This document shows, one piece after another, positions 1-64,000 of a stretch of DNA of 64,000 nt. The notes beneath the pieces are model-generated. The model had not been told where the DNA came from. It ran no database searches and worked only from the letters and a program-made list of their open reading frames with translations. Numbering within the stretch: the stretch's first letter is position 1; each line of letters starts with the position of its first letter. The position numbers were made by a program, and so were the translations under genes. Origin of the DNA: Diphasiastrum complanatum (lineage: Eukaryota; Streptophyta; Lycopodiopsida; Lycopodiales; Lycopodiaceae); contig CM055096.1 in the NCBI GenBank assembly GCA_029204225.1, forward strand, positions 77,490,580-77,554,579. The letters run 5' to 3'.

Positions 1-1412
1 GAAAGCTGCTGATACATCTGCGTGCTAGGAAAAGAGTGTGCGCTGGCAACCTCAACATGCAAGGGATGAGGCGTAATGACTGGCATAGCACGAATGCGTG
101 TAGTAATATGACTGCTGAGAAACGAGTGAGTGCTAATCGTGTCAACAAGGGCAATAAACTTACGACCAGTGATACGTACGCGAAGACGGATATGGCGTGG
201 AGCCGGCTTACCGGCCCAAGTAGCATAAGCAAGCTGAGCATGGCATACAACTAGATCAGGAACAAGCTCAGTGGGTGTGGCAAACTGATCAACTGGTGGG
301 TCATCATCAAGAATATGAAGGCATATGGCAGAATCAGGACTATCATCAGGTGTGTCAGCATCATGGAAATAGACGGTAGTAGTAGTGGCAGGCTGTCGGC
401 AGTCACGGGCGATATGATCAGGACTCTTACAGCTGAAACATACGCGCTTCTCACGGATCTCAGACATCTCAGGCTGTGAGTAGCGACGAACAAAAACAGG
501 ATGAGGAGAAAAAGGAGGACGTGGTGCAGAAGGAAGAGTGGACGAAGGTGAACTGACAGATGTGGGACTAGCAGAGGATGGAGAGGAAAAAATAGGATGT
601 GTGAAAGGACGCGAAGGACGAGAAACAGAGGAAGAGATGGGAGAGTACTTGTGCGGCAGTGCGGTAGCAAGGGAGATGGCGTGAGAAAGAGTGAGTGGAA
701 AAAAAGAAGAAACATCATACCTGAGTGCGCCTCGTAGACCAGCAACGTAGCGAAAGATGAGCTCCAATGTAGAAATATCTGGGAATAGATAGGAAAGCTC
801 TGTAAACCGTGTCGTATAAGCAGCCAAGTCACGAGTGTGAGATAAACTGCGAAAGACGTCGCGCTGTCGAATAAGCCACTGAGGATCAATCATCGCTAGG
901 CGGAGTGTTGTCATAAACTCTGTCCAACTAGCAAGGCCAGGGTGTGAAGCCGTCTGGCGAAACATGCGCCACCAAGTAGCAGCACGGCCTTCCAAATGTA
1001 AAGCAGCCAAATGTATCCGCTGAATGTCAGTCTTAGGAAACATAAGGAAGTAGGTCTCAAGCTTAGAATACCAATTCTCGAGTTCATTCCCATCGGATGA
1101 CCCAAAATACACAGTAAGCTGAACCTTATCCTTAAAGTCTTGTGGCAAAGGGCCAGAAGATGAAGGATTCTTGGGTGGTGGAAATGTACGTTGTGGGGGA
1201 ACAGGTGGAGATAGTGGAGAAACATTGGACTGTAATGATAGTGTAGCAATCTGGGTAGAAAGAGCAGTGAACGTCTCTTGTAACTCCTGGCGTAAATCAG
1301 TGCGTACATCACTCATGGCTTCCCTAAGATGATCTTGGAATTCATGCCGTACTTCGACAAGGTAAGTGGAAGACGGTATGCGAGGCTCAGAAGATGTAGG
1401 GGAAGTATCCAT
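1..1412 (-). CDS. Ty3/gypsy gag-protease polyprotein, 3' part off the window edge
   Basis: The frame is open from an ATG at 1412 to the left edge, about 470 codons without a stop. Residues about 100-250 form a Retrotrans_gag domain: a YFGSSDGNELENWYSKLE segment, then an AATWWRMF segment and a TRFTELSYLFPD segment. A Ser/Pro-rich linker follows. The zinc knuckle CFSCKSPDHIARDC (CX2CX4HX4C) lies near 425-465. The retropepsin region is reached near 125-170, but it reads ALVDTISTHSF where an active enzyme has D-(S/T)-G. Gag is therefore intact while the protease has lost its glycine. RT, RNase H and integrase would lie left of the window. The element is antisense to MYB3R and lies within one of its introns. 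Confidence 0.85.
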   Translation of the reverse strand, partial: MDTSPTSSEPRIPSSTYLVEVRHEFQDHLREAMSDVRTDLRQELQETFTALSTQIATLSLQSNVSPLSPPVPPQRTFPPPKNPSSSGPLPQDFKDKVQLTVYFGSSDGNELENWYSKLETYFLMFPKTDIQRIHLAALHLEGRAATWWRMFRQTASHPGLASWTEFMTTLRLAMIDPQWLIRQRDVFRSLSHTRDLAAYTTRFTELSYLFPDISTLELIFRYVAGLRGALRYDVSSFFPLTLSHAISLATALPHKYSPISSSVSRPSRPFTHPIFSSPSSASPTSVSSPSSTLPSAPRPPFSPHPVFVRRYSQPEMSEIREKRVCFSCKSPDHIARDCRQPATTTTVYFHDADTPDDSPDSAICLHILDDDPPVDQFATPTELVPDLVVCHAQLAYATWAGKPAPRHIRLRVRITGRKFIALVDTISTHSFLSSHITTRIRAMPVITPHPLHVEVASAHSFPSTQMYQQL

Positions 1413-2162
1413 GGTCAAGGAATGCAGGAAGTGAAGAGAGTGTAAGAAAAGCTTAATATCGGAGGGAGTGGACTTTTGTCGTCACCCCAAATACACTTTA
1501 GGTACACAAACGACACTAAGAGCAAGAAAGGAAATGACAAATGTCAAGAAAAGGTGTGGAAAGCAAGGAAAAACCAGCAAAGATACCTCTTGATAGAGCT
1601 CCAAGCGTGTGCGAAGAGCTGGCTGGAAAATGTGACCACAAGGAGAATGAAAGTGGGCGCTGGACAGCCTCCAATCAATGCTGAAAATATGGCTGGAAAT
1701 TTGTGGAAAACGTGATGAAATAGGGCAATGGACAACCTCCAATCAAAACTGAAATATGGCTGAAACTCTACTGGAACAATGGCTGAAAAATGTGATGAAG
1801 TAGGGGGCGCTGGACAGCCTCCAATCAATGCTGAAAAGATGGCTGAGAATCCTTTCCTTGAATCAAATGGAGGATTCAAAAAAAAAGAAGAGGGAAAAGG
1901 ATTTGGAACTTGGGCGCCGGAAATAATCTGCCCAATTTTTTTTTTTCTTTTCCGGCCGCCAAATCTAGCGGAAATACTTCCGCTAACTATCTGCTAAAGC
2001 TCCGCCCAGGAAAATGCTCTGATGGGAGTTGGTCCTCCTCCAAACTGTGCTGAATGTTGCTGAAGCAAAGAGACGAAAGCCCTCAGCAAAGAGAGAAAAA
2101 TCAGCAAGGAAAATGGGCACCCAATCAGAAAATCAAATCTGAAATTCAGCAACCAGGAAAGT
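1413..2162 (-). other. Untranslated leader of the gypsy element
   Basis: This is the stretch between primer-binding site and gag start. It holds an imperfect tandem repeat: three copies of a roughly 70-80-bp unit, starting near 1655, 1723 and 1805. The core is GGACAGCCTCCAATCAATGC followed by CTGAAAATATGGCTG or a variant. No coding frame is convincing. Confidence 0.6.
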
Positions 2163-2174
2163 GCTCTGATACCA
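2163..2174 (-). other. Primer-binding site (initiator Met tRNA) of the gypsy element
   Basis: Read on the - strand this is TGGTATCAGAGC, the usual plant tRNA-iMet primer site. It lies 5 nt downstream of the proposed LTR end. Confidence 0.8.
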
Positions 2175-2179
2175 AGTTA

Positions 2180-2674
2180 TGATCAAAATCTCAGGTGTTG
2201 AATCAATGAAGTATAAAAGATAGCAATACACTAAAGCCCTACAAGCAATAGACAAGACAATAGGTTCTCCCACGAAGAGCCCAAGCAATACCAATGAATA
2301 ATCTGAAAAATGAGTGTACAAATGCCCCTTTAAATACCCTACCAATGAACCCTAAAATAGGAATTCAAAAGTAAACGGAGGCAAAATGTGGAGGAAAAAT
2401 AGTGCACCCTCCTACGGCGCCCCCCACTCCACATATAACCATATAATAAGGGCCCAAGGCCAGTCAATGTCATAAAAAAGGACCCAGTCTGGGTCATAAG
2501 CATATAAAAAGGCTCTGGGGCCTGTACATGACTAATATAAAATGCGTAACCAGAAATATACATAAACAACAGTAAATGTAAAGAGGCCTGTGGAATATAT
2601 GCAGAGTAGCCTAGTAGGCTTGTATCCTGTAGTCCGTAACTAAGGGTGGAGGGCCATTTTTTCTCCCTGGATCA
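2180..2674 (-). repeat. 5' LTR of the gypsy element
   Basis: The LTR is bounded by TGATC at its start (right side) and GATCA at its end, adjacent to the primer-binding site. That gives 495 bp with a 5-bp inverted terminus. A TATA-like element, TATTTAAAGG on the - strand, lies near 2331-2340. The second LTR is outside the window, so the outer boundary rests only on the terminal inverted repeat and position. Confidence 0.6.
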
Positions 2675-3452
2675 ATGAGAGAGCTCTGTTTTGAATATCA
2701 GACTTGTCAGGCAATGTAGTGTCAAATGGCCCGAAGTGTTTCAAAGGTTTCACCTTTTCGCGAATTTTCTTCCTTTAGGTTATTAGTCATTAGTGCAAGT
2801 TACATATGATAATTTTGTAAGTTGCATTCTTAATGGTAAACAAAATCCTTTGACCAACACAAATAAGCATCACAATCCACATTATTAATGCATTCAATCG
2901 TTTCCAAGGCAGAAAGCATACAAGGAGAAGAAATGTCCACATTTCCATTAATTTTATATGACATGTTTGATAAATTTCTGAAAACAATGAACTCCATATT
3001 TGATTAGGTTCTCATGTAGGTGCTCAATATTCTTTAATAAACGCGAGTTGAAAATTGAGATGGTGTTAGAAAAGCCTTTCAGCATCTCGTTGCCCATTTG
3101 AGCAGAAGCATCATGGCAGCTTATTTTAACATATGCCCATGCCCAGACTTGTGCATTCGACATCTCTCCCCCATGTTTGTTGCACAATTAGGGGTCAAAT
3201 ATTGCTGGATAAGGTCTTCAATTTTATCTATTCAATTATAGGCATACAATAGTCGTATGGTAACTCTAATAAGCTAAGTGCATGCAGCCTTACACATCTT
3301 TTTAGTTTTAGGTGAACATACACGTCTTTAGTACTATCATTTATCAACGCTCTCAAAATGGATTATGAAACAATGCTCTACTTCTGAGTTGAGAACCCAG
3401 TTGTTTTCTCCTATTGGTATTTAATGTGATATATTCTTTGTTTTATGAACAG
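2675..3452 (+). other. MYB3R intron sequence, 5' of the first visible exon
   Basis: AT-rich, with no convincing coding exon or transposon ends. It ends with the acceptor TTATGAACAG before 3453. The R1 start of the MYB domain was looked for here and not found. Confidence 0.5.
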
Positions 3453-3547
3453 CGGAGTACTTTAGTGATAGGACCGATGTACAATGTCTACACAGATGGC
3501 AAAAAGTTCTTAATCCCGATCTTATCAAGGGACCTTGGACAAAAGAG
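3453..3547 (+). CDS. MYB3R: MYB3R exon: end of R1, start of R2
   Basis: The acceptor is AACAG and the donor GAG|GTAGG. It begins with the last two bases of a split codon and encodes EYFSDRTDVQ, CLHRWQKVLN and PDLIKGPWTKE. The final residues open R2. Confidence 0.9.
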
Positions 3548-6500
3548 GTAGGACCTAATGCATATCCTTTCTGAAGTATTGGATTTGACATATGATGCAA
3601 ATTTCTTGCTAGTGATAATGTCGAAAAGGTCATTGGAGGTTGGCTGGAATTATTGCAATCAAATTTGGATTAAGTTATCTTTCTGGATGGTACCTTGAAT
3701 CTCATAGTACCTTGTGTTTTCAGGAAGATGACAAGATAGTGGAACTTGTGAACAAGTATGGAGCTAAGAAATGGTCTGTTATTGCACAGAACCTCCCTGG
3801 CCGTATAGGCAAACAATGCCGGGAAAGGTAGGAAAAGGGTTGGTTTTCTTGTACTATCCATTTATTGTTTTCTTAGAGTGCACAACTCATGGTATATTAG
3901 AACAAGTCTATCATCGAGTTAAAGGCGTTCAGGTTTATCAATTGAACAACTGAGCATTGGAACCTTTCATCATCTCCTCAGAAATGATGTTGTATTTCAG
4001 ATGGCATAATCATCTAAATCCAAATATCAAGCGAGAGGCATGGTCAGAACAAGAAGATCTTGCACTAATTTATGCCCATAAAGTGTATGGAAACAAGTGG
4101 GCAGAAATCGCGAAGTTTTTGCCTGGACGGTACCGTCTATTTTGTTTATGTCTTTTGTATCGTGTATTCCCCTTCATCTAGTAGAATGAGAAGCCATGTG
4201 GTGTAGCATATTAACTCATTAAGTTACGGAAGTGCTGTAAGTTTTAAGTTGAGATGTTTTTCTGCTGGCTAAGTCCTTCCATTTCATCTTATTTTGGTTT
4301 CAGTACGGACAACTCTATTAAGAATCATTGGAATAGCACTATGAAAAAAAAGGTTGACCCCACTTCGGCAGTGGATCCTATATCAAAAGCTCTTGCAGCA
4401 TACCAATCACAACATGAGACAAATTCTAGTTGTCCATTGGAGGCACGACCACCATTTTGTCCACTACCTTTGGAAGGCCATGTCCCTCAGCTGAACAGTG
4501 CAAGCACAGCTTCTGCGTCAGTGACCTTTGTGGAAGCCCTTACTATCCACACCCCTACTATCGATGCTTTGGTTAGGGTGACGGAATCTTCTGCTCATGC
4601 CAGTAATGAGCAGTTTGATACCTTTAAGGTGGGAAGTTCTGAAATGACATCACCCCCTATGTTTGAGAACGTTGGTAGGGCAAATTTCCGTCTGGACTCA
4701 CTAGTTTTGCAGAAAGCACTTTCGAAGCCACCTCATCCAACAAGCGGAATGACCTCACTACCAGGTTTACCATCACTACTCTCAGGAATGAGCCAGATCT
4801 CTATGTCTAAGGTGCTTTCTGACTGTACGTCTGGATTGAGTCCTGAGCGAGCATCTTACGACTATTGCACTTCTGTAAATACTGCAGATATTAACCTGCC
4901 CTTAATCTCTTCCCAAGCTATGGTGGATGCTGAATGCAGCATGGGCCTTTGTGAAGAATCACCGTCATCACTGATGTCTTTATTGTCTGATAGTCCTGTT
5001 GGTCCTACTTCATTGGCTCTTACAGCCTCAGTAGGCATGAAGCATAACAGCTTGTTATCTTCGACTTCAGTTGATATTGAATGTGGAAGTGTGGGTTCAC
5101 AAATGGAAGAGTCTCCAGGGAACATCCTTATTCATTGTTTAGAACCAGTCATTAACTTATTAAATAACACAAAAATTGGACATGATCAAATAGCAGAGAC
5201 TGAGGTGAGTCAGTACAAAGATGAACTAGTAAGGGCTGATGAGGTAAGCACGTCAACAGCAGTTTCCTTTTGTTCATCAGAGTCAGTTTCTCTTGAACAT
5301 CAGACTTTTACTAGTCCGGAATTATTATTTTACCAGCCACCTCGCTTAACCAGTTCCGATCTTCCATTTTTGAGTTACGATCTTATATGTCCCAGCAATG
5401 ACTCAAATGAGGATTACAGCCCTCTGGGTGTCAGGCAGATGATCATGCCTTCTCTGAATTGTACCACTCCTTTTGGTTATGCTATAAACTCTCCCTGGAT
5501 AAAAAAGACTCCTCAGCAGAAGCTTAAATATGCTGCGAGAAGCTTTGGTGTCACTCCTTCCATTATGCGAAAACGGCCTAGGCCACTGCTAAGCCCTTTG
5601 TCTGGAGCTTTGCAAAATGATCAAAAGCAAGAGCCAAATGATGCAGCTACGAGTAGTGAAGGTGCTGAGGGTAATGGCTCTGATGGTACTGTTTCATGTG
5701 AAGCTAAAGGATCCATTGAAAACTCTGCTGGGAAACAGACCGTTTCTTTTCGAGAAGATTCCTCAGTGGTTGGAGGATGCAGTAAAGCTTGTGATGGTGT
5801 AGCTCTGTGGGTATCTCCTCCTTATAATCTGACAAGCAAGAGTGTAGCAGTCATCAATGTGGATGACAATGGGAGTGATGACTTCAGAAGACTGCGAAAC
5901 AGATACCAAATATGTGCAGAAGAAATCAATGCTGAAGAACTTGGAACCAAGAGCCCAGGTGTATCCATTGACAACCTGGCAGACAAGGCACCTTCAAACA
6001 AGAGATTTGAAAGCAATATAAGAAAGTCTTCCAAAAGAGGGAGAGCTGCACGACTAGTTCAACAGAGGCCTGTGAATGGTAAACTGAATCTGGACCAGGA
6101 CTATAAGATCAAGGTACTCTATCTCACTACGAGTTGTATATTTTATTGTAGAACTTAAGAGTTGATATTATTGTACCCTACTTATGTTAAATTAATGCCA
6201 TACCTGCATCGGATGCAACATTGTTCTGGACAGCAGAATGCTGTCTGGAAAGCTATATTTTATGTTATTTCTTGTACTAGAAATAGGAAAAAACTATCTC
6301 AAAGCTGCTTTCTAACATTGAAACCAGATTTTTTTAAGTTCTCAAAGAATTTGCAAACAATGAGAACAAAAAACAACGAAAAATAAATGCCGCTTTCATC
6401 CTATACTTTGGCGGCTTTCTCAAACAGTGAAACTAGGGTTGTACAGTCCCAAATTTTTTTTGGATATAAAATGAATTATCTGGCGTTATTATTGGCTTTC

Positions 6501-9500
6501 CGACAATTTGAATGACAACTTATAATATAATTTTTCTGGATACGCGGATTTCTAAGGACTTTGCACCAACAACAAATGTTAGACTAGTCACTCACTAGCT
6601 TGCTAAATTGATCGAAATGCTAACCAAATGCATATGGATTCAAAAGAAACTTGAAACTTGGTCAGATACTTGCACAATTTGTAAACGATCCGTACAACAA
6701 GTTGATAAATGCATTTAATCCATTCACAAATTGCATATACATCAAGCTTACAGCACAATCCCTACACACATGTAGAAGAGAGCCAATAATAAATGATAAT
6801 ATTTCACTAGACTTCTCTAAATCTCAAACGAACTTTGGCTCAACCTTTCTCCACATCCTACCTGCTATTTATAGCTGAAAGATATGACCCTCTCTTTGTA
6901 GAGCCATATACCCTAACTACTGGGCCAAAACTAGCTATATTGGTGAATTATGTTTATGTAATTTGATCTTACATGTGAAAAAACCGTGAGAAGTTAATTA
7001 TGAAATTTGGCCTCTAAAATGCCTAAAATAACCAAAATAGATCATTACTAGTTGACAATATTTTACATCTACTTTGATGACTTTGGCTGTAATTTGACGT
7101 ATTTTGAGTAATGCCAAAGTCCAACTTCGTGAATCATTAGCGGACCATGAATGCGCTGTGTTCCAGGAGTGTTCCAGAACGGTTCCGAGATCCTAGAGTG
7201 TTCCGGATTGGAATGGTACAAATGTTTTTTTTTTTTGTAGATTATAGTGTGTTTTTATATCCTTCCACAAGGTATTCATGATTCTACTATTCCCTATTGA
7301 GTTTCAAACACGGTGGCTTTTTTAGTTTTGTTTTTTTGCTATAATTTTAAAATTTGCTTCGAACAATCCATTTGAAACAAACTTTTCGAAATGTAGTTTC
7401 ATTGAATGGAACGCGTTTCAGTGAAACATTGTGCTCTTTAACTACACATGTTGCCTTCTCTTAATGATCAAGTATGATTTGTCCATCACAATTCATCAGA
7501 TTCTTATCCTATACTTGACAATAAGAGAACATGAATATTATTATTCTTATAAGACATATGAGTTGCTTTAAAAAATTCTTTGTGCGAGAAAAATTTCGGA
7601 CATACCAACTCACTTTGCAGTGCATATAAAGAATGTAATTTTCAAAATTTTCTTACTCTAGACATGGCACAAAGTGTCATTCCATCTAGACCTTATGACT
7701 CTTGAGTAACTAAAGATTTATCGAAACTTCAATATGTGAAGTTTTAACTATCCAACTCACTTGAGTTTATGGGATAATTATCTTTCCAATTGGGAAAAAA
7801 ATTAAATCCAAAAGTTCCTATGTATCCTATGCACATAACCTTCTGAATGAGACTCAAAAGGACTCATAATGATTGTGACTTATAAGCAATACATATAAAC
7901 TATCATATCAGTGAATGATATTAAACTATAGATTCAATCAGCTAACTTAGAAGTAACGCTCTTGATTTGGTTAGTTGTACCTGATTTAGAAATATTGAAT
8001 GTTTAGGTGTGGGCCCTATTTCAAAACAGAAAATTCAATCAGATTTCAAATCCTTCCTGGGTTAATAAGTAATTCTTATCAAGATATAATATTAACCTAT
8101 GAGTAGTAGTCTTCGAACAATTCTCACCAATATGCCTATGTTTTACTGACTAGTTTATGCATGCATATAAACTCAGTCCAAGGAACTCAAAGCGAATTTA
8201 CAGAATTAAGAACTTGCATAGAGAAATCATTATCCTAGAATGATTCATTGCATAGGATATCTCTACAAATCGCATGCAATTTGTAAATATGACATATTTA
8301 ATTGAGAATCCTATAGCTTAGTTAAATCTGAGAGAGTCTATTACTCAGATAGTGCTCTCTGGTAAAATAACCACCCAAAATCTGGATCGGAGATTTTTTC
8401 AAAAGAATATATTGTTAAGAGGATCCTAGTTATTACTAGATTAAGTTGATCGCAACCATCAAGGAACAAATTTCAATAGATTATTTCTTGTTATAGAACT
8501 TTTTAGTTATGATACAAATCGATTTGATTCGTAATCAATAACGTTCTGTTGTCTAAATTTCCTTCCCTTACATCTTCTAACTAGATTTGTTCAAACAATC
8601 CTTAGAAGAATTTAACAATATCAAAAACATCTTGTCGATCCCAATGTTAAAGAGGTGCTTCATCTATACACATTACAGATTTCTCTTGGAATCAATGCTA
8701 CATACAAATGTTTCGCTTAGATAAATTTTATATTACCCTACTTCTCCCCTTTTTGATAGGAAGCTATACGAGTTTCTAATTGGTGACATATCACTCTAGA
8801 TATGGCCTAGGAGAAGTCTTAAAGAAGATCTTTGAGAATCTGAAAAGTCCATAATATGTGTTGCGTCAACGTAATCCAATATGGTTAATGACTTATCCAA
8901 AGATATTCTTTGTTTGTCATTATTACCTCTTAGAAAATCGACTTGTATAGATCTGAAAAGGATCACTAATAGGGGAAAAAAACAATGCTGAAATACAATT
9001 TAATCAACCTTTTAGTTGAGTCTCTCTTTTCAATTTTCGGTTCTTAAAGGAATTTAAGATGTAAATGGTTCTTTTGATATGCTAGACCTCAAAATCAATT
9101 TCTGAATAAGGTCTGCCCATCGGGCCTTACGATCTTTTAGACCTTTTCGATCTTTTAGTGTTGTGTGGGTTATCATTACTTATCGGTTTCTTGTTTTCTT
9201 CTGTTGGTGTTTGACGACATCATCGTAATAGATTCTCAAAAGCCGTACTAGGTTGTCGTAAGAAGGAGGAAGACTAGCAAGAAGAGAAATAGTAGCATCG
9301 TCTTCCAAAATTGACGAACCTGTTGCAGCTGATTGATTCAAATTATTTGAACTCATTCAGATGATCACTGATTGAGGTACCTTCACTCATTTTGAGGGTA
9401 AGGACCTTCTTTCTCATAAAGAGACGAGTCAAAATATCCCATGCTTCTTTCGAAGTAAAATATCTCATGCTTTTTTCGAAGTAGAATAATTTGATACATG

Positions 9501-12500
9501 AGCTATATGAGTATCTTTCAGATTTAAAAATACAATGACAATTGCTTTTCCATCCGTTGCTTTCCATACAAGTAGCAATTCTGGATGGAGCAAAGGCCGA
9601 GTCACTTTTGGAAATCGTGACAGTTCTGTCACCATTGATTCAACAGGCAAAGTCAAACTTGCACGCATCCATGATGAAGGGTCCTTGACCACCAACTCAG
9701 TGTTTGAACCATACTAGTCCAGCCACGAAAAGGTCATTATGTTAAATCAATTGATATCATAAACTGGAGTCACGGTTTAGCTACCATTGATTGTGTGAAT
9801 GTCGATTACTGTGCCCAGCATTAGGATGATTGTACCTCTCCACTCTCGATCGATCACGACCAATTTCCTAATGTTGATACACCTATCATCAATATCATTT
9901 TATTGATATCCTTCCACACAATGATAAATTACTAAATGTTGAATGAATCAGAAGATTTATTCGTCGATGACGAGAATGTCTTATGAATTCAGATCTTTCC
10001 AGAAGATTTGGACATTTATGATATTCAGATCCTCAATTACATGGAGGCACTTCCACTTAGGGCCTATCTGCAACATGCTTCCAAGGTGGACCCGGTTGCC
10101 AAGGTTACAGGTGAAAAGCCTAATACAAAATTCTACCGAACTATCCATGGGATCTCTGCGAGGAGAAGACTATCTTTCAAATTGATGACGAGATCCTCCA
10201 TGACGTACCACCCGTTCCTCATCCACACACCTCTCCACAGCCAAAGCCTCAACCATGTGGCCATGCTATGAAAGAAAAGATGAACAAAGGGTCTTTTTTG
10301 GATTTAGAACTCCTCTAATGTTTCTTAAAGTCAACACAGATTCGATGTTTTCCATTTTTCTTGGAAACGATGACAATTGGGGAGACCCACTCAATATGCT
10401 TGATTTCATAGATAAATCCTGCATCTAAGAGGTGTTGTAATTCTTCTTTGATCTTGGCCTTATAGATTGGATTGCATATGTATGGACAACTAGCAGTTGG
10501 CCTCACTCCCGGTTTAAGCGGGATACGATGCACAGCTACCTGGGGTGAGACGTCTTTCATGTCTTTATAGGTCCACGCAAAGACATGTCTATATTTTCGC
10601 AAGAGCTTTTCAAGCCATCTGCGTTGTTCGTGATTGAGATGAGCTCCAACGTGGACAATATATCCGTTGGTTTCATTTGGCTCACTCAGAGAAAGGGTGA
10701 TAGTTCGCGCAAGGCCTTCATAGGGTGAATTACCATTTGGCTCACGTTGAGCATGGGATAATTGGATTGTAACATCCTCAATCGTATAGTCCTTAAAGTA
10801 TGTAGGGACATCATGGGCTGGAGATTTGAGGGGGGCCTTGCCTTTCACCTGCCGGGAGGTGATTGGGGACGTTGCTGGTTTCAACATTGATTATGTTTTT
10901 CAGATGCAAATTTTGCTTCATAATGATGGTGTGAGAAAAGCTCAACTTCCAAAACATTGATTATGTTTTTTAAATGCATATTCTACTTCATAATGGTCAT
11001 GTGAAAAAATAGCAACTATGCATTACACAATGGAATGAGCTAGGCATATGACATTCTGCCTAGCTCAGCCCCTCCCGCCTCACCTATGAATCTTTATCGG
11101 GCATAATGTCATCTACCTGGCTCATTCCATAATACCTTTACCATAGGCTTATTAATGTCAAATTGCGGGGTAATTCGATTAGTATTTCAACCAACAAACA
11201 CTCTGAATTCTTGGACATAAGTCACTAATTCATAGTTGACGATACGACAATTGATAAAATGAATATTTAATCTGGGCCAAAAAAAATTGTGCATTTCTGG
11301 ACATAACTGTTTCGGAATTCCGTATGGAGTTCGGCCACTTACTGCTTTTGAAGGACTTTTCGGAAGTTCTCTCCACTTGGAGGAAGCTTTTCCTTCTTGA
11401 ACGAAATGACCGATAAAATTCATTTTTAAATCCATGACTTATATGAATTAGCAAAGTGGGCTAATCCAAGTATTGCATTTTATTAACGTGTTGCTTATTG
11501 CTTTGATGGTGTTCCATATTCAAAATTGGTCGAATTGGCCTATTTGAACTTTTCGAATTGGTCCTAGGGTTTTCGAATTGGCAAATCGGGTTTAGGGTTT
11601 CTGAAGTAAAATTATTTTGTAGATTTGGCTAGAATTCAAAAAAGTAAAAAGCATAGTTGCATAAGGCATTGATCATAATAGATATCATCATTGAATTATA
11701 AGCATTAAAAATTCCAAATTCCATATTTTAATGACTAACCAACCGTTTAAACTTTACCCAATACGTGTTACCAGATACTTGTATTATTATGTATACTTTT
11801 AGTGTTTGAACCATAGTTGCAGCGAATCTCGATTCGCTGGGTCTGCGATTCGCGGGTCGCGATTCTGCGAATCGCGATTCGCGACCCAGAATCGCAAAAA
11901 AAAAAAAATTTTTTTTTTTTTTTTGGAAAAATAGCTTATTGCTGAAATTTTTTTAGGGGATCAATGGTCAAACCAGCGTTTTGCCTCTCATAAGTGCAGT
12001 AGATGAGGTACAAACAAATCTTATTTTCAGTAGCTATCCGGTTGTCATTTGCTCTGGTTTTCAGTAAATGTTAATGCTACAGTTTGGACTATCAACTGTA
12101 TGGATGATGATCACTTTTGCAATTGGTTCACTGGAGATGTGAGTGCAATGTACATACAGTTGGGGGCATAAATATTGGGTCCTTCTCGGCGCGCATTTGG
12201 ACCCCATTTTTATCTACGGGGGGGCGGTGGCATTTTTATCTACAATGTCTATATAGCAAGAAGCTCTAGGGGGTTCGGGGGACAGTAGCCCCCCGGGAAA
12301 CGGGGGGTTCGGGGGGCGGTAGCCCCCTGGTGGGGGGTTTGGAGGGCAACGCCCCCCGACGGCGGGGTCCGGGGGCTGCCGGTAGACCCCGGCCCCGACG
12401 GTAAGGCCTCTTCATGATTTGGCCTTCCAACTCCCCGAGTGAAAACACACTTTTTGGTGTTTCGCACCCGAAACAGTCGGCAAACTACACAATCATAATC

Positions 12501-12792
12501 CCCTCGATCAGAGCTTTTATCTGATACCCATATTGCCTAAAAGAATTTCAAAAAAAAAAAAAAAAAAAATCGATTCTATACGATTCTGGGAAAATCCCGA
12601 ATCGCAAATCGGAATCACGATTCGGGAATCGCGCTCCAACTATGGTTTGAACTTAATACAATAAACTTGAGAGTGATGTCAAATCATAGATGGATCATGA
12701 AACAAATAACAATGAAATTATAAAGGTATGAACTCAAAACATTTAACCTTCAACAATCTAGATTGCAATTTAAATTTTACATAATTCGTAAT

Positions 12793-12878
<86 letters not shown>

Positions 12879-15800
12879 CACACGCACACACGCGCACACA
12901 CAAATTCACACATAAACACACAACAAGGTTACACCCCGATTCGAACAGGTCGATACGAACCGGCTGGTTCGAACCGATTCTTTGAGGTTCGAACCGGTAG
13001 GCCAGGAGGTGCGAACCTGTCTTTTCCATTTAAAAAAAAATGATTTTATCTAAAATGTACAAGTGATATATTCACTGTACAGATACCTAATAGATAAACA
13101 ATTTCCTCTAAATTTACAGATATCAGGAATCAGGATAATCAGATCTGTTGCGACCTATGACCTGTCGTATCAAAACATAATGACCCAAGTTTAAGTCTTA
13201 AGAGAACTGTAGTTAAGACTGACCAATAAGTTGTAAGTTGTAACCATATCCTGGGTACAAGGATCTGCTTGCTAAGGACTCAGGAGACTGGACTCTGGAG
13301 TTGGAACTTGCCACTTCAAACTTGGAATTTAGGGTTTAGAAAGTAGGAGTATAACTGAAATTTAAGGCTTGAGCTCAGAGCTAATAAATTATAATAGTGA
13401 CCACTGACTAGTGACTACTAACTAGTTACTAACTTACTAGTGACCACTTAGTCACTTGACATTGACTAGTCTGATTATTGATATGTATTATGTATTATGG
13501 ATATTAAATGGTAGCTAGGTAGAGTCTAGACCGTAGGAGTCAGGACTGTAGATTGTAATTTTGTTTCAAAGTAAATTGGGTTTAGGAACGGTTCAAACGG
13601 TTCGAACCAGGTTTGAACGATTTGATGATTCGAACCGTGAGAGGCGGTCCAAACCGCAGTTCGATGCAACCTTGACACACACACACACACACACACCATT
13701 GCGCTCGCACAACAAAGAAGAACAAGAAAATATAGAAAAATGGGACTTCTCTGTAATCGACTCCTGTGAGAGATTTTTTTAAAAGGGAAATCCGATTTGG
13801 AGCTTTCAATTGACCAAATCGGAATTGCGATTCGTGATTCAATGAAACTATAACCAGTAGATTTAACATGTCAAGTGGTTTATAATGATTGTCCGCCCTT
13901 GACGAGAGAGGTCGATTGAAATTTGATTTGGAGATTTCAATCGACCAAATCGGAATCGCGATTCAATGAAACTATAACCACTAGACTTAATGTGTCAAGT
14001 GGTTTATAATGATTGTCCGCCCTTGACGAGAGAGGCCGGTCAAAATATTGAGAGATGAAATCATAGAACCCACGGTTCTCAGAACTGTGGGTCTTGGGAA
14101 CCGTGGGGTGAATGGTACCACGGTTCATGAACCGTGTTACGGTTCCTATATCTAGTTAATTAATTAATTAATTAATTACCAAATTTCACACTCACAAACA
14201 CAGATTCATTTCACACTGCATAGACACAGATTTCACTGCACAGACACAGATTCATTTCACATTGCAGAGACATTTCAGTATTTGGACAGACTTAAATAGT
14301 TTGACATATTTCACATATTCATTTCACAGACACATTTCACAGATTTATATTCACACCTATCACAGACACAGAGCAGAGTTCACAGATTTCACTGACACGG
14401 ACACTTTGTATGGCCTTTTTGTTTGCATATTCTTAGGCTGTTTTTGGGGGTAGGAACAAAAAAAAAAATTTAATTTACTAATTAATCAATTAATTATATC
14501 GTTCACCACGGTTCATCCTAAATTTTAACCGTGGTGAACCGTACACGGTTCATTAATTCTATGGATGAAATAAAGTCTTCTCCATTTACAAGAGTCTCCA
14601 ATTTAGTGACAGTTTGCTTGGGTTAATGCAAAAAATGGCAAAGCAATTTTCATAAAAATTTACGTCTTTTTATGAATTTACTTGGTAGCTTGCATAAGTC
14701 ATTATTGGAAACTGCGTAATTCGGGAAAGAGCAACTAAAAAGATGCAAATACCAACCCTATTACTAATTCCAAGTGAAAAGTACATTCATAATACGAAGC
14801 CCATTCAAGTACATTCCAAAATACGAAGCCCGCTGCACTTGCAAAAGCCAATTTGCATCATCGAAATTTGCTTTAAGGTAGTAGACAAGGACATAGGCCT
14901 ATGTCTTTGTGTAGACTAATAAAAGTTAAAGAGATTGACCATCACGAATAGATATTTGTTGTCCAAGATGGATGATTTGATGGATGGTTTGATGGTGTGA
15001 AGCTCTTCACCAATTGATCTCATATCTATCAAGTCAGGGTAAAGGGAGGGATGGTCTTGAAACAACTTTTGATTTGTATTCTAATCTTTTGTTGCGTTCA
15101 TAATTTTTTTCATAGATTCATTAATGTCTATGCATTACTCTCAACAAATGTTCATTTAGAAAAGCACATGTTAGAATGCCCGTTTTCTGTTGTAATGAGA
15201 CTAATGGAGTTGCTAGGAGCCTTGTTGATCTCTTGGTATCCTACCATGGCTTGATCCTTGACAACTATCATTTGCTCAAGAATTGAAATGAATTTGGTTG
15301 ATTCTATATACTTGCACATAGGTTAGTAATTTTTAGATCTTTTTGCTTGATAAGCATCCTTTGAGGCCACAACACTTGTTCATAATCTGTTGTGTTGTGT
15401 CTTATAATGTTTAGCCCTTTTGAATTGGTGTGAAATGCTAGTTGCTGGATTATTATCTAAGACTAGCACCCACAGTATGGTTAGCTCAACAATCCAGTGA
15501 ACTTAAAAAATGAACCAAGGTTTAGAACTTGGAAATATTGAGTGTCTACAACATAGGAGATATAAAATTAATTGGCCACACATGAAGTTATATGTGAAAA
15601 ATAATCCAATAGAATAGTGTCAACTAGCTAGATTACAACACTGAAGTAATTCATCAGTTGTTATTGGGTTGTTATGTTAATAGGCAAATTCTAAGTTGAT
15701 TTTAGGGTGGTTCAAGCAGAGGTACTCAATAGGGTGGTTCAATTCTTGTAGTTAAATGGTGGAGCTTTGATGCACTTTAGCTAGTCAAAGTCATATTCTG

Positions 15801-18800
15801 AGTCTAATCTAAGGTTTTTGGGATCTTTATTTGAGTATGCCTTGGTGGAATGCTTGTATAACGAGCAGCTCTATCTTATCTATTTGAGCTTAATTCTCCT
15901 CCTTGAAGTTCTACTGAAACTAATGTCCTGTGAAGTTGAGATGTATTGAAAATTGCTTCTATTTTTTGTTGGGCGTTTGAAAAGTATCTTGACTTTCACA
16001 TGACTTTTAATTGTTCAAGCACTCGTGTAAGAATGAAATTAATTTTAGGAAGTGGTGTGTCAACATTTGAAAGTTATGTCTCCTTTGTAACTTTGGTACA
16101 TCCTTGGTGCATGATTATAAGGTGGCACTTCCTAAACTATTGAGCCGTTCAAGTAGGGACTTTTATTTATTCACAAAATTACAAAATCTAGAAATCAATT
16201 AGTCCTCATTTGTATTCTTTACGAAATTGGTATGGGTGCTAGATCAGATGCTTGGGTATGCTAATGTTGAATTGCATCTTTCTTTGTAATCTCCATCTTT
16301 GTTGATTTCCATTTGGGGAGGATGGAGTAAATATGCATCGACTGGATAGTTGGTTTAGTTTGTTGAGATCCAGAGATTTTGGGGTGGTAGATCCAAAGTT
16401 TATTGAACTTTATGATTTGGGTAATGCGTATAGTAATGTCAATTCTTTATATGGAAACTTTTGGCAAAAGGTTCATGGGAAATCGAAAATTAGTTTTGTC
16501 TTATTTTACCAAGACTATCCAGGACAAAATGAATTGCTAGTCATTCAGTTACTGGAAGTTATGTTACATTCTTCAAGGAAATAATTTGATCGAGAATAGA
16601 AACTCCACTTGGTATGATCACAACGATTGTATCTTAAAAGAGATTTATTATTTGGAAAAATTTATTACCAAAGATTGATTTTTGATAAGCTTGTGTTTGA
16701 TATGATAAGCATGTGTCATGTGTGAGCGTGTAAATATTGGAGGGTATGTTCATGTGTTATGTTTGGATGTACTGATAAGGATGAGGGATGATTTGAGGGA
16801 TGGATCTAGGGACACTAACTGCATTTTGTTTGTAGCTTGAACTAACTTGAGGGATTCTTGCATAGGCTAGCGGTGGCGTAGGCTGGCTATTGTTGTTTTG
16901 GAAGATTAGTAACTTCTATGTCTCAATTGTAGATGATTGTATGAATTTCACATTGAAAGGGATCCAAACATCAATTGTGTTTACAAGTACAAAACCTTAG
17001 ATCAACTACCCTAAGTGCCCCTACTGTTGACGACTGAGACCTGTATAAGTATACCAAGCACTGCAAAGATGATTTTGAGCTATGGTGCTGGGTTTGAGCT
17101 GATTTAGCTATGTTAAGTCATCCTACGGAGTGAACATTTGCATTATGGGATGCATGTGTTTACCACCTGGAGTCAGGCTTAGAGATGAAGGATGTCCAAG
17201 GCTTGGAGGGTAGCTCTTGAATAAAGGTGTGGATGGGTGGAGGGCTGGCTACTAATCAGATTACGTTTTGGATCTTGCTTATGGGAATGTTGGATGCCAA
17301 ACAACAACAAAGGAGCTTGGTAGCTATTTGGTTTTCTGTTGGTAAGATACAAGATAAAAACCCAACATGCCTTAGTTGCTCACCTGCTCTCATAGGTTTC
17401 CTTAGCATCAGTTGAGGGTGTGGTAAGTCGTACCTTCAGGTGGTACAGGTTTCCTTTGCGCTTGGCTTGCGTAATGAGGGCGCTGGTGCTAGCATCAACC
17501 ATGTTGCATGTTTCATCCGTGAATGTCACACACATGCCTGCATCTCCTATCTTCGCAATAGATAGCAGATCTTTCTGTAGTGTAGGCACGTACAAGACAT
17601 CATCTAATCTTCTGTCTCTGCCGTTGGTGTTCAGCCATAGGACTCCTGTTCCGCTCATTTGATGTCTTGGTCCATCTCCTAGAATGATGTATCTGGAGGA
17701 ATCTGTTTTTCGAAAGTCCAACTATCATTTGCTTCGTTGTCACAAAATGTGACGTAGCTCCTGAATCAAGAACTACTTCTTGCACGTCGGCTCTCTCCTC
17801 AGCCATCTTCGATGAGTTTGGCTCCTCTACATACGACGAGCTGTTGGAGGGCTCCTTCCAGCTTAGTGCCTTCTTGTTTCTTGGATTTTGATGGCAATCC
17901 ATCGCTGCATGACCTTTCTTATGACAGAGTACGCATTGAATGTTTGTATTTAACCAACATGTATCAACGGTATGTCTGCCGTGTCTGCATCTAACGCAGG
18001 ATTTCTTGCAATTTTGTTTATTGGAAATACTCTTATCGTTTAAAAGGGTTGTTTCGTTTCTTTTCTTCCCATATTGTTTCCAATCTTAAATAAAAATTTA
18101 AAAGATCTAAAAGAGTTAAAATAATATGTTTGATTATATTTGTATTACGTTCTGGTTGTCTTGTTGCAAATTCCACATTGTGATGTAAGCTAGATAAGTT
18201 TTGGATGGTCATAAATCATAATATTAATGTGGCTTTAACACTTAATGTATGTTCAAATAGCATAGTTCCATAAAATCTGTATGGGCTTAACAGCAGGATT
18301 CATATGATATCTGTCCAGGGCTGTACTGTTGTTTGTATTTGTGGAAAATATTATTCTTTAAAACATGTGTATGAAATGCTACAAGCCATCTAACTATTTG
18401 GCATGCTGATACACTTATATGGATTTGTTATTACTTACCCTTTTCATTTTGTTCTCTATCAACTGAGAGGTCAATTCCCCAAAGTAATTATCTTCATGGG
18501 CTCATTATTACGAGTAATGAAATGGGTGATTGTTCAAAATAGTTGGGTCACCTGATGACATAGTCATGCGTGCCTTTTTACTTAGTTACATGTGTCTGTA
18601 GCATCTCATAAACTGGATTGGCATGAAATTCAAGATTTTGAGTATAAGACTAACGCTGCCCTGAAACCTTAGGCATATATCGTCGGTGTTAGTCTTTCTG
18701 ACTGATTCTGTAAATACGCTTAATGTTTTTGGTTGGAATTTTTAAATATCTATGGTACAGCTTGTGTTATTTCAGCTGATTTGGGTAAAATCTTGTTTTG

Positions 18801-20490
18801 ATGCTCGCTTTATGTAAATCTAGCGTTTTTCTGATTCAGGGCTCAAATGGGCAGGTTTTGGCGAAGGAATCTGAAAAGCAGGTAGATGATGAGGAAATGC
18901 ACTTTCTATCATCAGATACTTGTGTTTTATCTGAAGCAGCTACCATGGAACCTGTTTCTGTTCCCTCAGAGAACTGTTTTGGGAAGGGAAATAACATTTT
19001 ACTAGCACATAGTATTCTTGGTCAGCAGACTCTGGTGAATTCTGAAAAGAGGAGGTTCGCTTGTTGAACTCAGTCTCTTTTCATATTCCAGTTGTTGCTG
19101 TCTTTGGCACATCAGAATATGATGCGGCCAGTAATAAGTTGAAATATTGTCAGGTTCTATAAAAAACAACTACATTTTGTGAATCTTCCAATTTTTCTTT
19201 TTTAAAATGCTTTTTTAAGTCCGTTGTCATGTTGAATCTCTGATAGAAAACTTTGTGCATGTTTAAATGATTTGTTTCTATGTCTAATCACTTGCCTTGA
19301 TGGAGTAGTGTTCAACGCATTGACCTTCTGAACATATGAACTACGGCTGTGCATTGTGGTACAGCAGTGTAAGATGTTTTGGTGCATTATCACCCTTATC
19401 CAAGTCTCCATTGCGGCTTGATCCAGTGGTTGCTTCTGGAAAGGATGGGCAATCATCCTTACTTCAGGTTGTTATTATGAGACGGTGTTTCTAATACTTA
19501 CCTACTGTACACAAGTAACTTTTAAATAAGCTCTTGATTTTTGGCATGAATGAGTTATAACATATTTTTAGTAACTTTATGCATAAATTTGGTTACTAGA
19601 GCACAGCAATGTTATCGTATTTCAAGGTGTTGCTGTGGTGCCAAGTGTAATTTCAATTTTGGAAGCAGGGAAGCAGCTCCTCCCTGGAAGATGCTGCAGA
19701 TGATGCGTTGGGAATTATGATGCAATTATGTGAAACTTCGGAAACTGCTTATTCAGAAGCAGAAGAAGTGCTTTCAAAGTTGCCGTCTAGTGACTGCTTT
19801 CCACACATCCTCACTCCTCTTTCTGTTTATAAAACGGTTGGACAGAGTAACATTTCTGACGATCATAAAGAGAACAGGGCTAATGAGGATTGTGGTCGGT
19901 CTACAACTCCATTTTTAGGCTGGCTATCGGTAATCCTTTTTCACCCATTGTATATATCCACAGATCTGAGTAAATTTTTAAATTCAAAACAAATTTCTGC
20001 TTTTAGTTCAGTTTGATATAGCAGTAAAATGTAGGGCCCACATTTTCTTTTAGAGCTGCCACATGATGAATTTTATGATAGATTAAAATGCATAGTTTTG
20101 GCATTGCTTTTCATAAAGCTCCAATTCAAAATGTTGTCAACAATCCTCAGGAAGGGCAATGTGCCTGTTAATATGAGACGAGGACATTCTGTGACCAAAT
20201 CTCCATTCATTGTATAATATGCTTAATTCCTTCGGGTCTCATCTTGTTTTAGTAACTTTGAGGTGAGACTAACAATCTGGCTGTTTGTCTCGATCTCCCG
20301 TCTTTCTGTTTCTATGTGGCAGCCGTTCCAACTCGAAATAGCTTCTCCAAGTATGGATTTATCTGGGATGCTGTTTCAGGGATCTCGGCATAGCTTTGGG
20401 AATGGTGGAGATGATTTGTACCAGATGAGTTCTGGGGGACTTATGGATTCCCTGAGCCCATCAATGTATCTTTTGAAGGAGTATCGCTAG
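3453..20490 (+). CDS. MYB3R: MYB3R-type R1R2R3 MYB transcription factor (5' exon(s) outside window)
   Basis: Exons: 3453-3547, 3724-3827, 4001-4129, 4304-6113, 18840-19054, 19365-19467, 19669-19929, 20323-20490. All introns are GT-AG and phases join without a break, giving 960 complete codons plus a split first codon, then TAG. The product starts inside R1 (TDVQCLHRWQKVLNP), continues through R2 (KEEDDKIVELVNKYGAKKWS, then GRIGKQCRERWHNHLNP) and R3 ([20 protein letters not shown]). A long effector region follows, with the conserved MYB3R segments YQPPRLTSSDLPFLSYDL and YSPLGVRQMIMPSLNCTTPF. It ends SLSPSMYLLKEYR, like known MYB3R tails. In plants this family binds mitosis-specific activator elements in G2/M promoters and acts in the nucleus. 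Whether this copy activates or represses cannot be read from the sequence. A KEN tripeptide (DDHKENRAN) in exon 19669-19929 could be a degradation signal. Confidence 0.93.
3724..3827 (+). CDS. MYB3R: MYB3R exon: R2
   Basis: It encodes EDDKIVELVNKYGAKKWSVI then AQNLPGRIGKQCRER, including the R2 recognition helix. The acceptor is TTTTCAG. The donor splits the final Arg codon (AG|GTAGG). Confidence 0.93.
4001..4129 (+). CDS. MYB3R: MYB3R exon: R2/R3 linker and most of R3
   Basis: It encodes WHNHLNPNIKREAWSEQEDL then [20 protein letters not shown] and PG. The acceptor is GTATTTCAG and the donor CG|GTACC. Confidence 0.93.
4304..6113 (+). CDS. MYB3R: MYB3R large exon: end of R3 and effector region
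   Basis: This 1,810-bp exon starts with [16 protein letters not shown] (R3 third helix) and ends on a codon boundary at GATCAAG|GTACTC. It carries the Ser-rich effector region and the two MYB3R-conserved blocks: the SSDLPFLSYDL to NCTTPF region at about 5340-5480 and SFGVTPSIMRKRPRPLLSPL near 5540-5600. A basic stretch (RKSSKRGRAARLVQQRP) near 6020-6070 could contribute to nuclear import. Confidence 0.93.
6114..7429 (+). other. Start of the 12.7-kb MYB3R intron, unassigned
   Basis: AT-rich sequence with stops in all frames. I see no transposon termini, RNA gene or coding remnant here. Confidence 0.5.
7430..8990 (-). repeat. 1.5-kb dispersed repeat, inverted partner of 23430-24960
   Basis: The reverse complement aligns by eye along nearly its whole length with 23430-24960. 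Shared blocks include the CTAGATATGGCC/CATATCTAG region near 8800 and 23595, GATGTAAGGGAAGGAAA near 8570 and 23812, AACAATATATTCTTTTG near 8410 and 23997, and TTTATATGCATGCATAAA near 8160 and 24230. No coding frame. It may be a long LTR or retrotransposon noncoding region, but its ends are not sharp. Confidence 0.7.
9343..9720 (-). pseudogene. Copia-type gag (UBN2-like) remnant
   Basis: Two overlapping - strand frames (9343-9567 and 9465-9695) give WKATDGKAIVIVFLNLKDTH and SKEAWDILTRLF then RKKVLTLKMSEGTSISDHLN. This is the middle of a copia gag domain. The frame changes inside a duplicated stretch near 9440-9480 that repeats TCTCATGCTT. No other copia domain is adjacent. Confidence 0.65.
9721..10314 (+). 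other. Unassigned intron sequence
   Basis: Two short overlapping + strand frames (9943-10185 and 10008-10271) have no recognisable domain. I do not regard them as genes. Confidence 0.35.
10315..10887 (-). pseudogene. Ty3/gypsy pol fragment (start of reverse transcriptase)
   Basis: A 190-aa frame contains LLRKYRHVFAWTYKDMKDVS, then HRIPLKPGVRP, ELQHLLDAGFIYEIKHIEWV and SPIVIVSKKNGKHRICVDF. This is the region entering the RT domain, in the style of Tat/Athila-type gypsy elements (FAW-S/T-Y-x-DM). It stops before the catalytic YxDD block, so it is an inactive fragment. Confidence 0.8.
10882..11005. repeat. Two-copy tandem duplication
   Basis: ACATTGATTATGTTTTTC and its diverged copy ACATTGATTATGTTTTTT begin near 10885 and 10956. 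Each is followed by similar TTCATAATG and GTGTGA/CATGTGA blocks. The unit is about 70 bp. Confidence 0.5.
11031..11129. mobile_element. 99-bp foldback element
   Basis: The 30-nt arms 11031-11060 and 11100-11129 are inverted copies matching at 26 of 30 positions. They start TGGAATGAGC on each strand. A second inner inverted repeat, GAGCTAGGCA...TGCCTAGCTC, lies at 11036-11065. It looks like a tiny MITE or foldback, and no target-site duplication is obvious. Confidence 0.6.
11130..11803. other. Unassigned intron sequence
   Basis: It holds only short chance frames on the - strand (11187-11454). There is a small repeated block of TTTTCGAATTGG motifs near 11530-11590. Confidence 0.4.
11812..12644. 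mobile_element. Non-autonomous hAT-like element 1
   Basis: The termini CATAGTTGCAGCGAATC and, inverted, CATAGTTGGAGCGCGATT are flanked by an exact 8-bp direct repeat, GTTTGAAC (11804-11811 and 12645-12652). That is the hAT signature. Subterminal regions are dense in GATTCG/CGAATC words in both directions. The core (12260-12400) is G-rich with repeated GGGGGTTCGGGGG-type blocks. There is no transposase frame. Confidence 0.85.
12797..12875. repeat. (CT)n microsatellite
   Basis: About 39 uninterrupted CT units, followed by a short CA-rich run. Confidence 0.95.
12924..13674. mobile_element. Non-autonomous hAT-like element 2
   Basis: The inverted termini are CAAGGTTACACC and, from the other end, CAAGGTTGCATC. 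Subterminal clusters of GGTTCGAAC/GTTCGAACC lie on both sides. Flanks are ACACACAA and ACACACAC, consistent with an 8-bp duplication but inside CA-rich DNA, so ambiguous. There is no transposase frame. Confidence 0.65.
13675..13697. repeat. (AC)n microsatellite
   Basis: A short AC run directly abutting the right end of hAT-like element 2. Confidence 0.85.
13794..14040. repeat. Two-copy tandem duplication, about 125-131 bp
   Basis: GATTTGGAG begins at 13794 and 13925, and GACGAGAGAGG ends the copies near 13911 and 14035. The copies share TCAAGTGGTTTATAATGATT. A 7-bp gap explains the different offsets. Confidence 0.75.
14062..14563. mobile_element. Non-autonomous hAT-like element 3
   Basis: The termini are CATAGAA...TTCTATG and the exact 8-bp flanking duplication is GATGAAAT (14054-14061 and 14564-14571). 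Subterminal CACGGTTC/GAACCGTG words repeat in both orientations. A (TTAA)n run lies at about 14154-14178. It is non-coding and shares the CATAG terminus with element 1. Confidence 0.85.
14572..17379. other. Unassigned intron sequence
   Basis: Nearly 3 kb without recognisable coding remnant. Frames at 15051-15254, 15946-16143, 16333-16584 and 17227-17415 are isolated and match nothing I know. A short duplicated block, ATACGAAGCCC, lies near 14796 and 14822. Confidence 0.4.
17380..18070 (-). pseudogene. Copia gag C-terminus and protease remnant with two zinc knuckles
   Basis: Read leftwards it has two CX2CX4HX4C knuckles, CVRCRHGRHTVDTC and CVLCHKKGHAAMDC (about 18005 to 17890). The retropepsin start VVLDSGATSHFVT follows near 17760. 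After a frameshift near 17720 come LDDVLYVPTLQKDLLSIAKI and the GNLYHLKV pre-integrase segment. The order and spacing are those of a copia polyprotein. The frameshift makes it non-functional. Confidence 0.85.
18071..18839 (+). other. End of the big MYB3R intron
   Basis: Unassigned AT-rich sequence ending in the acceptor CTGATTCAG. Confidence 0.6.
18840..19054 (+). CDS. MYB3R: MYB3R exon after the 12.7-kb intron
   Basis: It joins in phase 0 to the large exon and encodes GSNGQVLAKESEKQVDDEEM and onward to LVNSEKRR. Reading through would meet TGA at 19065-19067, so the donor GAG|GTTCGC at 19054 is needed. The exon is acidic and Ser-rich and is placed by frame continuity. Confidence 0.8.
19365..19467 (+). 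CDS. MYB3R: MYB3R exon with tandem CAGCAG acceptor
   Basis: It encodes SVRCFGALSPLSKSPLRLDP then VVASGKDGQSSLLQ. The segment resembles the conserved SP-rich segment upstream of the C-terminal helix in MYB3R proteins. The acceptor reads ACAGCAG, so splicing after either CAG stays in frame and differs by one Ser codon. The donor is CAG|GTTGTT. Confidence 0.75.
19669..19929 (+). CDS. MYB3R: MYB3R exon: conserved C-terminal helix
   Basis: Phase 0 at both ends, 87 codons. It encodes EDAADDALGIMMQLCETSET and AYSEAEEVLSKLP, matching the D-x-(I/L)-G-L-M-x-Q-L helix found near the end of MYB3R proteins. It also contains DDHKENRANEDCG with a KEN motif. The donor is TCG|GTAATC. Confidence 0.85.
20323..20490 (+). 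CDS. MYB3R: MYB3R last exon
   Basis: The acceptor is TATGTGGCAG. It encodes PFQLEIASPSMDLSGMLFQG, then further residues, ending SLSPSMYLLKEYR and TAG. The closing SPSxYLLK is the typical MYB3R C-terminus. Confidence 0.85.
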   Translation, partial: PFQLEIASPSMDLSGMLFQGSRHSFGNGGDDLYQMSSGGLMDSLSPSMYLLKEYR

Positions 20491-20820
20491 TTTGAAATGG
20501 TTGGTTCTACGTACTGCGCTTACTGGGTTTGAGGATAGCTGTACGAATTGAATCAATCATGCATGTATACATAAAAGAACCTAGAGATATCACGGTATCT
20601 CTTGGACAATGTTTAACCTCTGTTTGTAAGAGGTATATCTGAGGAATGTAAGTGTTTCATTATGGAGCAAAGAAAAGAGGGATTTTGTTGTGAACTGAAG
20701 CTTTAAGTCATTGTGTTGTTTGACATAATTAGTTTATTGATCCAATCATTTAGCTTAGTGTAAGTGGCCTATGCTCAATTGAATACAGAATATTTCAAAT
20801 AATGCGGGAGTCCTTTTAGA
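20491..20820 (+). other. Probable MYB3R 3' UTR and downstream flank
   Basis: Non-coding AT-rich sequence follows the stop codon. I cannot place the polyadenylation site; the UTR extent is inferred. Confidence 0.4.
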
Positions 20821-21109
20821 TTACTCCAGATTGTCCATGGCTTGTTCTTAGGATGGATGCAAACATGCTAATTGATGTTTTAATCAATTGTTTTATGCAG
20901 CCTACTTGAGCCTACTTGTTTGACAGTCTCCGTCGGAATCTCCTGGAATGTTGATGTTTTTGAAGTAGTCCGTATTAATACACAAAATGAGCATCTGTAA
21001 CATTCCTGAGCATCTGTATTTTGTTGGTTGTTCCCTTTACCATGATGGAAAAATAGTCCTGAAAGCTTGGTTGGTTATGGCCTTCGATCGCCCGAGTGGG
21101 GAATACCTT

Positions 21110-22140
21110 TCTATTTTTAGTTTTTTGCAAACTTTATGATACTAGTATATATTTACAAATGTACAGATGCAAAAAAGATGGCATCCCAAGGCTAGATCAG
21201 TCCAAGTACCCCGTAGGGCAAACCATGCAGACTGAAATAAAAGGTCCATAGCATAGCACACTGCGCAGGGAGGGAGTCCAAAATCACTAAGTGATTACTC
21301 AAAAAGTACGTAGCCAAGCTAAAGCAGGCGGCAGCCGAAAGGGAGTGTGCAGATCCCTAAAAAAAACTTGCTGATTCAGCACCGTCCAAATGTTCCAGAG
21401 AACCATTAACTTGCAGACATGTCAAAAGGTCAAAGAAAAGTGCTCCTGATGTGGGAGTCGCCTAGCAAAATGGTGTCAATCCCAAGAGGTAAGGTGAATC
21501 CCCAGTGGTTGATGACCCAGACAAACTCTGCCCACAGATCCCCTACATCACACTGTACAGTTTCCTCCTCCAATATGCACACCGGGCAAAGGCGGTCATT
21601 GAGAAATAGCCATTTGGCTTACAACTTTAGCAACTTAGTGAGGATGTGGTAAGCAAGATACCTAATCTTCCCAATTGGGAGGGAGTGGGCAGTGCGGAGC
21701 CTTTTTTGCCCCGCAAGCAGAGGAATGAGAAAGTCCCTTTTCTCAGGTGGCAACCGAGATCAAATAAAAACAGCTTATTGGTCGGACTTCCGCTTCCCAA
21801 TTATCGAAGGCATTTTGAGCTCTCAAAGAAAAAGCAGCATTGTGAATGAAAAAAGGTCAGGGAAAACGAAGGGATGATGGTGAATGTGGGTAGCACAGTA
21901 GCTCAGGAGCGAGAAGTCTAGAAACGACTCCGAACCATCCAAGCCAACGGGGGGAGCAGGCGTTATATGCAGAGACCAATATCAGAGGAGGCAAGGTGTA
22001 CGAGAGAGTGCTCATTTTGAGACAAAAAAAGTATAAGAAGCAAGGATCTGGCAAGGAGGAATGAGAACAAGTTGACGCAAGGTAGAGAGGCCTAGTGCAA
22101 GGACAAGGAGAGACGTGGGTGGGCCGAAAAGGAGGTCCTG
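21110..22140 (-). pseudogene. LINE (L1-type) 3' fragment with RT zinc-binding domain
   Basis: Read leftwards, the frame near 21600-21440 gives NDRLCPVCILEEETVQ and then DLWAEFVWVINHWGFTLPLG and TILLGDS. This is the zf-RVT region that ends plant L1 ORF2. The tail (TTTGTACATT-rich, ending in a T/A tract on the + strand near 21112-21180) matches the end of the LINE at 30908. The RT core is absent: a typical 5'-truncated copy. Confidence 0.7.
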
Positions 22141-23429
22141 ATTCTTGAAGGGCCTTGCAAGTGTATCAGCTTACGATTTATGATAGGCAATTAGGCAATG
22201 TTAACAACGATTTCGTGCATTGTTTATTGTTTTTTCATTTTGCCAAACAATAATTAGCATTATAAGCACGAAATTTCATCAAAAGACAACATGTGAAAAT
22301 TGCTAAACTTGGCAAATGCCCAATACAAATTTGCTAATTAAGGCAAAATGTCAAAGTTCCCGTCATTGGAAAAGTTCATGCCGTTTTCAAAAATTCGACC
22401 GACGTCGCTCCACATGGGGAGACCCAACCAATTCGACGGGAGACCCGATCAATTTGATCGACGCCGCTCCACATGGGGAGATCTGATCAATTCTGCTTAA
22501 TTGCTTTACGCATTCAGTAAAGCTGTTTTTGGAAATATGTCAAGCCATGAAAAACCGAAATGGTCAAATGCAAAATCTATTTAACAGAATTGTATTTAGT
22601 TACTTGCTGCATGGGCAATCATAAACTAGACATCTATGTCCAAAAGTTTCTTGATTTTTTTGACCAAGGTGCCATGGCCATTCAACCCGTTAGTAGAGTA
22701 ATTCCAATTGAAAAATCTTAATTAATTTTGTTCTTAATTGAAAAAAATTCTCAATCATTATTTTCCATTTCTGAATCTATCATTGAAGGAATCCTAAGCC
22801 GAGACCTACAATCCTTACAGTGACCGGAAAGATTAAGAAAAGGTTGAAGAAAAACGTGAGCTAGAATTTGTACTATAAAGTTGGAATTTGGAGGAATTCT
22901 TGAGAACTTTGATATTACTGATCAATTGGACTTGAACATTATATGAGTCATTTGTCGAATCTAGAGATTTTAAAAATCTCTACGAGACAAATATATTCCA
23001 ATGGAATCAATTGACTTTTGGACGATTTGATCAGGAAGTGGACGATCTTCGTGGAGGAAGAACCTGTGGTGTGGGACACATGCGATTTGAAAACGGAGAT
23101 ATAAAATTAACTAGATCGGGTTGACCATAGTACGGCCGTAACTCTGAATGATGCTAAAAGCTATTGGTCACAAAAGGGTGTTTTGTCGGAAATTTAAGGT
23201 ATAGGTCATGGCCCCCTACTATGGATATCTTAAATTTATGAAACCGGAAACCGTGAAAGCTATTTCTTTAATCTGAGAATATATTAGTAAATTTCTTAAC
23301 AATAATTAACCCGATTTCACGTGATTTCTTGAATGGTAGTTATGATTACCTAACAACCTTGGATGATGTCATAGGAATGATGAATAAAGCTGTTTTTTAA
23401 TATATGATAATTCTTTCTTGAAAAATCAT
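22141..23429. other. Unassigned intergenic sequence
   Basis: No convincing coding frame. A short direct repeat containing CGCTCCACATGGGGAGA occurs near 22404 and 22465. Confidence 0.4.
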
Positions 23430-24960
23430 TAAATCTTTTTTTGATTATACGGGTCAATTCTCTATGGGATAACATAAAATCTTTGACGAGTCATTTAGGA
23501 AAATGTGTTGGTGGGACATTAACGGGATTAACTTACGTTAATGGAAGACATATTTTTGACTTTCAAGATTTTTCAAAGTTCTTCACCTAGGCATATCTAG
23601 ATTGATATGCACCTCTTGGAAACTCGTTTAGTTTCCTATTAAAAGGGGGAGAAGAGAAAAAATAGAACATTATTTTCGAGAAACATCTATTTCATTGATT
23701 CTAGGAGAAATTCATATGTGTAGATAAAGAACCTGTTTTTATAATCAGGATCGATAGGATATTCTTGATATTACAGGAATTTTCTAAGGATTGTTGTGGA
23801 TATCTAGTAAGATGTAAGGGAAGGAAAATTAGAAAACATCATTGTAATAAGAAAAGTTACTGCTTATGAATCCGATCGATTTGTAGCAGAACTAGGGAGT
23901 TCTATTACAAGAAAAGATGTGTTGCAAGTGGTAATCAACTTGATCTTAGTGTGAACTAGGATCCGTGAGTTGATGCAAGGAATGAAATTCACTCTAAACA
24001 ATATATTCTTTTGAAATAATCTCTGATTGAGATTTTGGTTATGAAATAACACTCATTGAGAAATATTCTCTTAGAATTAACTGGGTTACAAGATTCTCAG
24101 TTTAAATGTGTTGCTTACAGATTGTGTAAGATCTGTAGAGAGATGTTATGTAGTGAATCTTTGTGGGATCATAAAATCTTTTGTACAAACTTTTAATCCC
24201 GTGGATCTACAAAGTGTTCCTTGGACTGAGTTTATATGCATGCATAAATTAGTCGGTAAAACATAGGCATAATGAAGAGAATTCTTGGAAGACAATTACT
24301 CGTACGATAATAAAGATTACTTATTGACCTAGAATGGGTTGAGAATCAGATTAAACATGGTGTTTAAATTTGGATCCACACTTAAACATTCAAATACTTC
24401 TAAATCAAGAATAACTAACTGGATCAGGAGCATTACTTCTAAGTTATTGGCTTAAATTACAAGATATATCACTTAGTGATACTGTAGTTTATTTGTAATG
24501 CTTTTAAGTCAAAACCATTATGAGTTACTTTGGATTCATTTAGAGCATTTTGTGCATTGCATGGAAACTCATGGTGGAGTTGAATAGTTAAGGTAAGCCA
24601 AAAGTTAAAATTTCTCGTAAAAAAGTTTCGAGGAATCTTAAGTTATTTTAAATTAAAACTTAAGAGTTATAGAATCTAGAAGCATTCTAAATTGGACTCT
24701 AACTTTGAAATGACACTTTATGCCATGTCTAGAGTAAGAAAAATTTGAGGATTACAACTTTTTTATGGCATCGTAAAGTGAGTGATTAAAGTCTAGAACT
24801 TTCTTGATGGAAAGGACTTTTTTTTAGGGCAAATCATATGTCTTCTAGGAATAGTAATATTTACGTCTTCTTATTGTCAAGTATGGAATATAGATCCGAT
24901 GAGTTATGATTGACAAATCATAATTTTGATCCTAGTCAAAACTTGATCATTAGGAGCAAA
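23430..24960 (+). repeat. 1.5-kb dispersed repeat, inverted partner of 7430-8990
   Basis: It aligns with the reverse complement of 7430-8990. It is directly followed by a gypsy integrase remnant, suggesting both are parts of one retroelement family. The two copies point in opposite directions on either side of the 3' half of MYB3R. Confidence 0.7.
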
Positions 24961-25440
24961 CTTTGTGGATGGGTTGCTGTGGACGAATAAACAAAATGAC
25001 CCAATTTGGGTAGTGGTCGATCGTCTTACCAAATTGGTTACAATTATTCTGGTAAAGACACCGCGAAGGCTTCTGATTTAGCTCAGATATTTGTTGAGTA
25101 TCTGTTTAGGCTTTACGGATTACCAAGTGACGCTATGAGTGATCGCGATCCAAAGTTCACCGGTCACTTATGGTCAGACATGTTCGCTAAACTAGAGACA
25201 ACACTGAGCTTGAGTTCTTCTGATCATCCTGAAATGGATGGCCAGACGGAAAGGACAAATCAGACGATGGAACAAATGCTTCGAATATTTCCCCACAACA
25301 ATTTAATTGGGAGAAGTATTTGCGCTTGATTGAGTTTTGCCTAAAATGGTAGTAAGCATTCTGCTATCCGTTATAGCCCGTTCATGCTTATGTATGGTTT
25401 GAACCTAGAGATTTCAACAAGTTTAGACATATTTTGGTAA
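24961..25440 (+). pseudogene. Ty3/gypsy integrase remnant
   Basis: PIWVVVDRLTKLVTIIL lies near 25000. After a frameshift come DLAQIFVEYLFRLYGLPSDA, MSDRDPKFTGHLW and HPEMDGQTERTNQTME: the D, D and E regions of the integrase core in order. Further frameshifts and stops near 25320-25360 precede EKYLRLIEFCL and SPFMLMYGLN. It is clearly inactive. Confidence 0.85.
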
Positions 25441-25590
25441 ATTGTCAATTGAGGCCTAAAACTCATTTTAGACTTTGAGATAAACTCTTTGAAGTTATAT
25501 TAGTTTAAAATACATTCAATAAACACTATTTGAAAGTGTGGGAAAGTTGGTAGTCGAGTTCGAGAGAGATTCAAATGAAGTTTAGTAACC
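25405..25590 (+). repeat. Truncated copia LTR start, inverted relative to 25944-26582
   Basis: It reads AGAGATTTCAACAAGTTTAG onward and matches the reverse complement of 26395-26582, including GGAAAGTTGGTAGTCGAGTT. It is only the first 180 bp or so of the LTR and abuts the leader of the inverted copy. Confidence 0.7.
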
Positions 25591-25943
25591 TCACAAACTA
25601 GATATTCAATCAATTAGGGTTTTGACAAAATCACAAAAAATTGAATATCTCAAATTATACACGCAATTTCTGACAACTTGATATATCATCTTGTAGCCTC
25701 CAATGAGACCTTCCTAATGCACCAAAAATCAGCTAACTCCAATAAACCAAGTAAAATCAGAATTGATCAAGTATATAAACCTATATTGAGTTTTGACCTA
25801 CAAAAGATCAATTCTACATATGCAAAAATGGAAATTTTTGAGTAGAAATCAATCTAGCATGCTCTAGCATCGGTAACTCCTCCAAATCTTTGATAAATAT
25901 GGTTGTCCCTTTCAAAACCTGAAACAAAATAGCTTTGATACCA
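25591..25943 (-). other. Leader and primer-binding site of a copia element
   Basis: The sequence matches the leader of the copia derivative at 51060-51435, including TTAGGGTTTTG and TTTGATACCATGTGAA. The site at 25931-25943 reads TGGTATCAAAGC on the - strand, an initiator-tRNA-like primer site. No gag follows. Confidence 0.6.
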
Positions 25944-26582
25944 TGTGAAGGATTTCAGATCATTCAAGATCCAAATCCATGTCCCTGATCTTTGGTTAAA
26001 AAAGGAGCAAACCAACAATCCTGCCAATGTAGAAAAATCAGCATCTACATACAAAATGAGATGCAAACTCTAAGAGCTGATCAAACATGAACCAAAACAT
26101 AAAATATAGTTTTGGCCGTACAATTACTGTACCCTACTGTATTTCACATGTGTGGAACTGAAAATAGCAATGAATGATAATTCTACACATAGAATTGCAA
26201 GATAACATCATGAGAGTGCACCAAAGAGTAGTAGAATCCAAAGAGAACCATGTATAATGATGAAATGAGAGAGAGAAGAGAAAAGATACCTTTCTCCACG
26301 AGTTACAACAATATATAGCAAGTCCAAACCCTACTTTGCCACTTGGCTTTCCCTCTAATATAAAAAACCCTACTATTTTTGAACTAGATTCAATGTACCC
26401 AAAGTTCAAATTTGAATCTCTCTCAAACTCGACTACCAACTTTCTCACACTTTCAAAAAGTGTTTATTGAATGGATTTTAAACTAATATAACTTCAAAAT
26501 GTTTATCTCTAAGTCTAAAATGAGTTTTGGCCTCAATTGACAAATTACTAAAATATGACTAAACTTGTTGAAATCTCTCACA
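25944..26582 (-). repeat. Copia LTR (same family as 51436-52068)
   Basis: On the - strand it starts TGTGAGAGATTTCAAC and ends CTTCACA, next to the primer site. It is 639 bp. The copy at 51436-52068 shares ends and internal blocks such as ACTTGGCTTT and TCTACACATAGAATTGCA. Confidence 0.75.
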
Positions 26583-26589
26583 AACTTGA

Positions 26590-27580
26590 CTATTTACAAC
26601 ATCATGCCTGTAGGATGATAACCTGATCAGAGCGCTGACTCCAATAGACCTTATCACGATTCCTACATTTTCATTTTCCTTTCAAATAGGAGGAAATTTT
26701 GAAAATATTTTCATGACTGAAAGTCAGATGATTAGTACATTGAAAGCTTACATTGACCTTTTTAATTAACTACATTTGTCCTGCAGTAGGTAGCCATCGT
26801 TTTTGCCAAAGAGTTGTGTATAGAATTAGGTGGACTGTCAATGTCGCAATGTGGGTCAGATTTCCGAGTTGACAGTACAAAGGGTCGGAATTTATACACA
26901 AAGGTTCAGATTTATACAGGGTCAGATTTATTAGACCCGATCCGATCCGATCCGATCCGATCCAGGGTCGAAGATGTCCGGATATTTTCCGTCTCGATCC
27001 GATCCGATCCGGGGTTAGGAAATCTCAGTTTGATGGAAAGACGTAGTGAGCAGCGGAAGCGATGAGTGGATGGAGATAGATTAGAAGTGCAGCAGTTATC
27101 AGCAAAGCAAGTTCAAGATGGATCGAATATCTTCATCTGAGTTTGTTGATGGCTATTCAAAAACTTGAAAACTGAACGCGACTATTTACAACATAATGCC
27201 TGCAAGATGATAACCTGATCAGAGCGTTGACTCCAATAGATCTTCCTTTACGATTGGAAGTCAGATGATCAGTACATTGAAAGCTTACATTGACCTACTT
27301 AATTAACTACATTTGTCCTGCAGTAGATAGCCGTCATTTTTGCCAAAGAGTTGTGTACAGAAGTAGGCGGACTATCAACGTCGCGACGTGGGTCGGATTT
27401 CCGAGTTGATAGTATAAAGGTCAAAATTTATACATTGGGTCGGATTTATACAAAGGGTCAGATTTATTAGACTCGATCCGATCTGATCCGATCCAGGGTC
27501 AAAGGGGTTCGGATATTTTCCGCTTCGATTTGATCCGATCTGATACGGGGTCAAAAAATCTCTCTGTGATGGGATTAACA
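26590..27580. repeat. Duplicated block with GATCC pentamer runs
   Basis: Two diverged direct copies begin near 26600 and 27190 with GATGATAACCTGATCAGAGC. Both contain TTGTCCTGCAGTAG, GCCAAAGAGTTGTGTA and a run of (CCGAT)n/(GATCC)n near 26937-26965 and 27474-27497. Closely spaced GGGTCGGA/GGGTCAGA words surround the runs. It could be a tandemly duplicated miniature element, but no termini are secure. Confidence 0.6.
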
Positions 27581-27729
27581 TTGGGTCGAAAAATAGGCTT
27601 GGGTCGAAAAAATTCGATATGATTTTTTCGATCTTCTGTACAAAACTTTGAGCCTTCTTCCTTCCTTCTTTTTGTTGTTTTCAAGAATAGATATAAACAA
27701 GAATTTTCCAGGATGCTCATTACCTAATG

Positions 27730-28320
27730 GAATTGGGCTTGAGCATAGAATTCCAACAGGTTTGTCGACCATCTGATTCCCACGTGTTGCTTTGTTGCAG
27801 TTTTCTTAGATATTGAATCGTTGGTGTAGGACTTTATAGACTGGGCAACTTGCTTTGAGTAGGAGAGAGCATGGGGACCATCTCCAGGGTCGAGATACAT
27901 TTTAAAGTCACCCAGTGTAATCAAACAATCATCAAAAATAGGGGGGAGGTTAGACTAGAAATTAGTTCTCTCAAAAGTAGAAAACAAAGACAGTGAAACC
28001 CAACTTGTGCAATTGGAGGAGCATCCACTTAGCAACAGGATCATATAAATTGGAGAGCACTTGCCATTCACGAGATGTAAGAGTTAAAATCAAGCCACGG
28101 GTGCCTTGGGCAAGAGAGACTCTGTAATGATATGAGGCTTCAAACTCTTTTATGATGTAGTGTTGGTTATACCCTCTGAGCTTTGTTTGTTGCAGAGCAA
28201 TTACCACATTACGTGGCAGATAGGTTGACAAAACCCGTGCGTCGCATTGGGTCATTGAGGCCACAAATGTTCCAAGAGTATATATTCATTCCATTATTGT
28301 AGGGGGAAGAGGAGCTGGAG
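27730..28320 (-). pseudogene. LINE ORF2 endonuclease (APE-type) remnant
   Basis: Read leftwards: MNIYSWNICGLNDPMRRTGF, the usual L1 ORF2 start (x-SWNxRGL), then NVVIALQQTKLRGYN, where the catalytic E of the QET motif is Q. Next comes LITLGDFKMYLDPGDG, the GDFN motif with K for N. Frameshifts separate the pieces. No RT follows, so the element is truncated here. Confidence 0.75.
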
Positions 28321-28631
28321 AGATTGACATGGTTGCCACTAATAGTACAGTCGTTGTTAAAGAGCCATGAAGAGGCTCTGAGTGAAGGTGCCTCTTGATG
28401 GTGGTGAGTTTTTTTTTTTTTTCCATTCATTTGCAGTGCATTTTTTGATGACATTGTTGGAAGGTTCTCAAAACAGAGGAGGATGGAGATGAAGCTTTGG
28501 AGGAGCAACGAGAATTAGGTGCTAGTGTTTGTAGTTCAACAATAGAGGTTTGATCTAATTGCCAGCAAGTTTCAGAACTATTTGACGATAACCATGGCGA
28601 CTACAACTGAGCCATAGCCGAGATATCATCT

Positions 28632-29211
28632 TGTATGTGCTGCATGTAATCAGCCCATGAGCTTACTAAATGCTATGCTAAATATAGCCATGGAGGTAAT
28701 GTAGACTAGATTTAGTCAGTAGGATTGTAAATAAAGTGGCTCAAACAACCTCGCTATATTTGTGAGTAGAGGAATTGTAGTAATGGTTGTAAGGCCTAAT
28801 TTAGCTAAATAAGACCCCAAACTTATAGTAGAGGCTCAAATGACCACTATAAATAGTTGAGGTCGTGCTAAATTTGGAGGCTATTATTCATTTTTGAAAT
28901 TTGGTTTCTAAGCGATCTTGGAACTTCTATTTGAAAACGTTTTTGATGGAAATGGTGGTTCATGTGCCTAAAATCACATGAGAGCTATGATCATGAGAGC
29001 TACAATCATGCTCTAGATTCAGGCCCTATCTTGTGAATGATCTTTAATAATGAATAATGATACCTTACTTTTCCTATTTTGGTGAAGTTTTGCTACATTT
29101 TGCTAGTTCCTTGATATTTGATTAGTTTTATTGATTTCTTGTTTTTTCATTGTGATTTGACGTTCATGAATGGATTAGGTGTTGTAATGCTAAGATTTTT
29201 GGCACATGACA
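28632..29211 (+). repeat. Possible solo LTR inside the LINE
   Basis: The stretch between LINE ORF1 and endonuclease starts TGTATGTGC and ends GGCACATGACA, a near inverted terminus. It has no coding frame. No clean target duplication is visible, so this is tentative. Confidence 0.35.
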
Positions 29212-30200
29212 TGTCTTCTAGGGGGTAGTCACCCAAAGCTACAGTAGGGATAAAGAAGGATTTTTCAATGAGTTGAGCAAATCCGAGGGAGGAAACAAGG
29301 GGGACATTGTGTTGGCACTCACTTCCATGGCGATTGAGCAAATTGACGAGGACATTTGTCCATGGCACTCACTTCCATAGCACTATGTAGGGGCCTTTGC
29401 AGCATAGAAATAGTAGGTGTTTCAACAATCACAAGGATGTCTTCTTGACAACCCAAGGAGTCAGCTTGTAGAGTAGCAAAGAGTGTAGTAGGCAGGGATT
29501 GAGCAAGTAGCAAGAGGGCGTTGGCAACAAGGGCTGGTGCCCAAAGAAGTTGCAGCAGCGATGGGCAAGGGCAAAATCAGCTGAGAAGCAGAACGTAGGA
29601 GGAAAAACAATTGTAGAGCGTGGGGTAGGACACCTCATTGGGAGTGGATAGTTAACCGCATGCCCCAATTGCTTGCATATGTAGCAAGAATCCGGGAGTC
29701 TCTTGAAGATAATGGGTTACAAGTAAAGGCGACCCAAGCAATGGCATTGCAGTTGCTCTACTAGAGGGTCAACAAGTTTCCATAAGATACATGCCAATAT
29801 ATGCGGGGAAGGGTTATGGATCCTCATGGGCTGGACGAGAAGCACTTTGCCCAAGCTGTCCAAGATATCTTCAAGGGCTGGCCTTAGCTTAGGAGAAAAA
29901 AAAAAGAGCTCCACCCAGACCGCCACCTCCATGAGAGGTGTTCCCAATAGAGAAGCTGTCCGTGTATCCAGTGACGTAGGCAGGGTTACCACGGAAAAAG
30001 TATGATTCGTTTGCAGGAGTGTGTTGACCACTTGAGCACTGCCTAGAGTGAATAGGAAAAAGCCCTTGCCCATGGCATGAGAACCCAAAACCTGGCATTG
30101 AATCAAACCCACTGGAGATCACCAAACTTTTTGACACCATCCTCATAGGGTGACTTGCCCATCAAGTAAGCAACAAAGAGGTATAAGGCAAACAAATAAA
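29212..30200 (-). pseudogene. LINE ORF1 (DUF4283-like) with zinc knuckle
   Basis: Two interleaved - strand frames give GFGFSCHGQGLFPIHSRQ / MGKGFFLFTLGSAQVVNTLL, then a WVELFFFSPKLRPALEDILD block and SLGKVLLVQP. This is the order of the DUF4283 domain of plant L1 ORF1. Downstream, CYICKQLGHAVNY lies near 29690-29650, a CCHC knuckle whose last Cys is Tyr. Frameshifts make it inactive. The endonuclease at 27730-28320 belongs to the same element. Confidence 0.65.
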
Positions 30201-30907
30201 TAACATTTTTGAAAAGAGTAGATCAAGTTGAAAAGAACGGATCTTCAAATTAGTTGCCACATTAGAGGGAGCATATTTGAGTTACATGCTGCACCAGAGG
30301 AGTGGTGACCTGATCGAGGAGGAGACTGTAGGCTTGTTGTATGCAAAAGTGAGGAGGCTACGACCCACCTGCTGCTGACGCTGTTTACGCTTTCGAAGAT
30401 CAGGGTGCTGTCATATAGAGGAAAAAATGGCACCGGCTTGCGAGAGCGAGCTGTTATGTAGGGGTGTAATGACGCTCCACCTGTGGCAGCTTTTTTCCGT
30501 TGCATTTTCTGGGATTGGTGATGACAGGGTGTAAGGGGATGACGCTTCTAACAACGTTAATGCAATGAAACCTTGTCTCGCCATGTTCAGATGTTGTAGG
30601 GAAAGTCGAGGGGTTGGAGACAGAGGATGGAATGGCATGAAAACATTCCTCCATAGGTATCACAACCTTGAGTACAAGTGGGCTGGTGGCAGTGTAGAAC
30701 TTGCAGACAAAGGAGGAAATGCAAATTTGTGGGAGGATAAAAAGAGACCTATGCAGTAAGAGGACAACAGGTAACTGCATGCAGAAAAGAAGATGATACA
30801 AGGCAACTGACGAAGCACTGTTCGGCATAAAAAGAGGCATGAGACATGGCTGCCCCCTCTTCTTTTCCTCTTTTTCATAGTTAGAAAGCTCACAATTCAT
30901 TACCTCT
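30201..30907. other. Probable 5' region of the LINE, unassigned
   Basis: It lies upstream of the ORF1 remnant and ends at the 3' tail of a second LINE. There are no recognisable domains; the overlapping - strand frames here are Pro/Ser-rich and low in information. Confidence 0.35.
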
Positions 30908-31864
30908 ACTTTTTTTTTTGGAAACTTAAAGATACTATTAGATTTCCACAAAATGTACAAGTGCAAAAGTTGGTAGCCCGAGGCCGAGACAAAAAAAGTC
31001 CAAAGGGACAGCCTGTACATCCTACAAGATGAGGACTATAGCACACCACGCAGGGAGGCAGTTCGAAAAACTAAGTAGAATGCATAAAAAAGTAGCCATA
31101 CGAAGACAAACTGCAGCCGAAACAGGAGAAGCATAGCCCTCAAAAACCTGTTCATGCTATCCATAGCTTCCACAGAATTGACAATCTGCAAATATGCCAC
31201 ATGGTTAAAGCAGAGCGATTAGAAATAGCAGAATCGCCCAGCAGAACGGTGTCAATGTCCGGAGAAAAGGTGAAACTCCAATGAGGAAGCAGGCAGGCGA
31301 GCTGAGCCCATAAATCCCGTCGACAATAAAAGAACAGGTGCTCTGCCGTTTCTTCTTCCAGCTGGCAAATAGGACAAAGGCGACCAGGAAGAAAAGGCCA
31401 TTTAGACAGAAGCGAGAGGGATTTAGTAAGAATGTGTTAGGCAAGGTATCTAAGTTTTCCAATGGGGAGAGAGCGAGAGAGAGAGAGAGAAAGTCTTTTC
31501 CTCCATTGAGAGGGGTCAAGCGAGACATACCAGAGGGAGTTAAAAAAGCCCGGGAAAAGAGAAGGGTTGAGGCGACGGTGCAAGGCGGTATAAGCAAAAA
31601 GACGGTGCAAGGCGGTATAAGAAAAAAGAGATAGGTCCAAGGGGGGGTCCAAGCCTTGAAAGTCAAGAAGCGGAAAGGGGGAGAGATGCAAGGGAGTTTC
31701 CAGGGAGGTGGCAAGAAAGAGGAGGGAACACTCACTGGACGAGAGAGTGTCAGAAGACAAAATTTGGCAGGGAGGGACGTGAACAATCTGCCCAAGAGTG
31801 GTAAGGCCCTTAGAGGCCAAAGAGAAGAAGAGACGAGGGTGGGAGAAAAAAAGAGAGTAAGCGA
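30908..31864 (-). pseudogene. LINE ORF2 3' part with RT zinc-binding domain
   Basis: Frame near 31440-31320: LPGRLCPICQLEEETAEHLF then FYCRRDLWAQLACLLPHWSF, a good zf-RVT motif (CPxC-x8-HLFxxC). It ends in a T-tract on the + strand at 30908-30919. The right end is abruptly replaced at 31865 by the TRIM. The missing upstream RT part of a similar LINE, same strand, is found at 37634-38505. Confidence 0.75.
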
Positions 31865-32008
31865 TGTTGGAATATCAATCCACACTCTAGAGAGAACTAT
31901 CAAATAGGGTGGATAGCTCAGTGGTAGAGCATCTCATCCGGTATGAGGGAGGTCCTGGGTTCGAATATTAGCCTGTCCATCCATATTATGATTTATGGAT
32001 TTTTAACG
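31865..32008 (+). repeat. Left LTR of the TRIM
   Basis: It begins TGTTGGAATATCAATCC and ends TTTTAACG just before the primer site; the expected CA end is mutated. It differs from the right LTR by a few substitutions and a 4-nt insertion. Confidence 0.75.
31907..31983 (+). other. tRNA-like sequence in left LTR
   Basis: The 7-bp acceptor stem GGGTGGA/TCCATCC forms fully with one G-T. The D arm GCTC/GAGC is perfect. A 5-bp anticodon stem TCTCA/TGAGG holds a 7-nt loop TCCGGTA, formally anticodon CGG (Pro) but with C instead of U at position 33. The A box TAGCTCAGTGG is a perfect consensus; the B-box-like GGTTCGAATAT is close. The T stem is poor and 4 extra nt precede the acceptor strand. It is tRNA-derived rather than a working tRNA gene. 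Confidence 0.75.
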
Positions 32009-32021
32009 CGATATCAGAACC
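32009..32021 (+). other. Primer-binding site of the TRIM
   Basis: CGATATCAGAACC resembles the initiator-tRNA site TGGTATCAGAGCC and lies immediately after the left LTR. Confidence 0.65.
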
Positions 32022-32114
32022 AAGTTAGACCTAATAGTTCATGGTGTCAAAGCCATGGTTAGGTGGCCCAAGTTGTGGGGCAGGTGACAGCTAGGACCCC
32101 AACCAAGTGTGGCT

Positions 32115-32126
32115 TGAGGGGGGGGG
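32115..32126 (+). other. Polypurine tract of the TRIM
   Basis: A GAGGGGGGGGG run directly precedes the TGTTGG start of the right LTR. Confidence 0.75.
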
Positions 32127-32269
32127 TGTTGGAATATCAATCCACACTCTAAAGAGAACTATCAAACAGAGTGGATAGCTCAGTGGTAGTTAGAGCATCT
32201 CATCCGGTATGAGGGAGGTCCTGGGTTCGAATCATAGTCTGTCCATCCATATTATGATTTATGGATACA
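32127..32269 (+). repeat. Right LTR of the TRIM
   Basis: It starts TGTTGGAATATCAATCC and follows the left LTR to TTTATGGAT. It then ends ATACA or is truncated at the junction with copia leader sequence. Confidence 0.7.
32169..32249 (+). other. tRNA-like sequence in right LTR
   Basis: Same fold as the left copy: acceptor GAGTGGA/TCCATCC and the same anticodon arm and loop. The D loop is enlarged by a 4-nt insertion (GTGGTAGTTAGAGC). The A box is intact and the B-box-like GGTTCGAATCA is present. The T-stem changes differ from the left copy, so the two decayed independently. Confidence 0.75.
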
Positions 32270-32838
32270 TCATTTCATTCTATTTCCTTGATGCTAGGTC
32301 CAAAGGTACTGACATTATAGCTTGCTAGAAAGCTAGAAGAGTCTACTTTCCAGTGCAATTAGTTTCAATTCATTCTGATGATCCTAGTAGGAGTTATTAG
32401 CTCTTAAAGACGGGTAGGGAGAGACCCAAAACTCGAGTGGACACTTTTTGATTTGAATATATTGCATGCATGATTAATCATTCACAGTTTTTTGTACTCA
32501 ATCAAAGATAGAATTGGATAAGACAAGTTTCTGTTGTCATAGTCACATCATTTCACACAAATGATTGTGTTTGAGTTGCATGTGTGTTTTTGAGTGCTTT
32601 TCATTCATTTGAAATTCATGAAAAAATTTGACATCAGAATTGTCAGTGCTTCATCAGTAATAGAGGGTAGATCCAAATTCAAGTTGATTGGTTCTTTGTA
32701 GTGAGCAAGATCTCACATAGCTGTTGCAAGATTTACATAGGATTTGGTAGTACCCAATTGTTTTGGTTCCTATAGTGAAAGAGAAGCAACACATTCAATT
32801 CCATTTTGTTGTCCAATTTACAAGGAGTCTTCACATTC
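32270..32838 (+). other. Leader of a copia element, 5'-truncated
   Basis: From about 32265 it matches the reverse complement of 36640-36900 (for example GGGTAGGGAGAGACCCAAAA near 32414). The primer site and 5' LTR expected upstream are missing; the TRIM sits there instead. Confidence 0.65.
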
Positions 32839-33862
32839 ATGGCATCTATAGGAGATTTTCTCTTTGAAGCTAGTGAGAGACTAGATACCTCCAACTATTC
32901 AGTTTGGAAGGATATGATAGAATCTTTGTTGGTTCTTTATGGTGTAATGGACATAGTATTAGGAATTGAAGTTGAACCTGAAGCTTGTGATGAGGCTCAA
33001 AGGTTCAAGAAGAGAGCAAGGATTGCTCTTCATATTGAACATCTATGATGAGATGTTGAGAGAAATAAGTTCATGTACCTCAGCCAAGCAGACTTGGGAA
33101 ACCCTTAAGAACTTTTTTGAAGCAAAGTTCACATCAAGACTTCTTACTCTTAGAAATCAAATCTTTTCTAGTTTTCAAAGAGTTAATGAAAGTGCTTCAA
33201 GTTTTGTAATGAGAGTTAAAGATCTTCACAGAGAGATACCATGCATAGGAGATACTCTAGAGAATAGTCAACTTGTTCAAGTAGTCCTTAATGGACTTAG
33301 AGAAGAGTATGCAAATGTTGTGCAAACTTACGCTATCATGAAGGAGTTACCATCTATGGAGGCTTTGCATGATGTTCTTATTGCTAAAGAATGCAGGCAA
33401 AAGAACAAGATGCTGAAGATCAACACACTTTCAAGGAAGGATGGTGATTGTGGCAAAGCTCACTTTGCCAAGGACAAGTCAAGAGGGAGGAGCAAGAACA
33501 AATACTCTCAAGCCTTCACCAAGGACAAATCAAAGGACAAAGCAAAGGACAAAGACCAAGGAGGAGTAGAAGATGATTCAACTCATTCTTCTATCTTCAA
33601 GAAGAAGACTCAAGAAAATCAAGCCAATTTTACCATAGAAGACTCACATGCAAGTGAAGGAGAAGCATCTCTCATGATGCCTAGTTTCTCCTCTTTACCC
33701 TTCAATGATGTAACTTGGTATATTGATAGTGGAGCCACAACTCATATGAGTTGCTCAAGAGTTCTTTTATTTCTATTGAATCTGATCAAGGACTTCAAGA
33801 ATCAATATACATTGTTGTTGGTGATGCATGTTCAATTGAAGGAGTTGGAATTTGTTCCTTGA
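32839..33862 (+). pseudogene. Copia gag-protease, frameshifted
   Basis: It starts MASIGDFLFEASERLDTSNY then SVWKDMIESLLVLYGVMDIV, the gag N-terminus. A frameshift near 33040 leads to EMLREISSCTSAKQTWETLK, then RVKDLHREIPCIGD and LVQVVLNGLREEYANVVQTY (UBN2-type gag). The zinc-knuckle position has only CGKAHFAKDKS, with most metal ligands gone, followed by Lys-rich repeats. The protease start is VTWYIDSGATTHMSC. Another frameshift near 33755 separates the SNVLYVPNLDVHLSLSV segment at 33890-33950. Integrase and RT are absent. Confidence 0.85.
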
Positions 33863-35273
33863 ATCTTGCATCTTCTATGAGTTTATCACTTTCCAATGTA
33901 CTTTATGTTCCTAATCTCGATGTTCATCTTTCTTTATCAGTAAGCAAGGAAGGTGTCTCTTGCTTTGCATTTACTATTAACAATTGGCTATGTCTTGTCT
34001 CTTCAAGTTTCATGATGCATGTGTATTTTCCATTATGCAAAGCTTTTTGGAGTTATGGAGCTATTGGAAGGATTGCACTATATGGAGTCTTGTTCAACTA
34101 TAAGCCTAAGGTTGTGTACCTTAGTGTTCTTGAAGGTTATTGCTTTGCATGTGTTTTCTTGGAAGCAAGGATGGAGATCCAAGCTTATGGATCATGGTTG
34201 GATCCTTATCCACCAAGGAAGGCTACATAGCCTTTATACTCTTTATCTCGAAGGTGTTTGAGCATGGAGATTTTATTGATTTTGAAGATCTATTTTCAAC
34301 CTTGGAAGGGGCCAAGAGCAGTGCATCTCAATATGCATCACAGTTAGTTTCTTTTGCAGAAAGCCAACTTGTGGTGGGTCGAGGTTTGAGGAGGAGTATC
34401 CTCAACGTGAATGTTCAAGATCATCTTCATTGTACAAGGCCAAGTCCTTGTTGTTCTTATTTCATGGAAAAGAAAGGATAAGTGAAGGCGGTATATATTC
34501 TATTGTACTCACCTATGTTTCTCTTTTTTTGGTTGATGTTGTATCTTGCTTAATTGAGACCTGCTTATCTCAAAGATTAAGTAAGACTATAGTTTTGAAT
34601 GAAGTCTTTAGTTTGGAATTAATTCTTGTCATTGGTGACTTGATTATGTTTCCAAAATATCTAGAAAGCAAGATATCGTATCATCATTTGTGTGCTCTTA
34701 AATTGAGTAAGAGCAAGAATGAGTTTAGTACTCATAGTTTGGAAAAAGGAGTTTTTTCATGTTTTGAGGCATATTGTAAACTTCTTTTGAGAGTAAGTGA
34801 AACATCCAATGAGGACACTTACATCCTTAAGAAAGTATTTAGCCTCAATGAGATTTTGGTTTCAAGATTAGATCCATTTTGGATAGAGTTCATAGTGTTT
34901 GGACTAATTAAGCTAGTGTGCTTAATCTTGAATATTGCTCATGGTATAATCTTGATCTATATGATCTTTGTGATCATGATGAGGCATGGAGGCCTCGAGT
35001 TTTTCAGATTCTTATGCAGCCATCTTCATGCATGTGGACTTCTCAAATCTGAGATCAGTATCAAGCATGGAGGAGGCATATCGACATAGTGGCAGATTGG
35101 TGGAATATTTTTTAAAGGCATTTGGAAAAGATTTCTATCAAAGAGATCTTATCGTGGATTTGGTAAGCGTGCTGCTATGATGGATTCTTTGGATCTTCAC
35201 TTCAAATGCAAAGCAAAGAATTCACACACAAAGGATATTCATCAACATCATATAGATATATTTTAAGGAGGAG
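33863..35273 (+). other. Decayed 3' internal region of the copia element
   Basis: Several overlapping frames (34140-34481, 34430-35089) have no recognised domain. No RT or RNase H motif is visible. It ends in the purine tract AAGGAGGAG at 35265-35273. Confidence 0.5.
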
Positions 35274-36133
35274 TGTGAAGAATTGTAAAACATATCTATC
35301 TTACGTATGTTGATTTTGGGGGTTCTACCCATGTAAATTGATTGTACATATTCAAGGTGTGTGAATTGAGCACATATCCTTGTAGAATAGGGCGAGTTTG
35401 GATTAGGTAGATCAAATTCCATTGACATGCAAAATGTTTAGTTGATCTAGTATGACATGCAACAATGTTCACAATGTCTAGAGTGACATACATGTAGATT
35501 CACACATAGAATTGGTCAAATATGGACTTGGAGGAACTCGAGCTATATCAAATCCATTGTGTCCTAAGTTTCTATTGAGACATGCATAACATGCAAATAT
35601 AGTAATGGACACATGCAAGTAGAATTGTAGGTTCATAGTTGAGAAATTGACTTCTGGAGAAAGTAGGTAGAAGTTAGGTTCAATTTCTGCATGCAAGCTG
35701 TTAGGTGTCAATATGGTGGTAGTTTACACTTGATTAGGTGTAGGAAATGCATTGAATGCTAGTAGTACCATGAGCTAAGGCCCTCCTATATATGTACATA
35801 TGGTTCTCATTCATTTCTAATGATGAAGCAAGCTTTGGTAAGGTCATAATGTCAAAATTGGATCTCATGCTATTTTGCTTGTAATTGTATTCTCTTTCTA
35901 ATTCGAGATTGGTGTCTTCTTCATACATTATTATGCTTATGTATTTTTCCTATTTGTGAGGAATTAGTGTTGCTTTGATCTGTAGCATTTTAAATTGTGC
36001 TCTAGCCTCAAATCTGTTGGTAGATTGTAGTATTACTCTGCAGGTGATTTGTGTGCCACCATAAAGCATGGTAAAGATCATTCACACTTTTGTTGTGGTT
36101 CCCCACATGTGTGAAGTTGCTGGATTTTTCACA
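35274..36133 (+). repeat. Copia LTR with internal sequence on both sides
   Basis: It starts TGTGAAGAATTGTAAAAC right after the polypurine tract. It ends TTTTTCACA right before a primer site (36134-36146, TGATATCAGAGCC). An LTR normally has only one of these on each element end, so it is shared by two internal regions. Confidence 0.75.
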
Positions 36134-36260
36134 TGATATCAGAGCCATACCATGCTTTGAATGCTACTAACATCAGGTGTGTGAAATTTTTTTCGACAAT
36201 TCAAGCTAGAAAGTTGTTTAGCCCTTTTTTGTTATCTATTCTTGAAATTTTTTTGGATCA
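36134..36260 (+). other. Primer site and leader start beyond the LTR
   Basis: It matches the reverse complement of 36980-37105 (for example AAGCTAGAAAG and CTATCTATTCTTGAA). It breaks off at ATCAATGAG, where inverted LTR sequence begins. Confidence 0.65.
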
Positions 36261-36601
36261 ATGAGAACCATATGTACATATATAGGAGAGCCTTAGCTCA
36301 TGGTACTACTAGCATTCAATGCATTTCCTACACCTAATCAAGTGTAAACTACCACCATATTGACACGTAATAGCTTGCATGCAGAAATTGCACCTAACTT
36401 CTACCTACTTTTTTCAAATGTCAATTTCTCAACTATGAACCTACAATTCTACTTGCATGTGTCCATTACTATATTTGCATGCTATGCATGTCTCAATAGA
36501 AACTTAGGACACAATGGATTTGATATGGCTCGAGTTCCTCCAAGTCCATGTTTGACCAATTCTATGTGTAAATCTACATGCATGTCAATCTAGACATTGT
36601 A
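36261..36601 (-). repeat. Inverted partial copy of the copia LTR
   Basis: Reverse complement of about 35465-35815 (CTTGCATGCAGAAATTG, AACTTAGGACACAATGGATT). The join at ATGAG is shared by both parent sequences. Confidence 0.75.
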
Positions 36602-37105
36602 ACACATAAGAATCTGACAAATTCGAGGCCTCCATGCCTCATCTTATCCAATTCTATCTTTGATTGAGTACCAAAAGCTGTGAATGATGAATCATGCATG
36701 CAATATATTCAAATAAAAAAGTGTCCACTCGGGTTTTGGGTCTCTCCCTACCCCTCTTTAAGAGCTAATAACTCCTACTAGGATCATCAGAATGAATTGA
36801 AACCAAGTGCACTGGAAAGTAGACTCTTCTAGCTTTCCAACAAGCTATAATGTTAGTACCTTTGGACCTAGCATTAAGGAAATAGAATGAAATGATGTAT
36901 TTTGGTTTTCACATGTGTGAAAAGTCAGAATTCCATACATCCTCTGTTCTGGACTAAAAATATCAGTTGTAACCTCATTGATCCAAAAACTGTTCAAGAA
37001 TAGATAGCAAAAAAGTGCTAAACAGCTTTCTAGCTTGAATTGTCAGAAAATTCTTCATACACCTGATATTAGTAGCATTCAAAGCATGGTATGGCTCTGA
37101 TATCA
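36602..37105 (-). other. Inverted copia leader with primer site
   Basis: Includes 36640-36900, the inverted copy of the leader at 32265-32525. The primer site on the - strand at 37093-37105 is TGATATCAGAGCC. Confidence 0.7.
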
Positions 37106-37633
37106 TGTGAAAAATCCAGCAACTTCACACATGTGGGGAACCACAACAAAAGTGTGAATGATCTTTACCATGCTTTATGGTGGCACACAGATCACCTGCA
37201 GAGTAATACTACATTCTACCAACAGATCTAAGGCTAGAGCACAATCTAGAATGCTACAAATCAAAGCAACACTAATTCCTCACAAATAGGGAAAATACAT
37301 AAGCATAATAATGTATGAAGAAGACACCAATCTCGAGTTAGAGAGAGAATACAATTACAAGCAAAATAGCATGAGATCCAATTTTGACATTATGACCTTA
37401 CCAAAGCTTGATTCATGATTAGAAATGAATGAGAACCATATGTACATATATAGGAGAGCCTTAGCTAGTGGTATTACTAGCATTCAATGCATTTCCTCAA
37501 GTTACCACCATATTGACACCTAACAACTTGCATGCAGAAATTGCATCTAACTCTACCTACTTTCTCCAAATGCCAATTTCTCAACTATGAACCTACAATT
37601 CTACTTGCATGTGTCCATTACTATATTTGCATG
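37106..37633 (-). repeat. Inverted copia LTR, 5'-truncated
   Basis: On the - strand it ends GGATTTTTCACA next to the primer site and matches 35590-36133. About 310 bp of the LTR start is missing, replaced by LINE sequence at 37634. Confidence 0.7.
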
Positions 37634-38505
37634 CAAGGTTCTTAAGCAGGAAGGGCCATTTGAAATGAAAAGAACAACCAAAAGAAATGAGGTTTTTCAA
37701 AATTGGTGAGGGTTGGAGCAAAGAAGGAACACAGTCAATGAGGCGATATAAGAAAGCAGAAACGCTTGCCAATGATGAACAGGATGCAGAAGAGAAGAAA
37801 GGCGACGAAGCACCAAAGAGCAATTTTTAAGGGTGGGGTCTAGAATACCCAGACCACCATCCACAATAGGAGCATAAAAAACACACCAAGAAAGAAGTGG
37901 ACGCTTCCCAGCCTAGTGGAAACAATGAAGAGATTTGGAGAGGGCGTTGTGAAGAGAATGAGTAGCCACAAAGAGAGATGAAAAGTAAACTGTATAGGTC
38001 AAAAGAATATACCTAGCCACCAAGACTCTTGAGGGAAAAGACATAAAATGTGGATCCCAAGAGGCCAGCTTGGCAGCGAGGGAGTCCAGAAACTAGCGGG
38101 AACGTTGGGCGGAAGTCAAGTGAATACCAAAAGGAATACCAAGAAGACGAGTAATCGTGCCATGAGGAACCACTCGGATACCTAGAGTGGAAATCCAGAG
38201 GGGAGTGGAAAAGGAAAGAACATGAAGCTCAGACTTGCATTTATTGAGAAGGGAGGAGGATCAATAGTAGAATTCTTCAAAAAGAGAGAGGAGGTAACAA
38301 ACATGTGCCTCAGCAAGAAGAGAAAGAAGACTGACATCATCAGCAAAAAGTTGATGAGGAAGAGGACCCGCGAGTGAAAAGACAGGAGAAATAAGACGAG
38401 CAGAAGCAAACCGGTGGAAAGCACAAGAAAGAGGCTCAGTAGCAATGGAAAAAGCATAGGCGAAAGAGGACAACCTTGTCGAATGGCACAAGAAGGGAAG
38501 AAAGG
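37634..38505 (-). pseudogene. LINE reverse transcriptase remnant
   Basis: Frames on the - strand give SCAIRQGCPLSPMLF and, in another frame, FSIATEPLSCAFHRFASARL then PLPHQLFADDVSLLSL. These are the RQGCPLSP and xADD motifs of L1-type RT, broken by a frameshift between them. The rest is decayed. It fits as the upstream part of the LINE whose zinc-finger end is at 30908-31864. Confidence 0.8.
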
Positions 38506-38652
38506 GAAAATTGGACCCAACTTAAAAATGATCATGTGTATTGGTTTTGAATTAACCACGTACACTTTATTTGCATATTTGGCCTCATCTAGACTTAGAT
38601 TGCCAAACTAACTAAAAATGTAAAAAACTAGTAGACAATTTTCACCCTCTTC
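38506..38652 (-). repeat. Truncated 3' LTR of a short copia element
   Basis: It matches the reverse complement start of the LTR at 39474-40116 (GTGTATTGGTTTT, CACTTTATTT, CATATTTGGCCTCAT). On the - strand it follows the purine tract GAAGAGGG. Confidence 0.65.
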
Positions 38653-39473
38653 AACTAGTTTTAGCCTAGATTTAGAACATAAACGAAGATGTGGTCTATG
38701 CTTATGAATAAGTCTTTTCCCAATGATTACTCCTCCTCCTCCTCCATAAACCTATTCTAATGCACTAAGCACTCACTCTCCTCTCAAGAAATGAAGGAAT
38801 AGTGAAATTACAATGATTTAGAACATTGCAAAACTAGCTCTCTTGAAACTAGACAACTTACATGTAGATCTTGATGAATTTTGATCAACAAATGATCAAA
38901 TACAATAGATTGAAACTAAGCTATGAAAATTGATGACTCACACACAATTTGGAGATCTTATTACAATCAATCCTATTGACTCAACAAGAAATTATATGCA
39001 AAATAATTGACAATCTTGGTGCTCATCCATATAGGGAGACTTTTCTTTCAAGAGGAGCAAAGCTCATTCACAAAGGAAAATTTTCATCCAATAAAGGAGA
39101 TTAAATCATCCACATGGGGAGCATAGTCCACTCACTAGGGAGAGTCATGGAGCATAGCTCACTCACTAGTGGAGATTTTCAATTTGGAAGCTAGAAACAA
39201 TAATAAAGCTTCAATGTAGACAAAGTTTTCAACATATAAAAAGCTTGTTTGGATGAATCACATTAAATAACATAAATATCTATCCCTGGAGTATAAATTA
39301 CTTGAAATGACATGTAAATGGCACAAGATCATATAGATCCAACCACTACAAGTCATAAGAGATTATTTGATCAACGACAAATGTAGGCAGATGCAAAGAA
39401 TCATGCTAGATTGATGCAAAAACCTATTTTTGGAAAACTTGCTATTTTTGGCCACTAAACTGCTCTGATAACA
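38653..39473 (-). mobile_element. Non-coding internal region of the short copia element
   Basis: About 0.8 kb between primer site (39462-39473, TGTTATCAGAGC on the - strand) and polypurine tract, with no gag or pol frame. This resembles a non-autonomous or internally deleted element. Confidence 0.55.
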
Positions 39474-40116
39474 TGCCAAAATTTAAGATTCAAACTAATC
39501 CTAAACATAAATCTAGGCACAATAGAAGATGCACAAAAAATAATCTAACATTTGTAGACAATTCTACACAGAAAATTACTAGTTTGATCAAGATCTACTC
39601 ATCATAACTTGATAGATGCAAGAGATATTCCAAGGATATATAGATCTGAACCATTTCTCTATAAAAAGGCCATACGACAAAAAATGAACATTTATTTCCA
39701 CTCTCCAATAGAGATTGATCAAGCTTGCAACAAGTATTCTATTGACAAGTAGAAGAGAACCTAAAAGCTGACTCCAAAGCTTTCAAAATTAAAATACTTT
39801 TAAGAACTCTTTTTCTAGCATAGAACCTATTATTTATAACAGAGAGTGATGACTCTCTCTCCTCAAAATAGATGAGTTTAGCCAAGCTTATTAACAACTA
39901 GTCATAAAATAGTGATATTGGCCAAAATTGTCAAATCAAAGCTAAAAATGAACTTTTAATGACCAAGTGAAATTGGACCCAACTTAAACATGAACATGTG
40001 TATTGGTTTTACACGTGTGAACTAACCATGTACACTTTATTTTCATATTTGGCCTCATTTAGACTTAAATTACCAAACTACCTAGAAATTTAAAAAACTA
40101 GCAAACAATTTTCACA
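39474..40116 (-). repeat. 5' LTR of the short copia element
   Basis: On the - strand it starts TGTGAAAATTGTTTGC and ends TTTTGGCA, adjacent to the primer site; 643 bp. Confidence 0.65.
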
Positions 40117-41184
40117 AAAAAACACTTATACTTTTAATTTGTCCATTACAAATTACAAAGACAATCTCTATAGTTGCCACATTTTCCCTAGAGACATCTC
40201 CTAGGTTGAATCTGGTACGTAACAAGTACTAACAAAATCCCTCAAAAATTCTATACTCAATTTCTTTCCAAAGAATGTGACATGTGATATTTTGCCAAAT
40301 AAGGCCTCACTTAAAAACCTGTTCAAAAGCATTCTTAGCACAATCAACATCATCACCAAAAGAAGACAAGTGATCATACTCACAAAATATCCTATTTTTT
40401 TGATCGCCTATTGCATTTTGTTGAGCTATCTTTGAGTTTGAGAATTTGCTTTCATATGTACTACAAATGTTGAGAAACTCTTTGGAATGATGATGAGCAC
40501 CAATTTTGAGATTTAGAACATATAACTTTGTGTTGTTTTGACTCTCCATGGTCTCTTTGATGACCTTCTCCTCCAATACTAGAACTTTGTTTTGTGGATT
40601 GTCATTCTTTTTGCAACAAATTCTTAGTACCTATCTTTTTTGGCAACAAATGCTTATTATACATCCTTTTTAGTAGCTTTTTTTTTTTTTGTTTGTCACA
40701 TCCACATAATAAAGGTAAATGCTCTCTACTAGTTTTCCGTTTGTCATAAAAACATGATAAAGATACGTGCTCTCTAGTAGCTTCATGACACATTGGAGAA
40801 TATAGCATAAATCTCTCCATTTTCTTTATGCAGCACACCTTGCTTGACATGTTGAGCTAATCAAACCAAGAGTCTAAATAGAACTTCCTTTATGACTATC
40901 CATACCTTAACTGTTTGTCGATACATAGTGACCATTGTCTTTGCTTGTATTGCCCCTTGTGCTTGAAGTAGACCCTTCTAAGACACATTTATCCTTGCTT
41001 GTTGGAAACATGATATCTTTGATCCTACCATAGAAACAATTCCTACTCCTACTTGGATTCAAAGATACAAGAAACAAGACTAGGCATGTTACGTCTGGGG
41101 CTAAACATGCCACCATAAGAATAAAACCATGTCACCACCATCCTTTGTAGTGCCATCACCAATGTCCATGGTGATATTTCCTTG
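40117..41184. other. Unassigned sequence
   Basis: Short - strand frames (40307-40576, 40602-40850, 40907-41116, 41049-41309) have no recognisable domain. A diverged repeat of GTGCTCTCTA(C/G)TAG lies near 40721 and 40768. Confidence 0.4.
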
Positions 41185-41189
41185 AGTAC

Positions 41190-41891
41190 TGTAAAGAATT
41201 GCCAAAAATTGGCAAATCTAGCTTGATCAAAAACCATGAAGAATGGTGTAAGTTTTGTACATAATTGGGTTCCACACATATATGGCCAAAATGCCACGTG
41301 GCAACCCACTCCTAATGTAGGTTAGGTCAAGTCCATAGGGTTGGTCATGTCATTTTGGTAGTGATTCCTAATTTATAGTACCTACACCTAAGTTTAAGGC
41401 GAAAATTTGACAAACTAGCTACCTACTAAGCATAACTCTAGGATCTAGGCTAGGGTTTCATTTTAGGTCAAGGAGAGTGAGTTTACTTCCTTATTACATG
41501 CTGGAAATCCACCTAACTTCATGAAGGAAGTCGAATTTGCTATGTAGTCCCTCTCTCCATAGTGAGAAGATAGAAAATTTTTGGAGCTCATTGGCAATAT
41601 CAAGCTAGTTCACTATGTACATTGAGTTTTTGTGATCCAAATGAAACCAAATCAATTTCTACTTATTTCTTAGGTTGAAGGCCGTACTACAACCTGTAGT
41701 AGACACATGTGGGCTCGGATTTCAATGTTGATCAACGCTTTTGATTGTTAATGCTTGTTGTTTGTCAAATTGCCAATCTAGATCAACTTTTTTTGTGTCT
41801 AGTTTTTTGATAGATTGTTAAGAAAGCATCCAATCACTCTTGTGGATCTTTTCTAGATCCATTTATGGTCCTAAAGTACAGTACTTTCACA
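41190..41891 (+). repeat. 5' LTR of the gag-only element
   Basis: It starts TGTAAAGAATTGCC and ends GTACTTTCACA. It is close to the 3' LTR over its length, with scattered substitutions and small indels. Confidence 0.85.
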
Positions 41892-41904
41892 TGGTATCAG
41901 AGCC
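41892..41904 (+). other. Primer-binding site of the gag-only element
   Basis: TGGTATCAGAGCC, an initiator Met tRNA complement, directly after the LTR. Confidence 0.85.
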
Positions 41905-42247
41905 AAGTACAAGAGCATAAGCCATTGATCTAATGCAAATCCATTTTTAGCAAGTTTTAGTGCTATAAACTAGAATTGAGAGGGCAAGCTAGAATCTTGA
42001 TTTTGGTGAAGAGATTTGATCCCAAACTTGGTAGGGGTCCAAATCCATACTATGCACATGTGTGGGCACCTCTGAACCTGCATTTAATGAATGGTATTCA
42101 TTTGATCCAAAGAAATTCGATTTGTGAGCTTTTGATGTAATTTTTGGTGGAAATCTTAGGATACGCTACCAAGATTGAGGGCCATTGATTAGATTTGACT
42201 TAGGGTCATGAGATCTAATTAATCTAGGCTGAAATCAGTTCCTCTAA

Positions 42248-43384
42248 ATGTTGAGAGAAGTATCAGCATGTACTAGTGCTAAAGAGGCTTGGGAGTCTTT
42301 AAAATCAATCTATGAATCTAGTAACACTTCAAGAGTACTCATGCTTAGGAATCAGATTTTGCAAAGCATGAGGAGAAGTGAGGAGAGTGCACATGATTAT
42401 GTACTTAGAATCAAGTCTCTAAATAGGGAGTTGGCTTCCATTGGAGAGAAGATTCATGATGGAGAGCTTGTACAAATTGTCCTTAATGGTCTAGGAGATG
42501 ACTTTGCAAATTTGGTCCAAAGTTTTGCCATCCAAGATACTTTGCCAACTATAGAAAGACTTCACAGTGTATTAGTGACTGAAGAGTGTAGGATGCTCCA
42601 TGCAAAATCTAGGATGAGTACCTTGTCTTTGCAGAATGGTGATGAGAAAGCCAATTTCTCATTCAAGGGCAAAAAGAAGACCAATGGAAAGAAGAAGCAT
42701 CCAAAGGAGGCCAAAGAAGAGGATGATGCATCAAGCTCAAAGGATAAGTCAAAGCAGAAATGTTTCTTTTGTGGAAAGAAGGGGCATTATGCATCTGAAT
42801 GCTACAAGAGGCTAAGAGCCCAAGTGGAGGAGGACAAACAAGGAAACCTTGCAAAGGAGGAGGAGGAGGATGAAGTAGATGTATTCTTGATGGCATCTAC
42901 ATCCTCACCAACAAGAAATAACAATTCAAGAGACAATTGGTGGATCGACAGTGGGGCTAGCTCCCACATGTCTTGTGAAAAGGACTTTTTCTCAACCTTA
43001 CACTCTTTCAATGCTGCTAAAAAGGTTGTCTTTACTGCAAATGATGAAGAGTGTAGGATAGATGGTGTTGGCACCTTCTCTTTGTGGCTAGAATCCTCAA
43101 AATGCATGGATCTAAAAAATGTCTTTTATGTACCATCAATCACCAAGAATATGCTTAGTGTTGGTCTACTCTTAGAAAGTGGTTTGGATGTCCACTTTAA
43201 GCATGGTGTTTGCTTCATCTTGAAGAATGATGTTTGCATTGCAAAGGGATTTAAACATGGAAGATTGTTTAAGTTGGAAGCTAGTGTTGAGGAGATCACT
43301 CAAGAGGAGCAAAGTGTGTTCTTGCTTGCATTGAGGAGGAGCATCAAAAGGAGGAAGATCTTGAGGATCAGCCTCAAAGCATGA
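42248..43384 (+). CDS. Copia gag-protease protein, N-terminally shortened
   Basis: A 378-codon open frame. It begins at MLREVSACTSAKEAWESLKS, about 80 residues inside a normal copia gag; the W-K containing N-terminus is missing. UBN2 gag covers about 1-120. The zinc knuckle CFFCGKKGHYASEC is at about 178-191. An acidic linker follows, then the retropepsin start WWIDSGASSHMSC near 230 with the catalytic DSG intact. KNVFYVPSITKNMLSVGLL and GRLFKLEA close the protease and pre-integrase segment. It ends in LALRRSIKRRKILRISLKA. It is the longest undamaged transposon frame in the right half of the window. Confidence 0.85.
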   Translation: MLREVSACTSAKEAWESLKSIYESSNTSRVLMLRNQILQSMRRSEESAHDYVLRIKSLNRELASIGEKIHDGELVQIVLNGLGDDFANLVQSFAIQDTLPTIERLHSVLVTEECRMLHAKSRMSTLSLQNGDEKANFSFKGKKKTNGKKKHPKEAKEEDDASSSKDKSKQKCFFCGKKGHYASECYKRLRAQVEEDKQGNLAKEEEEDEVDVFLMASTSSPTRNNNSRDNWWIDSGASSHMSCEKDFFSTLHSFNAAKKVVFTANDEECRIDGVGTFSLWLESSKCMDLKNVFYVPSITKNMLSVGLLLESGLDVHFKHGVCFILKNDVCIAKGFKHGRLFKLEASVEEITQEEQSVFLLALRRSIKRRKILRISLKA

Positions 43385-44324
43385 GAGTTCCAAGGCCGAG
43401 TCATCAAATTGCATGCAAATTGTCCATTCAAGTGTGCATCTTGCAAGGGTGGTGAGCATTGGAGAGTATACTATCTTCGAATACTTTTTGGAAAGTAGTA
43501 GTAGACATGAGGTGACTTATTTCTTACCTTTAAGATTCATGGTGTTTATTACTTTGTATGACAAGACAATGAAATGGGATGCTTTGAAATCTACATTTGT
43601 TGTTGATAAAGCAATTTCATTGGATAACTATTTTTGTAATAGTTTGAATAGAGTCATAAAAGATGAAATATCATTTGCTTTGGAAATCTTTGTGTCCACA
43701 TGCTTTGTGCATGATCATTCCAATGTAAGGACCAAAGATTATCCTATTTCAATGATAGGAATAATGGTAGTGTTTTGCTCTTCAAGTAGAGATCATAGAA
43801 TCTACTTGTAAAAGAATTCGTCTATGGTGAAAATGTGATCTTTCAAGAGTGGAAGATTTGTAAACTTGAAGAAACACCTTTGGATCAACACCTTATTCAA
43901 TTCATTGATGTTTTGGAGTCAAGTCAAGTGGAGGAACAAGCTCAAGACCCAAGGACTCCAAGAAGAATCTTGAGTATCAAGATGGAGCCATCTAGGCTCA
44001 ATCATATGGATCAAGCAAGGCAAGTTGTCTTTGGCAACATTATGTATGCACTTAATAGTTTAATTGATGGTGCACAAAGTGCCTTGGAATCCATGGCTTG
44101 GCATGATGTATAGTTTTTGAAGTGTGCTACATGTATATAGACACATTTGTGGAACATCTTGTAAGGGATCCTTTAAGAGGTGGTGAAAGACCCTTCATGG
44201 ACATCATTCTCTATTGAAGTCTCAAAAGTTCCTTGTTTGTAGCTGTATTTTTTAGACACTTCTAAAAGCATTCATTCATCTAGAAAGAGAGTTGTAGATA
44301 GATCAAGCTAAATTTGAGGAGGAG
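43385..44324 (+). other. 3' internal region of the gag-only element
   Basis: Frames 43413-43811 and 43835-44113 lack integrase or RT motifs. The piece with EEQAQDPRTPRR may be the linker that normally lies between integrase and RT. It ends in the polypurine tract. Confidence 0.5.
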
Positions 44325-45023
44325 TGTGAAGAATTGCCAAAAATTGGCAAATCTAGCTTGATCAAAAACCATGAAGAATGGTGTAAATTTTGTACATAAT
44401 TGGGTTCCACACATGTATGGCCAAAATTCCACGTGGCAACCCCCTCCTAATGTAGGTTAGGTCAAGTCCATAGGGTTGGTCATGTCATTTTGGTAGTGAT
44501 TCCTACTTTATAGGACCTACACCCAAGTTTAAGGTAAAAATTTGACCAACTAGCTACCTACCAAGCATAACTCTAGGATCTAGGCTAGGGTTTCATTTTA
44601 GGTCAAGGAGAGTGAGTTAACTTCCTTATTACAGGCTGGAAATCCACCTAACTTCAAGAAGGAAGTCGAATTTGCTATGTAGTCCCTCTCTCCATAGTGA
44701 GAAGATAGAAATTTTTTGGAGCTCATTGGCAATCTCAAGCTAGTTCACTATGTACATTGAGTTTTTTTTATTCAAATGAAACCAAATCAATTTCTACTTG
44801 TTTCTCAGGTTGAAGGCTGTACTACAGCCTGTAGTACACACGTGTGGGCTCGGATTTCAATGTTGATCAATGCTTTTGATTGTTAATGCTTGTTGTTTGT
44901 CAAATTGCCAATCTAGATCAACTTTTTTGTGTCTAGTTTTTTGATAGATTGTTAAGCAAGCATCCAATCACTCTTGGATCTTTTGTAGATCCATTTATGG
45001 TCCTAAAGTACAGTACTTTCACA
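44325..45023 (+). repeat. 3' LTR of the gag-only element
   Basis: TGTGAAGAATTGCC to GTACTTTCACA, 699 bp, following the polypurine tract. Confidence 0.85.
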
Positions 45024-45109
45024 ATTACAACAAGCATTGGGTTCATAGTTTTGTTCTTCTATATATTGACTTTCAAATAGGGCTTTCTTCCTAGCCAGAA
45101 TGGTTTGTA

Positions 45110-45350
45110 GGATAGTATTTAAATAAAGGATTGTGTCTTTAAATGTTAAAGACCTTATCTTTGATACTAAGGACAATGTTTTTAAATTTTAAGAGCATTA
45201 CCTATTACTATTAAGGATGTTATCTTTTAATTTTAGAGACCCTACCTCTAGATACTAAGGGCATTGCTTTTAAAAATCTAAAGACATTGTTTCGGAACCT
45301 TAAAGGCATTGCCATTAAATATGAAAGATATTGCCTTTAAATATCAAATT
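45110..45350. repeat. Degenerate minisatellite, period about 22-23 bp
   Basis: About ten diverged copies of a unit like GGCATTGCCTTTAAATATTAAA. Clear examples are GCATTGCTTTTAAAAATC, GCATTGCCATTAAATATG and ATATTGCCTTTAAATATC. Confidence 0.65.
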
Positions 45351-48300
45351 TTGTTCGCTGACCTTTGATTGTTGATGTATAACCACTTAAAGTCGAGATG
45401 ATAATTGGATTGAAATAATTTTCTATTGGTCTTCTCCTAGTTTTCATGTATGAGGTGGTCTCATAAGGCTAATTTTAGTGGTTCTACATCCAATTGGTAT
45501 GAGGGCCAATTATCTCAAGGGTGTGCACAAAACAATCAAGGGGTCCCTCTAGGATATTCCATCTTGATTCAGTATATTTCAAGTATGCCCTATTACTTGT
45601 ATATTTCCATATCTCATTGTCTTTGCCCACTATAAGTACTCATTATAAATCACAACAATAGAGCTCATTAAAAATCATTGTAAACATGTATCTTGATTTT
45701 CCCAATCGCTTGTGGCAGAGTTTTCAAATCATTAGACCATGTAGTAGCAAGAAATAACAACAGTTGATGGTGCCCAAAAGTGCTTATGTGGAGGGCACAC
45801 GTTTTAGGGTGTGAGTGGAGTTGGGGTTTAATTTCCTATGATGATAGGGATCTTCCACCCTTCCTAGGTATTATAGTCTCACCCTATCTTCCAAGGAATT
45901 GACATATCCATTAGATTGCAATTTTAATGAGTGCGGAACGTAATCAACCAACAATCATCATACTTTCTTCAACTCGTGTTTAACATGACCACACGTGACT
46001 CAACTACCAATCTCAAACAAAACGTCATGGAAATTTTTTTTTTGACATTGTCTAACCTTGCACCATATGAGATACAAACTTGAGTTGTTGACATGAACTA
46101 CAAAAAAACATAAATGCATAGTGTATGTGAAAAATGTACCTCATGTGTTGCCTAGAGGAAGAGCCATCAAGTTGTCATTGGTTATGATTTAAACAAATTC
46201 CATGAATTTACTGATTATATTAATAGCACACAATAGTTGCTTGGTAGATATGTGCTCTTTTCATGAGAAAGTTTTTGGCTGTGGTTACTTTGAGGTGAAA
46301 CTCAAATTTTCTTAAAAGATGTCTAAGGTGGTCTATCTGCATTCTTTTATTGAAGAATGAGAGTCGTTTGTGATGTGGCTGGTTACTCACTTTTGTTTTT
46401 TAGAGAGAATTTGATCCATTTGGTCCCACCCTTGATGCTCCCACTCGATGCTTGGAGTGGGATCTAAAGGGGGTTGTCAAACTTTTTCACTTGGATCAAA
46501 TCACCAAAATTCATATTAGGAAAATCTATATAGTCTAGTAAGGCGGAAGTGCTGTAGGCACCTACAAATGCTCTAGGTATGATCTGTGTTTGCAAGAGAG
46601 ATTCACTAGGTCAAACTTTCTTGCCATAGTGTCCCTTTTTGTCTCTTAGTGTAGGTAATTCTATTAGGGCTATCTCCGCTCCTTAGATACATATTGAAGT
46701 CATGTGCAATGATGAAGTGATGGGCCATCATGATTAGCATTCATTATTCAAATAATAGAAATGTAAAAACTAAGACTTAATTTACATGAGCTTCTTTTGT
46801 GTAAGACTACCACAAGTGATTTTATTTAGTTAATGTAGTCCTAGAAGACGATTCCGATTAATTCCACGCAAAACTAGATTTGTATGTGATACAACTAGTT
46901 CACAAATGATGTTTTGTCACATATTGCCAGCACATTTGACTTAAATGATATTGGTTTTGTTTTTGTTTATTTTCTCATGTTTAAAGTGGCATCATCAATC
47001 CAAACATGCTCTATAAAAAAGCCAAGAAATATAGTCTTAACTATTTCAATGAGGTTCTTCAATTGACAAACACTGTTAAGCATTCGATAAATTTGTTTGA
47101 CATCTATTGTGATAATAATTTACAAGTTATCCTTGTATCTTATCTCTTGTAAAATCGAAAAGTTTAATAAAATGCCCTTGTTGAAGAATTAAGAGGGGCG
47201 TTTTCACAAAAGTTCATTCTATAGTAGATAGACATGTGAACTCCACGTGAACTGTCAACATGGTCTTCATTTTAAAAATCTACTTTATGCTTCAATACAA
47301 GCTACACATCAAGTAGAGAGGTAAACTATGCCCATTCTCTATCTAACTATATCATTTTAATGTATTATTGAATATCTCCCAATTTGGTAATTAATAATAG
47401 AAAATGACCCAAACTATGGCGATTACTCTGAAATACCAATTTGATAAAATACTATTCAAAACTCTTTCAAAATTAGATGATGACAATGTGGGCGGCATGA
47501 TAGTGAGGAATAAATTAGATGACAATGTGGGCGGCATGATAGTGAGGAATAAACTTAGGAATTATTATGCAACTTTCAATTATTCTATCTCCACAAATAT
47601 TCAATAAAAGACATGCATGTGTTAATACATAAGGTCTCATTGTATTGAATAGTACGCCCGATTTCGTACTTAAAAATTCTACATTAGAATGTAACATAAA
47701 GGGTTTAGTCCAAAAGTGTAAAAAATTGTTTCATGAAATTTCCATTTCTCCAATAGTTGCATCTTATGCTATATGTGAAGGCAAAATGATGGGCATGTGT
47801 TTCCACAAGCCTAATATGAAATGGAAGAAATTGATATATTTACAAGCTCAAAAATAAATCCAAGAAAGAATTAGGACGAATAATCAAAGTATATTTTATC
47901 TATATATTTATACACTTTGCAATGCTCTTAAGCCACAAGTCTTTATTGCTTTATAGAAACAAAGTGAGAGGAATATATCAATAAGGTTCTTAAATAAACT
48001 ATCATATGTTATTGGGTTAATTGGATTTGTCAAATGAAAGAAATGTCATAAAAAACACATTATGTCCAATATGCTTCATTGTTAGACTAGTTGCTTTTAC
48101 TCTCTTTCAATCGGTATTGATGTTCTAAGTGATTTATATATGAACCAACTTTGGATTTTTGTTGGTTTGGTAGATTAGTACTTTTGCTGGTTAATCATGA
48201 GTACTTTTATTGGCATATTGTGTAGATTGTCTTGTTGCTTTGAAGAACTCTCAAGCATTTTTAGAAAGATATGGTCAATATGATGACATGTATGCCAATG

Positions 48301-49391
48301 CAAAATAAGTAAATGAGTCAATAAGTAAATGACTAGAATTATTCTATTGTTTTGGTTGTCATAATTCATCAAAAGAGATTTTTGGTTTCACATTTGACTC
48401 ATAAATGTCTAGGGTTTGTGGTTTTTTTGTGCCTTCTATTGTGGCTTGCAAAATACCATCATTTTTATGGGCTTGGACATGTGTCGATCTATTTTTACCT
48501 TGAATTTTGTAGGCTTATGACTTGGACAAAGGCTTTCCCATTGTTTTACCCTCGTGAACTTGCAATAATATGACATGTAAGTTCTTGAATCTTCGTTTTC
48601 TATTGCACTACTCTACAACTTGACTTCTCGTGGCTCTTTCTAGATGTTCCTACTTCCATTGATAACTGTATATGCTAATGCCCTACTTTTGTTGACGATA
48701 TGCTATCACCATTTTTAATATGATTGCAAGTGGCAACAAAACCATCATAAGAGTATCATTATCATCACTAATGTGCTACATCACAACCTTGAGAAGCTCA
48801 ATGGCAAAAAAATGTCCGCAATGAGTGATTAAGTGTTTACTACAAGCCATCACAAGTTTACATTATGAACACCCTCATGAGACTATTATGAGCCTCTATG
48901 AGTCTAGGTATGGGTGACTGTGAGTTAGCATGAAGTATACACAAGTATTCCCTGAATCCTCACTCTTCACTCTGAGAATGAGTCTCTAGTCATAGTGAGT
49001 CATAGTGACTTCCTTCACAAAAACATTTCTAGAACCTTCCAAATTTGTCCTATTGTAGTTATAAATAGTTGAACACTTTACTATTTTCATAGTTGATGTA
49101 CGTGCCTCATTTTGGTGAAGATATTGGAGGAGGAGATTGGTCTCTACATTGTGTAGAACTTGTGTGAATTATGATCATGAGCTATCTCTTATGCATCTTT
49201 ATGACTGTTATGCTCTCTAATATTTGACATTATTACAGGTCCAAAATGGGTCCTTCTTCATATTTTATCCACTTGAAGAGCATGAAGACCTTTTAGATGT
49301 TTTTGCATCTTGACTAGACTTCATAGTCAAAGATTGTGTAAACAATCTTGGCATATTTAGGTTTGTTCTTTTATGCATGAAACTTTCACAT

Positions 49392-49394
<3 letters not shown>
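45351..49394. other. Unassigned intergenic sequence
   Basis: 4 kb of AT-rich DNA without recognisable genes or transposon ends. One 2-copy tandem duplication of about 39-42 bp (GACAATGTGGGCGGCATGAT) lies at 47476-47552. Small frames (47404-47607, 47645-47857, 48352-48573) have no known domain. Confidence 0.45.

Positions 49395-49464
<70 letters not shown>
49395..49464. repeat. (CA)n microsatellite
   Basis: 35 uninterrupted CA units. The overlapping Cys/Val frame is an artefact of the repeat. Confidence 0.95.
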
Positions 49465-49465
<1 letters not shown>

Positions 49466-50277
49466 GCATAGAGTCAGGATAATATGACTTGGCTAATCAT
49501 TCTTGTGTTGGAGTTAATCTTCACTCCTACTCACCTAAATTCATTTCTTGAGTACTATATTCTCTCTGTGCAGCAACAGCAGTCTTACTCGCATAAGTCG
49601 AACAGTCTGTGCATACATTGACTTTGAAGCAGAGCAGGATCAACTCAACTTCATCGACATCGACTCAAGGGCAAATAAGTTGACTCGACTCATTCAATAC
49701 CTTCGACGACTATTGACTATCACTAGTCAAAATGGAGCTCTGCACGACACAGACTACGTCACCGCTCACTACGCAGTAACTGCATCACTTCACGATTGTT
49801 ATCCGCACAGTTCTAAATATACAATAGACGAGTCAATAATCAGTGATAACATGAATCAGAGTTCTTCCATGAACTCCTTTGTATCAGACTATCTAATTAG
49901 AATCAAAAATCTTTAGAGAGAATGAAAGTAATTCAAGAAGTAGAGATAATATTCAATATGTAATCAGCATAGTAAAATCACAACACATAGTGCTCTACTA
50001 TTGTGAACCATTCTCAGGCATAGGATCATGATCTGATCATTGTATTTACAATAGCTTGACACAGATTCTCTATTTTCTTTATGTGTGTTTGCACTGATGG
50101 ATTTTTTCGAATAATTCCTTTCTCCAGTACTGATACTTGTTCCACGGCTCACTCATTCAAAATATCTCACTCAAAGGAAGCATGGTCGTCATAGATGCCT
50201 AACTATTTCGATCTCTTCATGGTTGTCCTTGACACCTACAAAGATATTCCTTTGGTTGATCTAAGTAATAGTCTGAA
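49465..50277. other. Unassigned sequence
   Basis: A 122-codon + strand frame (49548-49916) has no recognised domain, and nothing supports it as a gene. Confidence 0.35.
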
Positions 50278-50835
50278 TCAACAGTTGGTAAAGATCTTGT
50301 CATAATTTAATGTTGAGTTTTTCTCTTGACTGGCTATCATATTCAGCAAGGGTGGTATCAGAGGTGATATTCTTGAAGATGGATCCTCCTTGGTCCTATC
50401 ATCAAGAGTAATGTTGACATAGCATGTGCATCCAAAGGTTCTTAGATAGTTGACACTCGACCTCCTCTTAAATAGCATCTCAAAAGGTGTCCTTCCGTCC
50501 AAAATAGCACTCGGCCACCTATTTCACAAGAAATTCGCACACAACAAAGCTTGATCCCAAAATGGTTTGTCAAGATTAGCACTTAACCTCATGGCTTTAG
50601 CACTTTCACATAAAGTCCTATTCTTTCTTTTAGCCACTCTGTGTAGAGCCTTCTTGGCCCTCTTATCATACCTCACTTGATCTTGTTGTGTTGCTGGTCT
50701 CTCCTCCAAACCTACAACAATATCCAAAACATCATTCATCTCAAGAAGTGATTCCATCCTCACTTTCCACAATGAATAGTTACTTGAGGTAAGCCTGTCA
50801 TTGGCTTCCAACATGACTCCAATTGAGGTTGTCAT
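50278..50835 (-). pseudogene. Copia deletion derivative: gag start fused to integrase end
   Basis: The frame from 50835 begins MTTSIGVMLEANDRLTSSNY then SLWKVRMESLLEMNDVLDIV, the copia gag N-terminus. After about 65 residues it passes in frame into RVAKRKNRTLCESAKAMRLS and LDKPFWDQALLCANFL, the integrase region after the catalytic E. A stop/frameshift near 50510 precedes LDGRTPFEMLFKRRSSVNYL and RTFGCTCYVNI. The zinc knuckle, protease and most of integrase are deleted. Confidence 0.85.
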
Positions 50836-51435
50836 GTAGCAATGACCTGATCTTCTCTTTCAACCTGTTTCAATGCACAACTCACTCCTTTGAACAACAA
50901 CAAATGCTTTCAAAAGAAATCACCAAGATTTGAAACTATCTCACAAATTCTCTTGTAGCACTTATACCAAGCAAATCAACACATAAAATCATGGAATCTT
51001 GATCAACCTATGATCTATCCTCAATCTAATGACTTTTGTCACTTCCTAAGATTGAAACACACTCAAATGAAGTCCATCAACCTCAGTATCTAGAGATCCA
51101 ATCAAAATTAGGGTTTTGTCAAAATCACAAAAGATTGACTTCCAAATCTACATGCAAATGCTGAAATTTTGATTATGCAATCTAATAGCCACCACTTAGC
51201 AGATCCACTGATCCAAAAATCGGCCAAATCAAGTATGTGAAATCAAAAATTGGAACTGATCAATTTTGTGAACCTATTTATGGTTTTGATCTACAAAAGA
51301 TCCAATCTACAAAAGCAAAGAACTCAATTTTGGTGTAGAATCCTCTCTAGCATGCTCTAGCCTTGATAAAGTTCACCAAATCATTGATAGATCTGAATTT
51401 CTCCTTCATAACCTGAAACACAAGCTTTGATACCA
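50836..51435 (-). other. Leader and primer site of the copia derivative
   Basis: The primer site at 51424-51435 reads TGGTATCAAAGC on the - strand. The leader matches 25591-25943. Confidence 0.65.
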
Positions 51436-52068
51436 TGTGAAAAATTTCAGATGATTATGATCCAATCCACTTGAAAGATCTTGTGTTACAAAGAGACAGA
51501 CTCTACCAATCTCACCAATGTAGAAAAATCAGCATCTACACACAAAATGAGATGCGTAATAGAACTTGATCAAACATGAATCAAATGATAAAGTATTATT
51601 GCTGCCGTAAAAACCACTGTATTTCACACGTGTGGATCCAAAAATAACAAATATAGATCATTCTACACATAGAATTGCATGCAATCACAAGTATAGTGCA
51701 CCAATAGATAGTAGAACCCAAGAGAACCATGTATAAGCATGAAATGAGATAGAGAAGAGAGAAGATATGTCTCTCCATGAGCTACATCCTTTTATAATAA
51801 GTCCAAACCCTATTTTCCCACTTGGCTTTTCCACCAAAATACTAACCCTACTATTTTTGGGTCTAGATTTAAACTATTCAATATTCAAATTTGAATCTAC
51901 TCAAACTCGCCTTCTAACTTTTCCACACTTTCAAAAAGTGTTTATTCAAATAAAATTTAGACTAATGAACTTTGAAAAGTCAAATTCTAAGTCTAAAAAC
52001 AAAGTTGGCCTCAATATCTCAAATATGGAAATATAGCAAATATGATCAAACTAGTTGAATCTTTCACA
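51436..52068 (-). repeat. 5' LTR of the copia derivative
   Basis: On the - strand it starts TGTGAAAGATTCAAC and ends AAATTTTTCACA; 633 bp, same family as 25944-26582. Confidence 0.75.
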
Positions 52069-52351
52069 TTATTATCATATTGATAGTATGTTGGCTAATA
52101 TTTTGACAAACACTCTATAGAAGGTGTTAGGGCCTTTTTTGACTAAGCCTCTGAGGGTGGTTATGCCCTATGTGAGTACAGAGGACTTACCACATTCAAT
52201 AATGGGGGCCTTCTCTATTACACCGTGCTCCCGATGAGAGTTTTCCAGGCTCTCAGAAGTATGACTGTAAGGAGGGGGTGCTAGCACTTTGGTTTAATGA
52301 TCTGCTAGCTTTCTAGGTCCATGTTTCCGTTCCCAAATCTCTGATTGCTAG
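52069..52351 (+). other. Possible decayed copia RNase H end
   Basis: One frame reads DSMLANILTNTL near 52085-52120, reminiscent of the MLADILTKxL end of copia RNase H. This is too short to be sure. Confidence 0.3.
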
Positions 52352-52864
52352 TGTCATGTACTTATACATACAAGATACTATCCAATGTAAGTTTTGTAGG
52401 CCCGAAATGAGCTATTAGCCTTAAGAACAAGGCGGTTCCCTCTTTAGGCCCTTCAAGTATTTAATAAGGATAACAAGCCAATAAGGGAGGCTAAACTATA
52501 CTTAACAAGGGCTAACTATCTCTCAAGATAGTTAAGTTTAGTTAAGTGAGAGCATTGTCTATAACTAGGCAAGAGACAACAATTTTTGTATCTTTTGGCT
52601 CATTTGCAAGTGAGAGCTTCTAGCTTCCTCCTTGTGAATGTGAGTCATAGGGATCTCCATTGTTAGGTCTCATGTGCCCTACCCACATGAATCCATGCTC
52701 AATGTTCATTTATTGTACTCTTTATTTCATTGCTAATGTGACTCCGTTGAAATCTCATTGTTTCTAGCTTTCTATGGATTTGCTATCATGATGGTCTTGT
52801 ACTTTTTTTGCTCTTAGATTTACTTCATTGTTATTGCTATTGGTTTGGGATTTGGCACATGACA
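52352..52864 (+). repeat. LTR of a copia-like element
   Basis: The 7-bp inverted termini TGTCATG and CATGACA enclose 513 bp. A primer site TGGTATCAGAGC follows at 52870-52881. The partner LTR is not found in the window. Confidence 0.65.
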
Positions 52865-53816
52865 TTTCTTGGTATCAGAGCACAGATCCTAAATTCATGA
52901 TGATTCTATGTGAATTTCATTGGATTTGATAAATTTATTGCATTTGTAGCTTTCTTTTTGCTAATTTTTAAGTTTGAAAATTTCATGTCTTCTCAGACTC
53001 ATTTTCAACATTCAATTTCATATTCTTATTTCTCTTTTGATTCAATACATTTGTAGATATTTGTTTTAGCTTTAATTTGCACCAATTTGCAAGCCATTTG
53101 GATAAGAGGTGCAAAAGTTATTGCACTTTTCCCAAAGGCTGTCAAAATAGGTGATTAGAAATTTCACTTCACTTTGTTTGAAATTCTCAGATTTGATCTG
53201 AGTTTTTATTTCAAGTTTCTTTACATAAGATTTTAGAGCATTGTTTTAGCTTTGATCTGATTCATATGCCAGGTCATTTGGATTAGATTCCAAGGAGTTA
53301 TGACAATTCTTGATTCCTAGCTCTAGTTTTGATAGTTTGCTTCCTTTAAAATTTTTAGACCTGTTCTGTTGTAGATTTGACGTATCAAATTACATTCAAT
53401 CATTGATCTGATCCAATAGTCCGTATCGGTTCATTTTAATTAAAGAAGAGCATGAAAAGTATAAAACGTTTGGAGTTTTGCTTAGCCAAAAGACCTGGTG
53501 TGAACACGTGTGCTGGTATCAGAGCAAATCCATGCTATACTGACCCAAGTGACCCTTACAGCGTAAGGTATGTCATGCACTGTTGTCCATACTCTTGAGC
53601 ATATCCATGATTTCTAGTTGTATCTCACCAAAAATCTAAAGTAACACTAACAAAGGTAAGGTGAAGTGTTGCCATGAATGTTATATCAGAATGATATAAC
53701 ATCCACGATATCAAGACATTGTATAGGAAAGATGTGATTAATACAGAGTAAAAGACTGCCAATGATTATACTAGGTAATAGGGCAGATCCGTGCCATTCT
53801 ACGCCCTTAGTATAAA
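52865..53816 (+). other. Leader-like sequence, no gene
   Basis: Starts with a primer site at 52870-52881. A second TGGTATCAGAGC occurs at 53514-53525, suggesting another LTR end just before it. A perfect 11-bp hairpin with a GAA loop (ATGTTATATCA stem) lies at 53678-53702. No gag or pol frame. Confidence 0.45.
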
Positions 53817-55602
<1,786 letters not shown>

Positions 55603-55637
55603 CCAACAACCAACCCACAATTAGTGAATCCCTTCGG

Positions 55638-55674
55638 GGGCAGTTAGCTCCCCGTAAGGGATAGCTAACTGCCC
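55638..55674. other. Strong hairpin next to the RT 3' end
   Basis: Perfect 12-bp arms GGGCAGTTAGCT and AGCTAACTGCCC with a 13-nt loop; the loop can itself pair CCC with GGG. It lies at the downstream end of the RT frame. Confidence 0.7.
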
Positions 55675-58400
55675 ACCAGAAGAACATCAATGTCATGTGG
55701 TAACGTGTACGACAAACCGGGGAACGATTCCAAAGTAAGCAAGTTATCGATGATACGACAGAGCTTATTTCTCATAAATCCATTTTTTTGAAAAGCATCA
55801 ACAGAAATTCCAACCTCGTTAAGAAACATCTCTTGCATGTTACAGCCGTACATTGCGGCAATGACTTGTGAAACAATAACCTTATATAAACTATACATTG
55901 GTCTATTCGAAGCAAGATGTATATATTGTAAGTAAGGAAAGGGTAGTTCTCTTCTGTTGTTGTATTTAGAAAGACAAGTAAGGCCGGATTTATTATCGAA
56001 GTGATAGAAATATTTAAAAAGCTGATTTTATTTCCTTCAGTCGCTTTTCTTTCTATTTCTAGAAAGTCCAGGGGATAGATCCAAAACCGGTTTTCAGGGT
56101 TCCTTAGCTGTGTTTTGTCCATAAAAAGTTTGATATTAGGGTTATTGATGAAACAAATGTCGAAAGTCATTCATGAAAGAGGTCAGGCCCAGTTTAGCAA
56201 GTCTCTTAATAAATTGTGCTTTTAAAAAAGGAAAGACACCAATTGTACCACGTCGGTGAGCAGGAAAAACCCATAGGGATACCTCGTACTTGTCTCCAGG
56301 TTTTGTTTCCTAGTGTAACAATACAATTATCAATCAAGAAGTCGATCCATTGATAGAGTAGGTTTATATCTAGAGTGTGCCAGTCTTGTGATTGTTTTGC
56401 ATTCCATGATTAATTGAAAACTTCGCATGAGTGATTCCATTTAAAATATATAAGTTCATGTATGGAATATTTAAAGGGTACTTTATTGTCTTTTTCATAA
56501 CAATTTTTAAACCCTCTGGGCCATCTAGGGGTATATTCTCATAACATTTTGAGATATATGCGACCCACATATTGGTAATCAGAGATGGTAGGTTTAGATA
56601 GAAATCCATTGATGACTCACATTGCCAATGTAAAATCATATCAGCTCTAAGGATACACTTGTATGTATTTGCCTTAAGGCCTGCACCTTCCATGAGGAAA
56701 GGTGACAGCATATTAAGCTCCTGTGAGAAATTTGGCAAGTATGGTAAAGCAACAATCGTGAGCATTGGTAATCCATCTGAAAGAGTCTTTGTGGGCTTTA
56801 AAAGTGTAGAGAAGATAAGGTAGAGAATTATTGCCCAGGAAAATTTCAGGTAGAGCGTTCGTAGAAATGTTCTTTATATATGACAAGGAATCCTCCACAT
56901 GTTTAGATTGATCGCTATAAAAAGGAGTAAAATCCAGATTGTTAAGTCGTTTTATGGCCAAATTTCGTACAAAGAATTTTCACATGAAACATGGATTATA
57001 CTATGCTTTATCAATTCCATCAACATATAGAGAGTTTGTAAGCCAAAGTAGCTCGTCCTTTGCAATCTTATTTTTGGAAAGAGATTCAGTATTTCCATGA
57101 AGCCATTTACCCTTTCTAATATGACTTAAAGCGATTCTTATACAAAACAAAGCATGTTCCTTTTTTGTATTACTGTCTAAAGAATCATAAGAAGGTAGGA
57201 AGTCCATAAGTTTAAACCATCCATCATAAAGCTCTAAAGCGACTTCGTTCACATTAGCTTGTCTTAAAGTTATATGATTGAGGCCTTTTTCTGACGATTT
57301 TCGTAAGAGAGAACTCTTAATAATCTTACAGTCTGTGCAAACAACATGGCCAAATTTTTCAGACAAAGTTCTTGAAACGGTTAAAAGAGTAACATTGACA
57401 AGGATGAATGTTATCTATATCAAACTGGCAAAACACATTATAAGGAAAATACCATTCACATTTAACACTTGGTAGATAAGTCCAGCCGAACGTAATATCA
57501 TAAAAGAGTTCGTCAACAATACCAAAAATCCTGCGTAAAACGTGAGCATAATAATGCTTCACATGGATAAACTCAAATACTCTATTTCGGTAACATAAAC
57601 GTAAAAGAAGTCTCCCTGAGTGGCTACTAGTGGAAAACTGGAGACGTCCAGTTGCTGAAATGCAGATTTGTCTTCTAACACTGTCTTCTTCATCCTACAC
57701 ACCGATTAGGATCTGTAAAAATTTGTTTCCACTGCTCTGTCTTTCCTTTGCTTTGTAATCTGAGACACGCTTTTTCTTCCTTGTTCCTGAACTGGAAATG
57801 ACTGAGTTCAGATTATTCAAATTAGAAGAGCCCGTCCTTTTGTTTGAGTTCTAGAAGTACTTGTCTTGGAGGGTAGAAAAATTGGGATGTTTTAAGAGGC
57901 GTTCTATCTCTCGGATATTCTCAGCATCTCCTAAAGGTGCAAGTAATTTGGCAGAGGAGTCCTTAGCAAGTTAAATAGAGGCATCAATCATGTATTGGCA
58001 GATAAAGAGAAAGGTAATATAAGACTTTACCACATCCCTAGCAGGTTTATTTAGCCACATGAAGAAGTCATTTATCTGATTCTGGAGGGAAGCACAAGGA
58101 AAAAACTTGGCAAGGTTATTCATAATGAACCAGATAGCATGATCAAACCAAATGATGGAAAAATTGATTTTACATTTTTCACCACATCTACATTTGAAAA
58201 ATGGTCTTTTCTAGTTCTCAAAGTGTCCTCTGGTCCTGGCCCAAACTTGCTCAGAGGAGCAATGAGAGGGTTCAAATTTGTTCATGCGGATAATGGTATC
58301 AAAAGAGACAACGGTCTGAGTGAAGGATTTTTGTGTAGAGCGGCCAATTTGCAGTCTTGTATTTCTTTTTCTGTCAAATGAGTCATCAGAATCCAAAGAT
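55660..58400 (-). pseudogene. Penelope-like reverse transcriptase pseudogene
   Basis: Read leftwards across several frames: VKHYYAHVLRRIFGIVDELF and KCEWYFPYNVFCQF (about 57570-57420); CTDCKIIKSSLLRKSSEKGL and LLWLTNSLYVDGIDKA (57330-57001); ALPEIFLGNNSLPYLLYTFK then AHKDSFRWITNAHDCCF (56850-56730). Motif A at about 56570 is VAYISKCYENIPLDGP, with Y where the catalytic D belongs. WRQVRGIPMGFSCSPTWYN follows (about 56315-56240). The last catalytic region (about 56170-56140) reads TFDICFINNPNIKLF, with F-D in place of D-D. FWIYPLDFLEIE and a C-terminal segment NEVGISVDAFQKNGFMRNKL end it. At least five frame breaks plus lost catalytic residues make it inactive. Confidence 0.7.
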
Positions 58401-58507
58401 CAATAGGTATCGGTGCAAGGAAACTAACAGAAGGGCGACTTCAGAGCTTGTAAGAAGTAAGAGTAGATTTAAACTCAATGCTTCTAGTAGGAACAAAAGG
58501 GACTTGG

Positions 58508-60157
58508 CTATGATTCTCACGCATATCCATGCTGTCTAAGATCATAATACTGGAATCCTTACTATTACTTTTGGTGACAAATTCTTATTTCAAGGTATTT
58601 TAGTTTGATTTGAGTGTGGTCTTATGTCGTTACTTATTTTCGAACAAGGAAAATAGGAAACCGGAAAGAAAAAGTGAATTTGTGTAGAGTAATGGTATAT
58701 GATAGCCATAATGGAACTGAAAACTACCATACTTACCGAAGTTGTGAAGAGTTTATTTAAACTCGGAAAGCGTGCCTAAATGGTTGTAGATGTAGCTTCT
58801 TGAGAGGCAGCCATAGTAGTTCTTAAGCGAATGAGTTCTAACTCTTTTAGATCATAAGCAAGCCAAGAAACCGTGGAGTGAGCATATTGCTACAAAGAGT
58901 TATGTAGAAAGCACTTACAAGACATCTCCTGACTATGTTATTTAACTTGCATTGCGGAGATCTAGTTGGTTGCATACCTTGCAGTAGCGAGTTGTCGGTT
59001 CAAGAACGAACCAAGTAATATTCTGACGAAGCCGGAGCAGTATAATGAAGCTACAACATGAGATATCATTAGTTTAATACTATGAGATCCAGTTATCTAT
59101 GAACACTTGTAAAGAGAGCACATATGTAAGAGCTAAGCTTAAATGTGTCCATCCTTCCATCGCTAGTTGAAGGAGGCTTTTAAAGTGAAGAAGTCTATGA
59201 ACAGATAGCATAAGTTTATGGTCCATCGCTGGACAGTTAGCCATAAATGAATTTACAATATTAATATTTGAAAACGGAATGCCTCTCCTATCCATCTCTG
59301 GAATAGCAGGGTCTTTATGTGTAAATTGGTGAGAAAGTGTGAGTCCATCATGCCTATGCTATCCATCACTGGATAGAACATAACAATATTGCACTCATAT
59401 TTTGGACAGTATGCGGCGATCTGTCCATCGCTGGACAGCGCCCATTCTATTCATAAAAAGTGCATGTAGTATGTGTAGGAGTGAGGCAACCCCCCATCGT
59501 TGCCTTCTAAGCCATAAAGAGCAAGTTATAGCATGGAAAAATCGAAATTATGTCATTGCCATCACCTACAGTTTTAGAAGATTATCACATAACCAAAACT
59601 GTCCATCGCTGCCTATTGAGGCAGGATGTATGGTTTCAAGAATCAAAAAGTGTCATTGCTGCGTTTTTAACCTATCACAGCCCTTACATGGTTTAGAGTG
59701 ATGAATGGCATATCAAAGCAGAACATTATTAAAGCATCCTTCTTCGAAAAGTAGAGTAAATACGAGAGGAGTGTAAGAGAGAAGCAAATACATACCGTAA
59801 GCTATCAAATTGTTGATCCTTAGGTAGGTAGGGTGCACTTTCAGAGAGTGACATAGGACAAAGTTCTTCACCAGTGTTGTAAAGCAAAAGGGTTGAAAAG
59901 AGCATGCACTTATAGTGCCCAATAAGGTAGTAACTTGGAAGGAGTGAGTGAGAGCGAGAAATTCCATTTCTCTCCAAATTATTTTAAACAGACCAAACCA
60001 TTTCAAATTTTTGTGAGAAATCCTCTAAGTTAAGAATGGAACTTCATCATATGCACGGGTACAATAAAAAAACCTTGCAAGTTTGAAGTAGCGGTACATG
60101 AATATCTGTCCACTTTTTTGTTAATGCAGTAGGGTGAAACTGAACAAAAGAGCATCC

Positions 60158-60159
<2 letters not shown>
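58508..60159 (-). repeat. Right direct repeat of the Penelope-like element
   Basis: A copy of 53817-55470. In - strand sense it lies upstream of the RT and may have contained its promoter. Confidence 0.9.
59150..59660. other. Hairpin array in the right repeat
   Basis: Same series as in the left repeat. Here CTATCCA-TCAC-TGGATAG (59359-59376), CTGTCCA-TCGC-TGGACAG (59421-59438) and AGGCAAC...GTTGCCT (59484-59505) are perfect. The long hairpin at 59596-59636 has mismatches. Confidence 0.7.

Positions 60160-60196
<37 letters not shown>
60160..60196. repeat. (GA)n microsatellite
   Basis: About 18 GA units at the right end of the right repeat. Copia integrase sequence begins at the next base. 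Confidence 0.95.
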
Positions 60197-60200
<4 letters not shown>

Positions 60201-60900
60201 TCACAAAGGACTCCTTCAGGGTAACAAAAATCCTGGAGTTGATACATTTGGAGGCTCAAGATACTATATCACCTTCATTGATGATTTCAGTAAGTTTGCA
60301 GTTGTCTATTTCATCCACAACAAGTCAGAGACACTTGACAAATTTATAGAATGTGTAAATTGGGCAGAGACGTGGACTGAAAATAAATTCAGGCAGATAC
60401 GAACCAACAGAGGTGTAGAATATATTTCCAACCGATTTGTTGATTTCCGTAGCAGTTGCGACATCCTTCACAGGAAGACTGCAGCGTATACACCACAACA
60501 CAATGGCGTTGCTGAGAGGAAAAATAGAACTCTCATGGAAGCAACGTGATGCATGATGGCCTACTTAAAGGCATCAAGATCGTTATGGGCTGAAGCAGTA
60601 CCTACATCCACCTACCTATAGAACAAGATAGACAAATCTGGAATTCCTCACACTACTCCACATGAGGTGTGGTGGGGCAACAAACAAAACTCTCTCATGT
60701 ACGTATCTTCGGATGTGTAGCATATGCACACATTCTAAACAAGAAGAGAAAGAAGCTAGATGAAAAGGTGGAGCAAGGATTCCTTCTTGAGTGAATGGAT
60801 ACACAAAACGAAACCCAAGAGGATTCTCATTCGTGTTCGCACTCTCTTCGAACCTCTATTTCTCTGGTGTTCAATTGATATGTTTCTTAGCACGAGGCAA
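60197..60900 (+). pseudogene. Copia integrase remnant
   Basis: It contains PFTKDSFRVTKILELIHL, then after a frameshift GGSRYYITFIDDFSKFAVVY, TNRGVEYISNRFVDF and TAAYTPQHNGVAERKNRTLM. The second catalytic Asp (usually DRG or DNG) is Asn. In-frame stops follow the RTLMEAT segment. The left end abuts the GA run. Confidence 0.85.
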
Positions 60901-61309
60901 TCAGTTCGATGTACCCAAATAGAGTTCGATTCTGACTGGCGGCTACTGCTGCTTGATCAAATCTACAATCTTCCAGAGTGTAGACAGACACTACTGACCT
61001 ACATTCTTAAATTTGTTTAAGCATTCAACAAGAATGAGCCAGTGTGCTGAATTAAACCTCAGCATGGGGAGCCTTCTCTATCTTTCAGATAGTGTCCTCC
61101 CAAGACTTGGAAGGTTTTATTCTCCAAAAAATAAAAAACTTTACCTTTGGCCCCAGCTCAATCACAGCCAAATGTTATTTTTATTCAAAAAATTAATATT
61201 TGATTCACAAAAACGTGCCCAAAGTTTTTGCCCAAGTTTGTTTGATTGACACATGTTTCTTTATCCTATAAGTAATTTGCAGTTGTTCAAGGTTTCACAT
61301 GTTTTTTTA
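60901..61309. other. Unassigned sequence
   Basis: No domain recognised. Decayed copia or non-LTR sequence is possible. Confidence 0.35.
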
Positions 61310-61910
61310 TCCTGCAGGGTTGCACGTCCAGTTCCTCTCTTGCGTTTCAGCGATGACTTGTTTAGAACTGCCCTTTGAACCAGATTGGGACTTCCACATC
61401 CAATGTTAATTGGTCTCTCTAAGTGTTCATGTGGGCATGTGTTGGGTTCCTTGGGTACTCATTTTATGCAGTGCCCTTCAGGTGGAGAACATATTGTCTC
61501 ACATTATTCCATTCCTGATGCCCTTGCTGCTATTGCTCATGATAGTGCTTTTCATGTTGTTCGAGAACAGACACACATTTTACTAGGGCCTTTCTCACAA
61601 TCCTCACGACGTCGAGTTGACATTGTTCTCTCACGTGAGGGAGTTCGTACTCTAGGAGATGTCATTGCTGATCCCTCTCGTCAAGATTTCCTTAGTCGTT
61701 CTTCCACCACGCAAATGCATCTCACGCAACTCAAGAAAAGGAGCGAGATTTTAATGATCGCGCACCCGGTGAAGATTTCATCCCCTTTGCCTTGAAAACA
61801 TATGGTTGTTTTCACAAGAAATTTAATAATATTCTTCAATGGGCTCAGTTTGTAGGAGCGGCTTCTTCAAAGCTTCCTGCATACCTATTATTGGATTTAT
61901 TTAGTTAGTG
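61310..61910 (+). pseudogene. C-terminal restriction-like endonuclease of a non-LTR retroelement
   Basis: The frame from about 61322 gives PVPLLRFSDDLFRTAL, a TGA stop at 61376-61378 (probably a mutated CGA), then TRLGLPHPMLIGLSKCSCGH. GTHFMQC completes a C-x-C...H...C zinc site. SRRRVDIVLSREGVRTLGDV resembles the catalytic E/D region of PD-(D/E)XK-type endonucleases. After a frameshift near 61735 come KERDFNDRAPGEDFIPFALK and TYGCFHKKFN. This is the end of an RLE-type LINE (R2-like organisation) rather than an L1. The RT is missing. Confidence 0.6.
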
Positions 61911-63541
61911 ATTTACATCAGGCAGTTGGTTTTGAGTGATTAGCTTACTATTTTAAATTTTATTAAACTATTGATTAGCTTAATTCATTTTTGTCGTTCT
62001 CCGATATTATTTTAAATACTTTAATCTTCTTGTATGATCATGGGTTTTCCTATCATTTGCAGGGATATTACTTTCACATATATATGAGTCATACTAATTC
62101 TCTTAAAACATTTGCGTGGATGTGTGTGGTGCCCGCACATGCACACGCACATGCACATGCTCTAACGTTTGGAACCGCCAAAAAAATTGTTTGCCTGCTA
62201 GTGCTCTCATGACTGCACCTACACATCCAGCCTTTTTGAAACCGGCAAAGTTATTCCGGTGCATGTGTGCTGCTGACATCTAAAAAAAATGAAAAAAAAC
62301 TCTAAAACACTCGTCTGGCATTTGTCCATGCCACACGGCACACTGACGGCACGGTGGGGCCTACGGATTAATCACACGTCAAATTGAATAATCCGTAATC
62401 TGGAAAATATTTCCACATTTAAGAACACGACAGAGATTGAGGAGAAGCTTACTGTTTGGCAATGCAGGTTTCAAAACTTGAATAAACCCGGCGAGAGCTT
62501 AGTTTAGTTGCTTTCCCGATGCCAAACAGTTCCAAAAAAGTCAGAACCAATCAATTTTATGTACCAAATACGAGCTATTTCACATACATAAAATATATTA
62601 AGCATCAGAATGTACAAAAATGACAGCATTGCCAAAGACAAATACCACATATGTGAACTACGTCCTGCACAACCCGTGTATTATTGCTACTTTTAGAACA
62701 GCAAATCTTTTCCCTCTTCACTCAACAAGAATTCCCCATTGATCTTGTGACCAATAGTTTAATATTCACAAGGCAGGCTTTTCAATACTTTTTAACTGAA
62801 CTACCTTCACCATCCAAAGTCCAAAAACTACCAATAATTGGAATCTTGTAGTTTAGAGAATTGGACATTATTGTCTAAACTGCCCTTGTATTAGCTGTTA
62901 CCAATTTCAGATACCCAACATAAAGCTCTTTTGGGTTCACGTTTTTTTGTCGCCACTGCAATCAACCCATGTAATGTTATGTAAGAGCGTGTCCCTCCAC
63001 TGTCATGCAGTGGGCTAATGGGTTCAAAATCCTCTTGATCCAGCCAAGATCCAGCAGCTAATGCCCCACCTACTTTTGTAATGTGGTGGATATGTCTGCA
63101 TACTCACTCCACATGCATGGACGAGTCACGAAGCAGTATGTGATCTTTTCCTTGCTGCGCAATTCTAGCTCCCCATACTACTCGTCACCAAATTGGATAT
63201 GATTGGCAATTTCCTTCCACACGTTTCTATAGTTGCACCAAATTGGACGTCAGAGAGGGCTTTTGCCCAATAGAATCAAACCCAGTGCAGAAAAAGTTTT
63301 CGTGTGCGCATCCATACTCAAGCCTGTTGGGCGTTGAATCAACCCTTAAATTATACTCCTTTGTTGCAATACGCATAATAGATTGCTCGGTTGCTTGTTG
63401 ATCAGATATTGATTGTGCATTCTGTGAGATATAACTATCATTTTAGCAACCAATTCGTGTAGGAGTCCTCTTCAAAGGGAGGGCACACGGTTGAGGGTGT
63501 GAAGTTGAATCATCAAGGTAATTTCCAGTAAGCAATTGCTC
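61911..63541. other. Intergenic sequence, partly 3' flank of the glutaredoxin-like gene
   Basis: No transposon domain or gene recognised. A short CA-rich run (GCACACGCACATGCACATGC) lies near 62140. The part next to 63541 should hold the 3' UTR of the - strand gene. Confidence 0.4.
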
Positions 63542-63779
63542 TTAAGAGCAGATAGGGCACATTATCCACCCTTTCTTTTCGCATTCACTGCAAGATATTA
63601 CATCGCCTTCTTCAGTTTTAATAAGGCACATCCCGTTGCATCCCAGACACTGAAGAGTACGGGTTCCACCACAACACACACAAAGTGCTTTTATGTACTC
63701 TGATGAAAAAATTTGTAGCAACCTCTCAAGTGCTTTTGCCGTATGTAAAAGGCAAACTTCTTCTACACCTCCAATGTGC
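63542..63779 (-). CDS. Last exon of a glutaredoxin-domain protein with Cys-rich tail
   Basis: It starts after the acceptor TTGTTTCTACAG and uses 1 nt to complete a split codon, then 78 codons and TAA (63544-63542). It reads HIGGVEEVCLLHTAKALERL, LQIFSSEYIKAL, CVCCGGTRTLQCLGCNGMC, and ISCSECEKKGWIMCPICS at the end. The IGG-x-E-E-x-x-x-L-H block is the end of a glutaredoxin fold. The four CxxC pairs match the zinc-type tail of plant At5g39865-like (GRXCR1-related) proteins. In that family the tail is thought to bind metal; the cellular role is not settled. Upstream exons lie to the right of the window. Confidence 0.75.
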
Positions 63780-64000
63780 CTGTAGAAACAACAAGATCCA
63801 GAAACAATGCGAATTTAAGGCGATTCTTCAATCCAAAAAAACACTTTGTCTGCAAAATCTTAATTGTCAAGTCATGCAAAATGCGGCCATCTGCTCTATT
63901 CGCAGACAAATTTACTAGGTGCCACAGAAAATCAATCATATCCTGACCAGGCTAACTTTTGTTGAATGAAAGGTATCAAAAGCTTCAAGTACGTAACGCG
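63780..64000 (-). other. Intron of the glutaredoxin-domain gene
   Basis: The stretch ends (on the - strand) in the strong acceptor TCTTGTTGTTTCTACAG. No other exon is visible before the window edge. Confidence 0.6.

Follow-up and report, generated by a model that had tools for sequence, protein, structure and literature searches.

The question raised by this locus is whether a miniature LTR retrotransposon (TRIM) of Diphasiastrum complanatum carries a tRNA-like Pol III module as a regular part of its LTRs, or whether a tRNA-derived sequence was merely caught there. The original prediction, drawn from the letters of the window (the whole 64,000-nt stretch analysed here, C5:77490580-77554579), favored the first answer and proposed a tRNA version of the Cassandra TRIM. 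Its interpretation is supported by our analysis. We consider it highly probable that the feature in the window is an old copy, truncated at its 3' end, of a high-copy, non-coding TRIM family of the Helenus kind, with a 73-nt tRNA-like module in the LTR.

The window copy and its family

The full TRIM layout, with both LTRs, primer site, internal region and purine tract, is present in the window as predicted (forward strand throughout). Direct repeats of the element form two blocks of 76 and 63 nt (96% and 95% identical, with spacings of 266 and 262) that sit in 31865-32000 and 32127-32266. The 5' LTR (31865..32008) starts where it had been placed but is 144 bp long, not 140 bp; it begins with TGTTGG and ends with TTTTTAACG, compared with TTTCTAACA in the family. 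Its tRNA-like module occupies 31907..31979 (LTR positions 43-115). The perfect A box that had been described was found there from 31914, and the B box is decayed, reading GGTTCGAATAT versus GGTTCGAATCC in the family. At the end of the module lies a perfect 7-bp hairpin, ATCCATA...TATGGAT (31979..32000; LTR positions 115-136). The non-coding internal region (32009..32126) has the predicted length of 118 bp; it opens with a degenerate primer-binding site (CGATATCAGAACCAAG, 32009..32024) and closes with a polypurine tract of nine G (32118..32126). The 3' LTR spans 32127..32266 and is truncated; its last 8 nt (TTCTAACA) are absent. Its tRNA-like module (32169..32245), 4 nt longer than that of the family, is the single tRNA called by ARAGORN over the whole window. 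The Rfam tRNA model stayed below its cut-off in the window and in L001, the window copy among the loci described below.

The element had been thought to extend to 32269. However, the sequence 3' of 32266 (ACATCATTTC) is matched by the internal sequence of a Copia element. Its join to the TRIM 3' LTR lies at a GGAT common to both, and 32269 is therefore not the true LTR end. The Copia remnant (32263..36133, forward strand) consists of the internal region, with a gag frame at 32963-33862, followed by LTR sequence matched from 35341 to 36133; its primer site is found after the LTR sequence, at 36134. No target duplication flanks the window copy, where AGCGA on the left is paired with TTTCA (at the fuzzy end) or TCATT (after 32269).

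Several other sequences were recorded alongside the element. A purine-rich stretch lies directly upstream (31401-31864) and contains a 27-bp tandem duplication at 31574-31627. Two Copia LTR copies, 93% identical, stand in opposite orientation at 35590-36147 and 37092-37634, with primer sites at 36134 and 37105. An open frame of 636 aa (4248-6158) has no Pfam match; we take its start to resemble the end of a MYB DNA-binding repeat. In the genome as a whole, a chlB model gave 11 matches, all of them fragments and none above the family cut-off (best E 3.0e-24), with nuclear fragments at C2078:28829, C16:47504189, C1:71879244, C13:45864790 and others. Those with equal or near-equal scores over the same stretch of the model are perhaps duplicates. 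Three short fragments of rbcL were also present. Since angiosperm plastids are not known to carry chlB, the chlB fragments suggest that the host is probably not an angiosperm.

With the 405-bp element as query, a search of the 1.74-Gb genome returned 42 scored matches of ~400 bp from 1,189 first-look candidates. Forty of these were retrieved, the remaining two overlapping L014 and L027 as parts of arrays. Judged by their flanks, the 40 loci represent 33 distinct insertion sites, with seven loci being duplicates. Because the 33 sites are the best-scoring copies, this sample is biased towards young copies; the first and last LTRs differ by 0-5 mismatches at 31 of the sites, and the exceptions are the window copy and the array L014. 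A 56-nt tRNA-like core, with up to three mismatches allowed, was found at 1,199 genome sites, and its reversed-pattern control at none.

Intact copies measure ~404 bp (403-408 bp for those with two LTRs), with LTRs that are 144 bp long in 74 of 82 cases, carry the ends TGTTGG...CTAACA and enclose an internal region of 116 bp. Copies of this size have room for about 135 codons at most and, judged by length, lack a coding region, as Helenus elements do. The primer site TGGTATCAGAGCCAAG, which we take to pair with the 3' end of plant tRNA-iMet, follows the 5' LTR exactly in 35 of the 40 aligned rows, and a G-rich run precedes the 3' LTR in all 40, being interrupted in a few (L013, L015, L037). 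Tandem arrays of the form LTR-internal-LTR-internal-LTR occur at L014 and L027 (three LTRs each) and also at L067 and L083.

Exact 5-bp target duplications were found outside the LTRs at 23 of the 33 distinct sites, and five more sites show them with one mismatch. When flanks of different sites were paired as a control, run with misplaced starts for L008, L014 and L031, exact agreement was seen in 2 of 1,056 pairings. The remaining five sites are the window copy, L002, the array L014, L009 (where 4 bp agree) and L012; L002 has a purine tract upstream and is hence part of an array. Full copies with 5-bp duplications, for which a search had been suggested, therefore exist elsewhere in the genome, and the layout of LTR, primer site and purine tract is not confined to the window. 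Other Helenus families were sought as a B box followed by a primer site at 50-80 nt, and the four matches all belong to this TRIM family. A variant pattern, GTAGCTC..., matched 11 places, all of them close variants of the family by their matched letters, and the five that were retrieved all lie in TRIM LTRs.

The tRNA-like module

The recurrence of the module in both LTRs, claimed for the window, holds across the family: of the 82 LTRs in the 40 loci (the seven duplicate loci included), 81 received a tRNA call from ARAGORN that begins at LTR position 42 or 43. The Rfam tRNA model, a check of the kind that had been suggested, was applied to ten loci with 21 LTRs and exceeded its cut-off of 29 bits in 18 of these LTRs (31.5-52.4 bits). 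The three that it missed are the two LTRs of the window copy and the first LTR of the L027 array. At the gathering threshold Rfam gave tRNA alone in these ten loci, with no 5S rRNA, the hallmark of Cassandra, in the LTR. Both LTRs contain tRNA-derived sequence with the motifs TRGCY, YGG and GGTTC that define Helenus. At the 33 sites, the A box is present in 68 of 68 LTRs and the B box GGTTCGANTCC in 56.

Pairing was assessed in 61 LTRs of exactly 144 nt, a set that includes the 5' LTR of the window copy. Each pair forms in 56-61 of them in the acceptor stem and in 59-61 in the D stem. The T stem had been described as decayed, which is true of the window copy but not of the family, where each of its pairs forms in 58 to 60 of the 61 LTRs. 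In the anticodon arm, which has a 7-nt loop, the stem is imperfect, and the third of its pairs forms in 11 of 61. Every pair of the adjoining hairpin is kept in 60 or 61. The fold predicted from the start of the module (LTR position 43) to the end of the LTR is a cloverleaf plus the hairpin, whereas that of the whole LTR is not a cloverleaf. Among the young copies compared, the module shows no higher conservation than the remainder of the LTR: variation over all columns is 0.0171 in the module versus 0.0081 and 0.0091 outside it, and in A/T columns the values are about equal (0.0047 versus 0.0054 and 0.0080). We infer that the module has the looks of a promoter that retained the form of a tRNA, and not those of a decoding tRNA.

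Such a module might have arrived as a tRNA-derived SINE that inserted once into an ordinary TRIM LTR, the pair then being duplicated together with its surroundings and the tRNA part having no role. Kojima suggests that elements of this type arose through the insertion of a SINE (PMC10886601), and an ancient SINE insertion may accordingly have taken place at the birth of the family. As an account of the copies themselves, however, this history is very unlikely. In 81 of 82 LTRs the tRNA call occupies the same place, at either end of an element, the target duplications lie outside the LTRs, and no direct repeat of 5-9 nt surrounds the module in the single LTR scanned. Family copies are spread over many chromosomes with differing target duplications, which is not expected from duplication of one block. 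We also sampled 20 of the core sites, namely the first listed with one mismatch (18 on C1 and two on C2), which are well-conserved sites (duplicates among them: L065, L076, L077; L078, L079). All 20 lie inside a TRIM LTR aligned over at least 142 nt, and 19 adjoin TRIM internal sequence, so that insertion of a SINE followed by duplication does not explain the family. A tRNA-like part outside an LTR with target duplications of its own, which the original prediction had named as the outcome that would overturn it, was not seen among these 20 sites. The twentieth site (L072 / L113) is a lone TRIM LTR directly followed by TGGTATCAGAGCCTTCC, a different primer-site sequence, and is perhaps a fusion with another element. 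There is still less to be said for the idea that duplication of a block trapped an ordinary tRNA gene or pseudogene. ARAGORN does report tRNA-Thr or tRNA-Pro in most LTRs, but the called identity varies from copy to copy (mostly Thr-GGT or Pro-CGG, with others), the sampled modules are all inside LTRs, and the best identity among 20 of the 63 scored tRNA places compared was 66%, to Arg-TCG; no parent tRNA gene was found among those places. We regard this origin as exceedingly unlikely.

If the module acts as an internal promoter, the TRIM would be transcribed by Pol III, as its A and B boxes suggest; Pol III transcription is putative in the published Helenus members too (PMC10886601). Thirty of the 33 elements lack a T4 run, so that the 3' LTR offers Pol III no obvious terminator. 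However, when one copy was shuffled 2,000 times, T4 was absent from 1,138 of the shuffled sequences, so this absence proves nothing for or against Pol III, and we rejected it as a sign of selection because it is expected by chance. The module could instead serve as an RNA-processing or RNA-stability signal (an RNase P or RNase Z cut) in a Pol II transcript. The cloverleaf and adjacent hairpin predicted from the module start to the LTR end would suit such a role, as would the 30 copies without a T4 run. On the other hand, the boxes are retained (A box 68/68, B box 56/68), the imperfect anticodon stem (third pair 11/61) would be tolerated by a promoter, folding of the whole LTR predicts no cloverleaf, and Pol III use is reported for Cassandra (PMC10886601). 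We therefore find a processing signal in place of a promoter improbable.

Copia fusions and a proposed cycle

At L109 the order of parts is Copia LTR, TRIM internal region, TRIM LTR, Copia internal region and Copia LTR. Each of the two junctions falls at the primer site, and GGATT stands on either side of the whole fusion unit (296-4572). Next to the unit lies an open frame that resembles Copia pol. L110 and L111 have the same two primer-site junctions, and at L112 a partly deleted TRIM LTR is joined to the internal region of the same Copia. A junction pattern searched with up to three mismatches gave 147 genome matches and none in the control; among the 100 matches listed, the TRIM LTR end is present in four (0 or 1 mismatch), and the letters of most of the rest are those of the LTR end of the Copia itself. 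If a TRIM circle with one LTR underwent a single crossover at the primer site that it shares with Copia, an arrangement of the L109 type would result; it might also come from strand transfer in reverse transcription. The Copia LTR identities (83-93%) are compatible with one or several origins of the fusions.

In the window, the TRIM 3' LTR enters the same Copia internal region past GGAT, window position 32263 matching L109 position 1545. The window copy is thus fused to Copia with a deletion at GGAT, which explains both its missing LTR end and its missing target duplication.

The TRIM LTR and internal region have no match in the Copia parts of L109, and the Copia LTR ends (TGTRAAG...TTCACA) differ from those of the TRIM, so the case for this Copia family as a helper is built on the fusions and on the primer site that the two elements share. 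On these sequence features, we propose it as a candidate helper of the TRIM.

In the cycle that we find likeliest, Pol III would bind the A and B boxes of the module in the 5' LTR, and its transcript would cross the internal region and run on into the 3' LTR. Copia would provide the capsid, the reverse transcriptase and the integrase in trans, as the primer site, the 5-bp duplications and the Copia fusions suggest. Judging by where the two sites lie, minus-strand synthesis would be primed by a tRNA, probably iMet, at TGGTATCAGAGCCA, and plus-strand synthesis by the G tract. The product would integrate with the 5-bp target duplication that is observed at the insertion sites, and later recombination would yield the LTR-internal-LTR-internal-LTR arrays and the TRIM-Copia fusions, both of which exist as structures in the genome. 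The window copy may then have formed as a TRIM-Copia fusion followed by deletion at GGAT; the join itself is observed, and this order of events is the one we suppose. A more speculative version, which we consider a long shot when taken as a whole, makes the cloverleaf and stacked hairpin a two-in-one device, acting as internal promoter in the 5' LTR and as RNA-end signal (RNase P/Z) in the 3' LTR that would define where the R region begins and ends with no Pol III terminator needed, and at the same time reads the primer-site-exact fusions as strand transfer between the TRIM and its Copia helper inside one particle.

Relation to known elements

Like the TRIM family described here, tRNA-derived SINEs have a tRNA-like head with A and B boxes, but to our knowledge they have no LTRs, primer site or purine tract. 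Ordinary plant TRIMs, as far as the consulted portion of the survey by Gao et al. (2016, PMC4717578) describes them, resemble the family in size, structure and tandem arrays, and that portion reports TRIMs in the lycophyte Selaginella. No tRNA module is described for them, and the main text of the survey contains neither "tRNA" nor "polymerase III". Cassandra, a TRIM of vascular plants, in the part of its description used here (PMC7215508), shares with the family a sequence derived from a Pol III gene in the TRIM LTRs, tandem LTR-internal arrays and the primer-site motif TGGTATCAGAGC. In contrast to the tRNA module seen here, Cassandra carries 5S rRNA, and the same part of its description gives it conserved Pol III terminators (PMC7215508), whereas a T4 run is wanting in most of our elements.

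The closest counterpart is Helenus (Kojima 2024, PMC10886601), a TRIM with tRNA-like sequence in its LTRs that is described from fungi, animals and one plant (Selaginella) and is grouped with Cassandra and Ajax as TRIMp3. Our family shows the structural features of Helenus that were examined, and its assignment to this group is a structural one. In both, each LTR holds a tRNA-like sequence provided with A and B boxes, and the likeness extends to the primer site, the purine tract, 5-bp target duplications (found in plant and fungal members), tandem arrays (found in one zebrafish family) and a tRNA identity that is mostly not functional (PMC10886601). Helenus-1_SMo of Selaginella, the only plant family listed, has an LTR of 120 bp and an internal region of 85 bp, compared with 144 and 116 bp here. 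The hairpin after the module and the primer-site fusions with Copia are not mentioned in the portion of the Helenus description consulted (PMC10886601). No second plant report of Helenus, TRIMp3 or a tRNA-like TRIM was found in the limited literature searched.

The tRNA counterpart of Cassandra that the original prediction proposed does exist, but it is already published as Helenus (PMC10886601) and is not a new concept. What is new is a second plant family, the hairpin after its module and the primer-site-exact fusions with one Copia family. A second, high-copy family makes Helenus more than an oddity in plants and provides copies on which transcription of an LTR element by Pol III can be tested. 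Software takes the LTRs of this family for tRNA genes, which can inflate tRNA counts. The Copia fusions, finally, name a candidate helper, where the 2016 survey is reported to have found none for 278 of 289 plant TRIM subfamilies (PMC4717578).
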